A stretch of 64,000 bases of DNA. Origin: Pseudomonadota bacterium. Lineage in GTDB: Bacteria; Pseudomonadota; Gammaproteobacteria; Steroidobacterales; Steroidobacteraceae. The notes under the pieces were generated by a model, which was not told where the DNA came from, ran no database searches, and was given only the letters and a program-made list of their open reading frames with translations. The DNA is taken from contig JAFEDS010000009.1 in the NCBI GenBank assembly GCA_018241505.1, positions 590,564 through 654,563 of the forward strand. The letters are read 5' to 3'. Below are positions 1 to 64,000 of the stretch, in pieces (the first letter of the stretch is position 1; every line of letters begins with the position of its first letter). A program made the translations under genes and the position numbers.

Positions 1-951
1 TAGAAAGAGCTGAGCCATGTCTTGCCGGACAGGGGCGGTTTCCAAGTGGACTCACTCGGCGGGGTAGATCGCGGCGTGCAGCGATGTGCCGCACGCCGCG
101 AAGTAGCCTCCGCTCAGAAGCGCGGGAGCTGACCGTCAGAAGGACCGGAAGTCTTCTTCGTGTCGACGAGAACGTTTCCAAGTTCAACGATCATGGCTAA
201 TACTCCATTAGAGTGAACGTTTCGACTCGCCATCTGCGGTTTGGCGCCTCCTCCGTGATGGCGAGTTCCACTGTATCGCTGTGCGTCGGTCTGTCAACCG
301 GCTCGGACCGCAGTGCGGATCTGTGCTGGTGTCGGAGCTTGGAGTATTCCACCACGAAGAGGGAAGTCCTGTCGGTGTCCCTCGATCAGAGGCAGTCCGG
401 CGAGGCGAGAAAAAGTCCGCATTTACTCAGTAATTTGCAGCCGGTTGAGGCATGAGCGGAGGCGGAAAATGACCAACCCCTGATCCGGGGGCGTGCGCTG
501 GAATGTACGTTGGAGTGTTGTTCGACAGATTCGAAATCGTCCGCCCGAATTCGACGTTATCCGATGTCCTTTGGCGAAAGATGATCAACTCCATTGCCGG
601 GCAATGCATTGAGGAGGAGTGATGGGGACGCAGAAGTATTGAGATAACCGAACGGATGCCCTGCAGCGACGAGAAACAGCTAGAGCGAGCAGAAGCGCCA
701 AGGCGGATGCGGGCAGTTCCGTACAGAATCGACCCGGTGACAACGTGGCATCGCGCTTCCTATTAAAGTCGGGCAGTCTGGTTCCGCACCGCGCAATGCA
801 TTGTAGGTGGGCCAGAAGTAAGCGCACTTGAATGAAGCGGTGGCTGTTGTACGATGCGACTGGGGACGAAGCGCGTCCACGATTCTCGTAGCATTCCATG
901 CGCGGGGAGTGGACGACATGCTTGATGCTACGGAACCAGAGGCAAGGAACA
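1..951. other. Left flank without a convincing gene
   Basis: I see no reading frame here with a recognisable family, a good ribosome binding site and codon use like the neighbours. Open frames overlap on both strands and read as random GC-rich sequence. No tRNA, terminator hairpin or insertion-sequence end was recognised. It may hold the upstream region of the transposase-like gene that follows. Confidence 0.5.
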
Positions 952-2223
952 ATGTCCCAGGGAAGACACGACTATCCGACTGCAATCCATCTGTTGCGCG
1001 TGCAGGGACGGGCGGGGAATGCGATCTTTTTTCCGGCCGAGATATTGCGCGAGCACTCCGGGCATGCGCTCGAGCAGACTCCCGATCTCCAGTTCTGGGA
1101 GTCTCTCGTCTCCCGAGCCTGCGATCGTCAGGCCGCAAAAATTCACGGGTACACTTGGCTTCCCAACGAGGCGTTACTCCTGCTGCAGCGGTTTGCGGTT
1201 CCGCTCCGGATCATTCTTCCGAGCCTTTTAGGGCGATATTCGCGCTACCTTCACGAGAAGGCTCGTGTTCCGCCCGGAGCTTCGCCGTATCGCTGCCGAT
1301 GCGAATCGATAGAGATTACGCCGGAGTTGTTGCCCTATGCCTTGCGCAACCTGTACGCTCGGCCCGTTAGAGCGGGGCTATGCGAGAGCCCTTTGGATTA
1401 CCCTTTCTGCAGTATTAGGCTGCACTTCGCGGAATCAATACCTGTTTGGTTCGAAACCCAGGAGTTCATCGCGCGAGTGCGCACGCGCGGCCACACTGGC
1501 CCGGCCAGCGTCGAGCAGTTTCTCGCGAAACCAGAAGGTCGGCGGCACGCCGAGCTATTCGAGCGGGTTTCATCCCGAACACCCCAGATTGCGGGTGAGT
1601 GTTCCGACATCGACGAATCCATGCGGCTAGCCAATAACTCCCCAGCGGCACCGTCGGTGGAGCAAGTGGCGCAAGCAGTAGCGACGATCCTTCGGAGGGA
1701 ATCGCTAGCCCTCGACACTGTGCTTGCCGCAGCATTGACTACTTGGTATGCCACACGGGCGGGTGCGGCGACACTCGCTCAGATGGGACATTGGTTCAAC
1801 CGAGAACCTACGACGCTGCGGGCCGATATCGAGTCCCATCGCAAGACGAGTGCGCCGCTCTTCGAGCTGAGCCTCGATGAGTTCCACGCACTGACTCGAC
1901 CTCTCGCGCCTGCGACAGCGGTTTTGCGCGGCAGTTCCAGGCTGGATGTCCCCTGTGTGACCTCAATGGTTTTTCCAGACTCCAGGGCGAGTATGTCGGA
2001 CGGCCAGGACGCGGGCTGCAACTCGAATGTGCCACGCTACCACATTCCCGTGCTGAAGAGCCCGCCAATTCAGCCCCGCCAGGGGGGATCTTCGCGTGCG
2101 CTCAGCTCTGCTGAGCTTGCACCAACATGCACGATATCCAATGAGGACATGGCCTGCCACGAGGCTAGGTCAGACTCGGCACTTAGCGCTGCCGGGCGAC
2201 GGCGGACCCAGAAGCGATCGTAA
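952..2223 (+). CDS. Y1/REP-type transposase-like protein, apparently catalytically dead, with a DnaA-C-like HTH region
   Basis: The N-terminal ~170 residues follow the Y1 (IS200/REP-associated tyrosine) transposase fold: an early GNAIFF where the family has GNNR-type sequence, then IHGYTWLPNEALLLL, then RPVRAGLCESPLDYPFCSIRL. The last matches the family's NPVRAG-x-DYPWSSYR block. The metal-binding HxH that should sit in MPNHVHLL is replaced by NEALLL, and the tyrosine expected in the CRYIELNPVRAG helix is also gone (LRNLYARPVRAG). A C-terminal stretch, VEQVAQAVATILRRESL to TTLRADIESHR, resembles the DnaA-C-type DNA-binding helices often fused to such proteins. The ATG at 952 is chosen because the family starts just before this block and an AGAGGCAAGG sequence lies upstream; an earlier ATG at 898 is possible. 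It is probably a domesticated DNA-binding protein rather than an active transposase. Confidence 0.6.
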   Translation: MSQGRHDYPTAIHLLRVQGRAGNAIFFPAEILREHSGHALEQTPDLQFWESLVSRACDRQAAKIHGYTWLPNEALLLLQRFAVPLRIILPSLLGRYSRYLHEKARVPPGASPYRCRCESIEITPELLPYALRNLYARPVRAGLCESPLDYPFCSIRLHFAESIPVWFETQEFIARVRTRGHTGPASVEQFLAKPEGRRHAELFERVSSRTPQIAGECSDIDESMRLANNSPAAPSVEQVAQAVATILRRESLALDTVLAAALTTWYATRAGAATLAQMGHWFNREPTTLRADIESHRKTSAPLFELSLDEFHALTRPLAPATAVLRGSSRLDVPCVTSMVFPDSRASMSDGQDAGCNSNVPRYHIPVLKSPPIQPRQGGSSRALSSAELAPTCTISNEDMACHEARSDSALSAAGRRRTQKRS

Positions 2224-2482
2224 CCACGGGGGTCGTGACGTGGGGATGTGGGATTGCATAACCTGATCGGCCCAAACGACCCGTCGACGCGCCGAGAGTG
2301 AGCCAAGGAGCTAGTCTGTTGCGGCGCGTCAAAAACCTACGCCTTTGGTCCAATAGACAGCCGTCGAACGGGCGAGCAGCGTCGTGTCTGCACGGAGTCC
2401 GGGACGCGCTCGGGAAAATTGGCGCGCGGGACCTGACGGAGGACGAGGGGATCGAGGAACGTCGGGGGAAGGGATTATCAGC

Positions 2483-2824
2483 ATGCGCGATTTCCGTAGC
2501 AGTCATTCGACACCTGCACCTCGCAACGCCGATCGCCGCACGTCTAACCGCAAGGGGGATGTTAGACCAAATCCGACCGCCAAGCGCGGCCATGCGCGAC
2601 GCCCCAAATTGCCGTTGCGCGAGACACTCGCGATTTTGCGTGTAATTGCAACACGTCGCGCCACCATCGCCGAGTTGACTCGGGCAGTGCGGATGTCGCG
2701 AGCCACGGTGTATCGGCTGTTGACGGGCTGCAAACGGGACCTCGGCATGCGCATTGAGTGCGAGTCGCGCGTGTTCAAACTGCGCGATTGGGGCCTGCTC
2801 AATCGCCGGAAGGTGTTGAAGTAG
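2483..2824 (+). CDS. Small helix-turn-helix protein
   Basis: A 113-residue basic protein. The first ~45 residues are Arg/Ser/Pro-rich and look disordered. The second half, from LPLRETLAILRVIATRRATI through AELTRAVRMSRATVYRLLTG, is a winged-helix/HTH segment of the type seen at the N-terminus of DeoR/WYL-like regulators, and the chain ends soon after (LNRRKVLK). The ATG at 2483 has a GGAAGGGA sequence about 8 bases upstream and is preferred over an upstream in-frame ATG at 2384. It follows the Y1-like gene by ~260 bp without a recognisable gene between. No effector domain is present, so it may be a small repressor or accessory DNA-binding protein. Its target is unknown. Confidence 0.5.
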   Translation: MRDFRSSHSTPAPRNADRRTSNRKGDVRPNPTAKRGHARRPKLPLRETLAILRVIATRRATIAELTRAVRMSRATVYRLLTGCKRDLGMRIECESRVFKLRDWGLLNRRKVLK

Positions 2825-3148
2825 ACGGCGCGTGATATGCGAATAGGCTAAGGAGATGTCAGGCGCAAACTGGGAGGTCTGGAGAGCGCGGACGGAATGG
2901 AGGGAAACCAAGAGAGGGACCTGCTCTATGCGAACGCTCAAGCAGACCGAGTTCGCAGACGGCGCCAACACAGTGACATGGTGCGTGTGCGAAGGGTGCG
3001 GCGCTCCGGGCCCGTGCGGGGCCAGGCATCGGCAGGACGGCGGCGGAAGGGAAATGCTAGCTGTCAGGTGCGGATTTGGTGGGTGCTGTGGGTCGCGCGC
3101 ACTCCGACAGATCCGCCGTGGCGGGCCCCAAAACAGGGAAGCAGTTGT

Positions 3149-4915
3149 ATGAGTGTGGGTATTGGCGGCCTCCCGGAGCTGTTGCGAATTATTTGGTCGG
3201 ATGCCACCCACTTCGTCAAAGTCAGGCTGGCGTGGGTGTTGTCGCTCGTCGTCACGGCATCCATTCTGACTGCGCTCGGACCCATCGCGCTCAAGCTGGT
3301 CGTAGACGGATTCACCGGTCAGGCACCAGGAGCGCCCCTTTCACCGCTGTTCCTAATCGGGTTGTACGTGCTGAGTCAGTGGCTGGCCAGAAGCATCGGC
3401 GAGCTCCGGGGCCTCGTCTACGCACGGGCCGAGCGGCGCCTGTTCCGTGCCGTGAGCGAACAACTGTTCGCGCACCTTATGCAGCTCCCGCTGCGCTTCC
3501 ATCTGCAACGGCAAACTGGCGCGGTCAATCAGACACTCGAGAATGGCTTGCAGGGCTACCAGATGATCCTACATCACCTGGTGTTCACCGTCCTCCCCGT
3601 TACCGCCGAACTGGGGACGATCGTGCTCGTGCTCACGCGGCTCGCTCACCCGGTATTCCTGGGTCTCTTCTGCGGCGCTCTGGTGGGCTACGCGGCCGCC
3701 TTTGCCTATGCGGCCAGAACGGCCTCGCGCGCGGCGAAGACCGCATCGGCGGCCCATGTCGCGGCGAATGCCGCCATGACCGATAGCATTCTCAATTACG
3801 AGACCGTGAAGTGCTTCACTGCCGAGTCCCTTGTCCAAGAGAAGGTCAGCCGAGCGCTCGCACGCACGGAAGTGGAATGGGTCGACTTCTACCGGCGCTA
3901 CGCTGTCAACGGCTTCATCGTCGCGACGATTTTTGCCACGTTCTTGGGCGCCACCATCCTCTACGCAGCGCACGCCGTGCAGGGAGGACAGATGACGGTA
4001 GGTGACTTCGTGCTGGTCAACAGCTACATGCTGCAGCTCGTTAAACCGGTCGAGATGCTTGGCTATGCTATGCAGGCGCTCTCGCAGGGGTTGGCCATGT
4101 TGGATAAGATGCTCGTCCTGTTTAACGAGACCCCCGAGTCGCAGTGCACGGAGGACCACGAGGCGCTTACAGGAGCCGGTCAACTCGAATTCGAGGCCGT
4201 CTCTCTGTCGTACACACCGGACCGGTCGGTACTCAAGCACGTGAGCTTTAGAATTCCCGCCGGCAAGACCTTGGGGATCGTCGGCGCGAGTGGATCGGGC
4301 AAGTCTACGCTCGTGCGCGTGCTGGTCCGCCTTCTCGAGCCAGACGAGGGCCGGATCCTGCTCGACGGCGTGCCGATCGGGGCGATGTCGTTGCGAACCT
4401 TGCGGCAGGCGATCGCCGTCGTTCCGCAGGAACCCCTCTTATTCGACGAGACGATCGCCTACAACATCGGGTTTGGGAAACAGGGCGCGACTCAAGATGA
4501 AATCGAGCAGGCGGCGAAGCTTGCCCATCTTCACGAATTCATCCTAAGTCTGCCGGAGCGATACAACACCCGAGTGGGCGAGCGGGGTGTCCAACTCTCG
4601 GGAGGCGAAAAGCAACGACTCTCGATCGCTCGCGCCGCCATCAAACAGCCGCGCATCTACGTGTTTGACGAGGCGACTTCCAGCCTGGACAGCGTGAGCG
4701 AACGCGGAATTGTCCAGAATCTGCGCGATCTCGCGCGTCTGAGTACCACCGTAGTGATCGCCCACCGACTTTCGACGGTGGTGCATGCGGACGAGATAGC
4801 GGTCCTTGATCGCGGCACCATCATAGAGAGTGGTACGCATGCTGCCTTGCTTTGCCGCGGCGGCCGGTACGCCGCGCTCTGGATGGCGCAGCAGCAGGGG
4901 TCGGTCGCAGCCTGA
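3149..4915 (+). CDS. ABC exporter, fused permease-ATPase (Atm1/HMT1 type)
   Basis: A 588-residue half-transporter. The N-terminal ~320 residues hold about six membrane segments, starting at LAWVLSLVVTASILTALGP. The C-terminal nucleotide-binding domain has Walker A GASGSGKST (379-387), the signature LSGGEKQRLSIARA, Walker B IYVFDEATSSLD and the H-loop VIAHRLS. The membrane part (NYETVKCFTAESLVQEKVS, FLGATILYAA) is like the Atm1/HMT1 family, which exports glutathione- or sulfur-containing conjugates and heavy-metal complexes. The frame is open further upstream, but that part reads as non-coding. ATG 3149 has a GGGAAG sequence 8 bases upstream and starts just before the first conserved helix. 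The substrate cannot be told from sequence. It is the last plus-strand gene before the PT island and may not belong to it. Confidence 0.85.
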   Translation: MSVGIGGLPELLRIIWSDATHFVKVRLAWVLSLVVTASILTALGPIALKLVVDGFTGQAPGAPLSPLFLIGLYVLSQWLARSIGELRGLVYARAERRLFRAVSEQLFAHLMQLPLRFHLQRQTGAVNQTLENGLQGYQMILHHLVFTVLPVTAELGTIVLVLTRLAHPVFLGLFCGALVGYAAAFAYAARTASRAAKTASAAHVAANAAMTDSILNYETVKCFTAESLVQEKVSRALARTEVEWVDFYRRYAVNGFIVATIFATFLGATILYAAHAVQGGQMTVGDFVLVNSYMLQLVKPVEMLGYAMQALSQGLAMLDKMLVLFNETPESQCTEDHEALTGAGQLEFEAVSLSYTPDRSVLKHVSFRIPAGKTLGIVGASGSGKSTLVRVLVRLLEPDEGRILLDGVPIGAMSLRTLRQAIAVVPQEPLLFDETIAYNIGFGKQGATQDEIEQAAKLAHLHEFILSLPERYNTRVGERGVQLSGGEKQRLSIARAAIKQPRIYVFDEATSSLDSVSERGIVQNLRDLARLSTTVVIAHRLSTVVHADEIAVLDRGTIIESGTHAALLCRGGRYAALWMAQQQGSVAA

Positions 4916-5429
4916 GACGCGGGGTGGCATTCGTCGGGCGGGAGGGTAATAGAGTCACCAGCCAGAGTCTGGCACTTGAATACCATCATCGCTCGCGCCT
5001 TATCGGTCGTGGAAGAAGTCCCGCGAGCCTCCGAAGCGCAGACCTACATCCCGCGATGGATTCACTACGCGCAAGACTGCGCGCAGGCCCGAGCGCTCTG
5101 AGCGAAGTTCACCCGCAGCGCGAAGTTCACCCGCAGCTGTGTTGGCCCAACATGGGTCCACAAGCTCATTTCGTGACTGCGGTTGGGTGAAGTGCGAGCA
5201 ACGCAGGCGCCGGAACCGACGCAAATCGGGTACCAGCGGCGTTTCGAGCACGATGAACTCAACCGGGGCGCACATCAACCGATTGGCCGCGGTCGTGAAG
5301 GCCAAGCCTGCCGCATGCGTTCAGCGGCTTGTCGGCCAGCGTTGCCCCGGCCGCGCCATCCTGGTTAACGACCCGAACACGCTCGAAAACCGCATTCACT
5401 CAGAGTGCACGTTGGAGGGTCCACGAGCG
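4916..5429. other. Intergenic region between the ABC exporter and the PT-associated methyltransferase
   Basis: About 510 bases between convergent genes. The only clear structure is an exact 18-bp tandem duplication at 5102-5137. Short open frames exist on both strands but match nothing I know. No clear Rho-independent terminator was seen. Confidence 0.5.
5102..5137. repeat. Perfect 18-bp tandem duplication
   Basis: The unit GCGAAGTTCACCCGCAGC occurs at 5102-5119 and again immediately at 5120-5137 with no mismatch. It lies outside any recognised gene and looks like a simple slippage duplication. Confidence 0.85.
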
Positions 5430-7976
5430 CTACGCATTGAAGATCAGTTTTCGGGGGACCCGGCGCGACCCCAGCTGTACGAGTTCATAGACCTCGCGGC
5501 TGCGCTCTGGACCAATGCTGACATGAATCGGTCGATCGCTCCCATAGAAGTAAATGCGGTCGAAATCGCAATTCGAAGCAATCCATGAGGCAACTTCCCG
5601 CATATCTTCGTACTCCACAAGAAGATCGACCGCGGCCCCCAGCCGGCTACAGATGTGCTGACCGACACGATTGATTTCGCATGCCGCGTGCTGATCCAGG
5701 TGCGGCGCTATGCGCGCCGGTATATGGCGAGTCAATTTCGGCCCACCGAACCCATACGTGAGCTTAATGCTGCCGTAGTACTCCACGAGGGGATCAAGCA
5801 CGTACCGCGCAAGATCACAGAGCGCGTTGAACGATTCGGCGCCCCTTGGTTGGTTGTCCGGTCTCAGACGTTCCCATGTCTCCCCGCACTCGATGAGATC
5901 CCGGAACCGCAAATGGGCGCCACACTTCTCATCCAGCGCGGGGATATCATCGCACCTCAACACACGGAAGTCGACGATCTGGTACCGGGCTGCCCGCAGC
6001 CGTTCCCCGTAGTCCGATGTTGTTGGCCCGTGAGGCGAAGTGTCCAAGAGGTCCGCAACGGCCAGCGCCTCTTCGAAGGCTACCTGTTCTGCATAATGCG
6101 GATATTCCTCGTTGATGTATCGAGACTTCTGAAATAACAATGTTGATGGAAACCGTCCTCCGTACTCAAACACGTCCGTCTCTTGGTCCCGAAACCTCAC
6201 CTTCACACGGCGCAATAGACACGGAAGCGGTTTTCCTTCGAAGTCGTCGTAAAGCAGAAGCGTTACTTTCCCCGACCCGATGTGAATCTTGGCAACATCG
6301 TAGGCGGAAAGATCCCCAGCCATTGCGCTCGCGCACCCCACAAATACGCGCAACACGGCTGGCAGCCGCCCCACGAGCGAGGTGTGGATGTGCAGTGCCT
6401 GATCTTCCTCGAAATACCCCAGACCCGTGACCGTAGCAGTTCGGCATGCGTCCAAAATGGTCTGCTGGTCGCGAATCGAGAATAGGACATCCCGGGCCGC
6501 GATCTCGGCTGCCCGCATCGAGCGGAACAGCGCCCGGATGTCTCGCGCAAAGGCGTTGTCGAGTCTTGCGAGTTGCCGTCGCCTTTCGAACATGCGCAAC
6601 GCCAACATCACAACGATGTCGGAGCGCCGTTGTCGTGCAGCCTCCTCGAGAGCTCCAGCATCATGACGCTCCAGACACATGCGCAATGCCTTGCTGTACG
6701 CGCCAAAACGCTCCTTGAGTTCGCTGGCGATCGGTACTTCGTGCGGCTCCAGAGCTCTACCACGGTCAATGCACAGCTGCCAGAGTGTATCCAACTGAAC
6801 GAGATCTTCAGGGGCGTACTCCCTGCTCCGCGGTGAACGCCTCGACGCGGGCGGCTGCTGAAGCACCTGAACGAGGGCCGGTTTCGCCTTCAAAACGACC
6901 GGTGTGTTGCGCGAACCTCCGCCGGCCTTGCGTAAAAGATATCCCTGCTCAACATCCCGATCGCGGAAAACATAGAAGACGCCAGGTGCCGCAGAGTACG
7001 CGTCCTCACTGAGCACCAACTCGATGAAGTGCTGGAGCTCCGCTTGACTGTAGTACTTCTGGAAGGTTGACCTGCGAGTGATCACGCCGTCTTTGTAGGC
7101 CGAGAATTTCTCTACGACATTCGTGGTTAGCATTGCAGCGACGGACACGACCTTCCTTGCGAGCGCATAGGCCGACAGCAAGGCTTCCACTCGTTCGTCA
7201 TAATCCTCAATCACATTTATCACAAAACCCAGGTTTACCACGTCCGCAGATTCCCGAGTGACGTGGGGTCGATAATATGGATCCCAGCCATCACACCGAA
7301 AGCCGTTGGTGGTCAATGCCGCGAGGTCATCACCTCTGCCGCAGCCGTAGTCGAAGAATGAGTCTTGCTGTGTTAACAGCCGATCGCGAAGTAGACACTG
7401 GACAGGAGCCGAAATCGACGAGCGGGATAACGCCGTTCTATGCCGCTGGATTATGAGCTCGCGGTCAGATGCTGCACCGAGCTGGCTCGTGGCATTGCCA
7501 AGAGGCACCAGTTCAGCATCAACTAACACGAAACCCTTCGAGGTAATCAGATCGCTCCAGTTTCTTCTGAAACCGATGATTGTGGAATTATCGAACAATC
7601 CCAGCTCCTCACAAGTTCGCGTGAGGTTTTGAAACGCGGCGCGTCTTGGATGGTCCTCAGCAAGAAGCAGCTCAGTTCGATGCAGTATTGGGGCGTTCAA
7701 CGAAGCTGCGTACTTTCGATGCGTGAGCAAGGATCTGCCCACGTGGACGCGCCAGCTCTCGAGCAGCGCGGGAAATGGCTCGGAGCCGAGACCCGGATAA
7801 TGCAGGAACCCGACTTCTCCGCGGTCAGCATCCACTCGAACCAGGTTGTATTCTGCCTCCATCGGCAGTCGCGCCTTTGCCGTTTCGACAAGGGCCGCTT
7901 CGACTTCGGGCAGGACACTCAGGTGCTCCTTCGGGACGTAGCGCCGACTCCCGACTTGTTTGCCCAGGTGCTGCAA
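5430..7976 (-). CDS. DNA phosphorothioation-associated putative methyltransferase
   Basis: An 848-residue protein matching the Dnd-associated putative methyltransferase family in length and layout. The N-terminus carries GKQVGSRRYVPKEHL, typical of the family start. A Rossmann-type SAM-binding motif DYGCGRGDD lies at about 209-217, followed by WDPYYRP and a helical region (FVINVIEDYDERVEALLSAYALA). The long C-terminal half is family-specific and of unknown role. Start codons are poor: TTG at 7976 gives the best family fit, with GGAG upstream. It is transcribed away from sspA and sits at the edge of the PT operon. Homologues accompany dnd/ssp clusters, but I know of no firm biochemical role. 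Whether it methylates DNA or nucleotides is open. Confidence 0.75.
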   Translation of the reverse strand: MQHLGKQVGSRRYVPKEHLSVLPEVEAALVETAKARLPMEAEYNLVRVDADRGEVGFLHYPGLGSEPFPALLESWRVHVGRSLLTHRKYAASLNAPILHRTELLLAEDHPRRAAFQNLTRTCEELGLFDNSTIIGFRRNWSDLITSKGFVLVDAELVPLGNATSQLGAASDRELIIQRHRTALSRSSISAPVQCLLRDRLLTQQDSFFDYGCGRGDDLAALTTNGFRCDGWDPYYRPHVTRESADVVNLGFVINVIEDYDERVEALLSAYALARKVVSVAAMLTTNVVEKFSAYKDGVITRRSTFQKYYSQAELQHFIELVLSEDAYSAAPGVFYVFRDRDVEQGYLLRKAGGGSRNTPVVLKAKPALVQVLQQPPASRRSPRSREYAPEDLVQLDTLWQLCIDRGRALEPHEVPIASELKERFGAYSKALRMCLERHDAGALEEAARQRRSDIVVMLALRMFERRRQLARLDNAFARDIRALFRSMRAAEIAARDVLFSIRDQQTILDACRTATVTGLGYFEEDQALHIHTSLVGRLPAVLRVFVGCASAMAGDLSAYDVAKIHIGSGKVTLLLYDDFEGKPLPCLLRRVKVRFRDQETDVFEYGGRFPSTLLFQKSRYINEEYPHYAEQVAFEEALAVADLLDTSPHGPTTSDYGERLRAARYQIVDFRVLRCDDIPALDEKCGAHLRFRDLIECGETWERLRPDNQPRGAESFNALCDLARYVLDPLVEYYGSIKLTYGFGGPKLTRHIPARIAPHLDQHAACEINRVGQHICSRLGAAVDLLVEYEDMREVASWIASNCDFDRIYFYGSDRPIHVSIGPERSREVYELVQLGSRRVPRKLIFNA

Positions 7977-8296
7977 GGGGGCCTACTCCACGGAGCGCGT
8001 GACTTACGGTTGTGGCGGGGCACCCGACCCATTTTGCTCTGGCGCGCGCGGCGAGCCTCTCTTTTTTTTGTAGCAAGGCTCACACCATTTTCCGATCCGA
8101 GAAAGCCCTTTCCCAAATCGATGGAATTCCGAGAGAGGCTTCGGCAGCCTGCAGCAAGTGCATACCTTCGCGTCGTTCACCGGGGGTCCTCTCGGCTATT
8201 GCGGCGATTGGGGTATCATTGTAAATCGGGGAGAGGAATCGCGTCCCATTGAGTCTAGGTCCTGGCAGCATTTGATCTGATTTGGGCAGGAAACTG
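7977..8296. promoter_or_regulatory. Divergent intergenic region between the PT methyltransferase and sspA
   Basis: About 320 bases separate two divergent starts, so promoters for both must lie here. No strong operator palindrome stands out. Near 8060-8075 there is a run of T (plus strand), and an AT-richer stretch with TATCAT and TGTAAA lies near 8210-8226, roughly 70 bases before sspA, which could carry its promoter. No gene was recognised inside. Confidence 0.4.
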
Positions 8297-9412
8297 GTGC
8301 AGCCGGTCTACTTCGATAACAACAGCACGACGCGCCTCGAGCCCGAGACACTCGAGGCGATACAGCCTTTTCTGACGCAGCACTTCGGAAATCCGAGCAG
8401 CTCCCATTGCTTCGGCTCCGTCGCCGCCCAAGCGCTTGCATTCGCGCGCCGAGAGGTGGGGGCGCTGGTCGGAGCTACACCGGATCAGGTGTTCTTTTGC
8501 GCGTCGGCTACCGAAGCAATCAATTGGGCCGTGCGCGGGTGCCGAACCCGGATCGTCACATCGGAAGTGGAACATGCCGCGACCCTGAATGCGTGCGCGC
8601 ATGGTCGCGATAGCCAGCAGCAACTGATCACGTTGGCCGTCGATCATCATGGGCTGATTTCGCTTGAGATGCTCGAAGAGGAGCTTCGAAAAGGCGAGTC
8701 GACGGTCGCGCTGCTGTGGGCGAACAACGAGACCGGTGTGATCTGCCCGATTCCAGAGATTGCTGCGGCCTGCCAGCGACACGGAGCCTATCTGCACGTG
8801 GATGCTGTGCAGGCGGCCGGCAAGATCGCAATTGATCTTTCGCAGCTGCCGATCGACTCGCTGGTTATCAGTTCCCACAAGCTGTTTGGGCCCAAGGGTG
8901 CCGGCGCACTGATCGTGCGCGACCCAGCTCGTGTGGAGCCTCTGTTGTGGGGCGGTGGTCAGGAACGGGGGCGTCGTAGCGGTACGGAGAATGTGCCTGC
9001 GATTGTGGGGTTTGGCTCGGCGTGCGCGCGTGCGGCGCTCTTCCTGGACGAACGCGCGCGCCATGTGGGTGCGCTGCGCGACCACTTGGAATCCGAAGTG
9101 CTCCGGCGTGTATCGGGGACGTGGGTCAATGGTGATGGTACGCATCGGCTGCCGAACACATCCAACATTGGCTTCGACGGCGTAGAGGCTGAGGCTTTGG
9201 TCGGGATGTTGGATGCTCGCGGCGTCGCTGTGTCAACCGGGTCGGCGTGTCACAGCAGCACGCACGAGCCTTCGCATGTCATCCGAGCCATGACGCGCTC
9301 GCACCGCAAGGCGAACGAATCCGTGCGCTTCAGCCTGTCACATCAGAATACACAAGATGAGGTGGAGTACGTCCTGGAAGCAGTGTGTTCAGTGATTGCG
9401 GAGCTGCGCTGA
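8297..9412 (+). CDS. sspA: Cysteine desulfurase of the phosphorothioation system (SspA/DndA)
   Basis: A 371-residue PLP-dependent class V aminotransferase that takes sulfur from L-cysteine. Visible motifs: N-terminal YFDNNSTTRLEPE, EVEHAA, NNETGV, the PLP-binding lysine in SSHKLFGPKG (K195), RSGTEN, and the mobile catalytic cysteine in STGSACHSSTHEPSHVI (C318). The frame could begin with TTG at 8282, but GTG at 8297 has AGGA five bases upstream and starts right before the conserved block. In the PT pathway the persulfide is handed to the SspD/DndC-type protein. The gene lies alone on the plus strand, diverging from the methyltransferase and overlapping the 3' end of dptH by 24 bp tail to tail. 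A housekeeping IscS-like role is possible from sequence alone, but the location argues for the PT system. Confidence 0.85.
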   Translation: MQPVYFDNNSTTRLEPETLEAIQPFLTQHFGNPSSSHCFGSVAAQALAFARREVGALVGATPDQVFFCASATEAINWAVRGCRTRIVTSEVEHAATLNACAHGRDSQQQLITLAVDHHGLISLEMLEEELRKGESTVALLWANNETGVICPIPEIAAACQRHGAYLHVDAVQAAGKIAIDLSQLPIDSLVISSHKLFGPKGAGALIVRDPARVEPLLWGGGQERGRRSGTENVPAIVGFGSACARAALFLDERARHVGALRDHLESEVLRRVSGTWVNGDGTHRLPNTSNIGFDGVEAEALVGMLDARGVAVSTGSACHSSTHEPSHVIRAMTRSHRKANESVRFSLSHQNTQDEVEYVLEAVCSVIAELR

Positions 9413-12400
9413 AGGGCTATCTGCCCGGATGATGCCCACGACCTGCGAGATCTCAGCCGTCGACAGCAATGGGACTTGGCAATAGACCAAGCCTTGATGG
9501 CCCTCCAGTTTTGCGGCCATGTGGCCGCGGCCCAGCAAGCGCTCCGCTCCACGCTCACCACCCAGTGCGATCTCCGAGGTACCCTCGGAATCCACACGTA
9601 AGATCAGGCGATTGCCCAGATTCGAGCGCAGCTGCATCGGCATCACCTGGTTGTCCGGGCGTTGTGCCGCAAAAATCAAGAATATTCCTGCGGCGCGCGC
9701 CTTCACGCCGAGTCGACTGACGACTTGGGACACGACATCGGCGTACTCTTCGACCATCATCCATTCAGCGAACTCATCATGCACGATCCACAGGCACGGC
9801 AGACGCTCCGACGCTGAAACCTTTCTGTTCAGTTCGAAGATGTTCTGGCACTTATTGGCGCGCAGTACCTGATATCGCCGATCCATCTCGATCAAAAGGC
9901 CGTTCAACACAGCGATCGCACGTTCCTGATTGTCGATCACGCCTTCGGTCAAGTGCGGCAAACCATCGAAGGGAAAGTAGTCGACTCCCATCTTCGGATC
10001 GATGAGGATGATCCTCGCCTGCTCGGGCGTGTTGGTGCTCGCAATGCTGAGAATGATGTTTTGCATGAGTACCGACTTGCCGCTGCCGGTGGCACCAGCG
10101 ATTAGCGTATGTGGCGCGTTCTCAGTAGGGGACACGAACAGAGCTGCGCCGTCGTCTTCCTTGGTCGCGATCAGGAGCTTCTGGTTGCCACTTTGGCAGT
10201 CGGGATTCCAGCTTTTCCAGAGATCCAGTGCGTGCAGGACCCGTCGTGTCGGTCTGGCGATCGAGATGGACACAACCCCGGGTTCTCCACGGACGGAGAT
10301 CACATCGAGCGCAAAGGTCGTCAGAAGTTCGGAGCGCCGACGCTGAACGAGTTCCACCGTCATGTTGGCCGCGCCTTGAAAACGGATGATGGCGGCATTC
10401 GGCGTGAGACGCGGCTCACCTACCAGTTTTGAGTTCATCTGAAACTGTTGGAGCGCTGAACGCGCTGCGACCACGGTACGCTTCAGCCAGGCGGCATCCT
10501 CTTCGGAATCGCCGGTGAGTGATTCTCGTCCCCCGAGCAACTGGTCGATTCGCGTATAGGCGAACGCCCCGGTCGCGCCTGGCCCTGGAGGTGGGCTTCC
10601 ATCCGGACCCGGAGCAACCGACGCGCTCCGCGAGGGTTCAGCAGTGTGTGCCATGACCGGTGCTTTTACGGGCGGTGCCGATTCCACTACGACTGGTCTC
10701 TCAACGGTCTTCGAGGGCTCGAAGGTCCTTACCGCGGGCCCGCCTAAGATACTCTTAACGGCCTTGAACGTGCGCGGCTGGATCTGCGCCATCTCGGCTA
10801 CCTCTCCTCGCGTGCGAGCCGCATCGGCGTCTGATTCGTAGGCCAATAAGAGCGCGCGGGTTTTCTCGCGCGAGTAGCATTCCTGAAAGGAGTTCGGACA
10901 GTCTGCGACTCTTACAAAATCGGAGCACTCGTTCCCGCCGGCCGGCCCCGAGACAAACACATGGGAGTAGCCTCGCAGGAACACAGGGCAGAATCCGCTG
11001 CGCACAGCCCGTCGAACTCTGATGAGATCCATGGAATCGCCCGATGCGTAGGGAATGCCGGATACCAACAGGTCCGAGAAGCGCGACAGCCACAGATCGC
11101 GGTCAAGTCGCGGCGGCTCCCCGAACAAGGCTTCATCGATCCGACGCACGGTATCCCGCAACTGCCGCTGGGACTCTTTGCGCTGTTCGGACAAGGAGTC
11201 TTCAGTCACGTACTTCGACTCGGTGACCACCACAGTCAGTCGATAGCCGCCTTCTGGGCCGAGCTCCGGCATAAGCATCATCAGGTCCGCGATACGTTCG
11301 CCCGATTGACCCAGCCAATCGGAATAGTCATCGAGGAAGAAGCTGCCGAGACGTTGCTCGCGGCCCAGCTCATGTCTGACCAAGTAGTGGCTCAAGACCA
11401 CGCCGATCAACTCGCTGGCGTTGCGGCCGCGCTTGGCCGCCCGTAGCACGAGGTCTCCGGAGATGAGGTTCGCATCGTCGATGAAGCGTTTGGCCAGAGG
11501 GGCTACCCTCTCATCCGCTAGTTCTGGCGCAAGGTCGCGAATCCGGCTTATCAGCATCGTCTGCAACAGGCCGAGCGAGGCATTCGATGAGACGAGGAGG
11601 TTCCGACCCTGCGTTGCGGACTGCTTGTAGCGAATGACACGCACGCCCTGGTTCACCAGTTGGCGACGATCCAGCAGCTCATCGAAGTTGACGACCCAGT
11701 TACCGAGATTATGAGTCTCCTCGAAGATCTTCGAAGTGTTGGGGTCGTGGAAGTCGAGCTGTCGAGCAGGGAGATAGCGCTTGGTCGCGTCCGCGTCCCA
11801 ATCGGGGCGGAAGAAGCTACTGATCGCCGTGACGTAGTCCCATCCTTCCTTGGTCTGCACTGGACAACATAGATATACGATCGATTTCTCTTCGTCGCGT
11901 GGTGAAGGGCGCCGCCGCGACCACCGCGATGGCACCAAGTCCTCAAGAGCCACCGGCTCGGAGGTTTCGCGATACCACTCCAGGACAGCATGTCGAGAAA
12001 TAACGTCGTGCAGAAAGACGACATCCTTGCTCGGCCCGTCCTGAGCCTCCGGCACGGGGGCTTCCTCTGCCATGATGCCGATTCGCAGTCGGGCCATGAA
12101 ATCACGACTGGCTTCGCTCGCAACGAAGTCGTCGGAGTCCACGTCCGAAACTTCGATGATGCGCTCGTATAGACGATGCAGGCGGTCGCGGTCCCGATGC
12201 CGCAGTACCACCTCGCAGCGCATGTCCTCTTCGTCCTCATGCAGGACGTTGATACGATCGACAACAGCTTGCGGCAGGCTTGCCGAGTCACAGTTGTACA
12301 AGACCGCCGACAGATTCGCTTTCTCATGAGGGAACAGCGCCAAATACCGCTGCAGTAACTCCACGATCTCATTGGCGATCGGCACAGGGTTCTCGTTGGT

Positions 12401-14671
12401 TTCCGCATCGAGCGCCTCGCCACGGAGCGGCAGCTCGTGCAAGGAGTAATCGAGCAAAGAATCCGTGAGACTCAAAAGCTCCGGTTTTCGCTCGCGCCAT
12501 CCGAGTGTCAGTTCCGGGTAGTAGGGGTGCTGTAGCTCGTCCATCATCTCCTTGAAGTACAACGCGGGGTCACCGAACAGCACCGAATCCGCTGTCAGCA
12601 GAGTGCGGATCACATTCGCCATGCGCGTTGCTTTACTCGCTATCGCCTGCAACCGCATGGGATGCCACGGCGCAACGATGGTGGTCGGTTGCCCGCCGGC
12701 CACCTGGACGACGCCGATTCTCATCACCGGCTTCAACAAGAGGTCGCGCAGCCGATCGCCGCGCGCGCGGAACGTGAGCGCTTGGACGAGCGAGCCGTAT
12801 GCGGCGTACTGCGTGCCGATATCTTCGGCGGCCACGCTCGCACGGAGGAATCCGGAAAGAGCCGCGGTGTAGCTTCGAGCAAACGTGTCAAATAACGTGC
12901 TCAATTCGCCCGCCAGCGCCGCACTGGCGAGCCCTTGGTCTTGGCACTCCTTGAGGTTACGCTGCCACTCGAGCTGCAGATCGTTCTGCTTTCTGTAGAC
13001 CGGGACCAGCGAGCCGCGGTCCTGCCCGAACGCCGCGGCGAAGGTGCGTGCCTGCGTCAGATCCAGGGGCTGCGTCTGACCCTTCGGCCCGATGGGCTCA
13101 CGAGCCACCTCGCAGGCCGTGAAGGGATGCTCACCGATGCGCTCCCAATCCGCGAACAGCTCATCCGCGATCGCCTCAGGACTGTAGCGCCAGATCAGCT
13201 GACGCTGACTCTCGATCCTTCCCTCATCGATGCTCAGCGTGACGAAGAACTTGATTTCCAGGTTCGCTTTGGCGGTGGACTCATTCGGCTTGTACTTCCG
13301 CGATTTATCCTCAGCCCATTCCCGCTGAATCGTGTCGAACTCCAGCAGCGGGCCCACATCGAACACATCCCCGCCCAGGAGCGCTTTCAAGCCCCGGTAA
13401 CGAAACGCGAAGAAGCGGCCGGCCCGAATGTTGATCTTGCGCAAGTCGGCTTTGCTGCGTCGGTCCGTCGTGATGCGAAGCTCCCGCTTCGTGCCCTCCT
13501 GCAGGTTCTGATCGAAGAGCGACTGAAGGCACATCGCGAGCCCCGCGAGAAAATCATGCGTCTCGATCGCCGTTCCGAAGACGAACTTGTCCCATTTGGA
13601 CTTCAAATGCGGTTCGTCTTTCAGGTGAACGCGATGCGCGCGATAGAACGTCGTGTCTTCGGGGTGAGTGTCGGAGGATTTTCGCTTGGAGAGCGTTTCC
13701 AGGTATTCGCGCTCATCGTCCGTGAGATCATCACCCTCTCGTTCGTCGAAGAACTGCAGCGTGTTGCGCCCGAGATCGAATTTCTCGGGCTTTAATCCAT
13801 CGAACAGCGGCTTGATCAGTTCCCAGTCGATGTTGGACAGGGCTTCTGCTTCCGCATTCCACTTACCGGGCGCGGCGATGAAGGCCAGAACCGTTGGATG
13901 CTGGTCGTCTGGGATGACGTCTTTGACTTTGTCGAATGCGCTACTCAGATCGTCCGCGGACAACGGCTGATTGCTGGGCGTCTGCTTTCGCAGATAGCAA
14001 GCCTGCCGTCGCTGTACCTGCGTGAAGAGCTGCTTCCACTTGCTCGTGTGCGTGTAGGTCTTCTCGTGTAGCGAACGAAACAGCCCAGGATTGCGGGGCC
14101 ACTGCAGAGTGGGCAGCGCATAGCCGATCACATCCGGGAATGGCCGGCCATCTTCGAATTCCTGGCGAACGCGCAAGACGAACTTGGCGAACCGCTCGAG
14201 CGTGATCTGTGCCACTTCCTGGAGGGCGAACAAGGCCGTCGTCCACATCCGAGATTGCTGATCGGTCAACCCGAGACTGGCTGAGGCCACTCGTACCCAG
14301 AGCTCGACCTGCGCACGCAGCATCGGAGTGTCGATCACGGTCAGCTCCGCCAGCGACTGGCGTTCATCGTCGCCGGGCGTTGCGATGAGCAACGCGGGCT
14401 TCGCGCAGTCGGCATTGCGAAAGTAGGTCGCGCGTTCGCTTGTGAGGCAATCCTCAGGGAGGCCGAAGCCGTGCAACCAGTGCGCCGGTAGTTTGATTTC
14501 GACTTTATCGGCCAGCGCCGAATGCTCGAGGACTGCTCGCGCGATGGCAGCGGTTTGTTCCGCGGACAGCGAATCCAGCAAGTATCGCGCCGTCGAGGTG
14601 GCGTCCGCATCGTCAAGGCGGTCGAACAGGTACGCCGCCGCCACGCGCCCAATGAGTTGGTTAGTATCCAT
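9389..14671 (-). CDS. dptH: PT-dependent restriction protein DptH/SspH (FtsK/HerA-type ATPase)
   Basis: A 1760-residue protein, the largest of the FGH restriction set. The long N-terminal part has no familiar domain. The C-terminus is an FtsK/HerA-like motor domain: Walker A GATGSGKS at about 1526-1533, Walker B ARIILIDPKMG with a second acidic strand LWIVHDEFAEW, the sensor-like FLIFAAQRPDNQVMP and RLILRVDSEGTSEIALGG. The start MDTNQL (14671) overlaps the end of dptG by 11 bases, so translation is probably coupled; the frame is open further upstream but that part lies inside dptG. In known PT systems DptF-G-H together attack DNA lacking PT marks. The 3' end overlaps sspA by 24 bp in convergent orientation. 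Length and order match the family well. Confidence 0.85.
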   Translation of the reverse strand: MDTNQLIGRVAAAYLFDRLDDADATSTARYLLDSLSAEQTAAIARAVLEHSALADKVEIKLPAHWLHGFGLPEDCLTSERATYFRNADCAKPALLIATPGDDERQSLAELTVIDTPMLRAQVELWVRVASASLGLTDQQSRMWTTALFALQEVAQITLERFAKFVLRVRQEFEDGRPFPDVIGYALPTLQWPRNPGLFRSLHEKTYTHTSKWKQLFTQVQRRQACYLRKQTPSNQPLSADDLSSAFDKVKDVIPDDQHPTVLAFIAAPGKWNAEAEALSNIDWELIKPLFDGLKPEKFDLGRNTLQFFDEREGDDLTDDEREYLETLSKRKSSDTHPEDTTFYRAHRVHLKDEPHLKSKWDKFVFGTAIETHDFLAGLAMCLQSLFDQNLQEGTKRELRITTDRRSKADLRKINIRAGRFFAFRYRGLKALLGGDVFDVGPLLEFDTIQREWAEDKSRKYKPNESTAKANLEIKFFVTLSIDEGRIESQRQLIWRYSPEAIADELFADWERIGEHPFTACEVAREPIGPKGQTQPLDLTQARTFAAAFGQDRGSLVPVYRKQNDLQLEWQRNLKECQDQGLASAALAGELSTLFDTFARSYTAALSGFLRASVAAEDIGTQYAAYGSLVQALTFRARGDRLRDLLLKPVMRIGVVQVAGGQPTTIVAPWHPMRLQAIASKATRMANVIRTLLTADSVLFGDPALYFKEMMDELQHPYYPELTLGWRERKPELLSLTDSLLDYSLHELPLRGEALDAETNENPVPIANEIVELLQRYLALFPHEKANLSAVLYNCDSASLPQAVVDRINVLHEDEEDMRCEVVLRHRDRDRLHRLYERIIEVSDVDSDDFVASEASRDFMARLRIGIMAEEAPVPEAQDGPSKDVVFLHDVISRHAVLEWYRETSEPVALEDLVPSRWSRRRPSPRDEEKSIVYLCCPVQTKEGWDYVTAISSFFRPDWDADATKRYLPARQLDFHDPNTSKIFEETHNLGNWVVNFDELLDRRQLVNQGVRVIRYKQSATQGRNLLVSSNASLGLLQTMLISRIRDLAPELADERVAPLAKRFIDDANLISGDLVLRAAKRGRNASELIGVVLSHYLVRHELGREQRLGSFFLDDYSDWLGQSGERIADLMMLMPELGPEGGYRLTVVVTESKYVTEDSLSEQRKESQRQLRDTVRRIDEALFGEPPRLDRDLWLSRFSDLLVSGIPYASGDSMDLIRVRRAVRSGFCPVFLRGYSHVFVSGPAGGNECSDFVRVADCPNSFQECYSREKTRALLLAYESDADAARTRGEVAEMAQIQPRTFKAVKSILGGPAVRTFEPSKTVERPVVVESAPPVKAPVMAHTAEPSRSASVAPGPDGSPPPGPGATGAFAYTRIDQLLGGRESLTGDSEEDAAWLKRTVVAARSALQQFQMNSKLVGEPRLTPNAAIIRFQGAANMTVELVQRRRSELLTTFALDVISVRGEPGVVSISIARPTRRVLHALDLWKSWNPDCQSGNQKLLIATKEDDGAALFVSPTENAPHTLIAGATGSGKSVLMQNIILSIASTNTPEQARIILIDPKMGVDYFPFDGLPHLTEGVIDNQERAIAVLNGLLIEMDRRYQVLRANKCQNIFELNRKVSASERLPCLWIVHDEFAEWMMVEEYADVVSQVVSRLGVKARAAGIFLIFAAQRPDNQVMPMQLRSNLGNRLILRVDSEGTSEIALGGERGAERLLGRGHMAAKLEGHQGLVYCQVPLLSTAEISQVVGIIRADSPSAQLRNH

Positions 14672-16217
14672 CGACTGAGGTCCCGTATGGGTTCTCGACA
14701 TAGGCGCAGGCGTCGGAGAGCCGCTTGAGAAGGCCCAGGCTCGACAATCGTTGTTCCAGCCGGAGTGCATTCGCCTGGAATGGCTTCTTATCGATCTCTC
14801 GGTCTCCGCAGGCGCGCTCGGCCTCACGATCGCCAAAGACCAACCCGTAGCGTTGGTACAAGTGCTGCAGAAGCTCACCGAACTCCATGCGTTTGGACAC
14901 GTTGGCGTAGATCAGGCATTTCAGAAAGCCGTCCGTCGGTGCATACCGCAGCCGATTCGTGCCGCGCTTCGAGATCAGACCCACGCCCCTGCCAAAGGTC
15001 CGGTGCACCTGCCCGAAATGCCGCTGGTGTCGCTCCTTCGCGTCCTTGCGCAGTTGGCGCAGCAATTCGTCCGGGTCGGTCACCGAAGCGCCGTCCTTCC
15101 AGCGAAACATGCGAGTGATGATGTCACGTCGCCGTGTGAGGACGTCGATTGACGGGCCAGGCAGATTCCACTGCGGATCCAACTGTGCTTGCGCGATCAC
15201 GACCTCCATCGCTTCAAGCGATTTGCCGGCGTTCTCATCGAAGCTCTCGATCGCCATCTCGCGTACGAGCGTGCGCTTCGGACCCACCACCTCGCAGATC
15301 ATGGATGGCAGTCTCCGCTCCCCACGAATGTGTGCACTCGTATGAAGGTGATAGAGCAGCAGTCCGAATGCTCCGGAGGTCACGAGATAGGGGACGATGT
15401 CGAAGCCGGGCAGACGCAACCGCAGCAGCGCAACCCAGTCTTCTGCGATCAAATTGAACACGGGGTGGCGATCGTACGGCAAGAATGCGTCGACACCCCG
15501 CCGATCGTTGGTGTGCTGCGGTCCTGGCTGCAAGCGCGTGACCAGTCGGTTCCATTTGTTTCCGCTCTCGAGGACGCGCTCTGGAAATGCTGCGGCGAGT
15601 TCCGCTCTGCGCTCGGCGCGCGACAGCATGAGATAGAGGAGCTCACCGCTACGACCGAAATTCGTGTAGTCCCGTTTCGGTCCGGTCGCTTTGATGTCGA
15701 GGTCCTCGTAGAGCGCGTCCGGCCCAAATGGAAACAAGAACCGCGAGCCCCAGCGCTTGTTCGTGTCCGCCTCCACGATGCACGAGCGCAGCGCACGCAC
15801 CAGCGCGGCGAAGTCGTGGAAGGAATCAAACCGATCTTTCAGATACGAGAAATCGCGTTGTCCGGGGTCCAGGCCGCTGGCATTCTCAGACATGTACTTG
15901 AGCCATTGCGCCCACGCCGCAGCACTGTCTCCGATCGTCTGTGCAATTCGAAACAGCAGCTGTTCGTTGCGGAAGAGGATGTTGCGCAGATAGAGGCGCG
16001 TGTAGGCGGAGTACGCCGAGGGATACAACGACCGCTCGAAGTCAAAGAGATGATTCGCACGGTGAGCGGACTCGGCGGCGCCCAGGAACTCCAGGAAGAC
16101 GAGCCATGGGGTCTGTTGGTCCCACAAGCGGTGGCCCCAGAACTGTTCCTCGAGCCAAAGGTCCTCTCGTTCCCGGTCGGCCGCGGCGGGACTCTTCTCG
16201 GTGGGCGCGTAGGTCAT
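14661..16217 (-). CDS. dptG: PT-dependent restriction protein DptG/SspG
   Basis: A 518-residue protein placed between dptF and dptH, the position and size expected of DptG. I see no nuclease or ATPase motif. It is mixed alpha/beta with stretches such as FDFERSLYPSAYSAYTRLYLRN and GSRFLFPFGPDALYEDL, and a basic segment HQRHFGQVHRTFGRGVGLISKRGTNRLRY (quoted in part), consistent with the family. The start ATG overlaps the dptF stop by 4 bases and its end overlaps dptH by 11 bases, so the three restriction genes are tightly coupled. Identification rests on operon position and overall resemblance rather than a catalytic motif. Confidence 0.75.
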   Translation of the reverse strand: MTYAPTEKSPAAADREREDLWLEEQFWGHRLWDQQTPWLVFLEFLGAAESAHRANHLFDFERSLYPSAYSAYTRLYLRNILFRNEQLLFRIAQTIGDSAAAWAQWLKYMSENASGLDPGQRDFSYLKDRFDSFHDFAALVRALRSCIVEADTNKRWGSRFLFPFGPDALYEDLDIKATGPKRDYTNFGRSGELLYLMLSRAERRAELAAAFPERVLESGNKWNRLVTRLQPGPQHTNDRRGVDAFLPYDRHPVFNLIAEDWVALLRLRLPGFDIVPYLVTSGAFGLLLYHLHTSAHIRGERRLPSMICEVVGPKRTLVREMAIESFDENAGKSLEAMEVVIAQAQLDPQWNLPGPSIDVLTRRRDIITRMFRWKDGASVTDPDELLRQLRKDAKERHQRHFGQVHRTFGRGVGLISKRGTNRLRYAPTDGFLKCLIYANVSKRMEFGELLQHLYQRYGLVFGDREAERACGDREIDKKPFQANALRLEQRLSSLGLLKRLSDACAYVENPYGTSVDGY

Positions 16218-18076
16218 AGCAGGACGCCGATCTGTTTGTCTTTTGCGGAGCCCGAGGTATCCACTTCCAGAATGGTGAAAGAGACCTCACCCTGTCGTTC
16301 GTGGCCCGCGTTGCGCTTCTGCAGCTCTTGCATCAGCAGGCTCTTGAAGGCCATCAGGTCCTCAAAGCACTCCTTGGAGAAGCTCGTTGGCATGGCGCCC
16401 TCCGCGACACGGCTCAGATACTCGTAGCGCGTGAGCGTCAGTCTGAGCGATGCGCTGTACGGACCGCCCAAGGAGACGCACAGCTCAGGGGAGCGGCCGT
16501 TATAACCGATATCGATGTGCTCGCCGGTGTGCTTCGGTTTGGTGGAGATGCGCTCCTCCAGAAAGCGCGACACGCGAGTGTGCGAAAGACTCGCGCTGGA
16601 GGCGAGATACAGCTCATGCTCGCTACTCAGCATCATGCCAGTAAAGATCCGGTTCATCCCGCGTACGATGCGACCCAGAATCCCCCGTCGCACGTGCGCA
16701 CCGGTACGGACGCGCTGGAGCACCTCATCCAGATACTCGCCACCGTAGCGGAATACCGAGAGCTCCCAGAGTTTCAGTTCGTCCGCTTCTGCGTCGGGAA
16801 TCTTGAAGAACAGTGCGCGTCGTTGCGCAACGAGTTGGGCCAGGAAGCGATCGGCATGCGTATTGGTCTCATCCGCCCCCTCGACATAGCCCTGGCGCGC
16901 CGCGGCGAAGGAGGGGTCCTCGCCATAGAATCGGTCGGCCGCCACCAATCGCTCAAACCGTTCTCGCAGCAGCTCGTGCGATTCACCGAAGATCAGAATA
17001 TTGTCGATGCGATTAGAGGTCTCCCGGCCGATCTGGAAGCGCTCCAGGTAGTCGAAAATGACGGCGCGACTGCGGCGCGCCTCCGGCAGATTGCCACCGA
17101 AGATGTTGTTGTAGATGCTCGCTTGGGGCCTCGTGCCACCTGCCACGATAGTCGAGATGTCCGAGGCTCGCATGAGGTAATCCTGCTTGGCCAGGGACTG
17201 AGGACCCAGACCCAGCACGCTGTTCGCAAGAAGGATGAGTATCTGCCGCACCGGGACATGCAGTCCGTTCTGATCGCAAAGTTCCAGCAGGGCCCGTAGT
17301 CGCTTGCGAAGCAGCGGATCGCTCAGCAGTTCGTAGTTTCGACGGATCGGGCACTCCGCGCCGAACAGCTGATCGGGCGCCCGGGCTTCGGCCGCACAGA
17401 CTTGCCAGCCGGGATGTTCCAGGAAAGCGCTCAGAGCGAGATCGAACAGCTCCGCGGAGCTGCCGCGCGAGAGGTTATAGAGAGCGAGGCGACAGCCATC
17501 ATATGAGTCGTGGTCATTGACCAGCATCTCTTCAACGGCTTCACGGGCGCGTAGTACGGACTCCGAGGAAGGGAGCCTGCGCAAGGTTTCGGTCAGTTGC
17601 CCATCGTTGGCAGCTATCAGGAACATGTCCTGCAGGGGCTCCTGGCCGAACAGGCTGTCACAGAATTTCCGCATCAGGGCAAGCTTGCTCGGCGGCCACT
17701 CCATGCCTTGCAGTGGCACCCAGCCGCTCAGGTCTCGAAGGACGTGGAGCGTCACAGTCCGATCGCCGCTCCTCATAGTGGTGGCCAAATACGGTTGCTG
17801 ACCCGACCAGTCGCGCTCATCGCCACCGAGATGCGCCCAGACTCGACCGCACAGGAACGTCTTGCCGTCCCCGGCCGTCCCCGTGAGGATGACGGATCGG
17901 TCGAGCCTTACAGAATCGAAATTGCGCAGGACCCTCTCCTCAAACGGGTGTTTGAAGAGAATCTGCTGAATGCCTGTGCGTCTGGCGAGGCGTCTTAGGT
18001 TTTCGTCATACAGACTATCTTTCGTCGGTATCGGGCCATACTGACGAAGAAAGTTGATCCATTGTTCTGCAGTCAC
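16214..18076 (-). CDS. dptF: PT-dependent restriction protein DptF/SspF (P-loop protein)
   Basis: A 620-residue protein whose N-terminus carries a P-loop, SVILTGTAGDGKTF (Walker A about 66-73), then VTLHVLRDLSGWVP and FLIAANDGQL, an AAA+-like arrangement. This matches DptF, the first member of the FGH restriction complex. The start is GTG at 18076, preceded by a GGGGGGAATTGGGGA stretch that serves as ribosome binding site. It follows sspD by 18 bases and overlaps dptG by 4. The family is known to act with DptG and DptH on DNA lacking PT marks. Which subunit cuts is not visible here. In this operon it is the first restriction gene after three modification genes. Confidence 0.8.
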   Translation of the reverse strand: MTAEQWINFLRQYGPIPTKDSLYDENLRRLARRTGIQQILFKHPFEERVLRNFDSVRLDRSVILTGTAGDGKTFLCGRVWAHLGGDERDWSGQQPYLATTMRSGDRTVTLHVLRDLSGWVPLQGMEWPPSKLALMRKFCDSLFGQEPLQDMFLIAANDGQLTETLRRLPSSESVLRAREAVEEMLVNDHDSYDGCRLALYNLSRGSSAELFDLALSAFLEHPGWQVCAAEARAPDQLFGAECPIRRNYELLSDPLLRKRLRALLELCDQNGLHVPVRQILILLANSVLGLGPQSLAKQDYLMRASDISTIVAGGTRPQASIYNNIFGGNLPEARRSRAVIFDYLERFQIGRETSNRIDNILIFGESHELLRERFERLVAADRFYGEDPSFAAARQGYVEGADETNTHADRFLAQLVAQRRALFFKIPDAEADELKLWELSVFRYGGEYLDEVLQRVRTGAHVRRGILGRIVRGMNRIFTGMMLSSEHELYLASSASLSHTRVSRFLEERISTKPKHTGEHIDIGYNGRSPELCVSLGGPYSASLRLTLTRYEYLSRVAEGAMPTSFSKECFEDLMAFKSLLMQELQKRNAGHERQGEVSFTILEVDTSGSAKDKQIGVLL

Positions 18077-18094
18077 TCCCCAATTCCCCCCGGC

Positions 18095-18910
18095 TCAGAG
18101 GGTGCAGATCGTGCATCCCTCGGGCGTAGCTTCTTCGACTTCAAAATCTGCGAGCACGGACATCAGGTTCTTCGCTTGGCGCTTCTTGCGCTTGTCCGCC
18201 GTAGTCTGCTCGTGCTTGCGTTTTATTTCTGCGATCCGCTCCGGTTTTTCGATATCCGCGAGCGACTCGTCCTGGCTCCAGTAGAAGACGTTGCCATTGA
18301 CCTTGTTTGGCTTCTCATAGGCCTTGGCCAGTTCGTAGAGATCCGGATATGTTTCCTTCAGTCGTACCCACTCGATCTTTTGCTGATAGAAGCAGAAGTA
18401 GCACCCGGAGCGCGATCGCCCCCAGTCCGTGTACTTCGGCATGCCGACGCCCGACTCCGTCAAGATTCGAACGATGTCCTCGTAAACGAGACCATCCTCA
18501 CGGAATGGGAACACGGCTTTGATGTTGGGTCTTGTGCTGATGTAGCCGACACGGTTCTCATCGGCCCGAATGCCGATGTAGTTAATCACTTCGTCATCAC
18601 CGATGTACTGCTCGAACGGCTGCAGCTTCAGCTGTCGCGTGCACCAGCGTCGGTGGTTGGAGGGAATAATCTCGCCATACACCTTGAACCAGTGGTCGAA
18701 GCTGTTCGGCGGCGATGTGCGATGTACGGGCTTTCCCAGGTGAGCTTCGAGCCGCGCCAGGTATTCGTACGTCTCAGGCAACTCCTTACCGGCATCGTGG
18801 AAGATGTATTCCATCTGCGGTACTCGATCGCGCATATAGATCGCAAGCGCAGCGCTGTCCTTTCCTCCGGAGAGACTCAGGACGTGACGTACGGGTCTGC
18901 CGTCAGTCAT
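18095..18910 (-). CDS. sspD: PT sulfur-transfer enzyme SspD (PAPS-reductase/ATP-pyrophosphatase fold)
   Basis: A 271-residue PAPS-reductase-like protein. The PP-loop SGGKDS is at 14-19 (HVLSLSGGKDSAALAIYMRD). Further motifs are HDAGKELPETYEYL, the cysteine-containing NHRRWCTRQLK, YIGIRADENR, and a CxxC in SGCYFCFYQQ. The C-terminus ends in EGCTICTL with two more cysteines, consistent with Fe-S or sulfur relay. SspD and DndC both have this fold and are thought to activate DNA with ATP and deliver sulfur from SspA. The length (271) fits SspD, shorter than most DndC. It overlaps sspC by 8 bases and precedes dptF by 18, which places modification and restriction genes in one transcript. Confidence 0.85.
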   Translation of the reverse strand: MTDGRPVRHVLSLSGGKDSAALAIYMRDRVPQMEYIFHDAGKELPETYEYLARLEAHLGKPVHRTSPPNSFDHWFKVYGEIIPSNHRRWCTRQLKLQPFEQYIGDDEVINYIGIRADENRVGYISTRPNIKAVFPFREDGLVYEDIVRILTESGVGMPKYTDWGRSRSGCYFCFYQQKIEWVRLKETYPDLYELAKAYEKPNKVNGNVFYWSQDESLADIEKPERIAEIKRKHEQTTADKRKKRQAKNLMSVLADFEVEEATPEGCTICTL

Positions 18911-21900
18911 TGCGCTCCTCCTCCAGTGTGTTCCAGGTCACACGTGACAACGCCGCCAATGCCAGGCTTCGATCCGAGCCGATCAGCTGTTGAATCTTGC
19001 GAGTGAGCGCCTCGACTTCCCGGACGCGCTTCTCATCGACATAGATCACTTGGTGGGACTCATGGCCGTCCTGTCGAGTCAGCGCAAGGCGGTACGCCTC
19101 ATGACGCCCGGCACCGCCGCCTTGATGGAAGACGATCGCCTCGAGATCCCGAAAGCGTTGGACGCGGGAGTTCAATTCGCGGATGAAGATGTCTTCATCG
19201 CCGTCGCGCCACTTCGCAGGTGGTTGGGTGGCAAGCAAGCTCCCCAGGGATTCGAGCCAGGCATCACCGCCCAGCGCGGTATCTACTAGGCGCAAACAAA
19301 ACGCCTTCAATCGGGGCTCGCCCGCATGCAGACTCACCGCTTCCGCGCGCAACTTGAGTGCGGTGCGAACCTCCTCCAGATCTCCGTTGATGCCGAACTC
19401 GGCGCTCAGTGCTGTACCCAATCGTTCGAGCAATTGTCCGAATGCAGCCCGGAGTTCTTCGACGCTCGCCTTGAGGGCTGTGGCAAAAGCGCGCGCCTGG
19501 GCCGCGTTCACGTCCTTATTTTGCAGGAACGGCTCGAAGGCGCAGGCCTTCGGCAAATCACTAAACAGCAACAGTACAGGGTCCCGCGAGGAAAGGATCG
19601 TCGAGCGAACCTGCAGTGTCGGTGCGGAAAGCCGCTGCGTGTTGCGTGCATACTCCGGCAGTCCCGCGACAAAGAGGCAGAGCGGGCGCACGACATCGAG
19701 TACCAAGTGTTCAGTGCTGGACCTCGCGCTGCGAAGACCAAGCACCTTTAGGATCGAATCGAATACCTCGGCGCGCACGCCAGCGATTCTGCACAGCTGG
19801 ATCGAGAAGGAACTGGGGTCTTTTGTGAGCCTCAGGAATTCATCCGCGCCGACCTGCCGCAGGAAAGCATCATCTTCGTAGAACGCGAGCTCCTGACTGT
19901 GCATGGCGGTGAACAGAGCCAGCATCAAAGGGCCAAGGCCCTGGCGCACACCGTAGGGCGGCCGCTCCAGCATGTCCAGCACGTAGGAGGCTTTGAGGCG
20001 CTGGTCGGCGTGGCCTTCGAGAAGGGTACGAATCGCGTTGAAGCAGGGCGCGAACCGCAGCACGTCGTTTTTGCCTACTGGTACTTGAAGGCGGTATGCA
20101 TCCTCCGTGCGCACGTGCAGTTGGCCGCGTTCCAGCACGGACATGTACATCGACATTTCCGGCGGCTTCTTGGAAGGATCCATGCCAAAGTACGCTTGGT
20201 TCGCGCGCTTGAACGCCCCCTCGATCAACAACATCCTCGCTCGCGCTGCGGCGGAACTGAGTGAGTGCCGATTCAAGAGCTCATGGCGAACGTGGGGCGC
20301 TTGCGGATAGAGGTCATCACAGATTAACGAGACCTTCTCTAGCAATTGCCGGCCGTCCGCAATGGGGATGGGCTGCCCCTTGATGAACCAGCGCAGCGCA
20401 CGGGCGCCACTCAGTGAGCGCAGGCCCACCAAGTCCTGGACACGCTGCTCCAGTCGCAACCTGGCCGACTCGCGTTGGCGGCTGAGTTCCTCACGGGCGA
20501 AGCGATCGGCGTGAAGCTCCGGTGTGTTCTGGGCTACCCATTCCCATCGCAACACTTCCGCGATTAGACCGGATTGGTGCGACAACGGCTCATTGGGAAC
20601 AGCAATCAGCAGATCGGGTCGTAGTTTGCGCTCCTGCGCCTGAGCGAACTGCAGGGCAGCCTCGATCTCGCTTTGGGTCTCGCACAGCGCAACGAAGACC
20701 TGACCGTCCGCAGCGCGCGGTGCGGCTGCGGAAGCAGCGCTCTCGAGCTGATCAGCTCGGACATACCGGACGGGGAAATACCTCAGATTACCGGTGCGGA
20801 TATAATGACGTCTTGCGACCAGCGAGTGTGCGGGAAGGTAAGCAGCTAGGTGCTGCGCAACTGAGCGAAGGTTCCCCAACGTGCGGGTGGCGCGCTCGTA
20901 GGCACCCTCCAGATCCACGCTGGTGTGCGGCCAAAGGCAGTATCCGCCCGCGATGCCGCGCCTGAACAGAACGCGTCTGCGCTTCTGCAGATTCTCCAGT
21001 GCTTTGCGCACCGCGCTGACCAAGAATCCCCCCACTCCCGTAAGGGCGAACTCGATCGCACGATCATTCGCGATGAGATCTGGATGGTCGATGAGATTCA
21101 ACACACCCACCGTTTTCACAACGGCCAGCTCCACGGCATCGGAGGTGGCGAAACTCTCAACCATCGACTCGATTTGCGGCCAGTGACTGCGATAGCTCTG
21201 CAGTGCAAGCCGATGGCCGAACGTCGAGCGGATGTAGTCATAGAGCTGCGGAAGACGATACATGCGGCCCACCTCGAGTGCGGCTCGAGCGTGCTGCTGC
21301 AGACCATGCGGCTCATCCGATAACAAGAAGCTAAAAAGCGAGCGTTCGTTCTGACCGAATCGCGCGAACGTCTTGACCATTGGAGCGATGGCTGTGCCGT
21401 GTAGCGGATACAGGCGCACAGCCAGCGACGCATCTGGCGGCTTGCGATGTTCAGTGCCCATCCAGCCGAGCTCGTAGGCCGCTGTCCAGCCCGCTCTGGC
21501 TTCATCCCGCGCAAAGGACGGCATGCTGGCGGTACGCACGCGTAAAGCGGATGCGATCAACTCCGAGACTTCCAGAAGCGGCTGATTGAAGACCAATTCT
21601 TCGAATCGACCCGCTATCTTTTCCCACTCACGTTGGGCACCGGGATCCAAGGATTCGGCGTACGCGTCGAATCCCTGGTGTAGCAATCCGATGACGAAGA
21701 GCGGGGCCGCGGAGCCGGAGCGACAAGCCGTTTCGGCCAGGCGCTGCAACAGATAGATGTCGTTGCCGGTCGGGTGCTGGGCTGCGTGCTCTAGGAACTT
21801 GCCCAGCTCATCGAGCAACAGCAAGAGTCCAGCACCCTTGCGATCGCGGACCAGCTTTTCGTTGGCTTCCTGGAGAAGCTGAACCACCTCGTCATCGCGG

Positions 21901-22373
21901 AGTGTCTCGCGCTGCAAGCAGGCGTGGAGGCGACCCTGCAGCGCCGATTTGACACCACGGGTGTATTGGGCTTCGAGCAGATCCGCGAGCGCAGACAAGA
22001 TCGCACGGCCGATCCACTGTCGGGACCCCGTCACTAGTAGCGGCAGATACGTCGGTCGCGTGGGAAGCTGGAAGCGGTCGTAGGAGACGTTAGCATCGAC
22101 CACTTTGGACAGGCGCGCCGCTGACCCGCCGAACCAATGTGCGAGGAACACCGCGAAGCTGGATTTTCCGGTGCCGTAGTTGCCTGTCATACGCCAGGCG
22201 CGCTGCGTAGACCCTGGCTTCAGGCCGCCGGCAAGTCTTTGGAGACAACTGCGGCCGTGTGGCGTGAGCACGTAGTGCTCAAGCGCACGTGGATCATGAT
22301 AGTCACGTTCGAGATTGGCCGAGCGCAGATAGCGGGGTGTGACATCGAAAAGTGTGGCGATTGCTCTGGGCAT
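18903..22373 (-). CDS. sspC: Large ATPase of the phosphorothioation system (SspC)
   Basis: A 1156-residue protein with an N-terminal ATPase: Walker A in MTGNYGTGKSSFAVFLAHW (64-72) and Walker B in GLLLLLDELGKFLEHA. A long mostly helical body follows, without a known enzymatic motif. Position directly after a DUF4007 gene and before a PAPS-reductase-like gene matches sspB-sspC-sspD, where SspC is an ATPase needed for single-strand PT modification. The start ATG is 5 bases after the sspB stop and the end overlaps sspD by 8, so translation is coupled. Related large ATPases occur in other phage-defence systems, so the name depends on the neighbours. Confidence 0.8.
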   Translation of the reverse strand: MPRAIATLFDVTPRYLRSANLERDYHDPRALEHYVLTPHGRSCLQRLAGGLKPGSTQRAWRMTGNYGTGKSSFAVFLAHWFGGSAARLSKVVDANVSYDRFQLPTRPTYLPLLVTGSRQWIGRAILSALADLLEAQYTRGVKSALQGRLHACLQRETLRDDEVVQLLQEANEKLVRDRKGAGLLLLLDELGKFLEHAAQHPTGNDIYLLQRLAETACRSGSAAPLFVIGLLHQGFDAYAESLDPGAQREWEKIAGRFEELVFNQPLLEVSELIASALRVRTASMPSFARDEARAGWTAAYELGWMGTEHRKPPDASLAVRLYPLHGTAIAPMVKTFARFGQNERSLFSFLLSDEPHGLQQHARAALEVGRMYRLPQLYDYIRSTFGHRLALQSYRSHWPQIESMVESFATSDAVELAVVKTVGVLNLIDHPDLIANDRAIEFALTGVGGFLVSAVRKALENLQKRRRVLFRRGIAGGYCLWPHTSVDLEGAYERATRTLGNLRSVAQHLAAYLPAHSLVARRHYIRTGNLRYFPVRYVRADQLESAASAAAPRAADGQVFVALCETQSEIEAALQFAQAQERKLRPDLLIAVPNEPLSHQSGLIAEVLRWEWVAQNTPELHADRFAREELSRQRESARLRLEQRVQDLVGLRSLSGARALRWFIKGQPIPIADGRQLLEKVSLICDDLYPQAPHVRHELLNRHSLSSAAARARMLLIEGAFKRANQAYFGMDPSKKPPEMSMYMSVLERGQLHVRTEDAYRLQVPVGKNDVLRFAPCFNAIRTLLEGHADQRLKASYVLDMLERPPYGVRQGLGPLMLALFTAMHSQELAFYEDDAFLRQVGADEFLRLTKDPSSFSIQLCRIAGVRAEVFDSILKVLGLRSARSSTEHLVLDVVRPLCLFVAGLPEYARNTQRLSAPTLQVRSTILSSRDPVLLLFSDLPKACAFEPFLQNKDVNAAQARAFATALKASVEELRAAFGQLLERLGTALSAEFGINGDLEEVRTALKLRAEAVSLHAGEPRLKAFCLRLVDTALGGDAWLESLGSLLATQPPAKWRDGDEDIFIRELNSRVQRFRDLEAIVFHQGGGAGRHEAYRLALTRQDGHESHQVIYVDEKRVREVEALTRKIQQLIGSDRSLALAALSRVTWNTLEEERND

Positions 22374-22378
22374 GCGGG

Positions 22379-23281
22379 CTATCCGTAGGCGGCGGACAAC
22401 GCATCGTGGAGGGGCATGAACTCGCTGCGCCGGAGCTGCGGAAGCGACTCGGAGTCATTGAACTGGATGCACCCGCGGGTTGCATCGCGCAGGTCCAACG
22501 CGCGTGCGAACACATCCTGCTCGGCGAGCTTAAAAACCTGTCCCGGACTGCCCGCGCTCGTAGCGATCGAGCGCACTGATAACGTCTTCTCGTTCGGGTG
22601 ATGCCGATGCCAGTAATCGTTCACGCAGAACGCAAACAGCCCTGAGGTGAGGGTGAGTTTGTTATCTCGATTGAAAGCATAGATTGCCTCTCTAGGGCCA
22701 CTTTCTTCGCGTTCTCGCTCACCCACTTTAGCAATGAGCTGCAGCTCGTTGAGAGGACAATCCAAGGTGTCTTCGCTGAGTTCGCCCTTGACTCCGCGGG
22801 TCGGCACATACGTGTGGAGAAAGACCTGGAAATGCTGCAACAGAGAAACGTCGGAAGCCTTGCGGTCTTCGCTTTCCACGCGCTTGCGGAAAGCCGCGAG
22901 GACGCGCGACTCAGTGAAGTCGGGTTCCTGCCAGCGGTTAAGTAGATGATCCCAGGCGAGCAAGCACGGATTGCTGGTCGAAATCATCCAGTGCAGGAGC
23001 CAAAGCGTGTTCGCGTCCTCCAGGAACTCATCGCGCCCATGCCGCAGGAAGATCGCCTTGCCCAACTCGGTCGGGGCCATTTCTCGCCCCTGAGGAGACC
23101 TGGCCATCCCGGCGACCTCGATCCAGAAACGAATAGAACGCACCATGTTCTTGCCAACGCCCAGCTCGACCATCGCGTCATCTTCGTCGGCGAACAAGGT
23201 CCTGTTGTCCTGGATTGCATGCAATGCCTTTGGCAGCCACGCATACCGACAGGCAAACGTTTCATGTCCTGAAAAGCGCAT
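22379..23281 (-). CDS. sspB: PT-modification nickase SspB (DUF4007)
   Basis: A 300-residue protein that begins MRFSGHETFACRYAWLPKAL, the hallmark start of DUF4007. Further family sequence is VELGVGKNMVRSIRFW, PTELGKAIF and TLWLLHWMISTSNP. SspB of the SspABCD system is a DUF4007 protein reported to nick one strand so that sulfur can be placed in the backbone. The frame runs another 145 codons upstream, but ATG 23281 has AGGAA correctly placed and starts the conserved domain, so it is chosen. It is the first gene of the six-gene minus-strand operon, so the promoter should lie within 23282-23450. Absence of DndB/DndE-like genes nearby also supports an Ssp rather than a Dnd modification set. Confidence 0.85.
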   Translation of the reverse strand: MRFSGHETFACRYAWLPKALHAIQDNRTLFADEDDAMVELGVGKNMVRSIRFWIEVAGMARSPQGREMAPTELGKAIFLRHGRDEFLEDANTLWLLHWMISTSNPCLLAWDHLLNRWQEPDFTESRVLAAFRKRVESEDRKASDVSLLQHFQVFLHTYVPTRGVKGELSEDTLDCPLNELQLIAKVGEREREESGPREAIYAFNRDNKLTLTSGLFAFCVNDYWHRHHPNEKTLSVRSIATSAGSPGQVFKLAEQDVFARALDLRDATRGCIQFNDSESLPQLRRSEFMPLHDALSAAYG

Positions 23282-24062
23282 TGTATTCCTGTTTCCGTAT
23301 CTGCCGTATCCGCCGCAGAGCCCGTGACTCTCGGCGCGCGAACACCCCCCCAACTCGTTGCGGGGGCATGCTATCACCTTGGCGCATGTCCTCACAAAGA
23401 ACGCGCAATCAGAGCTAGGTCTAGCGCGCGGCAAGTCCTGCTGAATCGCTATTTGCGCTGTTGAGCCACGGCGCCGCCAATATTCAGCTTGCGAGGCTTC
23501 GACGCCTGCTCCATCGCCGGTGCCTGGACGGGGCTGCGCGCAATGCGGGCGTGATCCAGCGCTACTCGCCCATGGCCGGGACGGTTCAAATGGGCGATGC
23601 ACGGTCCGCCGGCAGCATGCCGCGGCTGAACGCCGATCGTAACGTAGCCGATTTCGATCCCGGAGGACGCAAAAAGGGTATAGCTCAACGCCTTCTTGCC
23701 TAGCGCGAGCGCACAATCATTCGGAGACCTGAAAAAATGGACGGTTCAGAGTAAAGGGCGGTACACCTCGCAGCCCGGTCAGGCGCATGTTTACGGAGCG
23801 CGTGGGGGCGAGATCTGCGCCTAAGAAGCCGGTCCTCTCAATTGCGGGACCCCAGGCCTTCAGCGCTCGTCGGCCAAGTAGTGGCCGCTGGAGGCTGGAC
23901 GGAGATCGCCCGCGGCTGCGGACAACCAGAAGAGGGGCCCTGATCCAATGACTGAGAATCACGTGCTGAAGACATTCGTACAGGCTCAGGTTAGCCGCCG
24001 GCACAAGCGTACACATCAGCTACTTCGACGACTCCGAGCGCGAGGAGCATGTCTACGCATCG

Positions 24063-24515
24063 ATGCGTGCCCGAGACAGGAAGCGCCGACGCAGTCTTTT
24101 GCAATACCTCCTACCGATTGTCGGGGTACGACTCACCCAGCGGCTGCTGGATGTGCTTCGAGTGACATCTGACGCCAAAGTGGCTTTGTACGCGATGTCC
24201 GGCCAACACACGCGAGCAAAACATCCGGAGCAGGCCCAGCGCGTCCTCCACAGCTTACCGAAGTATTCGGTTCAGCTTCTTTATGTAGATGACTCGCAGC
24301 GCGCTCAGGGGAGATTCGTGCTCTATTTCGGTCACCGTCCAGGAAAATATTTATCCATCCCCATCAAGTTTGTTCGCCGTGGTTCCGGAGGGACGAATGT
24401 TGGATTAGTTCTGTTTTTGAGGAGAGCATCACTCCAGCTGATACAGCTGGGTACAGGTCTTTATCGTCGGGGAACCGAATCTACTTCGAGTCTCCAACAG
24501 CCAACAGCGTGGTGA
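24063..24515 (+). CDS. Doubtful hypothetical protein
   Basis: A 150-codon frame that I do not recognise. It reads like a folded protein in its first two thirds (LLQYLLPIVGVRLTQRLLDV, SVQLLYVDDSQRAQGRFVLY) and then becomes low quality. The frame remains open upstream of the ATG, so the gene, if real, may be the tail of something longer. Base composition is more AT-rich than the flanks, which suggests a different origin. No ribosome binding site stands out. It may equally be a chance frame. Confidence 0.2.
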   Translation: MRARDRKRRRSLLQYLLPIVGVRLTQRLLDVLRVTSDAKVALYAMSGQHTRAKHPEQAQRVLHSLPKYSVQLLYVDDSQRAQGRFVLYFGHRPGKYLSIPIKFVRRGSGGTNVGLVLFLRRASLQLIQLGTGLYRRGTESTSSLQQPTAW

Positions 24516-24949
24516 GCGCCTCCCAGGTTCTATGGCGCGGCGCGGTTTGCCGGGTGAGCTAGGAGCCACATTTCGAATTGGGTTTGGCGCTCAGAGGTTG
24601 GCTTGGGATCACCTGCATCGCGATCGAAGATTTTCCTATGCCAGGCGGCTGCTTGCGCGCCCTTTCTCGATACCGTTATTTACGTCAAGAATTCCGGCTC
24701 ATGAGCCTGGCCTCGATTGCCCTGATACGCTTTACTCTTCTGTCAACACGGATGGTAGTGAGTGGGATCAACACCCGCTGGCAGTATATGGTCCGTCGTG
24801 GTTAAAAAGATGGTGCTTGAGAAACTCTACACGTCCATCCACAAAAGCCGCAAGCGTCCCCACAAGCCTTCTAAGCGTAATAGCCGCCGTTGACGGGCGA
24901 GAACCGCGTTCCAATGCGCGACATTGCGCTCGATGAGGTCGTGAATGAG

Positions 24950-24973
24950 TGTGACAGTTTCTGTGACAGTTTC
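24950..24973. repeat. 12-bp tandem duplication
   Basis: TGTGACAGTTTC occurs twice head to tail without mismatch, in non-coding sequence. It could be slippage or part of a recombination or regulatory site. Nothing further supports a role. Confidence 0.7.
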
Positions 24974-25279
24974 ATCCGGATTTGTGCGGCTTTAGACGGA
25001 CGAAAACGGCCTTGCAGAGGAATCTGAGCGGTGTAAGCTATTGAAATCAAGCGGCTTTTTCTCATAATGCCGGGGTGGTCGAGTCCCTCCCTTTCCACCA
25101 GATATTTTCCTTCCTGCTCAATCGCTTAGGCTGTCGACACCAACAGGTGCTGCCAGATTTGCAGCCAGAATTCGCATGCTTCGGCGAGCCCCCGGGTTGT
25201 TCCCTGACCCAGCGGTCGTCTCGGCTCCGAGATGGAGAAGCGGACGGCGTTTCGGGGAGACCTTCCGGCTGCTCGACAC

Positions 25280-25625
25280 TGAGCAGCGATTTTTTGCCAG
25301 CTTCCCTCGCGTAAGGTAACGGCGACCGGAGCGAGCCGCTCTTTGAGAGCACTGAGCGTCGCCTGCGCGCGTCCCTCCTGGACGAAAACCCAGCACCGCA
25401 TTGAAGACCAACAGCACTCCGATGACAGACGCCTCGACATACTCATGCAACATGAATTACAAGATTACAGGAGGATGGCCGCTTCGAGCACCCACGGGAC
25501 CCCCACAGCTTGGTTGTGAACCGAAGCCAGAGGCTAGGAGGGGGTCTCTGGCGCAATGTTGGGTCCATATTGCTGCAGGCGGGCGCGTACTTTCTCGCGG
25601 TTGAGCCGGGCGGCGAGAGTCCCGA
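25280..25625 (-). pseudogene. Remains of a plasma-membrane-type H+ P-type ATPase N-terminus
   Basis: Pieces of the N-terminal region of a type III (proton) P-type ATPase appear in the right order but in different frames and with stops: LNREKVRARLQQYGPNIAPE, then VPWVLEAAILL, then EYVEASVIGVLLVFNAVLGF, then VQEGRAQATLSALKERLAP and VTLREGSWQ. These correspond to the cytoplasmic N-terminus, first helices and start of the actuator domain. Nothing follows: the phosphorylation domain (DKTGT) is absent. Several frameshifts and in-frame stops rule out function. The fragment follows directly after a decayed bufferin gene on the same strand, as if a metal-related operon had collapsed. Confidence 0.65.
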
Positions 25626-25639
25626 CTCACTAGGAGTTG

Positions 25640-25834
25640 TTGGCGCTCTTGGCAAGAGGACTGTCCCTTGCACGCATTGACTCCCATACAGTGAACTTTG
25701 GCTTCCTCGGCGGATGCCGTACTGATCGCGCCGTGCCGAGCCAGTGCCGTGCAGTAGACCTCGCTGCGAGGCTGTTTTTGGCGCGTATACATGAACACCT
25801 CTGCCGACTGCCACGGATAGAACCCGCGGCTCAC
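25640..25834 (-). pseudogene. Truncated BufA2-type bufferin precursor
   Basis: The frame carries AEEAKVHCMGVNACKGQSSC, the start of the Cys-rich core of BufA2-type metallophore precursors (C-x-GVNACKG...). After that the family's next block appears only in the neighbouring frame (AKSANNS followed by a stop), so a one-base shift destroys the rest. No clean signal peptide is visible upstream in this frame. It begins at the end of the DoxX gene (about 4 bases overlap) and is followed by ATPase remnants. A complete relative of this domain is present at 60287-61057, fused to MerC. Confidence 0.5.
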
Positions 25835-26340
25835 GCGGGCCTTCGGCCGGGACTTGCCGTTAACACCTGACGCCGGTCAGACTGACCGTCAGCGCTCCGG
25901 CAGACTCGCTGCAAGAGATGATCGAGTGAGATCCGCCCCGGGCCGGCTATCGCCAACCACAGAAAGAGCGCCAGATATTCGAACTCGTCAAAGCCGAGCA
26001 GCGTCTCGAGCGAATCGACCTCACCCCACCGCGCCGAGCGAATGGCGACGATCATCACCACGCCCAACGCGCCAGCGGAAATGCGTGTGAGGAGGCCCGC
26101 CAGCAAAAACAACCCTCCAAAGAACTCGACGCCCGAGACAAAGGGTGTCAGGACGTGCGGGAGCGGAATGCCCCAACCGATGAAATTCTCGGTGACCTCG
26201 GGCAGATGGGTGAGCTTTCCCCACCCGCTCCAGAGGAACACCCAACCAACGGTGACGCGGGCGAAGAGCGGCGCGAGCCACGTTAAATAGCGCGCGACGC
26301 TTTCCGGCCAGTCGATGAGCCATCCGAGAACGCGTTTCAT
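25831..26340 (-). CDS. DoxX-family membrane protein
   Basis: A 169-residue integral membrane protein of the DoxX family, with four predicted helices: the first around LFARVTVGWVFLWSGWGKL, then VSGVEFFGGLFLLAGLLTRISA, ALGVVMIVAI and EYLALFLWLAIAGPGRISLDHLL. The motif GWGKLTHLPE is typical. The start MKRVLGWLIDW (26340) is preferred over upstream in-frame codons because it begins at the first conserved residues; its ribosome binding site is weak. It is followed on the same strand by a decayed bufferin, and DoxX proteins commonly accompany bufferin operons (a second case is at 33254-33799). The role in those loci is not established, possibly redox or quinone-linked. Confidence 0.75.
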   Translation of the reverse strand: MKRVLGWLIDWPESVARYLTWLAPLFARVTVGWVFLWSGWGKLTHLPEVTENFIGWGIPLPHVLTPFVSGVEFFGGLFLLAGLLTRISAGALGVVMIVAIRSARWGEVDSLETLLGFDEFEYLALFLWLAIAGPGRISLDHLLQRVCRSADGQSDRRQVLTASPGRRPA

Positions 26341-27247
26341 ATACACACCCCGTCGTGATGATAGGTAAGGGTCGGACGGGAGGAGTTCGATCGTCCAAGG
26401 GACCCATCCGGCGATCCTTTCTGACCAGAAAGACCCCATTGTTTTAATCTTTATTGCACGCGGAGCGGGTCGGACACCATTCGGTACTTTCCACGATTGC
26501 TTCGGTCGGGATGAGTAGCCGACGCTGAGAACAGTGGCGCGCAATGTCCCATACAAGCGCGGGTGCACTGGGTGAAAAAAACAGAGCAAGGCGTATCCTG
26601 TAATGGCGTGACCCTCAACTTCCGGCGTTGAGATCCCGCCTGTCCACCAAGGTCGACATGATGCAACATTGCGACGTTGGCGAGTGTAAGAGGCATGCGG
26701 CGATCGGCAGGCCGCAAATACGGACATCGGGCTTCGGCGGGCGATGCACGGCGGCGTCGATATTGCTGCCTGATTTCGCTCTGCGTGGGTGGGAGCTCTT
26801 TGGCTCAGTAGGAGACGCCGTCCAGCTCCACTGGGTGCTTCAGGTCGAGTTGCTTGAGCGTAAGGGGGGCGTGAGCCTCCATGTGCCGAGGTAACGCGTC
26901 ACCGTGCAATATTTACGGCCTTTTCGGGGTCTTACTGCTAATGACCCACGAGCACTGGGTAATCGGCGTACCTTGCTCATTCGCTCGGCCGTGTCCTGCT
27001 CGCCGTGCAGTTAGAACTGCAACCAGTGGGTGAGGGCACTACGGGCGACGTGATCGCGCAAGTACGCACCACCGCGACAGCCGGCGGCAGAGGTGCACAT
27101 TGAGATCCGGCTCGCGGTACGGAATCGGCATGCCACATTACGTATTCATACGTGGGGCCAGGAGCGCGGTGCGTGCCAGGTCGTGGGGCCTGCCAAAGAC
27201 TCGCCTTGGCGCAAGAGGTCGCTTCACGCGAGCGGACACCCGCGTCT
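26341..27247. other. Intergenic region between divergent doxX and the ECF sigma gene
   Basis: About 900 bases without a convincing gene. Overlapping short frames on both strands have no family resemblance. The right end carries an ECF-type promoter (27248-27272). The left end should carry the doxX promoter, which I could not place. Confidence 0.45.
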
Positions 27248-27272
27248 GTAACAACTACGCGGCTGCGGCGTC
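27248..27272 (+). promoter_or_regulatory. Putative ECF-type promoter
   Basis: GTAACA (27248-27253), 15 bases, then CGTC (27269-27272), about 36 bases before the sigma gene start. The AAC...CGTC pattern is typical of ECF promoters. The same two boxes with identical spacing stand before the other ECF gene (31417-31441), which supports autoregulation. Confidence 0.5.
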
Positions 27273-27308
27273 CAATCTCTATAAGCGGGCACCGGTGTCG
27301 CCGCCTCC

Positions 27309-27917
27309 ATGACGAGCACCGAGGCATCGCTCGTTGCGCGGCTGCAGCGTCGTGACCGGACGGCGATGGCGGAAACGATCAGGACACATCACAGCTTCCT
27401 GGTCAATCTGGTCCGGCCGGTGGTCGGCAAAGATGTTGCAGAGGATTTGGTCCAGGAGGTTTGGATCAAGGCATTCGACGCGCTCGATGGCTTCGAGGGG
27501 CGGGCGCGTCTGCGAACGTGGCTCGCGCAAATCGCGCTCAATCTGGCGCGATCCCGCCGTCGTCGGGTGTCCCGTGAAGTATCGCTCGAGGATTGGGGCA
27601 CCGATCCCGGATCCCCGATTGCGGAACGGTTTAGTGAGCGCGGCAAGTGGATCGAGCCGATGGCCTCTTGGAATCACGAGACTCCGGAGGAGCTGTTGAC
27701 GGAGGCGGAATTGCGCGCGTGCATCGGCAAGCACGTGGAGCGCCTCCCGCCCGACCAGCAGACCGTCCTGCGCTTGCGCGAGTTTGAGTGCATGGAACTA
27801 GCGGAGATCGCGGCCGTGACGCAACTCTCGGAAGGCAACGTTCGCGTGCTGTTGCATCGCGCGCGGCAGAAGTTACATGCGATGATTGAACACTTTGAGA
27901 GGATGGGAAAATGTTGA
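27309..27917 (+). CDS. ECF-family RNA polymerase sigma factor
   Basis: A 202-residue sigma-70 factor with only regions 2 and 4. Region 2 contains VGKDVAEDLVQEVWIKAFDALDGFEGRARLRTWLAQIALNLARSRRRR (quoted in part: DLVQEVWIKAF and RTWLAQIALN). Region 4 contains LPPDQQTVLRLREFECMEL and the recognition helix region LSEGNVRVLLHRARQKL. It directs transcription of a small regulon when released by its anti-sigma. The next gene overlaps its 3' end by 7 bases and encodes a zinc-finger anti-sigma, the standard pairing. An ECF-like promoter pattern upstream suggests it activates its own operon. The regulon may include nearby metal-handling genes, but this is inference from location. Confidence 0.85.
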   Translation: MTSTEASLVARLQRRDRTAMAETIRTHHSFLVNLVRPVVGKDVAEDLVQEVWIKAFDALDGFEGRARLRTWLAQIALNLARSRRRRVSREVSLEDWGTDPGSPIAERFSERGKWIEPMASWNHETPEELLTEAELRACIGKHVERLPPDQQTVLRLREFECMELAEIAAVTQLSEGNVRVLLHRARQKLHAMIEHFERMGKC

Positions 27918-28141
27918 CCTGCCGGGAAATGTCCGATCTGGCCTCGGATTACCTCGAGGGCCGCGCGCGTTGGTCCGAATCGGCCTCGGCCCGGCTGCAT
28001 CTGATGATGTGCCGGCACTGTCGCCGGTATTTCCGGCAACTTCGGCTCACGATCACCGCCATCCGTGCCACCAAGCCCGGTCATCCGCCTGTCGATCCTG
28101 CCAAGGTAGTCGACGAAATCGAGCGGCGGCGCAGTGGGTAG
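27911..28141 (+). CDS. Anti-sigma factor, zf-HC2 type
   Basis: A 76-residue protein with the pattern of zinc-binding anti-sigma factors: MLTCREMSDLASDYLEGRA, then HLMMCRHCRRYFRQL (H-x3-C-x2-C). It has no membrane helix, so it is probably a soluble, redox- or metal-sensitive anti-sigma whose cysteines release the sigma factor on stress. It overlaps the sigma gene by 7 bases, so the two are made together. The C-terminus (KPGHPPVDPAKVVDEIERRRSG) is short and helical. The inducing signal is unknown; thiol stress or metals fit the neighbourhood. Confidence 0.8.
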   Translation: MLTCREMSDLASDYLEGRARWSESASARLHLMMCRHCRRYFRQLRLTITAIRATKPGHPPVDPAKVVDEIERRRSG

Positions 28142-28216
28142 CGGGTTGTCGGAGGATGTCGAGCGCTGCCCGAGCCATCGGCAGGGCCGGCGAATCGCTG
28201 AATCACGCCAGAAACC

Positions 28217-28852
28217 CTAGTGACTGGACGCGTCATCCAACAACCGACGCGCGCACTCACAGCCGATGCTGAAGGCATCGTGGACTCCCACGACTTCGAC
28301 TCCCGGATGCTGCGACGACCAGCTGCGTGCTGCGATAGCGGAAGCGAAGAAGTGGACGTGGCAGCAAAACGCGCTCCGGATATCCGGGGTGTCTGGCGGG
28401 CGGACCAGCGATACTGCCGCACCCGCTGGCTCGACCGCTCGTGTCGCGGTGGGAGTGACGGTGAGCGACACGGGCGCGCCGGTGGCAACACAACGTGAGA
28501 CCACCCGGGCTGTGCGACCGATCAGCGCCGGGAAGAACAACGTGTCAAACGCGCACCAGGTGTACAGTCGGCGATCCTCGATCTCGAATCGATATGCGGT
28601 CTCACGCAACGTGAGTCCGTAGCCGATCACACAACCGTGGTCGTCCCACTCGGTGCCGATCGCCTGCTCGAGCGCCGCGTCCACGCGCGTGAGGGGCCAG
28701 TGAAGGGCCGCCGCAAGCGTCGCCGGCGAGACGGGGTTTCCTTTGGCGAGTTCGCGCAACAGCGCGACGAAGAGTTGCGCAAAGCCGTCGGACCGGCGAG
28801 CCCTCGTCAGCCGCTCAACGAGCTCCGTCGCATACCGAGCGGGGTCCGTCAT
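28217..28852 (-). CDS. merB: Organomercurial lyase MerB (copy 1)
   Basis: A 211-residue alkylmercury lyase that cleaves the C-Hg bond of organomercurials and passes Hg(II) to MerA. The catalytic set is present: C100 and D103 in [16 protein letters not shown] and C163 in [12 protein letters not shown], equivalent to C96, D99 and C159 of the classical enzyme. The N-terminal winged-helix-like part ([20 protein letters not shown]) is also typical. It begins 6 bases after merA stops, so it is the last gene of a merT-merP-merA-merB operon. A second, clearly distinct merB lies at 52124-52777. Confidence 0.9.
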
Positions 28853-28858
28853 TGGGTC

Positions 28859-30535
<1,677 letters not shown>

Positions 30536-30544
30536 TCAATCCGC

Positions 30545-30817
30545 CTACTGTTTGAGGCTGGACGGGTAGCCCGCGTCCCGGGTCGCCTGGGTCAGTTTCT
30601 GGGGGTTGGCTTTGGCATTATCGAAGGTCACGACCGCTTCGCGTTTCTCGAAGCTCACGTTCACTTGACTGACGCCCTCCACTTTGGAGAGGGCTGTCTT
30701 GACGGTGATGGGGCAGGCGGCGCAGGTCATTCCGGGCACCGATAGCGTGACTGTTTGGGGACTCGCCCAGGCGGGCGCCACACAAGCTGAGGCGACGGCG
30801 AAAAGAAGTCGTTTCAC
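30545..30817 (-). CDS. merP: Periplasmic mercury-binding protein MerP
   Basis: A 90-residue precursor with signal peptide MKRLLFAVASACVAPAWA and one heavy-metal domain, SVPGMTCAACPITVKTALSKV, with the Hg-binding CAAC pair. It binds Hg(II) in the periplasm and delivers it to MerT. The start is GTG at 30817 with GGGAG upstream. Between merT (13-base gap) and merA (9-base gap). Confidence 0.93.
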   Translation of the reverse strand: MKRLLFAVASACVAPAWASPQTVTLSVPGMTCAACPITVKTALSKVEGVSQVNVSFEKREAVVTFDNAKANPQKLTQATRDAGYPSSLKQ

Positions 30818-30830
30818 GATGAGCTCCCGA

Positions 30831-31181
30831 TCAATAGAAGAAAGGCAACACGTAGGGGAAAATCATCGCCACAAGGACCAGGGCGGCGACGACCCAGAAG
30901 ATCAGTTTGTAGGTGGTCCGAACCTGGGGAATCGCGCAAACCTCGCCCGGTCGGCAGGCCGATGCCGGCCGGAAGATTCGCCGCCCGGCAAAGAACAGCG
31001 CAGCCAGTGCCGCACCGATAAACACGGGGCGATAGGGCTCCAGAGTCGTCAGGTTGCCGATCCAGGCCCCGCTGAAGCCCAGAGCGACCAGGACCAGTGG
31101 CCCGAGGCAGCAGGTGGAGGCAAGAATCGCCGCGAGTCCGCCAGCGGCGAGCGTAGCTCGCGCAGTGTGTCGTTCCGCCAT
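30831..31181 (-). CDS. merT: Mercury transporter MerT
   Basis: A 116-residue inner-membrane protein with three helices. The first carries the vicinal cysteines STCCLGPLVLVALGFSGAW that receive Hg(II) from MerP. A cytoplasmic loop carries a second pair (ASACRPGEVCAI), and the third helix is LIFWVVAALVLVAMIFPYVLPF. First gene of the merTPAB operon, about 40 bases downstream of a MerR-type promoter. Unlike the classical arrangement, no merR lies divergently next to it; the nearest merR is at 52810-53214. Confidence 0.93.
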   Translation of the reverse strand: MAERHTARATLAAGGLAAILASTCCLGPLVLVALGFSGAWIGNLTTLEPYRPVFIGAALAALFFAGRRIFRPASACRPGEVCAIPQVRTTYKLIFWVVAALVLVAMIFPYVLPFFY

Positions 31182-31218
31182 GAAAGCGCTATTCCCGAGG
31201 TGTCGTCCGATAGGGGCA

Positions 31219-31249
31219 ACGATACTTCCGTAGTCAAGTACGGAGTCAA
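31219..31249 (-). promoter_or_regulatory. MerR-controlled promoter of merTPAB
   Basis: Reading on the minus strand: -35 TTGACT (31249-31244), a 19-base spacer with the dyad CCGTA...TACGG, then -10 TATCGT (31224-31219). A long 19-base spacer with this dyad is the signature of MerR-regulated mer promoters. The same element occurs at 51988, 53216 and 60091. Confidence 0.85.
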
Positions 31250-31416
31250 GGGGTCATGGGCGACGATCGAATGGGCCGCACTGCAGCGAGGCGGCCGAGC
31301 TGGCCGCACTGCGGCTCGCCGATATCCGCGCCCGTCTGGCCGACCTTGCCCGATGGAGCGGGTATTGTCCAGGTTGGTCCAGAAGTGCCCGCGCCCCCGG
31401 GGAGAGCTCGTCAGTT
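31250..31416. other. Region upstream of the mer and second ECF promoters
   Basis: A short divergent intergenic stretch with no recognisable gene; a merR would be expected here in a classical operon, but none is present. Short chance frames exist on both strands. Confidence 0.5.
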
Positions 31417-31441
31417 GTAACAGCAAGCACCCCGTTGCGTC
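31417..31441 (+). promoter_or_regulatory. Putative ECF-type promoter
   Basis: GTAACA (31417-31422), 15 bases, CGTC (31438-31441), about 84 bases before the ECF gene. Boxes and spacing are identical to those at 27248-27272, which supports recognition by the same or a closely related ECF factor. Confidence 0.5.
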
Positions 31442-31524
31442 TCACCCCATAAGAGCCCCGTCAGTCCACCATTCGCAAGCGCGTGCGGTGCCGCTGTCTT
31501 TCACGGGGAAATTTTGGAGGTTTT

Positions 31525-32124
31525 ATGGCGCGTTCGCGAAACGAGGGAGCTGCCCTGCTGCGGGACGACTGGTCCCCTGCGCAAGGGCACCGTGAGGCCC
31601 GAATCACACAGGTCCTGGAGTCATTGCGTCCGGAGCTCGCGCGCTTCGCGACGTGGCTCGCGGGCGACCGATCCATTGCGGAGGAGGTCGTCCAGGAAGC
31701 GATGCTCCGGGCATGGCGTGCCCGAGATTCCCTCAAGGATTTGACCGCCTCGCGTGCCTGGCTGCTGACGATCGCGCGCCGGGAGTACGCCCGCCTATTC
31801 AGGCGCAAGCGATTGGATCTAGTCAGTTTGGAGGAATGGCACGCCATCGACAGCCAGGAGCTGGAGGCCCAGACCGAAGTCGCGCGTCCCGACGACGAGT
31901 TCCACGATTTGCGCGCGGCCATCCTGAAGCTTCCGATCGACTATCGCGAACCTCTGATTCTGCAAGTCATGGGCGGGTTGACGGCCACGGAGATCGCGTC
32001 CGAGTTGGGCCTCTCATTGACCGCGGTGCTCACCCGTCTGTTCCGGGCACGAAACAAACTTCGCGTGCTGTTTGGAGAGGCCCCGGCGGAGGGCACACCA
32101 GATCCGATTGAAGCCGTTGGATAG
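31525..32124 (+). CDS. Second ECF-family sigma factor
   Basis: A 199-residue sigma factor with region 2 (GDRSIAEEVVQEAMLRAWRA, then SRAWLLTIARREYARLFRRK) and region 4 (LPIDYREPLILQVMGGLTA, ELGLSLTAVLTRLFRARNKL). ATG 31525 has a strong GGAGG four bases upstream and is preferred over an earlier in-frame ATG at 31483. No anti-sigma gene follows, unlike at 27309. A small cysteine-containing protein at 38423-38674 could be one, but this is speculative. The short C-terminal extension FGEAPAEGTPDPIEAVG is not conserved. It may control the neighbouring bufferin operon, since ECF factors commonly do so, but no matching promoter was found there. Confidence 0.8.
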   Translation: MARSRNEGAALLRDDWSPAQGHREARITQVLESLRPELARFATWLAGDRSIAEEVVQEAMLRAWRARDSLKDLTASRAWLLTIARREYARLFRRKRLDLVSLEEWHAIDSQELEAQTEVARPDDEFHDLRAAILKLPIDYREPLILQVMGGLTATEIASELGLSLTAVLTRLFRARNKLRVLFGEAPAEGTPDPIEAVG

Positions 32125-32258
32125 GGGAGGCGCATCCGGTACGCGCGCGACCTGCAGCACGAGGCCGGTCGCCCGCCCTGCATTGACGGTGCATCGCGGT
32201 CCATCGTTGGATTGGACTTGCTATCGTAAGATGGTGACTTAAGACTGCGGGCGTGCAC

Positions 32259-33257
32259 CTACCCGAGTGACGGGATCCACTCCGCCAACGCGCGGCCATA
32301 GGCGTCCGGCGAAATCTCTTGAACGTAGTGGCTTCCGTAGAGGGTCACTTCCTTCTGATTGGGAAATGTCCGCACGAACTTAAGGAGCTCGGGGTTGGCG
32401 AGAATGGCACCGGGTAGTGCGTGCAGGAACAGCTTGGGTGTCGCTGCCGAGTGGGCGAGCCACGCCGAGTACTCATCGGCCATCTTGGCGTTGGTGGGAT
32501 TGTAAGCCGGCAACTCGCGCGGCCACTGCAATGTGGGCCAGCGATCGGCGCCGGGTTGGAGATAGGGTCGCCGATACTCGGCCTCGTCTGCCTCCGTCAA
32601 GTAGTATTTCAGCCCACCGATGAGGAGTTGTTCCACAAAGATGTTGTCATCCAGTACGAGGTGCTCCCCTTCGGAGGTCTGGAATCGATCGAACAACGTC
32701 GGGCCGGCGGCCGCAGGCGGCTGTGGGGGTGGACTGTTGGGCACCCTTACGATGGCTTCGGAATACGCAATCCCGCGCACCGCCGAAGGGTTGTGAGACG
32801 CGAAGTCGAATCCGAGTCCCGAACCCCAGTCGTGAATCACGAATACAACATCGCGATCAACTTTGAGCGTATTCAGTAATCCGAAGAGAAATTTCCGATG
32901 CGTGGCGTAGTTATAGACACCTGGACCGGGATTCGGCAACTTGGCCGAGTCTCCCATGCCAATGAGATCCGGGGCGATGCAGCGGCCCAGATGCTCGACA
33001 TGCGGCATGATGTTCCGCCAGAGATAAGAAGAGGTCGGATTACCGTGCAGGAAAACAATCGGCCGGCCTGAGCCCATTTCAACATAGGTCATTTTCTCAC
33101 CGTGCACGGTGACGTACCGTTTGATCTCTCGCCACGCCCGCTCCGACTGCGTGGGACTGGTCGCCGGCTTTCCTGTCACAGGTGATGCCGCCACCGCAAG
33201 TCCGGCACCGCCGGCCCCAGCCAGAAACCAGCGGCGATTCAGGGCGTCTGTATTCAT
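32259..33257 (-). CDS. Tat-exported haloalkane-dehalogenase-like alpha/beta hydrolase
   Basis: A 332-residue protein with a twin-arginine leader (NRRWFLAGAGGAGLAVAA, RR at 8-9), so probably periplasmic. The mature part fits haloalkane dehalogenases: oxyanion/halide segment LHGNPTSSYLWRNI with N73, nucleophile D143 in IHDWGSGLGFD with halide-binding W144, a candidate acid E167, and H310 in GSHYVQEISPD. The Gly-rich and WPRELP segments are also typical. The enzyme would hydrolyse a C-halogen bond, though epoxide or ester hydrolysis is not excluded. It overlaps the doxX gene of the bufferin operon by 4 bases, so it is co-transcribed with a copper-responsive type of system, an unusual pairing. 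Confidence 0.75.
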   Translation of the reverse strand: MNTDALNRRWFLAGAGGAGLAVAASPVTGKPATSPTQSERAWREIKRYVTVHGEKMTYVEMGSGRPIVFLHGNPTSSYLWRNIMPHVEHLGRCIAPDLIGMGDSAKLPNPGPGVYNYATHRKFLFGLLNTLKVDRDVVFVIHDWGSGLGFDFASHNPSAVRGIAYSEAIVRVPNSPPPQPPAAAGPTLFDRFQTSEGEHLVLDDNIFVEQLLIGGLKYYLTEADEAEYRRPYLQPGADRWPTLQWPRELPAYNPTNAKMADEYSAWLAHSAATPKLFLHALPGAILANPELLKFVRTFPNQKEVTLYGSHYVQEISPDAYGRALAEWIPSLG

Positions 33258-33799
33258 ACTTTCGGCGCCGTCGATGAGGCCGCGGGTCGTCGCCCCAGCA
33301 TCCGGGCAATCCAGAAGTCAACCGAGGCTCGCCCGGGCCCCAAGGCGATGATCGACACGGCGAGCGCGGCCCAGGGAAGGTGAAAGTTGGCCCATCCCTC
33401 CGGCACCGTCAGTTGAATCACTGCGGTCATGATCAGCAGCCCCAGCGCGCTCAATCGGGTGGCGAGCCCGATGAGGAGCAAACAAGGCAGTACGATTTCG
33501 GCTACGCTGTCGAGCAAGGCCAGCACGTCCGGAAACGGAAAGTCATAGGCGTGGCCAAAGAGATGGAGCTTGAACTGCTCTTCGAAGAGGAACTCCGCAG
33601 CGGGCGAGAGTTGGAAAAAGCCGCTCCACTTGGTGAGTCCGGAGCGTAGAAAGGGTATCGCGAGCGCCACGCGCGCCAGCGGCGCAGCGATGAGCAGGGC
33701 CATCCACCCGAGCTTCTCCAGGAAATATTGGCCTTTGGGCGCGAGGCGCCCGAGGAATCCATCGGCGTGTTGGACAGTTTCGCTTGACATCGAGTTCAA
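33254..33799 (-). CDS. DoxX-family protein of the bufferin operon
   Basis: A 181-residue membrane protein with four helices: LGWMALLIAAPLARVALAIPF, the family segment RSGLTKWSGFFQ, VAEIVLPCLLLIGLATRLSAL, and LPWAALAVSIIALGPGRASVDF. DoxX genes are frequent members of bufABCD-type operons (then called bufD), with a suggested but unproven link to the respiratory chain. It starts 3 bases after bufC ends and overlaps the downstream hydrolase by 4 bases, so the five genes from bufA1 form one operon. Compare the DoxX at 25831-26340, next to a decayed bufferin. Confidence 0.8.
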   Translation of the reverse strand: MNSMSSETVQHADGFLGRLAPKGQYFLEKLGWMALLIAAPLARVALAIPFLRSGLTKWSGFFQLSPAAEFLFEEQFKLHLFGHAYDFPFPDVLALLDSVAEIVLPCLLLIGLATRLSALGLLIMTAVIQLTVPEGWANFHLPWAALAVSIIALGPGRASVDFWIARMLGRRPAASSTAPKV

Positions 33800-33802
33800 C
33801 TC

Positions 33803-34576
33803 TTACGGTGATCGCACGACACCCACGATCAGACCGCTCTCGAGGAGGGCGATCAAGTGGGAAGACAGATCGAAAGTGGCATCCCTGCTCAGGGCCGCTT
33901 GGCTCGCTTCGATGAGGGTTTCCCCGCGGGCGAGGGCATCCAACAGCGGCGCCGCGCCCGGTGGCATCTGCCGGACCTCGACGTCGGCCTCGGGGCGCAG
34001 GATCAGAACATCCTCACCGCCGGCGTCGAGGTCGACGGGTGCCGGCACGCCATTGGCGATGTTCATGCGCCAGATGGTGAGCGCCGGGTACGGCGAACGG
34101 ATGATGCGCATGGAGGGATGCACCTTCAGTCGAATCTCCCCGGCGCGCTGCGCCACCACGCCGCCTAACTCGTCCAGGTCTAAGGAGGCGACATCCGGCG
34201 CGTGGTACGCTTCGAGCCACCCGCGCTCGATGCGCGCGACGTCGAACAAGTACGGGAGCGACGCCAGAGGTTCGAAATCCCTCAAGAACTGCGGAAAGGT
34301 CGCGCCGTACTCCAGCATGATCGGCGAGCACGGGGGGTGTTGGGCGGCATAGAATCGCGCGAGGGCTGTAAAACAATCCTCCCCGACGAGTCGCGCGACC
34401 GCGACATAACTGTCGCGCAACGCCTCAATCAGGCTCACCATGACGTTGTTCCGATAGACCCCAAATCGCTGCTCGTCCGGTACCTGATGCGGACCCACAC
34501 AGCCCTCGGGCACGGCCCGGCGCGGGTCCAGCAGGGCTTCGGCAAACTCGCGCTGGCGCTCAGCGAGCGTTGGCAC
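33803..34576 (-). CDS. bufC: Bufferin maturation partner BufC (HvfC/BufC family, DUF2063)
   Basis: A 257-residue protein. The N-terminal half is the DUF2063/HvfC domain: LAERQREFAEALL, then FGVYRNNVMVSLIEALRDSYVAVARLVGEDCFTALARFY (quoted in part: FGVYRNNVMVSLIEAL, VGEDCF) and PCSPIMLEYGATFPQFL. The C-terminal half is a winged beta-rich domain. BufC pairs with the iron enzyme BufB and is thought to present the precursor peptide's leader. It overlaps bufB by 17 bases. Despite the DNA-binding name in databases, the known role is as a scaffold in RiPP maturation. Confidence 0.85.
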   Translation of the reverse strand: MPTLAERQREFAEALLDPRRAVPEGCVGPHQVPDEQRFGVYRNNVMVSLIEALRDSYVAVARLVGEDCFTALARFYAAQHPPCSPIMLEYGATFPQFLRDFEPLASLPYLFDVARIERGWLEAYHAPDVASLDLDELGGVVAQRAGEIRLKVHPSMRIIRSPYPALTIWRMNIANGVPAPVDLDAGGEDVLILRPEADVEVRQMPPGAAPLLDALARGETLIEASQAALSRDATFDLSSHLIALLESGLIVGVVRSP

Positions 34577-35471
34577 GGCGCAGCTCCTCGTGTTGATGCG
34601 CTGGGGCGCCAGCCAGAATGGCCTGCGCGCGCTGCGCTTCGCTCTCGAGCTGTGTCCACGCCGGAATGTGGTTGTCCCACTCGATCAGCGTGGGCCGAGG
34701 ACCGGTCAGCTCGATCGCCAGGGCGAAGAGTTGCCAGACCGGCTCCGCCACCGGGCAATCGTGGGAGTCGATCAGCAATGGTCGGCCGGCCCCATCCGTT
34801 CGCGAGGCATGCCCTGCCAGGTGGATCTCGCGGACGCGTGAAACGGGGAAGTCGCGCAGGTACTGCTGAGGGTCCCACCCATGATTGGTGCAACTGACGT
34901 GCACGTTGTTCACATCCAGGAGGAGGGCGCATCCCGTACACCGCGCGACCTCCGCAATGAACTCCACTTCCGAGTACGTCGTGTCGGCGAACCGGACGTA
35001 CGTGGAGGGGTTCTCGAGCGCCATTTGACGACCGAGCACGTCCTGCACATGGTCAACGTGATCGATCACGATGCGCAGGCTCTCATCTGTATACGGCAGC
35101 GGGAGCAAATCGTTCAGAAACGATGCCCCCTGTGAGGACCACGCCAGATGCTCGGAAAACAACATCGGCTCGTAGCGCCGGATCAACTCTTTCAGGCGCC
35201 GCAGATGATCCCGATCCAGGGGCCGGTCCGCGCCGAGCGACAGACCCACGCCGTGGAGTGACAAAGGGTATCGCTCGCGGATGGCTGTGAGATAGCGGTG
35301 CGGCGGTCCGCCCGCTCCCATGTAGTTTTCGGCGTGAACCTCGAAGAAGCCCAACGCCGGCCGCGACTCCAGAATCTCGCGGTAATGCACGGGCTTCAAG
35401 CCAACACCGGCGGACGCCAGGGGCGCGCCGCGCGCATCGTTCAGACTCGAGGGGGTGCGAGCCTTCATCAT
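34560..35471 (-). CDS. bufB: MNIO-family bufferin-modifying enzyme BufB (DUF692)
   Basis: A 303-residue TIM-barrel enzyme of the multinuclear non-heme iron oxidase family. Motifs: GVGLKPVHYREIL, FFEVHAENYMG, SLHGVGLSLG, FSEHLAW, ENPSTYVRF, LLLDVNNVHVSC, EIHLAGHA and LIDSHDCPV. The His, Glu, Asp and Asn residues in these motifs form the metal-binding centre. MNIOs modify cysteines of small precursors, in bufferins to thiooxazole-type groups that bind copper. The start is ATG 35471, 85 bases after the bufA1 stop, and the end overlaps bufC by 17 bases. It could also act on the MerC-fused bufferin domain at 60287-61057, which has no own MNIO nearby. Confidence 0.9.
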   Translation of the reverse strand: MMKARTPSSLNDARGAPLASAGVGLKPVHYREILESRPALGFFEVHAENYMGAGGPPHRYLTAIRERYPLSLHGVGLSLGADRPLDRDHLRRLKELIRRYEPMLFSEHLAWSSQGASFLNDLLPLPYTDESLRIVIDHVDHVQDVLGRQMALENPSTYVRFADTTYSEVEFIAEVARCTGCALLLDVNNVHVSCTNHGWDPQQYLRDFPVSRVREIHLAGHASRTDGAGRPLLIDSHDCPVAEPVWQLFALAIELTGPRPTLIEWDNHIPAWTQLESEAQRAQAILAGAPAHQHEELRRANAR

Positions 35472-35556
35472 TCTCTCATTGCCATTCCAACATTTTCAGC
35501 GGACCGAACCTGCAGCTCCACAGGCTCGGTCCCGCCTCGAAAGCGCCGAAGAGGCT

Positions 35557-35910
35557 TCAGGTCGATTTCGGCTTCAGGCTTCCCGTACCGTTCGGGGTCT
35601 GAATGGTGGTACAGGTTCCTTTGGCGACGAGCTTGAAAGCGTTGCCCTGATAGTCCGACGTGCTCGTGCCTGCGCAAGTGGTGCCGGCACCGGCGTAGCA
35701 GTCGTTCTGACCCTTCAGAGCGACTCCATAGCACTGCTCGAACTTACCGCTCTTCATTGCCTTCATCGTCTTTGCTTGGTTCTCCTTCATCATTTTCATC
35801 TGCTGCTCGCTCATCTGCATGCCCTGGGCAGAGCTCAGGACGGGGGTCAACGTCCCCAGGACAGCGGCTAGAGCTCCGGCCACGACTGCGGATACGGCTC
35901 GATTCGACAT
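35557..35910 (-). CDS. bufA1: BufA1-type bufferin precursor (DUF2282), periplasmic metallophore
   Basis: A 117-residue precursor with signal peptide [20 protein letters not shown], a methionine-rich segment (residues ~31-52) and the four-cysteine DUF2282 core: C60, C71, C79 and C100 in [20 protein letters not shown] and [19 protein letters not shown]...GTC. BufB is expected to modify these cysteines, giving a copper-binding peptide exported to the periplasm. It is the first gene of the operon, with GGAGG six bases before the ATG. The methionine-rich stretch before the core is notable and could add Cu(I) affinity. Confidence 0.9.
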
Positions 35911-36125
35911 GTCAATCCTCCAATTTTCGGTGATGTTACGGATGGTTCGGTTTCTTGAATAACGACGGGACTCGCCAACCTCGCAAGGTGGGCAAAGACC
36001 GCGCTCAATGTGCGTCTGGAGCCGATCCAGTGAGTTCTCTCGATCGGCTCCTCACGTATACAAAGACCCCCTGGACAGCGTGCATATTGCGGCTCCCACT
36101 CTTGCGGACAGCGCGCGGTGTTGTC

Positions 36126-36839
36126 TCAAAACCGGGTGGTGAGGCGTGTCAGCCAGGCCGGCGAGATCTCGACGAGGAAGCTCTCCAGGGGTTTGTCGAG
36201 CCCCGTCAGGATGGCGGCGCCGGTCAAGCCCGCCACGATCCCCAGCACAATCTTCCCCCGGTGCCCGACGGAATAAAGCGAGCGACGCCATCGCCCCATG
36301 ACGCGCTGAGAGACCGCGCCTACGGCGGCCAGCGGGAGGGCCGCGCCGAGTCCGAAGACGAGCATCGTGAGGGCCACATCGGGCAGATCGCGCCCCTGGG
36401 CCGCCAGCACCGAGGCCGCCCCGAGGGTGGGTCCCGTGCAGGGACTCCACACGACACCGAGGGAGAGCCCGAGCAGAAATTGTCCGAGCAGGCCGGTGCC
36501 CGGATCGTGCTCTGACAACGGTGAGACCCACGAGGTCAGATGGCTCGCGCCAACAAGAAATCCCTGCTGAAGCTTCGGAACAATCATGACCGGCCCGATC
36601 CCGATCAGGAGGACCGCCGCGATGCTCCGGAACACGCCTTGATCCAGACCCAATTCGAATCCGACCGTGGCGATGAAGATCCCGACGAGGGTGAAGGACA
36701 TGGCAATGCCGGCGGCCAGCACCACCGGTCCCAGACGGTGTTTGGCCACCGCCGCACCGAAGATAATGGGCAGGATGGGCAGCACGCACGGTGAGAGGGC
36801 CGAGAGCACCCCGGCCGCGAAAGCGAACAGCGTATTCAT
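36126..36839 (-). CDS. CcdA/DsbD-like thiol-disulfide transmembrane protein
   Basis: A 237-residue polytopic membrane protein of the CcdA family, which carries electrons from cytoplasmic thioredoxin across the membrane. The two redox cysteines are in SPCVLPILP (first helix) and WSPCTGPTLG (fourth helix). The start MNTLFAFAAG (36839) lies 16 bases after the stop of the thioredoxin gene; the frame is open upstream but overlaps that gene. The pair probably reduces periplasmic cysteines, for example on bufferins or metal proteins. It is the last gene of a four-gene operon. Confidence 0.8.
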   Translation of the reverse strand: MNTLFAFAAGVLSALSPCVLPILPIIFGAAVAKHRLGPVVLAAGIAMSFTLVGIFIATVGFELGLDQGVFRSIAAVLLIGIGPVMIVPKLQQGFLVGASHLTSWVSPLSEHDPGTGLLGQFLLGLSLGVVWSPCTGPTLGAASVLAAQGRDLPDVALTMLVFGLGAALPLAAVGAVSQRVMGRWRRSLYSVGHRGKIVLGIVAGLTGAAILTGLDKPLESFLVEISPAWLTRLTTRF

Positions 36840-36855
36840 CGGCTCGAGCCAACCA

Positions 36856-37245
36856 CTAGGTACCGGCTGCCGCCAGCAGCAGTTGCTCAATGGAGCCTTC
36901 GCTCGTGTCGCCCACGGAGCGCGCCGCCTCGCGACGTCCCTTGAACACGATCAGGGTGCTTTGCGAGATGGCGTGAAACCGGCGCACGACGTCTTTCTGG
37001 GAGTCGAAATCAACACGGAAGACGACGAGGTGATCAAACTGGGGCTCGGAGGTCAGATGTTCGATGATCGGCTTCTGCGCCGCACAGGTGGGGCACCAGG
37101 AGGCCGTAATATCAACGAGGATCGGCTGATTGGCCTTTTGCGCCTGTTCGAACTGGCTCTCGGTGAAAGGCTGCGCGGGAGCCGCCCACAGCGGGGTGGC
37201 GAATGCGACAGCAACACTGGCGATAGCAATGCGAACAAACCTCAT
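36856..37245 (-). CDS. Periplasmic thioredoxin-like protein
   Basis: A 129-residue precursor with signal peptide MRFVRIAIASVAVAFATPLWA and a thioredoxin domain carrying ITASWCPTCAAQKP (CPTC active site), VVFRVDFDSQ and a cis-proline-like segment QSTLIVFKG, where the usual proline is replaced by Ser-Thr. This resembles the C-terminal domain of DsbD as a separate gene. It lies 11 bases downstream of the AhpD-like gene and directly upstream of the CcdA-like gene, which should reduce it. GGAG six bases before ATG 37245. Confidence 0.82.
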   Translation of the reverse strand: MRFVRIAIASVAVAFATPLWAAPAQPFTESQFEQAQKANQPILVDITASWCPTCAAQKPIIEHLTSEPQFDHLVVFRVDFDSQKDVVRRFHAISQSTLIVFKGRREAARSVGDTSEGSIEQLLLAAAGT

Positions 37246-37256
37246 CGTGGTCTCCG

Positions 37257-37853
37257 TTACAAGGGGTCTAAGGATTGGCGGTACGCGGGGCTGCGAGCGG
37301 ACACGGGCAGGCAGAATCCCTGCGCCGGCACATCGAGCGCCGCGTTGAATTTGGAGGAAAGGTTCTGAAAGGCGATGAGCCCGGTGAGCTCGACAATCGC
37401 CTCATCGCTCCACTGCGCCTTAACGCGTGCCCGCAATGGGTCGGTCACTTGATTCAGCGTGATCGCTTCGGCGTATTCCAGCGCCAGGCGCTCTGGAAGG
37501 TCGAAGAGCGTGCTCGCGCGCCAGTCGGCGAGCGCGCTCACCTTCTCGAGCGCAACACCCCTGCGAATGAGGGTTGCCGAATTGACATCAACACAGAACG
37601 CACATTGATTGATTTGCGAGACCCGGACAGTGACGAGCGAGCGCAGCGACGGCGGCAGGGGTGAGAGTCGTCGGTCCAGCGCGCCGTACAGGCACGCCAG
37701 ACCCAATAGCACCCGAGGCGACCGACCCCACAGGAGGCTGGGCTCGAGCACGTGCCCGTAGGCACGCCGCTGCAGCCGAAACAGCACACGCACGTACCAG
37801 GGATAACTCGATGCCGGTTTGCCGCTGACGAGTCTCACTGCTATGGCCCCCAC
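37257..37853 (-). CDS. AhpD-like (carboxymuconolactone decarboxylase family) protein
   Basis: A 198-residue protein with the family motif QINQCAFCVDVNSATLIRRG (CxxC plus the downstream acidic/His-like position), followed by a helical core ending LTGLIAFQNLSSKFNAAL. Such proteins act as peroxidases or disulfide reductases. The start is GTG at 37853, 9 bases after the DUF6789-like gene. It belongs to the operon with thioredoxin and CcdA-like genes, which suggests a shared thiol-redox role. The N-terminal ~50 residues are variable. Confidence 0.78.
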   Translation of the reverse strand: MGAIAVRLVSGKPASSYPWYVRVLFRLQRRAYGHVLEPSLLWGRSPRVLLGLACLYGALDRRLSPLPPSLRSLVTVRVSQINQCAFCVDVNSATLIRRGVALEKVSALADWRASTLFDLPERLALEYAEAITLNQVTDPLRARVKAQWSDEAIVELTGLIAFQNLSSKFNAALDVPAQGFCLPVSARSPAYRQSLDPL

Positions 37854-37862
37854 GCCGAACAG

Positions 37863-38327
37863 TCAGTCCGCAGGGGCGTGGCGATGGCCTGCGTGCTCGT
37901 GCTCGGACCCTTCGTACACGGCACCCGATACTGCCCCATAGATCCAGTGCAACATCAGTGTTGCAATGGGTGCCATCATGCCGAGATTGAGGCCGAAGAG
38001 GCCCGCACCCGCCATCGGCATGAGGGCTATCATCATGACGAGCCACGCCCCGGTCGCAAAGAGGGCGCCACGAATCCAACCCGGACCCGGCAGTAGGCGC
38101 TGGAGCCCCGCATACAGCAGTCCCCAGAGGAGAGTCCCGATCATGAAGTGCGCTACCCAGCCGACGAGCAAGGGCGCACCCATCATGTTGCTCATCATGG
38201 AGATCGGATTGAGCTCCGGCATCAGGTGCATCATCTGTTTGAGCACCATCAGCACGGATAGGACGACGGTGGCAATGAGGCCCGCAAGCAGCGCTCGGCC
38301 AAAGTTTATTGCGGTTTTCTCGCTCAT
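37863..38327 (-). CDS. DUF6789-like membrane protein
   Basis: A 154-residue protein with about four membrane helices (ALLAGLIATVVLSVLMVL, VGWVAHFMIGTLLWGLLYA, ALFATGAWLVMMIALMPMA, IATLMLHWIYGAVSGAVYEG). It is rich in methionine and ends in a His-rich tail EHEHAGHRHAPAD, which may bind metal. ATG 38327 has GGAG 8 bases upstream. First gene of the operon with AhpD-like, thioredoxin and CcdA-like genes. The family function is unknown. Confidence 0.65.
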   Translation of the reverse strand: MSEKTAINFGRALLAGLIATVVLSVLMVLKQMMHLMPELNPISMMSNMMGAPLLVGWVAHFMIGTLLWGLLYAGLQRLLPGPGWIRGALFATGAWLVMMIALMPMAGAGLFGLNLGMMAPIATLMLHWIYGAVSGAVYEGSEHEHAGHRHAPAD

Positions 38328-38422
38328 CGTTTTACTCCGTGAGAGAAAAAAATTGAGTTCTTACTAAAGAGGACCCCCTCGGGTCGCCATTTGTTGCGTG
38401 CCGCGGTGCGCACAGGACGCGG

Positions 38423-38674
38423 CTACTTCTGCGATTTATCGGACGAGTGGTGAGACGGATCGGACGCTTTAGTCCCGAGGCGTGAGCCACCGGAAGAGAG
38501 GTGCTCGGAGGGGGGATCCACCGAAAACGCCTTCAGCAGGACCCGCTCCAAGTTGCGCATGGCGATGAGATACCGGAGGCAGCTCGGGCAGCCGATGCCA
38601 TGCAGGATTTGCTGGACCGTCTGCTTACGCGGCTCTGCTCCTACTTGAAATCGAAATTCGGCGCAGCTCAGCAT
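38423..38674 (-). CDS. Small cysteine-containing protein, possible anti-sigma
   Basis: An 83-residue frame with GGAGA eight bases before its ATG. The first ~50 residues, MLSCAEFRF... then ILHGIGCPSCLRYLIAMRN, resemble the zinc-binding anti-sigma layout (Cys near the start, then H-x4-C-x2-C). The C-terminal third is Ser-rich and unstructured. If it is an anti-sigma, the partnerless ECF factor at 31525 is a candidate, though they are 6 kb apart. It may also be a chance frame; it fits between tvp38 and the DUF6789 gene on the same strand. Confidence 0.4.
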   Translation of the reverse strand: MLSCAEFRFQVGAEPRKQTVQQILHGIGCPSCLRYLIAMRNLERVLLKAFSVDPPSEHLSSGGSRLGTKASDPSHHSSDKSQK

Positions 38675-38798
38675 ACCGGGGCTCTCCGTCAGGGTGTGGG
38701 CGGTCCAAAAGAATCGAAAGCTGTTTTTTCGCCCCTCCTATTTCATAAGGACCAAGCTCCTGCGGAAAATCTTGCAGCGAGCCCGGCAGAGTGCGACC

Positions 38799-39485
38799 TC
38801 ATTGAGATTCAATTTGCCGCGCGAGCTCTTTGCGCGCGAAATAAGTCACGAGAACCGTGACACCCAGCGTGGCGATCAACCCGACCCAGAGGAGCACGCT
38901 GCCCGATCGTCCCAGCGGCGCACGGCCGGCGATCGCTTCGCTGACGTTTGCTGCGGCAGCGCCCGCGTAGGTATACAGCAGCGTCCCGGGCAGCATGCCG
39001 ACCCATGACGCGATGACATAGTCGCGTGTCCGGACCGCCGTGATTCCGTAAGCGTAGTTGAGAAGATTGAAGGGAATCGCAGGCGACAGGCGTGTCAGGA
39101 AGACCATCCAGATCCCGTGAGCGGCGATGGCCCGGTCGAGCGCCTGGAACCTGGGCCAGCGCTCGATCTTGCCTCGAACCCACTCTCGCGCGAGGGTCCT
39201 TCCGAGAAGGAACGAGGTCAGTGCGCCCAAGGTACTGCCGATGGAGACCAACACCATGGCCCGCACGAGACCGAATATGGCGCCCGCTGCAATGGTGAGC
39301 AGAACCTCCGGCAGCATCGCGACCGTCGATGCCACATACAGGAGCACGAAAGGGACGGACGCGGATTCGCGATGCGCGGCGCTCCAGGCGAGGGCGGCGC
39401 AGAGCCAATGGCTCACCGGCAGAATAATCGCGGCGATACCGAAGGCACCCACAACAACCGCCACGATGAGTGTGCGTGCCTTCAC
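38799..39485 (-). CDS. TVP38/TMEM64-family (DedA-like) membrane protein
   Basis: A 228-residue membrane protein with the SNARE-associated/TVP38 signature: LLTIAAGAIFGLVRAMVLVSIGSTLGALTSFLLGR (quoted in part: AGAIFGLVRAMVLV, STLGALTSFLLGR), then FLTRLSPAIPFNLLNYAYGIT and ASWVGMLPGTLLYTYAGAA. Family members are lipid scramblases or transporters in the inner membrane, and close relatives occur in mercury-resistance loci. The start is GTG 39485 with a weak binding site. It is the first minus-strand gene left of a 400-base gap. Confidence 0.8.
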   Translation of the reverse strand: MKARTLIVAVVVGAFGIAAIILPVSHWLCAALAWSAAHRESASVPFVLLYVASTVAMLPEVLLTIAAGAIFGLVRAMVLVSIGSTLGALTSFLLGRTLAREWVRGKIERWPRFQALDRAIAAHGIWMVFLTRLSPAIPFNLLNYAYGITAVRTRDYVIASWVGMLPGTLLYTYAGAAAANVSEAIAGRAPLGRSGSVLLWVGLIATLGVTVLVTYFARKELARQIESQ

Positions 39486-39902
39486 GATGGCGCAAGCTCC
39501 AGCAACGCCATTGCGATCGCCTGCCCTTGATCGGACGGAGTTCGGTCCGATCTCATCCCAACTTCTTCGCTGTGCGCGGTCGAGAGCCGCGCAAATCGGC
39601 CGTTACGCGAAGTCATCACGATACCGATCCGGGTGAGTCAGGGCATCACGGCGCTGTGCCTGTGATAGCTAGAAGACCACGTGATCGAGGCCGATATTGC
39701 ACGCCCGCGCGCGGAGCGCCGCAAAGCGAGCCGTGAATTCGCGCTGCAATAGTTCACCGGGGTTGAGTGGTCTGATATCCAAAGGTGGCTGTTTTTTTCG
39801 CAATTCCCTGGGGCGTGTTAGAGACTTTCCGAGTGTGGGCCGCGCTCGTCCGCGCTCAAGATCCGACACGCGTGCACCGGAATGAAGTTGTGGGAGGTTG
39901 AC
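39486..39902. other. Intergenic region between divergent tvp38 and glucosidase genes
   Basis: About 415 bases without a recognised gene. Promoters for both flanking genes should lie here; I could not place them confidently. A GGGAGGT ribosome binding site for the glucosidase ends the region. Confidence 0.5.
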
Positions 39903-42656
39903 ATGACAAAGCCGACGGCCGAAGAGGTTCGGCTGCAGACAGCGGGCGCTGTCTGGAAAACCTGGGGACCGTACCTCTCCGAGCGTCAGTGGGGCACGGT
40001 CCGCGAGGACTACAGCGCAGACGGTGGGGCGTGGGAGTATTTTCCTCATGATCATGCGCGCAGCCGCGCGTACCGTTGGGGCGAGGACGGCTTGGCGGGG
40101 TTCTCTGACAGTCAGCAACGGCTGTGCGTCGGCCTCGCCCTGTGGAACACGCGCGACCCGATCCTGAAGGAGCGCCTCTTCGGGCTCACGAATGGCGAGG
40201 GCAATCACGGCGAGGACGTCAAGGAGCTCTACTACTACCTGGATGCCACACCCACCCACTCGTATCTGCGGATGCTCTACAAATATCCCCAGGGCGAATT
40301 CCCGTACACGCGCCTGGTGCAGGAGAACGGTGCTCGCGGCAGCGGTCAGCCCGAGTTTGAGCTCATCGACGCTGGTGTGTTCGACCACGACCGTTACTTC
40401 GATGTGTTCGTAGAGTACGCGCAAGCCGAGCCCGGTGACGTTCTGATGCGGGTGACGGTCGAGAATCGCGGCCCTGAGGCCGCGACGATCCATCTGCTCC
40501 CGCAGGTCTGGTTCCGCAACACCTGGAGTTGGAAGCCCGGTACCCTCAAGCCGCGGCTCAGGTCGTCGGAAACCGGTTCCCGCCAACTGCGGGCCGATCA
40601 TCCTACCCTCGGGGCCTATCACATCGAGTTCGATGGCCAGCCGCAGGAGATTCTTTTCTGCGACAACGACACCAATGGCGCCCGGCTCTGGAATGCGACG
40701 CGCGAGGGCTACTGTAAGGATGGCTTTCATGAACGCGTGATCGGAGGGCGCTTCGACGCGGTCAACTCGGCGGCGGAAGGCACCAAGGCGGCGGCCTGGT
40801 ACATCGCCGAGGTGGCGCCGGGTGATCGGATCGAGGTCCGACTGAGACTTTCAAGGCGACCGAATGCGGCCACGTTCCAGGAGTTTGATGCGCTCATGGC
40901 GCGGCGCCGTACCGAGGCTAACGAGTTCTATGCCGATCTGCAGCGCGGGATTGACGGTCATGATGCCCGCGCCGTGCAACGGCAGGCATTCGCCGGCATG
41001 ATCTGGAGCAAACAGTACTTTTACTTCGACGTCCCCCGGTGGTTGAACGGTGACCCCGGTCAACCACCCCCACCGGCGGCCCGGCGCCACGGTCGCAACC
41101 ACGACTGGCAACACCTCAACAACGCCGACATCATTTCCATGCCGGACAAGTGGGAATACCCCTGGTACGCAGCGTGGGATGTGGCGTTCCACTGCCTGCC
41201 GTTGGCGCATCTCGACGCGGAGTTCGCCAAAGAGCAACTCGTGCTACTCACGCGCGAATGGTACATGCATCCCAACGGCCAGATGCCCGCCTACGAATGG
41301 GCCTTCGATGATGTGAATCCGCCGGTGCACGCCTGGGCGACCTGGCGGGTGTTTCAGATCGATCGCAAGCAGCGCGGCGATGCCGGCGACCTGGAGTTCC
41401 TGGAGCGCGTTTTTCACAAGTTGATGTTGAATTTCACCTGGTGGGTGAATCGTAAGGACGCGGAAGGCCTCAACGTGTTTCAGGGCGGATTTCTCGGCCT
41501 GGACAACATCGGCGTCTTCGATCGCAGCCGCCAACTTCCCACGGGTGGTCACATCGACCAAGCCGACGGCACGAGCTGGATGGCGATGTATGCCCTCAAC
41601 CTCATGCGCATCGCCCTCGAGCTGGCGCAGCACAACCGGGTGTACGAGGACATTGCCACGAAGTTCTTCGAACACTTCCTGCACATCGCGCAGGCGATGA
41701 CCCACATCGGCGGCGAGGGCGCCGGCATCGGTTTATGGAACGAGCAGGACGAGTTCTTCTATGACGTGTTGCACTTGCCCGACGGGAGCCTGCGGCCGCT
41801 CAAGATTCGCTCCATGGTGGGTCTCATCCCGCTCTTTGCGGTGGAGACGCTCGAACCGGAACTGCTCGAGCGGGTGCCCGATTTCAAGCGACGGCTGGAG
41901 TGGTTTCTCCGCTATCGTCCGGATCTTTGCGCCCTCGTCTCGCACTGGAACGATGCCGGACGCGGGCAGCGGCGGCTGTTGTCACTGCTGCGCGGCCACC
42001 GCATGAAACGCCTCCTGAAGCGCATGCTCGATGAGAGCGAGTTTCTGGCGCCGTACGGTGTGCGCGCACTGTCGCGCGCGCACGCACACTCTCCCTACGT
42101 GTACCCCCACAATGGAGTGGATCTGGAGGTCCACTATCAACCTGCGGAGTCCGATACCGGGCTGTTCGGCGGCAATTCCAACTGGCGCGGGCCCATTTGG
42201 TTTCCGGTCAACTTCCTCGTGATCGAGTCGCTGCAGAAGTTCCATCACTACTACGGCGATGACTTCCGCATCGAATGTCCCAGCGGCTCAGGTCGTTATG
42301 TCAGCCTGAATGAAGCGGCGAACGAGCTCGCGACACGGCTGACGCGGGTCTTTCTCGCGGACGAGACCGGCCGGCGGCCCGTCTATGGCAACGATACGCG
42401 GATGCAGGCGGACCCCCACTTTCGAGACTACGTGCTGTTCTACGAATACTTCCACGGGGATTCGGGGCGGGGTCTGGGTGCCTCACACCAGACCGGATGG
42501 ACGGGATTGGTCGCCAAGCTCTTGTTGCCGCGCTACGCACGGAGTGTCGTCGAGCCGATCGAAGCCCGGAAGGCGCCGCAAGAGCCGTTGGTGTCGAGCG
42601 CCGGAAAGTCACGACGGACGCGCGCCACATCCTCCAAATCGCAAACAACCCCCTAA
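39903..42656 (+). CDS. GH63-like glucosidase (MGH1-type)
   Basis: A 917-residue protein of the bacterial GH63-like glucosidase family. Early motifs are WGPYLSERQWGTVREDYSADG and FPHDHARSRAYRWGEDG. The (alpha/alpha)6 catalytic half includes WEYPWYAAWDVAFHCLPLAH, the acidic region EWAFDDVNPPVHAW, DGTSWMAMYALN and SNWRGPIWFPVN. The aspartate in AWDVAFH and the acidic residues around EWAFDD are likely catalytic. Expected substrates are alpha-glucosides such as mannosylglycerate/glucosylglycerate-type or glucan ends. ATG 39903 has GGGAGGT upstream; an ATG at 39882 is less likely. No signal peptide, so cytoplasmic. It is followed after 12 bases by a glucose-dehydrogenase-like gene, consistent with a sugar pathway. 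Confidence 0.85.
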   Translation: MTKPTAEEVRLQTAGAVWKTWGPYLSERQWGTVREDYSADGGAWEYFPHDHARSRAYRWGEDGLAGFSDSQQRLCVGLALWNTRDPILKERLFGLTNGEGNHGEDVKELYYYLDATPTHSYLRMLYKYPQGEFPYTRLVQENGARGSGQPEFELIDAGVFDHDRYFDVFVEYAQAEPGDVLMRVTVENRGPEAATIHLLPQVWFRNTWSWKPGTLKPRLRSSETGSRQLRADHPTLGAYHIEFDGQPQEILFCDNDTNGARLWNATREGYCKDGFHERVIGGRFDAVNSAAEGTKAAAWYIAEVAPGDRIEVRLRLSRRPNAATFQEFDALMARRRTEANEFYADLQRGIDGHDARAVQRQAFAGMIWSKQYFYFDVPRWLNGDPGQPPPPAARRHGRNHDWQHLNNADIISMPDKWEYPWYAAWDVAFHCLPLAHLDAEFAKEQLVLLTREWYMHPNGQMPAYEWAFDDVNPPVHAWATWRVFQIDRKQRGDAGDLEFLERVFHKLMLNFTWWVNRKDAEGLNVFQGGFLGLDNIGVFDRSRQLPTGGHIDQADGTSWMAMYALNLMRIALELAQHNRVYEDIATKFFEHFLHIAQAMTHIGGEGAGIGLWNEQDEFFYDVLHLPDGSLRPLKIRSMVGLIPLFAVETLEPELLERVPDFKRRLEWFLRYRPDLCALVSHWNDAGRGQRRLLSLLRGHRMKRLLKRMLDESEFLAPYGVRALSRAHAHSPYVYPHNGVDLEVHYQPAESDTGLFGGNSNWRGPIWFPVNFLVIESLQKFHHYYGDDFRIECPSGSGRYVSLNEAANELATRLTRVFLADETGRRPVYGNDTRMQADPHFRDYVLFYEYFHGDSGRGLGASHQTGWTGLVAKLLLPRYARSVVEPIEARKAPQEPLVSSAGKSRRTRATSSKSQTTP

Positions 42657-42668
42657 AAGAGGCCGTCG

Positions 42669-43532
42669 ATGGAAGAAGCTTCCGCTGAATACGCGCACCT
42701 GCCCCGGCCCGTGTTGCCCCGAGTAGCGCCTCAGGAGCTGCTCTTGGGACAGAAGGCGCTGGTGACTGGGGCGAGTTCCGGGATCGGGCGCGCGATTGCC
42801 ATCTCGCTGGCCCATGCGGGCGCCGATGTCGTCGTGAACTACGTCGCCGACGAGGACAGGGCTCAGGAGCTCGTCGAACAGATCCGTGCGCTCGGCGTGC
42901 GCGCGCTGGCGATTCGTGCCGACGTTGGGGACGAAACCCAAGTCGGTGAGATGTTTCGTCGGATGATCGAGGAGCTCGGCACCATCGACATCCTCGTCAA
43001 CAACGCGGGCTTGCAACAAGACGCGCCATTTCACGAGCTGACCCTCGCCCAGTGGAACAAGGTCCTGGCCGTCAATCTCACCGGTCAGTTTCTGTGCGCG
43101 CGTGCGGCCGTTCGTGAGTTCAGGCGTCGTGGCGTCCGCCCGAACATTTCCTGCTCGGCCGGCAAGGTCATTTGTGTCAGCTCCGTGCACGAAGTCATCC
43201 CCTGGGCAGGACACGTCAACTACGCCGCCTCCAAGGGCGGCGTCATGCTGATGATGAAGAGCCTCGCGCAGGAGGTAGCTCCGTACCGCATTCGCGTGAA
43301 CTCCATCTGTCCGGGTGCGATTCGCACCCCGATCAACATGCAGGTCTGGGAGACTCCCAAGGCTTACAACGAGCTGATGAAGCTGATTCCGTACAAGCGC
43401 ATCGGTGAGCCGGAGGAGATCGGTCGCGCCGCCGTGTGGCTCGCCTCCGACTATGCCGACTACGTTCACGGCATTAGCCTGTTTGTGGACGGCGGTATGA
43501 CGCTCTACCCCGGATTTCAGACCGGCGGCTGA
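42669..43532 (+). CDS. Short-chain dehydrogenase (glucose 1-dehydrogenase-like)
   Basis: A 287-residue SDR enzyme. The NAD(P)-binding motif is KALVTGASSGIGRAIAISLA, then DILVNNAGLQQ, catalytic Ser in ICVSSVHEVIPWAGHVNYAASKGG with Tyr and Lys (YAASK), and RVNSICPGAIRTPIN. The downstream VHGISLFVDGGMTLYPGF matches glucose 1-dehydrogenase-like members. It would oxidise a free sugar or similar alcohol. A ~30-residue N-terminal extension is typical of this subgroup. AGAGG precedes the ATG. Likely co-transcribed with the glucosidase, so released glucose is a plausible substrate. Confidence 0.88.
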   Translation: MEEASAEYAHLPRPVLPRVAPQELLLGQKALVTGASSGIGRAIAISLAHAGADVVVNYVADEDRAQELVEQIRALGVRALAIRADVGDETQVGEMFRRMIEELGTIDILVNNAGLQQDAPFHELTLAQWNKVLAVNLTGQFLCARAAVREFRRRGVRPNISCSAGKVICVSSVHEVIPWAGHVNYAASKGGVMLMMKSLAQEVAPYRIRVNSICPGAIRTPINMQVWETPKAYNELMKLIPYKRIGEPEEIGRAAVWLASDYADYVHGISLFVDGGMTLYPGFQTGG

Positions 43533-43560
43533 GGCACTGACTTCGTGCGGAGACATCGCC

Positions 43561-44106
43561 ATGACGTACTTGAAAACTCTCGGGTCCGATTCGAGCCTCC
43601 TTGAAGTGTTCAAGGCATTTCCGGGCACGTCTGAACCGCTCATCAAGTTTCATGAGGTGCTGCTGCGAGGATCCTCACCGTTCACGGAGGCTGAACGCGA
43701 ACTCATTGCGGTTCACGTGTCCTATTTGAATGGCTGTATGTATTGCTACGGCGTGCATGCCGCAATGGCCTATCGGCTGGGGATCGCGTCCGAGGCGTTG
43801 GAACAACTGGCGCAGGATGTTGATGCGGGGCCCGTGCCCCAGAAGATGAAGCCTGTGCTCCGCTATGCCGAACGCTTGACACGAGACCCGGATGGCGTCC
43901 GCGAGAGTGACGTGGAGGCGATTCTGGCTGAAGGTTGGAATGAGGTCGCGATCTATCACACGGTCGCGGTGACGGCCCTTTTCAACTTTATGAACCGTCT
44001 GGTCGAGGGGCTCGGGATCGAGCTCGATCCGGGCGATCTCCCGGTGGCTGCAAAGCGCTTGGCCGAGCAGGGCTACTTGCCGCTGATCGAACTGATCCAC
44101 AAGTGA
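43561..44106 (+). CDS. AhpD-like peroxidase-related protein
   Basis: A 181-residue carboxymuconolactone decarboxylase-family protein with the redox motif YLNGCMYCYGVHAAMAYRLG (CxxC-x3-H). The whole sequence is close to the protein at 48545-49087 (shared [27 protein letters not shown] and [16 protein letters not shown]), so the two are paralogues. It may reduce peroxides with a thiol donor. GGAGA seven bases before the ATG; 28 bases after the SDR gene. Confidence 0.85.
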   Translation: MTYLKTLGSDSSLLEVFKAFPGTSEPLIKFHEVLLRGSSPFTEAERELIAVHVSYLNGCMYCYGVHAAMAYRLGIASEALEQLAQDVDAGPVPQKMKPVLRYAERLTRDPDGVRESDVEAILAEGWNEVAIYHTVAVTALFNFMNRLVEGLGIELDPGDLPVAAKRLAEQGYLPLIELIHK

Positions 44107-44163
44107 CACAGGCGCCCCCGTCGAGCTGCAATAAATGTCCGGGGCCGAGGGTCTTGATAACTG

Positions 44164-44901
44164 ATGCGGGACGTTTTTCGGAAATACCCGGGCCGGACGA
44201 TGGGTTGGGCCGAGTCGAGCAGCGATGTGTCACTCTCCATCATTGTGCCGATGCTCAATGAGGCGCGTACGCTGCCCGCAATGCTGCCCGACCTGAAGCG
44301 CTTGCAGGAAGAGGATTGTGAGGTCCTGTTTGTGGACGGCGGCAGCGAGGATGCCTCCGTCGACATCGCCATGCGCGAGGGATTCACGGTGCTGCAGGGC
44401 TCCCGCGGGCGAGCCCGACAGATGAACGCGGGCGCGCGCGCCGCACGCGGCAGACTTCTCCTGTTTCTGCATGCGGACACGCGGCTTCCGGCCGACGCGC
44501 CGGCGCGATTGCGCCGGTTTCTGTCCGAGGATCTGCACGCGTGGGGTTTCTTTTCCGTCGAGATTCAAGGCGAGTCCCGCATGCTGCGGCTCGTCAGCGC
44601 GCTCATGAATCTGCGCTCGAAGCTGAGCTGTATCGCGACGGGGGATCAGGCGCTCTTCATGTATCGCGTCGTGTTCAACTGGGTGGGTGGCTTTCCCGAT
44701 CAGCCACTGATGGAGGACGTGGAGCTGTCGCGGCGACTCAAACGCATCTCGCGCCCAACCTGCCTGCCCGAGAAGGTCACGACATCCGGTCGGCGGTGGG
44801 AGACTTCAGGGATCTGCCGGACCATCGTGTTGATGTGGTTTCTGCGGCTCGCGTATTGGTTCGGCGTATCGCCGAAGTTGCTGGCGAGGGCCTACCGATG
44901 A
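44164..44901 (+). CDS. Family 2 glycosyltransferase of the arsenosugar-associated type
   Basis: A 245-residue GT2-fold enzyme. It shows LSIIVPMLNEARTLPAML, the acidic VLFVDGGSEDASVDIA, GRARQMNAGARAARGRLLLFLHADTRLP and the product-side motif ATGDQALFMYRVVFNWVGGFPD followed by LMEDVELSRRL. This matches the TIGR04283-type group often found with arsM/arsS. No arsM or arsS is present in the window, so the sugar and acceptor are unknown. Its stop overlaps the next start (ATGA), coupling it to the second glycosyltransferase. An alternative start is ATG 44200. Confidence 0.82.
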   Translation: MRDVFRKYPGRTMGWAESSSDVSLSIIVPMLNEARTLPAMLPDLKRLQEEDCEVLFVDGGSEDASVDIAMREGFTVLQGSRGRARQMNAGARAARGRLLLFLHADTRLPADAPARLRRFLSEDLHAWGFFSVEIQGESRMLRLVSALMNLRSKLSCIATGDQALFMYRVVFNWVGGFPDQPLMEDVELSRRLKRISRPTCLPEKVTTSGRRWETSGICRTIVLMWFLRLAYWFGVSPKLLARAYR

Positions 44902-45584
44902 AAAGCCTGCGTACGGTGATTTTCGCCAAGGCGTTGCAACCCGGCCATGTCAAAACCCGCCTGATCCCGGCACTCGGTGTCGAGGGTGCGACCGCGTTGG
45001 CCCGCCGGTTGCTGGAGCACGCGATCGTGCAAGTACTGCGCGCGCAGATTGGGACAGTCGAATTGTGCGCCACGCCGGCGGACGCGCAGGCGTGGCGAGA
45101 GATCGATATTCCAGCAGGCGTGGAGCGGACCGACCAGGGTCCGGGCGATCTCGGCGCACGGCTCGCGCGCGCGAGCAAACGCGTCATCGATGACGGAAGC
45201 GCCGTGCTGCTCGTCGGCACCGATTGCCCGGCACTGGATGCGGCCTACCTGCGCCGCCTCGCCGAGGCCCTGCTGGAGGTCGATGTCGTGATGGCGCCTG
45301 CCGCGGACGGCGGTTATGCCGCGTTGGGGTTGAATCGATACGATCCTCACCTCTTTTCCGACATTCCCTGGAGCACCGGCGCGGTCGCCCGCGAAACGCT
45401 GCGCCGAATCGAACAGATGCAATGGAGCGTGCGCGAGCTGCCGGTCCTTCACGATATTGACGAGCCGGCGGATCTGCAATGGCTGCCGGCCGATTGGCCG
45501 GAGGCGCCTTCGCAAGGCAGTGACCGTGGATCGAGTCTTGATCGGAGCTCTGTTGACCTCCCGGCGCTGCGGAGCATTCCATGA
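44898..45584 (+). CDS. Nucleotidyl/glycosyltransferase A-type protein (TIGR04282-like)
   Basis: A 228-residue Rossmann-type enzyme: VIFAKALQPGHVKTRLIPALG (family start with KTRL), then VLLVGTDCPALDAAYL and MAPAADGGYAALGL, ending in a LHDIDEPADLQWL motif. These fit the DUF2064/TIGR04282 group that accompanies the TIGR04283 glycosyltransferase. It overlaps its neighbours by 4 bases on both sides, so it is one operon with the nucleoside phosphorylase. The C-terminal tail (PEAPSQGSDRGSSLDRSS) is probably disordered. Confidence 0.82.
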   Translation: MKSLRTVIFAKALQPGHVKTRLIPALGVEGATALARRLLEHAIVQVLRAQIGTVELCATPADAQAWREIDIPAGVERTDQGPGDLGARLARASKRVIDDGSAVLLVGTDCPALDAAYLRRLAEALLEVDVVMAPAADGGYAALGLNRYDPHLFSDIPWSTGAVARETLRRIEQMQWSVRELPVLHDIDEPADLQWLPADWPEAPSQGSDRGSSLDRSSVDLPALRSIP

Positions 45585-46426
45585 TCGGCATCATCGGTGG
45601 AACGGGTTTGTACCAACTGCAGGAGCTGCAGGAGGTGCGAACACAGACGGTCGCTACACCGTTCGGCGCGCCGTCGGCGCCTCTTACGCTGGGCGTGCTG
45701 CGCGGGCGTCCCGTGGCCTTTCTGGCCCGACACGGCCTCGGGCATGAATTGCTGCCGAGCGAAATCAACTTCCGCGCGAACATCTGGGCGCTGAAGAGCG
45801 TGGGGGTACGGACTCTCGTGAGCATCTCGGCGGTGGGTAGCTTGCGAGAGGAGATCAGGCCCGGCGATCTCGCGCTCGTCTCGCAATACCTCGATTTCAC
45901 CAAGGGTGTGCGACCACTCAGCTTCTTCGGCAAGGGAGTCGTCGCCCATATCTCGACCGCGCACCCGACCTGTTCCGTCACGGCGCAACTCATCGCGCGG
46001 GTGGCCCGCTCTGCTGGGCTGATTCTCCATGAGAACAAGAGTTACGCCTGTGTCGAAGGTCCGCGCCTCGGGACGCAAGCGGAGAGCTACTTTCTGAGAC
46101 AGGCCAGTGCCGATCTCGTCGGCATGACGAATGTGCCCGAAGTCTTTCTCGCTGGGGAGGCTCAGCTCGGGTACTGCACGATCGCGGTGACGACGGACTA
46201 TGACTGCTGGCTCGAGGACCCGGCCCAGCATGTCACGGCGGAAGCGGCGATCGCGCTGTTCCGACAGAACCTCGCGCGCGTTCAACAATTGCTCGTCGCT
46301 GTCGTGAGCGAATACGTCGAGGATGACACGCGGCCCTGTCGCCAGAGGCTCCGCTCGGCGATCGTGACACCGCGCGAGCGTATGACACCCGAACAGCGCG
46401 ATTTGGTGGAGTTCCTCTGCCGCTAG
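45581..46426 (+). CDS. mtnP: S-methyl-5'-thioadenosine/thioinosine phosphorylase
   Basis: A 281-residue purine-nucleoside phosphorylase family member. Motifs: IGIIGGTGLYQL, FLARHGLGHELLPSEINFRAN (phosphate and substrate binding), LVSISAVGSLREEI, ACVEGPRLGTQAES, GMTNVPEVFLAGEA and the base-recognising TTDYDCW. The TDYDCW segment is shared by adenosine- and inosine-type enzymes, so the exact substrate is uncertain. It would recycle methylthionucleosides. In arsenosugar clusters this enzyme type removes adenine after SAM-derived transfer. Start overlaps the upstream stop by 4 bases. Confidence 0.88.
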   Translation: MIGIIGGTGLYQLQELQEVRTQTVATPFGAPSAPLTLGVLRGRPVAFLARHGLGHELLPSEINFRANIWALKSVGVRTLVSISAVGSLREEIRPGDLALVSQYLDFTKGVRPLSFFGKGVVAHISTAHPTCSVTAQLIARVARSAGLILHENKSYACVEGPRLGTQAESYFLRQASADLVGMTNVPEVFLAGEAQLGYCTIAVTTDYDCWLEDPAQHVTAEAAIALFRQNLARVQQLLVAVVSEYVEDDTRPCRQRLRSAIVTPRERMTPEQRDLVEFLCR

Positions 46427-46439
46427 TCGGGCATTCCGC

Positions 46440-48047
46440 ATGATCGGACGGCGGCGGTTCTTACGGGGTTCCGCGGCGGCGTTGTCCGCGGCGTTATGTT
46501 GGCCTTGCGCCTCTGCCGAGGCGGCTGTCCGCACACGGGGCGTCAATCTGACGGGGCCTCGGCAGGTCTTCGATTACGCTCGCCTGAAAGGTCTTGCGCG
46601 CAACCTGGCGAGCAGCACGTACCAGCCGCCCCCGGATCAGCTTCCCCCGTCCATCCAGCAGCTCGACTGGGATCACTGGCAGTCCATCCGCTATCGCGAG
46701 GAGCGCTCACTCTGGGTGGGCGAGGGGCTGCGATTTCAGGTGCGCTTTGCGCATCTCGGGTTCCGGCTGAACAAGCCGGTCCGTATGTTCGCGGTGGAGA
46801 ATGGCGCTTCGCAGGAGATCGCTTACGAGCCGGCGCTGTTTGATTACGGTCACAGCGGCCTCAAGGCGCAGCAGATTCCTCATCAACTGGGGTTTGGCGG
46901 CTGGCGTCTCTACTTTCATACGGACTGGGTTCGTGACATCGCGGCGTTTCAGGGCGCCTCCTACTTCCGCGCGGTCGATATCGATCGGCAGTACGGCATG
47001 TCGCAGCGCGGGCTCGCGATCGACACTGGATTGCCGCGACCCGAAGAGTTCCCTGACTTCGTGGCGTACTACCTCGAGCGGCCCGCGACAGATTCCACAC
47101 AACTTACTGTGTATGGTCTGCTCGACTCACCGAGCGTCGCAGGCGCTTACCGTTTCATAATTGATGCCGGTCGCTCGCTGGTCATGGACATCGACGCAGC
47201 GCTCTACCCGCGTAAGCTGATCGAGCGCCTCGGCATCGCGCCGGGCACCAGCATGTACCTCGTAGGCAAGAAGGATCGGCGAGTTACGAACGACTGGCGC
47301 CCGGAGATCCACGACTCCGACGGGCTGCAGATGTGGAACGGATCGGGAGAATGGATCTGGCGTCCGCTCGTGAATCCGCCGGGTGTACACGTCAACTCAT
47401 ACTTGGACGAACATCCGCGGGGCTTCGGGCTGATGCAGCGTGAGCGTCATTTCGAGCAGTATCAGGACGACGGTGTTTTCTACGAGAAACGGCCTGATGC
47501 CTGGGTCGAGCCGAAGGGGAATTGGGGAAAGGGCGCGGTCATGCTGGTCGAGATACCGACCGAGGACGAGACGTCGGACAACGTGGTGGCGTTCTGGAAT
47601 CCGGCCGAGAAACCGCAGCGCGGACAGGAGTTGCTTTACGGTTACCGCCTCTGCTGGTGTCGTGAGAATCCGTTCTCAGCGGATCTTGCGCGTGTCTACG
47701 CTACGCGCACCGGCATTGGAGGGGTCATTGGGCGTAAGCGGGAGTATTTCTCGTGGCGCTTCGTGGTGGATTTTGTCGGCGGCCAGCTCGCGACTCTTGG
47801 CGACGGCGCGCGCGTGACGCCCGTGATATCCGCGTCCCGGGGCCGTGTTGAAATCACCTCGGCGCGTCCGCTGTATCCGGTCAACGGCTGGCGCGCGATG
47901 TTCGATCTGGTTCCTCCGGATGACGGCACGGAACCGATCAACCTGAGGTTGTATCTGTCCGTGGATGGCCGGGGGTTTTCCGAAACCTGGCTTTATCAAT
48001 ACACGCCGCCGCCACCTGAGCAGCGAAAGGCCCTCATGGGCCTTTGA
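46440..48047 (+). CDS. opgD: Periplasmic glucan biosynthesis protein OpgD/MdoD
   Basis: A 535-residue protein with a Tat-type leader MIGRRRFLRGSAAALSAAL (RRR at 4-6) and a mature MdoG/OpgG domain: FDYARLKGLARNLASSTYQPP, FGGWRLYFHT, ASYFRAVD, YGMSQRGLAIDTG, and the C-terminal YRFIIDAG and FVVDFVGG. OpgD and OpgG act in the periplasm on the backbone of osmoregulated periplasmic glucans. The Tat leader favours OpgD over OpgG. It begins 13 bases after the phosphorylase. Its presence fits with the neighbouring sugar genes but belongs to a general envelope function. Confidence 0.9.
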   Translation: MIGRRRFLRGSAAALSAALCWPCASAEAAVRTRGVNLTGPRQVFDYARLKGLARNLASSTYQPPPDQLPPSIQQLDWDHWQSIRYREERSLWVGEGLRFQVRFAHLGFRLNKPVRMFAVENGASQEIAYEPALFDYGHSGLKAQQIPHQLGFGGWRLYFHTDWVRDIAAFQGASYFRAVDIDRQYGMSQRGLAIDTGLPRPEEFPDFVAYYLERPATDSTQLTVYGLLDSPSVAGAYRFIIDAGRSLVMDIDAALYPRKLIERLGIAPGTSMYLVGKKDRRVTNDWRPEIHDSDGLQMWNGSGEWIWRPLVNPPGVHVNSYLDEHPRGFGLMQRERHFEQYQDDGVFYEKRPDAWVEPKGNWGKGAVMLVEIPTEDETSDNVVAFWNPAEKPQRGQELLYGYRLCWCRENPFSADLARVYATRTGIGGVIGRKREYFSWRFVVDFVGGQLATLGDGARVTPVISASRGRVEITSARPLYPVNGWRAMFDLVPPDDGTEPINLRLYLSVDGRGFSETWLYQYTPPPPEQRKALMGL

Positions 48048-48110
48048 TGGGCCTCCAACGGGCTGGTGGCGCGTCAGACTTGCCTGCCGTGGGCCAGGTC
48101 TCCCTGCTAA

Positions 48111-48446
48111 CTACGGGTGTGCGGGGGTCTTGGAGAAGACGTTCATGGTGACCACACCGCCGATGATCAACGCCATGCCGAGCAGCGCGGGAGCATCCAG
48201 CTTCTGGCCGAAGAACACCCAGGCAAAGGATGTGATGAGGACGATTCCCAGGCCGGACCAGACCGCGTAGGCAATGCCGACGGGAATCGCTCGAAGCGTA
48301 AGCGACAGGAAGTAGAACGCGACTCCGTAGCCTAAAAGAACGCCCACGGAGGGGTAGAGTCTCGTGAGGCCGTCACTCGCTTTCAGGGCGGACGTTGCGA
48401 GGACTTCCGCCACGATGGCGACGGCGAGAAACAACCAGTTCTTCAT
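48111..48446 (-). CDS. Small multidrug-resistance (SMR) exporter, EmrE-like
   Basis: A 111-residue, four-helix protein: [20 protein letters not shown] (with the essential Glu, E14), [40 protein letters not shown] and [19 protein letters not shown]. The WSG and FGQKLD motifs match EmrE-type quaternary-ammonium exporters. The start is ATG 48446; the upstream-open part of the frame is non-coding. It lies 98 bases downstream of the AhpD-like gene on the same strand. No guanidine riboswitch pattern was recognised. Confidence 0.9.
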
Positions 48447-48544
48447 ACGCTTTCGATCCGGGAGAGGTGCGTGCAGGCTGTGCGCGATAGTGGCACCGAC
48501 ACCAAAGGGCTTCCGGGTGGGAGCTCCGCGGCAGTGAAGATCGA

Positions 48545-49087
48545 TCAGCGCATGAGATCGAGTAGGGGCAGGTAGCCCTGGGAGGCCAGGCGCTGGGCAG
48601 CAACCCGGGTGTAAGCCGGATCGAACTCGATTCCAAGACCCTCCACGAGCCGATTCATGAAGTTGAATAGGGCAGTCACGGCCGCAGCGTAGTAGATAGC
48701 CGCCTCGTCCCAACCCGCGGCCAAAATCGCCTCCGCGTCGCTCTTGTGGACGCCACTCGGTGTTCGCGTCAACTTCTCTGCGTATTGAAGCACTGGTTTC
48801 ATTTTTTCCGGGACCAAGGCGAAGTCCACATTCTGAACCAGTTGGTCCACGGCACCAGACGGGACGCCCAGCCGTTCGGCAGTGGCGGTATGAACTGCCC
48901 GGCAGTACCCGCATCGATTGAGTCCGGAGACATAGGCGGCGATCAATTCCCGTTCAGCCTCGGTGAACGGTGCCGGTCCCCGCAGCAACACTTCGTGAAA
49001 CTCAATAAGCGGGCGGCAGGTGTCGGGAAACGCCTTGAAAACCTCAAGAAGACTGGCACCGGGACGCAGCGACGGCAGAAAAGGCAT
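48545..49087 (-). CDS. AhpD-like peroxidase-related protein (paralogue)
   Basis: A 180-residue carboxymuconolactone decarboxylase-family protein with redox motif [19 protein letters not shown]. Very similar to the gene at 43561-44106, which gives two copies within 6 kb. ATG 49087 has GGAG seven bases upstream; the frame is open further but that part is not family sequence. It lies between a DoxX-like and an SMR gene on the same strand, likely one transcript. Confidence 0.85.
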
Positions 49088-49149
49088 GGGGATCTCCGAT
49101 TGCGGTAGGCTGAAGTTGAGAGGGCATGCAGTACGTGTGGGCTCGGATG

Positions 49150-49554
49150 CTAACGAGACATCGTCAGCAGGACGTCGTCTTCGCGGAGCGCGTAGAGGGC
49201 ATAGCAGGCCGCAAGCATGGGCCAGGCCGCGAAGAACAGCAGATGAGAGCTCTCCCATGGGGACAGGTACTGCCGATAGCTGCTCAAGGTCGAGGCGGCG
49301 TGCAGAAGCAGTACACCGCCATACGTCCAGCGCTTCCAAAGACCCGCGGCGAACGCCAGGAGGAAGGCGATTTCGGTAACGCCGATCAGCCTGATCAACG
49401 CTCCGCCCAATCCATGTAAGCCGTAGAAGTGCTCGTAGATACCGGCGGTATGCTCGGGGTTCACCAGTTTGTCCAACGCCCACATGAACATCACCACAAA
49501 GACGCTCAGGCGCAGGAATAGCAGGCTACGGGCCAAGCGGAGGTTCTGCGTCAC
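49150..49554 (-). CDS. DoxX-like membrane protein
   Basis: A 134-residue membrane protein with about four helices: SLLFLRLSVFVVMFMWALDKLVNPEH (quoted in part: FLRLSVFVVMFMWALDKL), GALIRLIGVTEIAFLLAFAAG, GGVLLLHAASTLSSY and LLFFAAWPMLAACYALYAL. The FxWxLDKLxNPEH motif places it in the DoxX/MauE-like group. GTG 49554 has GAGGA upstream and starts at the first conserved residues; a frame open to 49680 gives an unlikely N-terminus. Third DoxX-like gene in the window. Function unknown. Confidence 0.65.
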   Translation of the reverse strand: MTQNLRLARSLLFLRLSVFVVMFMWALDKLVNPEHTAGIYEHFYGLHGLGGALIRLIGVTEIAFLLAFAAGLWKRWTYGGVLLLHAASTLSSYRQYLSPWESSHLLFFAAWPMLAACYALYALREDDVLLTMSR

Positions 49555-49872
49555 GGGGCTGGTCCTCGGACGGTGCGGTATCTTTAGAAGACCCCGGTGG
49601 CGAGCGGAATATTGCACCGTCGAGGGATTCTGTTGCGCTGCCGACGGGAGCGCCGGTGCATGATGGTAGGTGAGGTACACTCGGTGTCGGCGGCGCTCAG
49701 GTCCGTGGCGCGTCGGCGTAGCGATCCATGCTTTTCTCTCTACCGTCGAAGGAACTTCGAGGCGGGCATCGAGTTTTTGGAACGGACGGTCCAGAGTGCG
49801 TGAAGTGTGTCTGGGCGAGATGAACCGATTGCAACTCTCGAGCGGATCGAGGAAAACGGGCAGGGGGCGCCG
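49555..49872. other. Divergent intergenic region before the HAD gene
   Basis: About 318 bases between the DoxX-like start and the HAD hydrolase. No recognised operator. A possible in-frame earlier start for the HAD gene lies at 49807. Otherwise nothing was identified. Confidence 0.4.
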
Positions 49873-50586
49873 ATGAGCTTACGTCCGGCTGTGATCGCAT
49901 TTGATGTGATGGAGACCCTGTTCTCGCTCGAGAAATTGCGCATCCGATTGGCAGCGGTCGGGCTGCCGGCCGACGCTCTGGAAGTCTGGTTCCCACAGAT
50001 GCTGCGCGATGCGTTCGCGCTAGAAGTCTCGGGCGTATTCCATTCATTTCGCGAGGTCGCTTCCTCCACCCTTACGGGCATCGCGCTGGCACGAGGCCGT
50101 CAGGTAGGTCCCGACCCCATTTCCGGTGTCCTCGACGGCTTTGCAGAGCTTGAACCACATCCGGACGTTGGAATCGCCTTTCAGCGCTTAAAAGATGCCA
50201 ACATCCGAATCGTTACCCTCACCAACGGAAGCGCCGAGGTCACCGGCAAGCTGGTGCGTCGGGCGGGCCTCGAGCATTTGGTGGAGCGACACATTTCGAT
50301 CGATGAGGTGCGGCACTGGAAGCCGGGGCGCGAAGTGTATCTGCACGCCGCCCGGTGTACTGGTGTGGAGCCGCGGCAGCTCGCGCTCGTGGCCGCTCAT
50401 GCCTGGGATGTGCATGGCGCCGCTTGCGCGGGCCTTACAACCGCATTCATCGCCCGCGGCAAGTCCTACCCCAACATCATGATGCCACCTGGGATCACGG
50501 CTGCGACGCTCGCCGAAGCCGCGGAAGCTCTCGCACAGTTGCCCGAACACGCAGAACTGAGGGGGCCGCATGGCGAAGCACTATGA
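49873..50586 (+). CDS. Haloacid-dehalogenase type II-like hydrolase
   Basis: A 237-residue HAD-fold enzyme. Motif I is AFDVMETLFS with nucleophile D11, motif II TLTNGS, motif III lysine in HWKPGREVYLHAA, and motif IV VAAHAWDVHGAACAG. The last two match L-2-haloacid dehalogenases (KP.....Y and W-D-x-x-GA), so release of halide from 2-haloacids is possible. Position 3 after the nucleophile is Glu (DVME) where a Tyr-Gly or Ala-Tyr is common, so specificity is uncertain. ATG 49873 preferred over 49807. Overlaps the next gene by 17 bases. Confidence 0.75.
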   Translation: MSLRPAVIAFDVMETLFSLEKLRIRLAAVGLPADALEVWFPQMLRDAFALEVSGVFHSFREVASSTLTGIALARGRQVGPDPISGVLDGFAELEPHPDVGIAFQRLKDANIRIVTLTNGSAEVTGKLVRRAGLEHLVERHISIDEVRHWKPGREVYLHAARCTGVEPRQLALVAAHAWDVHGAACAGLTTAFIARGKSYPNIMMPPGITAATLAEAAEALAQLPEHAELRGPHGEAL

Positions 50587-51922
50587 CCTCATCGTGATCG
50601 GGACCGGTACGGCGGCGTCCGTGGCTGCGTTTGCGTGCCGTCGCGCCGGATGGCAAGTGGCGATGGTCGATCACCTGCCTTTCGGAGGGACCTGCGCGTT
50701 GCGCGGCTGCGACCCCAAGAAGGTGTTGGTTGGAGTGGCAGAAGCGCTCGATCAGAGCCGGAGGTTGCGCGGCAAAGGTCTTGCCGGTGGGTTGCCGGCG
50801 CTCGATTGGCGCGAGCTCATGACCTTCAAGCGTAGCTTCACGGATCCGATTCCACCGCGACGTGAGAAAGACTTTCACCACCACGGCATCGAGACCTTTC
50901 ATGCGAGGGCCCGATTTCGCGGCCCGCAAACGATTGAGGCTGGGGGCGAACTCCTGGAAGCACGCTTCATCCTCATTGCGGCTGGAGCGGTACCCGCGCC
51001 TTTGAAAATTCAAGGCGAAGAGCATCTCGTAACCAACTCGGATTTTCTCGAGCTCGACGAGTTGCCGCAGCGGCTGGTACTCGTTGGCGGTGGCTACATC
51101 GCCGCAGAATTCTCGCACGTAGCAGTGCGGGCCGGAGCTCAAGTGACCATCCTCCATCGTGGGGACCGGCTTCTCAAGCAATTTGATCCAGACCTGGTGC
51201 AGTGGTTGACCGAGAAGTCCCGAGGACTCGGAATCGATATCCGATTGCACGCATCCGTACAGTCGATCGAAAAGGTCGCCAAGGGATTGCGCATCCATTT
51301 CGATTCGGACGGAACCGCATTGAGCGTGGAGGCCGATCTCGCCGTGCACGCCGCGGGACGAGTGCCGGACCTCGATTCGCTCGACCTCCATGCTGGCGGG
51401 ATCGCTCGGGAAGGAGCGTATTTGAAGCTCAATGAGTTTCTGCAGAGCACGTCCAATCCGGCCGTGTATGCGGCGGGAGATGCCGCTGAGAGAGGTCCGC
51501 CGCTCACACCCGTGGCCAGCCATGACGGCCGTGTGGCCGCACGGAATATGCTCGAGGGCAATCGCGAAGTGCCAAACTACTTGGGCGTTCCGAGCGTCGT
51601 GTTCACGATTCCGGCGTTGGCGAGAGTCGGTCTGCCGGAGGACGAGGCGCGCCGCCAGAATCTTCACTTTCGCCTCAAAATGGAGAATACGGCGAGTTGG
51701 TACACGGCGCGACGTGTGGCCGAAGACTGCGCTGGTTACAAGGTGTTGGTCGAAGAAGGGACTGAACGCATTCTCGGTGCACATCTGATCGGGCCACAAG
51801 CGGAAGAGGTGATCAACTTCTTCGCACTCGCGATTCGCAACGGATTGCCCGCGTCGAAGATCACCGGCGTCTTCGGTTATCCAACCGCGGCGTCAGATAT
51901 CGGCTATATGGTCAGGCAATAA
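50570..51922 (+). CDS. Flavin-dependent disulfide reductase-like protein (MerA/glutathione-reductase family)
   Basis: A 450-residue class I pyridine nucleotide-disulfide oxidoreductase. It has the FAD motif LIVIGTGTAASVAA, the redox pair C42/C47 in GGTCALRGCDPKKVL, the NAD(P) motif LVLVGGGYIAAEF and the FAD-contact AVYAAGDAAERG. There is no N-terminal metal domain and no C-terminal vicinal cysteine pair, so it is not a classical MerA. The C-terminal catalytic HPT motif reads YPTAASD, with Tyr in place of the active-site His. Substrate unknown. Overlaps the HAD gene by 17 bases. Confidence 0.8.
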   Translation: MAKHYDLIVIGTGTAASVAAFACRRAGWQVAMVDHLPFGGTCALRGCDPKKVLVGVAEALDQSRRLRGKGLAGGLPALDWRELMTFKRSFTDPIPPRREKDFHHHGIETFHARARFRGPQTIEAGGELLEARFILIAAGAVPAPLKIQGEEHLVTNSDFLELDELPQRLVLVGGGYIAAEFSHVAVRAGAQVTILHRGDRLLKQFDPDLVQWLTEKSRGLGIDIRLHASVQSIEKVAKGLRIHFDSDGTALSVEADLAVHAAGRVPDLDSLDLHAGGIAREGAYLKLNEFLQSTSNPAVYAAGDAAERGPPLTPVASHDGRVAARNMLEGNREVPNYLGVPSVVFTIPALARVGLPEDEARRQNLHFRLKMENTASWYTARRVAEDCAGYKVLVEEGTERILGAHLIGPQAEEVINFFALAIRNGLPASKITGVFGYPTAASDIGYMVRQ

Positions 51923-51987
51923 CTGAAGGCTGGAACGTCAGCGATTGCTCGCCTCCAGTCCGTGATACCGGGGAAGACGTTAGCCGC

Positions 51988-52018
51988 TTGACTCCGTAGT
52001 CGGCTACAGAAGTAATTT
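51988..52018 (+). promoter_or_regulatory. MerR-controlled promoter of merB copy 2
   Basis: TTGACT (51988-51993), 19-base spacer containing CCGTAGTCGGCTACAG (one arm imperfect), then TAATTT (52013-52018), about 105 bases before merB at 52124. Same layout as the other three mer promoters of the window. Confidence 0.8.
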
Positions 52019-52123
52019 TCCCGAAGCGGCCACTGCTCGCACAGTGAGCGTGATGGTGTCGCCCTCGCGAATTGCGTCGAGCGGTGCGTAAGCGGTGATC
52101 AAGGGTAATAGGAGGAGGAGACG

Positions 52124-52777
52124 ATGGAGTTGGCACGATATACGGAAGACTTGGTCCAGCGCCTTACAATGGTCAGCGGATCCGACGGGTTTGCCGAGCT
52201 ATATGTGGCGCTGCTGCGTGAGCTTGTGAAGGGAAATCCTGTAACGCCAGCTGCGTTGGCACGGGCTGTCGACTGGCCTGTTGACAGGGTAACGACCAGG
52301 CTCAAACAAGCCGCAAGCACCGAGTGGGACGATGAGGGAAACGTCGTCGGCTACGGCTTGACCCTGCGAGAGACACGCCATCGTTTGGAGGTGGACGGCC
52401 GACGCTTATATACGTGGTGCGCGTTTGACACGCTCTTCTTTCCGGCCCTGATCGATCGGACGGCTCGGGTGGTTTCTCGTTGTGCTGCTACGGGAGTGGC
52501 GATCCACTTGACGGTTGCGCCAAATGCAGTGTTGGACATTATGCCCATGGAGACTTCCTTGTCACTGCTGCTCCCTGAACCCACGGCAGACGTCCGTGCT
52601 GCCTTCTGTCGCCACGTACATTTCTTCGCTTCCCGCGCTGTGGGTCAGGAGTGGGCGTCGACTCACACTGGAGTCGACATCGTCAGTCTCCAGGATGCCT
52701 TTGAGATAGGTCGCGTTCGCGCAGAAAGGCTGTTGCAACTCGCCGGCGAGAGGGTCGCCCCGTCTGCGCGGCAGTGA
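52124..52777 (+). CDS. merB: Organomercurial lyase MerB (copy 2)
   Basis: A 217-residue alkylmercury lyase. The catalytic residues C99 and D102 are in [16 protein letters not shown] and C162 is in AAFCRHVHFFAS. It has a strong GGAGGAGGAG ribosome binding site. It differs widely from copy 1 (28217) outside the core, so it is not a recent local duplicate. It has its own mer promoter and is next to merR on the opposite strand, convergent with it. Confidence 0.9.
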   Translation: MELARYTEDLVQRLTMVSGSDGFAELYVALLRELVKGNPVTPAALARAVDWPVDRVTTRLKQAASTEWDDEGNVVGYGLTLRETRHRLEVDGRRLYTWCAFDTLFFPALIDRTARVVSRCAATGVAIHLTVAPNAVLDIMPMETSLSLLLPEPTADVRAAFCRHVHFFASRAVGQEWASTHTGVDIVSLQDAFEIGRVRAERLLQLAGERVAPSARQ

Positions 52778-52809
52778 TCCTGAGCCGCCACCGGCCCAGC
52801 CGCAGCGGT

Positions 52810-53214
52810 CTACTCGGTGGAATTCTCCAACGCTGAGATCAGCGGGCAGCGCAGTTTGCCCCGGTTGCTACGGCACTTTCCGACCAGCACCTTGAGGGCG
52901 GTTTCGATGTTCTTGAGCTGTACCAGCCGCTCGCGCACGTCAGCTAGCTTGTGACCAGCGATCTCCTCGACCTCGTGGCAATGCAGGCCATCCTCGAGCG
53001 ACAGCAACTCACCCACTTCTTCCAGGCTGAACCCGAGTCCTTGTGAACGCTTGATGAAGCGCAGCCGTCGGGCGTGCTCCTGGTCGTAGTGTCGGATACC
53101 GCTTGGCGGTTTCATCGGTTCGGGTACGAGCCCGCGCCGCTGGTAATAGCGGATCGTCTCCACATGGACCCCCGTTTCACGAGCCAGGGTACCGATTGTG
53201 TATCGCGCGGCCAT
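52810..53214 (-). CDS. merR: Mercury-responsive regulator MerR
   Basis: A 134-residue MerR with the N-terminal winged helix (YTIGTLARETGVHVETIRYYQRRGL, quoted in part) and the three Hg-binding cysteines of classical MerR: C79 in LEDGLHCHEV, C114 and C123 in GKCRSNRGKLRCPLI (C82, C117, C126 in Tn501 numbering). It represses and, with Hg(II), activates promoters with a 19-base spacer. A mer promoter begins 2 bases upstream of its start and reads away from it, the usual divergent layout, but the structural genes expected there are missing. It is the only classical merR in the window and should control the elements at 31219, 51988, 53216 and 60091. Confidence 0.93.
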   Translation of the reverse strand: MAARYTIGTLARETGVHVETIRYYQRRGLVPEPMKPPSGIRHYDQEHARRLRFIKRSQGLGFSLEEVGELLSLEDGLHCHEVEEIAGHKLADVRERLVQLKNIETALKVLVGKCRSNRGKLRCPLISALENSTE

Positions 53215-53215
53215 A

Positions 53216-53246
53216 TTGACTCCGTAGCTGACTACGGTCGTAAGGT
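53216..53246 (+). promoter_or_regulatory. Orphan mer promoter divergent from merR
   Basis: TTGACT (53216-53221), 19-base spacer with CCGTAG...CTACGG dyad, then TAAGGT (53241-53246), the same -10 as the best-known transposon mer promoters. No plus-strand gene follows before minus-strand genes begin at 53382, so the promoter has lost its operon; it may still serve autoregulation of merR. Confidence 0.8.
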
Positions 53247-53381
53247 TACGTCATCGACGGCAATGGGGCGATAGACTCATTTCACAAGGCAGCTTCTCCT
53301 GGAGCTGCCGATCTATCCGACCATCTACGTACTTTGGAAGTCATAGGCCGAGCCGCGGCTTGCGCACGCGAGGACGTGACT

Positions 53382-53825
53382 CTATCGGCTCGTGGAGACG
53401 CTGATCATCGAAGGCGATGCGCGTGGGCCGCGAAGCGCGAGAACGGTGAGGGGTGCAACCATGAGCCACTGCACGACCGTGAAAGCAGTCTCGATAACCA
53501 TGAAGCGGGGCACCGAGCTCGTGATGTTCTTGGCGCCGACGGCGAGTGTTGTGAAGCTCCAGGACAGCAACGCGCCCAGGACTGCATACTTTACGATCGA
53601 CCAGATCGTTGAGGAGGATGCGGTCGCGAACATGCGATCGTAGAGCCACGCGAAGAGGACAGATTGCACGAGCATCGACAGAAAACCGAGGGGGATGATG
53701 ATGTCGGTGCGGTATATCGCGAGCGAGTCGTAGTACTCCTTGAACAAAACCAGGTGCCAGACAAAACCCAGTGCGAAGGTTGGCACGAGATAGGCGAGGG
53801 CGCCTAGAATGTAGCGTTTGCTCAT
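53382..53825 (-). CDS. Small membrane protein of unknown function
   Basis: A 147-residue protein with about four helices: YILGALAYLVPTFALGFVWHLVLF, IIIPLGFLSMLVQSVLFAWLYDRMF (quoted in part), WSIVKYAVLGALLSWSFTTLAVGA and VIETAFTVVQWLMVAPLTVLAL. I do not recognise a named domain. It overlaps the TfoX-like gene by 4 bases and is the last gene of an ArsR-SRPBCC-TfoX operon; similar membrane proteins occur in such operons. Function unknown. Confidence 0.6.
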   Translation of the reverse strand: MSKRYILGALAYLVPTFALGFVWHLVLFKEYYDSLAIYRTDIIIPLGFLSMLVQSVLFAWLYDRMFATASSSTIWSIVKYAVLGALLSWSFTTLAVGAKNITSSVPRFMVIETAFTVVQWLMVAPLTVLALRGPRASPSMISVSTSR

Positions 53826-54217
53826 CGGCGAATTCTCCTCTTGGTGACTTTATGCTTCTTCGGAGCCGCCGGAGTGCGGGCACGAGCGGCCCTCTTCGGA
53901 GGCAATGTTCGATTGTGGCGCAGCGCGCTTTGCACCCAACCTTCGATGACGAGCTCTTCAGTTGGAACAGGATGGACGTGCACGTAGCCCGTCATGATGC
54001 GGCCGCGCATCTCCATCGCACGCGTGGAAGGCTTCTTGAGCGCCTCGTCGTGCGCCTCGGGCCCGACCCGAACGAGGAGCCCGCGAGGGGATACCGCGAC
54101 CGTCATGTGTCCATTGACCATGAAGGCCGTGCCGCCAAACATCCTCACCTCTCGAACCGAGGTGACACCGGAAAGGGCGCTTCGCACCCGCGCAAGCTCG
54201 GCGCCGTCGGCACTCAT
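53822..54217 (-). CDS. TfoX N-terminal domain protein
   Basis: A 131-residue protein with the TfoX_N fold: VREVRMFGGTAFMVNGHMTVAVSPRGLLVRV (quoted in part: REVRMFGGTAFMVNG), then RPHEALKKPSTRAMEMRGRIMTGYVHV-type sequence (EALKKPSTRAMEM) and a Lys/Arg-rich tail. Competence regulation is not implied; many such single-domain proteins have no known role. Start ATG 54217 overlaps the SRPBCC stop by 4 bases. Confidence 0.8.
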   Translation of the reverse strand: MSADGAELARVRSALSGVTSVREVRMFGGTAFMVNGHMTVAVSPRGLLVRVGPEAHDEALKKPSTRAMEMRGRIMTGYVHVHPVPTEELVIEGWVQSALRHNRTLPPKRAARARTPAAPKKHKVTKRRIRR

Positions 54218-54669
54218 TGCAACACCTCTGTGCGAACCAATGACTCCAGGCGATCGAGTGCGCCTTTCCATCCTTCGGCGTGGCGTTGGGCAGCGCCGTG
54301 TTGATCAAGCCGCTCATGCACGATGGTCAGTGTGCTCCCCCCTGACATGGCGGCGATCGAGACCCGCACCTCCGAGTCGATCCCGGCGTGCTCATCGGGC
54401 GGCTCGATGATCCAGGAGAAGGTCAACTGCGTGGGCGGCACGATCTCCCGGAAGGAGCCGTGGACATGCATGACCTGACCCCCGGGGACGTGATACGCGA
54501 AGCGATAGCGACCGTGCAGGTGAAAGTCGTACACGAGTACTTGAAGCATAATGTCCGGCGATGGAGACAGCCAGCGCGCCACGAGTTTCGCGGAGGCAAA
54601 AGCGGCGAAGACTCGCTCGGGCGGCACACTCAGGCGCCGGGTAATCTCCGCGTGCGTGTCACTCGCCAT
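54214..54669 (-). CDS. SRPBCC (AHSA1-type) protein
   Basis: A 151-residue START-like domain protein: ITRRLSVPPERVFAAFASAKLVARWLSP, then VHGSFREIVPPTQLTFSWII and STLTIVHERLDQHGAAQRHAEGWKGALDRL (quoted in part: EGWKGALDRL). It ends in the GW..ALDRLE signature of the AHSA1 group. Pairing with an ArsR regulator is very common and the SRPBCC may bind a small hydrophobic ligand. Overlaps arsR by 11 bases and tfoX by 4. Confidence 0.85.
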   Translation of the reverse strand: MASDTHAEITRRLSVPPERVFAAFASAKLVARWLSPSPDIMLQVLVYDFHLHGRYRFAYHVPGGQVMHVHGSFREIVPPTQLTFSWIIEPPDEHAGIDSEVRVSIAAMSGGSTLTIVHERLDQHGAAQRHAEGWKGALDRLESLVRTEVLQ

Positions 54670-55003
54670 GCTCTAACTCTTTACTCAGAAGTTGTTCCAG
54701 CTGATCGGCGGCGCCTTCCCAGAAAGCCTGATGGCGGGTAAGCCAGCGGGTTGCTTCGCGGAGCCCCTTCGGCCGCAACCGAAACCAATGCACGCGACCG
54801 TCCACAGTCCGTTCAACGAGCTGCGCGTCTTCGAGCACCTTCAAGTGCTTGGAAATGGTCGGCTGCGCTGAACGGAAATGCCGACCGAGCTCTCCAGCAG
54901 TACGCGCCTCACCACGAGCAAGCTCGTGCAGGATCGCCCGACGCGTGCCATCGCCCAGGGCCCGGAAGGCGCGGTCCAACTGTTCGTTCTGAAACATAGC
55001 CAT
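54659..55003 (-). CDS. ArsR-family regulator
   Basis: A 114-residue winged-helix repressor: RAFRALGDGTRRAILHELA, then TAGELGRHFRSAQPTISKHLKVLEDAQLV (quoted in part: SAQPTISKHLKVLEDA) and VHWFRLRPKGL. No metal-binding cysteine pair is visible, as in SRPBCC-linked ArsR members. The start could be ATG 55003 or 54997, or GTG 55018; a near-palindrome overlaps these starts, which suggests autoregulation. First gene of a four-gene operon. Confidence 0.85.
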   Translation of the reverse strand: MAMFQNEQLDRAFRALGDGTRRAILHELARGEARTAGELGRHFRSAQPTISKHLKVLEDAQLVERTVDGRVHWFRLRPKGLREATRWLTRHQAFWEGAADQLEQLLSKELEHGE

Positions 55004-55011
55004 ATGACTAT
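54996..55011. promoter_or_regulatory. Possible ArsR operator at the start codon
   Basis: ATAGCCATATGACTAT is a palindrome except for one base pair (C/A). It covers the arsR start codons. Binding here would block both start of transcription, if the message is nearly leaderless, and translation. Assignment is by pattern only. Confidence 0.4.
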
Positions 55012-55130
55012 AGAACACATCGTCGTCTCACGCAAATCCGCGACTCACTGGCTTCGTTCAAGTACTTCGTCGAAAACGGTCAGTGTTACGAGAGGAAACA
55101 CTCGACACTGTCGAGGGCATCAGCGGTCTT

Positions 55131-56696
55131 CTAAGCGCGGAAGCAGCCTGGTGCTGGCGCCTCTTTCGTGGCTGGTTTGGATTTCCGCCCGCGCCTGATA
55201 AGGAGCGCGCCGCCGCACAAAGTGGCGCCGAACAGCGCGCTGGCGAGCAACCCCACCCTCGCGAATACTGTTGGCTCTAGGCCACGTGGCAGCCGCATGT
55301 CGATGATGCCGGCCTCGTGGCGCGGCACAGTGGCCAGCAGTCTCCCCTTTGCGTCAATCACAGCCGAGATGCCGTTGGTCGTGGCGCGAATGATCGGCAG
55401 GCCTTCTTCGATGGCTCGCAGTCGAGTTTGCGCGAGATGTTGCGGTGGACCAGAGGGTCCGAACCAGGCGTCATTCGACGGGTTGAACAGGAAATCGGGA
55501 CGTTGCGCCCGATCGATCACGTGCCCGGAAAAGACGATTTCATAGCAGATCTGCACGCCTACCGATCCGAAGTCTGCGAGGGGAAAAGTGCGCGGACCAG
55601 GGCCCGCGCTGAAGTCGCCCTCACCAGCCACGAGTCTCGACAGGCCGAGTCGAGAGAGCACCGACCGCCAGGGGAGGTATTCTCCGAAAGGCACCAGGTG
55701 TGCTTTGTCGTACCGCCAAAGGAGACTTCCGTGTCCGTCCATGCCAAACACGCTGTTGTAGTAGATGAGGTCGCCGGAAGCATCGAGCGCGACTGAGTCA
55801 CCGCCGATCAACAGTACATCCTTCGGCCCGAGCAACTTCTCGAGCGCTGTACGCTCAGGGTCATCCAGTTGTAAATAGCCGTTGGCGGCGGCTTCGGGCC
55901 AGAGTAGCACCCTCGGCGTCCGGCCGGGTGGACCCGAGAGTGAAGCGTAGGTCTTCGCGTTGCGGGATTGCGCTTTCGGATTCTCCTTTTCGTCCTGGGA
56001 GATGTTGGGCTGAATGACTCGTACGGGAATGGCTATCCCTCGCGGCTCTCCGGCGGAGAGCTCGTCAGCGGTCCAGACCAACAGGGGCACTGGGACGGTG
56101 AACGACACGATGATCAGCGTTGTTTTCCACTCGCCACGGAACAGTGCCCAGACAGCCCCTGCGGCGAGAACGGCCGCTGCTGAGAGCCCGTACGCGCCCA
56201 CCCAGGAAGCCCCTCGGGCGACGAACGGCCATGGCAGCCAGATGACGCCGAGCGGGTTCCACGGGAAGCCGCTCAACACCGTGGCGCGCAGATACTCCGT
56301 CAGCATCCAGGCCGCGGCGAAGTACAGAACAAACCGCAAACGGTCGTCGCGACCTGGCCAGCGCGCGAGGGCGCAGGCAATAGCCGGGTAGAGGGCGAGA
56401 TACAACGATAACAGCAACACGCCGGCGACCCCGAACCAACGCGGCATCTTGTCCTGGTAGGTGAACGCTGTGGCAATCCAATCCAGACTCCACCCAAACT
56501 GGCCAATGCCGAACAACCATCCCCCGAAAAACGCGCTGCGCACTCCATGTGCTGACATCGTGTAATCGGCCAGTAGTGCATAGGCCCCGAGCGTAACCGG
56601 CCACAGATCAAACGGCTCGAAGCCCAGTGCGGAGAGGACGCCGGCCACAAGCAAAATGACCCAACGGATGGTGTGCGTATGGGGCAAGGATTTCAC
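55131..56696 (-). CDS. lnt: Apolipoprotein N-acyltransferase Lnt
   Basis: A 521-residue enzyme that adds the third acyl chain to lipoproteins in the inner membrane. The N-terminal ~210 residues contain six helices (VILLVAGVLSALGFEPFDLWP onward), then a nitrilase domain with the Glu in VLLWPEAAANG, Lys in YDKAHLVPFGEYLPWR and the nucleophile Cys in GVQICYEIVF. FNPSNDAWFGPSGPPQHLA and RATTNGISAVID are also conserved, and a last helix ends the protein. It is a core Gram-negative function, though the copy here lies in accessory surroundings and may be a second copy. The C-terminus carries a short basic tail. Confidence 0.93.
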   Translation of the reverse strand: MKSLPHTHTIRWVILLVAGVLSALGFEPFDLWPVTLGAYALLADYTMSAHGVRSAFFGGWLFGIGQFGWSLDWIATAFTYQDKMPRWFGVAGVLLLSLYLALYPAIACALARWPGRDDRLRFVLYFAAAWMLTEYLRATVLSGFPWNPLGVIWLPWPFVARGASWVGAYGLSAAAVLAAGAVWALFRGEWKTTLIIVSFTVPVPLLVWTADELSAGEPRGIAIPVRVIQPNISQDEKENPKAQSRNAKTYASLSGPPGRTPRVLLWPEAAANGYLQLDDPERTALEKLLGPKDVLLIGGDSVALDASGDLIYYNSVFGMDGHGSLLWRYDKAHLVPFGEYLPWRSVLSRLGLSRLVAGEGDFSAGPGPRTFPLADFGSVGVQICYEIVFSGHVIDRAQRPDFLFNPSNDAWFGPSGPPQHLAQTRLRAIEEGLPIIRATTNGISAVIDAKGRLLATVPRHEAGIIDMRLPRGLEPTVFARVGLLASALFGATLCGGALLIRRGRKSKPATKEAPAPGCFRA

Positions 56697-56725
56697 GGCG
56701 GCGCGTCCGGGCCTTAGATACAGAC

Positions 56726-57406
56726 TCAGCCGTTAGGGGCGATGCTGGGTTCTCCGCGCTGCACGGGATGTCCGTCGGCCTGCCATTCCAAGAAGCCCCC
56801 TTCGAGGCGCCGGGCCGGAAGTCCGGCGGTGCGGAGGATCTCGACAGCCTGATAGGCGTAGACGCAGTAAGGGCCGCGACAGCAGGCGACGATTTCGCAA
56901 CCTCGCGGCACCTCCTTGAGGCGTTGTCGGAGATCGGTCACGGGAATACTTATGGCGCCCGGGACGTGGCCCGCGACGTACTCCTCGTACGGTCGCACAT
57001 CGATCACGACGACGGACCGCCGACGCAGCCGTTTGAGCAGCGCATCCCGCGTGACCGGTTCGAGGCGATCGCGATCTCGATAGTAGTGCTGCACCAGACG
57101 ATCCAACTCGGCGAGATTGCGCTCGCCGACCCGCCACAGGGCGCGGATGAGCGAGATGATTTCCCGATCCGCCAGTGCGTAGACGACGTGCGTTCCGGAT
57201 TTGCGTGTCGTGACGAGACTCGCTCGTCGCAGCTGCTGAAGGTGCTGCGAGGCGTTACCGACAGAGAGGCCGGCAGCGAGGGCCAGGCGCTCCACACTCC
57301 GCTCGCCCTGGCACAGCACATCCAGCAGCTCCAGCCGATGCGGGCTACCCAACGCACGGGCGACCCGGGCAAATTGTTCGAACACCAGCTGCTTGGATGC
57401 ACTCAT
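56726..57406 (-). CDS. ArsR regulator fused to a rhodanese domain
   Basis: A 226-residue fusion. Residues ~1-100 are an ArsR winged helix (RVARALGSPHRLELLDVLCQGERSVE, quoted in part, then SVGNASQHLQQLRRASLVTT). Residues ~125-220 are a rhodanese with active-site Cys in IVACCRGPYCVYAYQAVEIL. The architecture matches sulfur- or redox-sensing ArsR-rhodanese regulators. ATG 57406 has GGAAGGA upstream. It diverges from the DUF255-DsbD fusion gene, with a partial dyad between, and is probably the regulator of that gene. Confidence 0.88.
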   Translation of the reverse strand: MSASKQLVFEQFARVARALGSPHRLELLDVLCQGERSVERLALAAGLSVGNASQHLQQLRRASLVTTRKSGTHVVYALADREIISLIRALWRVGERNLAELDRLVQHYYRDRDRLEPVTRDALLKRLRRRSVVVIDVRPYEEYVAGHVPGAISIPVTDLRQRLKEVPRGCEIVACCRGPYCVYAYQAVEILRTAGLPARRLEGGFLEWQADGHPVQRGEPSIAPNG

Positions 57407-57451
57407 TCTGATTCCTTCCGGCGCGCTGAGGTGCGTCGTTCCGAAACCCGG

Positions 57452-57479
57452 AGTATATTCAAGAGATCCATGGAATACT
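57452..57479. promoter_or_regulatory. Possible operator between arsR-rhodanese and the DUF255 fusion gene
   Basis: AGTATATTC (57452-57460) and GGAATACT (57472-57479) form an imperfect inverted repeat about 11 bases apart, lying 14 bases before the plus-strand start. Sulfur-sensing ArsR proteins bind ATTC...GAAT-type dyads, which this resembles, though with different spacing. Confidence 0.4.
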
Positions 57480-57492
57480 GCAGAAGAGGCCA

Positions 57493-59970
57493 ATGCCAGC
57501 GGCTTTACGCACTCGTTGCACTCCCGGCGCCTCTGGCGCGTGTCGTGCCGTTTTGGCTGCCCCACGAGCTGCCGCGCTGCGGACTGCGGTCGCAGCCCTC
57601 GGGGTCGCTCTTCTCTTCAATGGCTCGGTGACGGCGGCTGATAGCGGGACCCACGGCGGCGAGTTCACGAACCGTCTCGTGAACTCGGCCGATCCCTATC
57701 TCCTGCTGCACGCCCACAATCCCGTCGACTGGTATCCGTGGGGGGCCGAGGCACTCGAGCGCGCCAGGCGTGAGGACAAACCCATTTTCCTATCGGTCGG
57801 ATATAGCACCTGTTTCTGGTGCCACGTGGCGGAACGCACGATCTACTCCAACCCGGCGATAGCGAAACTGATGAACGACTGGTTCATCAACATCAAGGTT
57901 GATCGCGAGGAGCGACCGGACATTGATCAGGTATACATGCTGGCCACGGAAGTCCTGACAGGGCAGGGCGGATGGCCCAACAACGTGTTTCTGACACCCG
58001 ATCTGCAGCCGTTCTATGCCGGCAGCTACTTCGCGCCCACGGACGACCCGGCCGCCGGTCCCGGCTTTCCCACCGTGCTGCGCGCCATGCACGAGGCTTG
58101 GACAGCCAAGCGCTCGCAGGTGCTCGAGCGCGCCGCAAGTGTCGGGAAGTCGATGCGTCAGGCGCAATCCGCAATGACCGAATCCTCTTCGGTGCCGGTG
58201 AGCCCGGCGGACTGGGCGAACGCCGCGAGCGCATCGCTGCTGTCGCAGTTTGATGAGACTCACGCGGGGTTTGGAACTCGCGGGCCGAAGTTTCCCAGAG
58301 CGCCCGAGTTGGAGCTGCTGCTCGCGCAGGCTCGGATCCATCACGACGCGCATGCCCAGCATGCGGCTCTCCAGACGCTAGATGCCATCTTCTACGGTGG
58401 CATTCACGACCACCTGGCCGGAGGGTTTCATCGCTACAGCACCGAGCCGACCTGGTCGATTCCTCACTTCGAGAAAATGCTCTATGACAACGCGCAACTG
58501 CTCCGCCTATATGCTGAAGTGTTTGAGTTGACGGGCAATCCGCTCTATCGGTATGCAACGCAGGAGACTGCGCACTACCTGCTTGACCAGATGAGCACGC
58601 CGGCGGCGGCCGGATTCTTCACCGCGCAGGATTCCCAAGTCGACGGGGTTGAGGGTTCAAGCTACGTGTGGACCCGTGAGGAGATTGTGCACTGGCTCGG
58701 CGACGACCGTGCCCGGCGCTTCTTCAAAGTCTACGAGCTGACTCCAATACCGCGACAGGCGCCTCTGGGGCTGCAGCAGCCGGATTCGCAGTCTAGAGGA
58801 CAGCCGGGTGTCCTTCGGATCCGTCTCCCAATCGAAAGGACGGTGAAAGAGGCCGGTTTCCAGACCGCCGTGGCAATGATCGAAAGTCTCGCGTCAGACC
58901 GGGCAGCGCTGCTGGCCGCGCGCGAGCGCCGTCCCCAGCCTGCGCGGGATGAAAAGATCCTGACAGGCCTGAATGGTCTTGCGATTAGCGCCTTTACGGT
59001 GGCCGGTCGAGTGCTTCATGATCCGTCTTATATCCAGCACGCACAGGATCTCGCCGACCGAGTCTGGAAGGTGGCCTACGATCCTAAGACCAACGTAGTC
59101 CAACACGAGAGTTTTCGAGGCGCTGCGCACACGGACGGATTTCTGCCGGACTATGCCGAGCTGGGCCAGGCGTTCATGGCGTTGGCGGTCGCAACGGGCG
59201 ATACACGCTGGAGGGAGCGGGCCACGCTGCTCGCTGATGCCATCGTTGCTCGGTTCGAACGCAAGGACGGCTCATTCGCACTGAGCGTCCAGCAGCGAGA
59301 GCTGCTCATCCCGCCGACAGAGGACGGCGATGGTGACACACCTTCAGGTACCTCCGGCGCAATCGATTTGCTTCTGCAACTCGCCTCAACAACCCAAGCC
59401 GACCCTCGGTTCGCCTCCGGTGCGTCGCGCGCAGTGAATCGGATGAGCGGCGTCTATCAGCAAAGTCCTGCCGCCTGGGGCGCCGCGCTGGTCAGCCTCA
59501 ATCTCCATCCCGCGCCAGGGACCAAGACAGTGCAGACGTCGCCTCCCGCGCCAAGCAATGAGCGCAGCCGCTTCGCCCCACCCGTGACGGCCGATCATCT
59601 CCATATATCGGCAAGCGCAAACAGCAGCGCCGCGGAGGATCAGATTGTTGTGACCGTCGCGGTCGATCCGGGCTATCACATCAATGCGAACCCCGCTTCC
59701 TTCGACTACTTGATCCCGACTTCTGTGCAGTTCTCACACCTCAGTCCCATACGCGTGAAGTACCCCGATGCGACCCGCTTCAAAGCCGAGTTCGCCCCGG
59801 CGGGACTCAACGTCTATGAGGGGGCCGTGCAGCTGCGTGCGATATTTCCGTCCCACACCCTGAGCAGCTCGGACGCTGTCCAGGGAATCGTTACGGCTCA
59901 GGCCTGCGATCTCAAAGTGTGCCTGCCGCCCTCCAAGATCGCTTTCTTGGTGAAAGCGGTCGGGCCGTGA
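57493..59970 (+). CDS. DUF255 thioredoxin-like protein fused to a DsbD alpha domain
   Basis: An 825-residue exported protein. An N-terminal segment ending [17 protein letters not shown] looks like a signal peptide. The DUF255 (YyaL/SSP411-like) part starts [24 protein letters not shown] and has the redox motif [20 protein letters not shown], with [37 protein letters not shown] (quoted in part) and the long six-hairpin domain. The last ~130 residues (from about 690) are a DsbD N-terminal (alpha) domain with [13 protein letters not shown] and [15 protein letters not shown], where the two cysteines are separated by four residues. A DsbD-like electron path feeding a DUF255 protein is unusual. Start ATG 57493 has AGAAGAGG close by. 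Confidence 0.8.
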
Positions 59971-60090
59971 TGACACTCCGTCGAACGAGTCTGGTGCGGG
60001 AGCGCGGCGAAGCGGGGGCACAGGCCCCGCCTGCCGACTCGGGGATCCGAAGAGGGCAGCGTTCGGCATATGCAGCCAGCCAGGCATCTC

Positions 60091-60121
60091 TTGACTCCGT
60101 AGTCGACTACGGCCGTACCGT
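60091..60121 (+). promoter_or_regulatory. MerR-controlled promoter of the MerC-bufferin gene
   Basis: TTGACT (60091-60096), 19-base spacer with the perfect dyad CCGTAGTCGACTACGG, then TACCGT (60116-60121), ~165 bases before the start at 60287. Of the four mer elements this has the most perfect dyad. Confidence 0.85.
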
Positions 60122-60286
60122 TTGCCATCGAGCGCCGCTCGTCGGCGGCACCGGCGCCGCACGCCTATGCGGTTCTCCCGGCGCAGCCGCGATGCAAACG
60201 GCTCGCTGGACGCTGAAGCGCCTGCACTGGCAGCGATGACGGATTTCACCGCGCGGGATGCCGCGCCACCCAGTCGGAGACACTCC

Positions 60287-61057
60287 ATGAAAGCGCTCCT
60301 CAGGCAATTTGCATCGTTGATCGGCGCCGGTATCGCAGCAGCGTGCTGCCTGGGTGTATCGGCGGTTCTGTCCGCTGTGGGAGCTGTCGGCCTTGGGTTT
60401 CTGGTGCACGATGCATATCTATTCCCGCTGTTCGTCGCCTTCGTCGGTGTCAGTGTTTGGATTCTGTATCGCTCCACGGCCAAACGACAGCGTTTGGGAC
60501 CGTTCTGGTTGGGCCTTGCTGGCGGTGGTATCGCGGCCGCGAGCCTGTGGCTGCTCGTAACTGGAATCTACCCGATTGTGTGGAGTCTTTATGCCGGTCT
60601 CGGTGCGCTGATCGCAGGGAGTGTCTGGGATTTTGTGAATGCAGTGAATGCGCGCCGATCGGCAGCGTGCCCCGCCACCGAATCCGTCAAAGCACGTGCG
60701 CCAGTGTTAGCTAAGGCATCGATCGAGGACCCAAAAGCGCTTGATTCAAGATCGGCGGCGGACAACGCGCGGGTTCGCCTCGCCAAAGGCGCAGCATTAG
60801 CTGCGGCGGCGGCCGGCGTGTTCTACGGCCTGTACAAGTCGGTGGATCGATTTGGACAGAAAGCGGAAGCCGGCGCGATCGCCTGCTACGGTATCAATAC
60901 TTGCCGAGGACGATCGGCTTGCTCGACGGCGCAGAACGCGTGCACCGGTCAGAATGCCTGCAAGGGTCGGGGCTGGGTGAATGCGACGCCCCAACAATGC
61001 GCTGCGCAGGGTGGCGTACCGCTTGCGGGCTCACCGGCCGATCCGGACCGAGGTTGA
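60287..61057 (+). CDS. MerC-like mercury transporter fused to a BufA2-type bufferin domain
   Basis: A 256-residue membrane protein. Residues 1-120 carry four helices of the MerC type: a vicinal pair C20-C21 in IAAACCLGVSAVLSAVGAVG, then VFLVAFVGVSVWIL-like, GLAGGGIAAASLWLLVTG and YAGLGALIAGSVWDFVNAV. After a linker (121-166) a fifth hydrophobic segment (KGAALAAAAAGVFYGLYKSV) is followed by a six-cysteine core: C200, C206, C212, C219, C225, C238 in ACYGINTCRGRSACSTAQNA and CTGQNACKGRGW. That core matches BufA2-type bufferin precursors. Four helices plus one puts the core in the periplasm. It has GGAGA six bases before ATG 60287 and a mer promoter upstream. It may act as a tethered periplasmic mercury trap feeding MerC. 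No MNIO gene is adjacent. Confidence 0.7.
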   Translation: MKALLRQFASLIGAGIAAACCLGVSAVLSAVGAVGLGFLVHDAYLFPLFVAFVGVSVWILYRSTAKRQRLGPFWLGLAGGGIAAASLWLLVTGIYPIVWSLYAGLGALIAGSVWDFVNAVNARRSAACPATESVKARAPVLAKASIEDPKALDSRSAADNARVRLAKGAALAAAAAGVFYGLYKSVDRFGQKAEAGAIACYGINTCRGRSACSTAQNACTGQNACKGRGWVNATPQQCAAQGGVPLAGSPADPDRG

Positions 61058-61146
61058 GCCAGAGTAGCGTGCTCCAAGTGACGAGACCTCCAGCGTAACG
61101 CGCATCTATGCCTGTATCCCACTGGCGAAGCCGGGAGGACATAGGC

Positions 61147-61845
61147 TCAGGCGGCCAACTCGGGGATCCAGAAGAGGACCGCATTCAACATATAGAAGCC
61201 CATCCCGATCAGGGTGAGGCCGCCGAGGATCTCAAACGCGCGCCGAAAAGGGGCGAGCGCCTCGAGGTTTTCCAGCCACCCGACCGCAAACGCCCCGAGG
61301 GCCATCGGCACCGCGCGCCCAAGCGCGAAAGCAAACAGCAGCACGACGCCGAGCGCAGCCGAACCGAGGCCGGCCGCCACACCCAGTAACACGACGAGCG
61401 CCGGTGTACACACCGGACACACCGCGACTGCGAATGGTATGCCGAGCAGGAAGGCGCCCCAGGCGACGCTTGGACGCCTGGCCCGGAATCCGAATGCCGG
61501 CAGTGGAATCCGCAGCCATCCTGCCCACACGAGCCCGAGCACGATCAGCAGCGGACCCAAGAACAGCCCCCAACTTCTTCCAGTGACCTCGGCGGCCCAC
61601 TGGCCGCCCAACCCAGCGATGAGTCCGAGCAGGACATGCGTGAGGATCATGCTGAGAATAAACAGCGCGCCGAAGGTCAAAGCCTGGCGCTTGTCCCGTC
61701 CTTTCGTCACGTACGCGAGCGAGACCGGAATGGAGGCCAGCGCCACGGGATTGAAGCTGAACAGAAGACCGGCGAGGAATGCAACACCGGCGGCCGCCAG
61801 GCCTGCGTGTTCGACGGCTTGACGCAGAGCTTGCGCATCCATCAT
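61147..61845 (-). CDS. CcdA-like membrane protein of a metal operon
   Basis: A 232-residue polytopic protein resembling cytochrome-c-biogenesis/DsbD transmembrane regions: GVAFLAGLLFSFNPVALASIPVSLAYVTKG (quoted in part), ALFILSMILTHVLLGLIAGLG, and PFAVAVCPVCTPALVVLLGVA. The usual first redox cysteine (SPCVLPxxP) is replaced by FNPVALASIP, so only the CPVC motif remains. Similar proteins accompany mercury and heavy-metal loci. It starts ATG 61845 overlapping the upstream thioredoxin-like stop by 4 bases. Perhaps a metal transporter rather than an electron carrier. Confidence 0.7.
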   Translation of the reverse strand: MMDAQALRQAVEHAGLAAAGVAFLAGLLFSFNPVALASIPVSLAYVTKGRDKRQALTFGALFILSMILTHVLLGLIAGLGGQWAAEVTGRSWGLFLGPLLIVLGLVWAGWLRIPLPAFGFRARRPSVAWGAFLLGIPFAVAVCPVCTPALVVLLGVAAGLGSAALGVVLLFAFALGRAVPMALGAFAVGWLENLEALAPFRRAFEILGGLTLIGMGFYMLNAVLFWIPELAA

Positions 61846-62102
61846 CCAGTCCCAGTTTGCCGCTGTTTCAGGGCCTCGTGCAGCTGCGGTACTGTTGGCA
61901 TGGAGGTAAACACCAACTCTCCGTCGATCACGATCGCAGGCAGAGTGAGCACGCCGAGCTCGACTGCGTGATCGAGATTCTCGAGCACGTTGAGCTCTCG
62001 CCACTCGAGATCTTCCACGAGCGCCTCCGCGCTGAGGCGAAGCTGTTCGCGCGCCTCGGTACACGCAGAGCAGCCCGGCGTGTAGAACATCTCGACTTTC
62101 AC
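61842..62102 (-). CDS. Small thioredoxin/glutaredoxin-like protein
   Basis: An 86-residue thioredoxin-fold protein with an early Cxx[20 protein letters not shown] (C11, C14), the strand [18 protein letters not shown], and the cis-proline loop [14 protein letters not shown]. No signal peptide, so cytoplasmic. It could reduce or carry metal for the CcdA-like partner. It overlaps both neighbours by 4 bases, so the three genes are one transcript with the MerR-like regulator first. Confidence 0.8.
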
Positions 62103-62542
62103 GACTTCACGCTGCCCATTCGCTCACTGGCCGCACGCGGAGAAATGGACTGCTCCAGCGCCGCAATAATGGTGCACTCCTTCACCGGACGGGCTTCGTT
62201 CGCACATTCGGCGATCAGATGATCCAGCGCCGCCGACATGGCCCTCATGGCGCGAATCTTGTTTTCGATCTGCAGTTTCTTCTCGATGGCTCGCGTGCGA
62301 ACGTCGCCGCAACATGCTTCATCGCGCGTGCGCAACAGCAGCAGCTCGCGTATCTCGGCCAGGGTGAAGCCGCAGTCTTGGGCATGCTTGATGAAGCGGA
62401 TGCGCCGGAGGGCCTCCGGCTCATACAGCCGGAAGCCGGCCGGGCTTTTGGCTGTCGGTTGAACCAGCCCTTCGCGCTCGTAGTAGCGTAGCGTGTCGCG
62501 ACTGACGCCGGTCGAGGAAGCCAATTTGCCGATGGTGAACAT
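62099..62542 (-). CDS. MerR-family metal regulator
   Basis: A 147-residue regulator with the MerR DNA-binding start ([21 protein letters not shown]), a dimerisation helix and cysteines C77, C78, C113 and C123. A Cys near 78, 113 and 123 is the pattern of MerR/PbrR-type sensors for Hg, Pb or Cd, differing from CueR. The ion is not certain. It is the first gene of an operon with a thioredoxin-like and a CcdA-like gene, and its own promoter region carries a matching dyad (62570-62591). It is distinct from the classical merR at 52810. Confidence 0.85.
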
Positions 62543-62562
62543 AGGGGCCCTCTCCGGACCGT

Positions 62563-62594
62563 ATTGTGGACCCTGGAGCTTGCTCCAGGGTCAA
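62563..62594 (-). promoter_or_regulatory. MerR-family operator/promoter of the regulator-thioredoxin-CcdA operon
   Basis: On the minus strand: -35 TTGACC (62594-62589), then a 20-base spacer covered by the dyad ACCCTGGAGC / GCTCCAGGGT (62570-62591), and -10 CACAAT (62568-62563). The ACCCTGGAGC arm is typical of CueR/PbrR/CadR-type promoters, and the long spacer is diagnostic of the MerR family. It indicates autoregulation. Confidence 0.8.
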
Positions 62595-62630
62595 GTCCGT
62601 TGCGGGACCGAAGGGGCAATGCGAGTGGGC

Positions 62631-64000
<1,370 letters not shown>

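Follow-up and report, generated by a model that had tools for sequence, protein, structure and literature searches.

What does a protein do that begins as a MerC-like transporter and ends in the six-cysteine core of a bufferin, and for which metal? One gene in the window (the whole stretch of DNA analysed, 64,000 nucleotides) raises this question. We followed it through the domains of the fusion, the mer operators and mer genes around it, its relatives in other genomes, and the MNIO enzymes that could act on its core.

A MerC-like protein carries a BufA2-type core

The fusion gene and its two domains are as follows.

60287..61057 (+), MerC-BufA2 fusion gene, 256 aa, ATG at 60287 and stop at 61057, from Pfam and NCBIfam profiles and aligned relatives
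60317..60634 (+), MerC domain with the vicinal Cys pair C20-C21, aa 11-116, PF03203 29.6 bits (cut-off 27.6)
60788..61015 (+), BufA2 match made up of a signal-peptide-like helix and the six-Cys core, aa 168-243, NF050166 77.9 bits (cut-off 60)

A GGAG lies 7 nt 5' of the ATG at 60287, and the start methionine is the same in five aligned relatives. The preliminary description had seen a MerC-like part joined to a six-Cys BufA2-type core, and both profile matches, each over its cut-off, bear this out; the domain search that it had named beforehand as a check returned a significant BufA2 match at the C-terminus (77.9 against 60 bits). Against the NCBI MerC equivalogs NF010318 and NF033784, the fusion scores 27.7 and 20.6 bits, far below the cut-offs of 170 and 140, so the match is at the level of the Pfam family and "MerC-like" is the right term. 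The BufA2 match covers positions 1-76 of the 79 in the NF050166 profile, signal-peptide part included. Because it begins at profile position 1, the fifth helix of the fusion appears to be the bufferin's former signal peptide. C20-C21 and the core cysteines at 200, 206, 212, 219, 225 and 238 are invariant across all 18 aligned six-Cys fusions, our own included. A linker cysteine at 125-130 is likewise present in 18 of 18, and half of them (9/18) have a second cysteine after it.

Hydrophobicity is weak in the fifth helix, which resembles a signal-peptide h-region. A Kyte-Doolittle scan finds three segments in this fusion, missing helix 4 and the fifth helix, and calls the fifth helix in just one of the 18 fusions (L097). 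The AlphaFold2 model of this protein, built with 18 sequences, contains confident helices at 45-127 and a helix of modest confidence at 155-189 (block means 58-73); the core is of low confidence (block means 30-59), and the model is uninformative on it. The fifth helix proposed earlier is less certain than that description had it: AlphaFold2 backs it at modest confidence, and hydropathy does not call it in this protein. Five membrane segments and a periplasmic core, also proposed, agree with the prediction for MerC chimaeras given in the part of PMC12452194 available to us, although hydropathy finds three segments here. Tethering of the core to the membrane is likewise predicted in that part of the paper.

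The fusion has its own mer operator among scattered mer genes

Four mer operators and six mer genes lie in the window.

60091..60112 (+), mer operator TTGACTCCGTAGTCGACTACGG of the fusion, 0 mismatches, 174 nt before the ATG
31228..31249 (-), mer operator before merT, 0 mismatches
30831..31181 (-), merT, 202.4 bits (cut-off 150)
30545..30817 (-), merP, TIGR02052 137.6 bits (cut-off 92.55)
28859..30535 (-), merA, TIGR02053 592.5 bits (cut-off 454.45)
28217..28852 (-), merB, 275.2 bits (cut-off 193)
51988..52009 (+), mer operator before the second merB, 1 mismatch
52124..52777 (+), second merB, 258.3 bits (cut-off 193)
53216..53237 (+), mer operator abutting merR, 0 mismatches
52810..53214 (-), merR, TIGR02051 157.6 bits (cut-off 150.85)

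The promoter at 60091 reads TTGACT, a 19-bp spacer and then TACCGT, a -10 element read by eye that matches TATAAT at three of six positions. The dyad CCGTA-N6-TACGG, set between -35 and -10 with the 19-bp spacer, is present before the fusion, and the MerR-type operator noticed ahead of the gene holds at 0 mismatches (60091-60112). Shuffled versions of the window contain 0.22 sites on average at two mismatches or fewer, the threshold at which the window has four, and none of 100 shuffles reaches four; the reversed window has none. In the whole 7.9-Mb genome at one mismatch or fewer, six sites occur against three for the backward pattern, and four of the six fall within the window. A lone site elsewhere in the genome would be of little weight, but much weight attaches to four that share 64 kb with mer genes. 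One site outside the window (L143) precedes MerT-like (110.3 of 150 bits) and MerP-like (87.5 of 92.55 bits) ORFs, both under the NCBI cut-offs, and the other (L142) has a MerR-type ORF nearby, recognised by eye.

Each of the four operators stands before or at mer genes or the fusion, so the mer genes of the region form scattered units with one operator apiece. merTPAB, the second merB and merR all lie within 32 kb of the fusion, which is not in one operon with them. With its own mer operator and mer genes within 32 kb, the fusion belongs to a mercury-detoxification gene cluster. Downstream of the operator at 53216-53237, no gene on its strand is evident in the next kilobase; this operator perhaps serves merR autoregulation or is left from a lost operon.

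Several other neighbours deserve mention. Just upstream of the fusion, 57493-59970 (+) encodes a large protein with a DUF255/DsbH-type thioredoxin domain and a C-terminal DsbD_N. Converging on the fusion, 61147-63998 (-) holds genes for a DsbD-type membrane protein, a small thioredoxin-like protein, a MerR-family regulator (nearest to ZntR, under the cut-off) and a heavy-metal P-type ATPase. A BufA2-like remnant at 25646-25726 (-) covers 27 profile positions at 34.1 bits (cut-off 60) and is apparently a decayed bufferin gene.

Full-length relatives are few

Our class search covered 369 genomes, our own included, and our phylum search 398, with at most seven candidates per genome scored in each. 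Among these candidates, a full-length fusion was found in five other genomes of the class, at 54-59% identity in the alignment, and in the phylum search in its own genome only. None of the 57 other genomes of the genus has it, which makes the fusion rare near home. Four loci of the same genus in which both halves were spanned with an internal stop (L032, L034, L035 and L036) were rejected as stand-alone CAAC-type MerCs that no core follows. Phage sequences gave no match to the fusion, and the 14 matching plasmid records match the core only, none covering 80% of the query.

The named genome collection yielded no relative when scanned with the fusion protein alone. Scanned with the alignment, it gave 30 loci, drawn with two short peptide patterns and hence not a census: 17 with a six-Cys core, six with a four-Cys core and seven without a full core (L114, L117-L122). 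Among the four-Cys loci, L109 is frayed at its end and Pfam assignments apply to L113 and L116 only. Five of the 17 six-Cys loci (L099, L101, L102, L106 and L108) are the same contigs as genomes in the class search, and in three (L100, L103 and L107) the locus starts inside the gene run, cut before the run's start. Neighbouring genes were identified by tblastn, with proteins of the window and of the relatives as references, and only some of these assignments were profile-checked.

In two class genomes, G422 and G407, a methyltransferase is placed before the MerC-Buf2 fusion. An ArsM-like methyltransferase, MerC and a Buf2 part share one frame there (L072:3565-4997 in G422, L073:8399-9814 in G407); the G422 contig ends within the core, and the G407 core is degenerate. 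Pfam MerC is not reached at E 0.01 in the L073 protein, and none such was found in the three other genomes of G422's order. A 65-aa ORF at L122:10001-10198 runs from the beginning of MerC straight into the last part of the Buf2 core, as though what lay between had been lost.

Relatives of the fusion lie in mer operons

merA lies within 1.5 kb of 13 of the 17 six-Cys fusions and of one of 43 free Buf2 loci, while an MNIO lies within the same distance of 6 of the 17 and 27 of the 43. In 12 of the 17 six-Cys loci, the gene run opens with a mer operator of at most two mismatches; in L095 and L099, inspection by eye shows just a shorter version of the dyad. Distinct operator sites number 18 in the 17 loci (reversed control, 1) and 37 over all 30 (reversed, 2). 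We dropped a raw total of 43 against 2 reversed for the 30 loci because some dyads had been counted on both strands. The locus most like the window, L104, has a MerR-type gene (150.3 bits, cut-off 150.85), an operator and then the fusion directly; no merA was found in its 20.7 kb.

MerT and MerP are retained in most fusion operons, at least nine, so the fusion does not just replace them. Four loci (L096, L097, L108 and L111) have merA and the fusion, with neither MerT nor MerP detected at E 1e-4. The merA genes of L097 and L111 score over the MerA cut-off; both loci are short contigs, so their MerT and MerP could lie elsewhere. Taken together, the relatives in mer operons make a better case for mercury than does the window by itself. 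Mercury regulation, put forward as the likely reading in the preliminary description, is supported by the operator and by these relatives, and a mercury role of the fusion is likely.

Two further genes recur near fusions. One has its counterpart in the window:

50570..51922 (+), pyridine nucleotide-disulphide oxidoreductase, PF07992 178.8 bits, under every NCBIfam cut-off shown

Its relatives lie near the fusion in 9 of the 30 loci of other genomes; counts for it from the 1.5-kb comparison were dropped owing to cross-matching to MerA. The second, a membrane protein without a Pfam or NCBIfam match (L071:10307-10834, minus strand), is encoded between merA and the fusion, after a redoxin, in several mer operons and has relatives in L093, L101, L102 and L103.

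The window MNIO belongs to a Buf1 cluster

The MNIO of the window, suggested earlier as the modifier of the fusion's six cysteines, sits beside a precursor of its own.

34560..35471 (-), MNIO (BufB) of a Buf1 cluster, NF050167 392.3 bits (cut-off 310), placed by tree
35557..35910 (-), Buf1/DUF2282 precursor of the window MNIO, PF10048 81.4 bits (cut-off 22.4)

The cluster as a whole (33254-35910, minus strand) comprises the DUF2282 precursor, the MNIO, a DUF2063-like partner that matched no NCBIfam model at 1e-8, and a protein resembling HvfX/DoxX at 51.2 bits, below the cut-off of 80.

In a tree of 23 MNIOs, with four duplicate rows left out, the seven mer-linked enzymes form one clade, that is, one side of a branch (97/94). 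These mer-linked rows all come from loci picked because they have the fusion, and inheritance of the whole operon may thus account for part of the grouping. Four Buf1-linked MNIOs group at 100/100 and seven Buf2-linked ones less surely, at 59/80. The window MNIO falls in the Buf1-linked clade, apart from the Buf2-linked and mer-linked enzymes. With this placement and a DUF2282/Buf1 precursor of its own, it is unlikely to be the maturase of the fusion and appears to have been the wrong candidate.

Its own genome encodes three MNIOs, in the window and on contigs C21 and C25. By motif, the precursor beside the C21 enzyme is Buf1-type and that beside the C25 enzyme Buf2-type; since the window MNIO is in the Buf1 group, the Buf2-type MNIO on C25 is the better candidate. 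We found no mer-type MNIO in this genome. Among the relatives, an MNIO is present in 7 of the 17 six-Cys loci (L095, L096, L100, L101, L102, L103 and L108). The bufferin arrangement of an MNIO and a DUF2063 partner beside the precursor gene occurs in 7 of the 17 relatives and is absent beside the fusion. All eight genomes with the fusion have an MNIO, and none was found in G339, which has MerC alone; this co-occurrence is weak evidence because 222 of the 369 class genomes have one.

A mercury capture-and-import model and its alternatives

We favour, with some confidence, a reading in which MerR controls the fusion gene within a mercury-resistance regulon, and the fusion acts as a membrane-bound mercury capture-and-import protein. 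Both domains over their cut-offs, the four operators, and the relatives with merA or an operator were counted for it. MerR with Hg(II) would activate the promoter at 60091. The periplasm-facing six-Cys core would take up Hg(II), as MerP does, and hand the metal to the Cys pair of MerC helix 1; the cytoplasmic linker cysteine C128 could then relay it to MerA. The accepted MerP-to-MerT route serves as the model for this hand-over, as set out in the part of PMC5715351 at hand. In relatives, the MNIO of the mer operon may modify the core before export, Cys-derived thiooxazoles being what would be expected of a bufferin; in this genome, modification of the core, if any, would occur in trans, most probably by the Buf2-type MNIO on contig C25.

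A bolder extension, which we put forward tentatively, is that mer operons have a bufferin chemistry of their own, in which a dedicated MNIO clade modifies the six-Cys domain of the importer, giving it an inbuilt metal trap of post-translational origin that, in the smallest operons, replaces MerP. Here the module would have come apart, leaving the fusion matured in trans or unmodified. If so, MNIO chemistry known from copper bufferins would serve another metal. A mercury-regulated, transporter-fixed form with its own MNIO clade would make the question of which metals bufferins handle directly testable, and the small operons of L097 and L111, with merA and the fusion alone, are ready test cases.

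Other assignments of the two halves are conceivable. The core could be a periplasmic sink that holds Hg(II), perhaps Cu, away from other proteins, with the MerC part mainly an anchor or an unrelated importer. Published bufferins sequester copper in the periplasm, according to the part of PMC12452194 available, and in at least nine operons import is already provided for by MerT and MerP. An anchor, however, would not need the MerC Cys pair and the linker cysteine, which are kept in 18 of 18 fusions, and four loci are without another detected transporter; we therefore consider the sink unlikely. More doubtful is a cleaved internal signal peptide before the core, by which one chain would yield a MerC transporter and a free bufferin. 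The BufA2 profile match does begin in the signal-peptide part, and the helix, besides being short, has little hydrophobicity; in 16 of 18 fusions, a permissive site of the A-x-A type precedes the first core cysteine. Yet the position of this site is not fixed, L096 and L097 lack it, alanine-rich stretches yield such sites easily, and PMC12452194, in the part available, treats the bufferin domain as membrane-borne.

The metal itself could be another. Bufferins studied so far bind copper, as the same part of PMC12452194 reports, and the MerC match is loose, so the fusion might serve copper or another soft metal and merely be carried along in mer loci. Against this stand the mer operators and merA found with the fusion in most complete loci, and the operator that the window gene has for itself, and we regard such a role as very improbable.

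Comparison with known systems

Among literature on mercury together with bufferins, MNIO, DUF692 or DUF2282, one pertinent paper was found, PMC12452194 (Antoine et al. 2025). In the part available, chimaeras of MerC with either Buf1 or Buf2 are reported from mercury gene clusters; they have five predicted membrane segments, and their bufferin domain is placed in the periplasm. The preliminary description had presented a membrane-tethered, mercury-regulated form as an extension of the bufferin class; such chimaeras in mercury clusters were thus already published. That part of the text contains no mention of the operators, a mer-linked MNIO clade, operons without MerT or MerP, or methyltransferase-MerC-Buf2 proteins. 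The fusion is genuine and well supported as one more case of a published kind; its mercury reading is much strengthened and its maturase reading corrected.

Judged by their published description in the same part, the MerC|Buf2 chimaeras (for example OOO01496.1) resemble the fusion in having MerC followed by a six-Cys Buf2 and a place in mercury clusters; the five segments and periplasmic core predicted for them may hold for the fusion as well. The window fusion differs in being a single gene with a mer operator to itself; the nearest MNIO, a Buf1-type enzyme, is about 25 kb away. The MerC|Buf1 chimaeras (for example WP_200808486.1) share the MerC scaffold as described there but have a four-Cys DUF2282 core where the fusion has six-Cys Buf2. 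In our set, L113 (Aminobacter ciceronei) and L116 (Tistlia consotensis) combine MerC with DUF2282 by Pfam. These alphaproteobacterial fusions indicate that two bufferin families have been joined to one MerC scaffold. L110, L112 and L115, alphaproteobacterial as well, also have a DUF2282 (Buf1) core on the MerC scaffold, by motif.

Free BufA2 (Buf2) bufferins, of which two copies over the cut-off lie elsewhere in the fusion's own genome, share the six-Cys core and the signal-peptide part with it. Unlike the fusions, free Buf2 genes are mostly beside an MNIO and rarely beside merA. Tn21 MerC has a spaced Cys pair, and same-genus stand-alone MerCs have CAAC in place of the vicinal CC. The fusion and Tn21-type MerC share the Pfam MerC domain, and each has cysteines both in helix 1 and in its cytoplasmic tail, but the fusion has the vicinal CC, an extra helix and the core.
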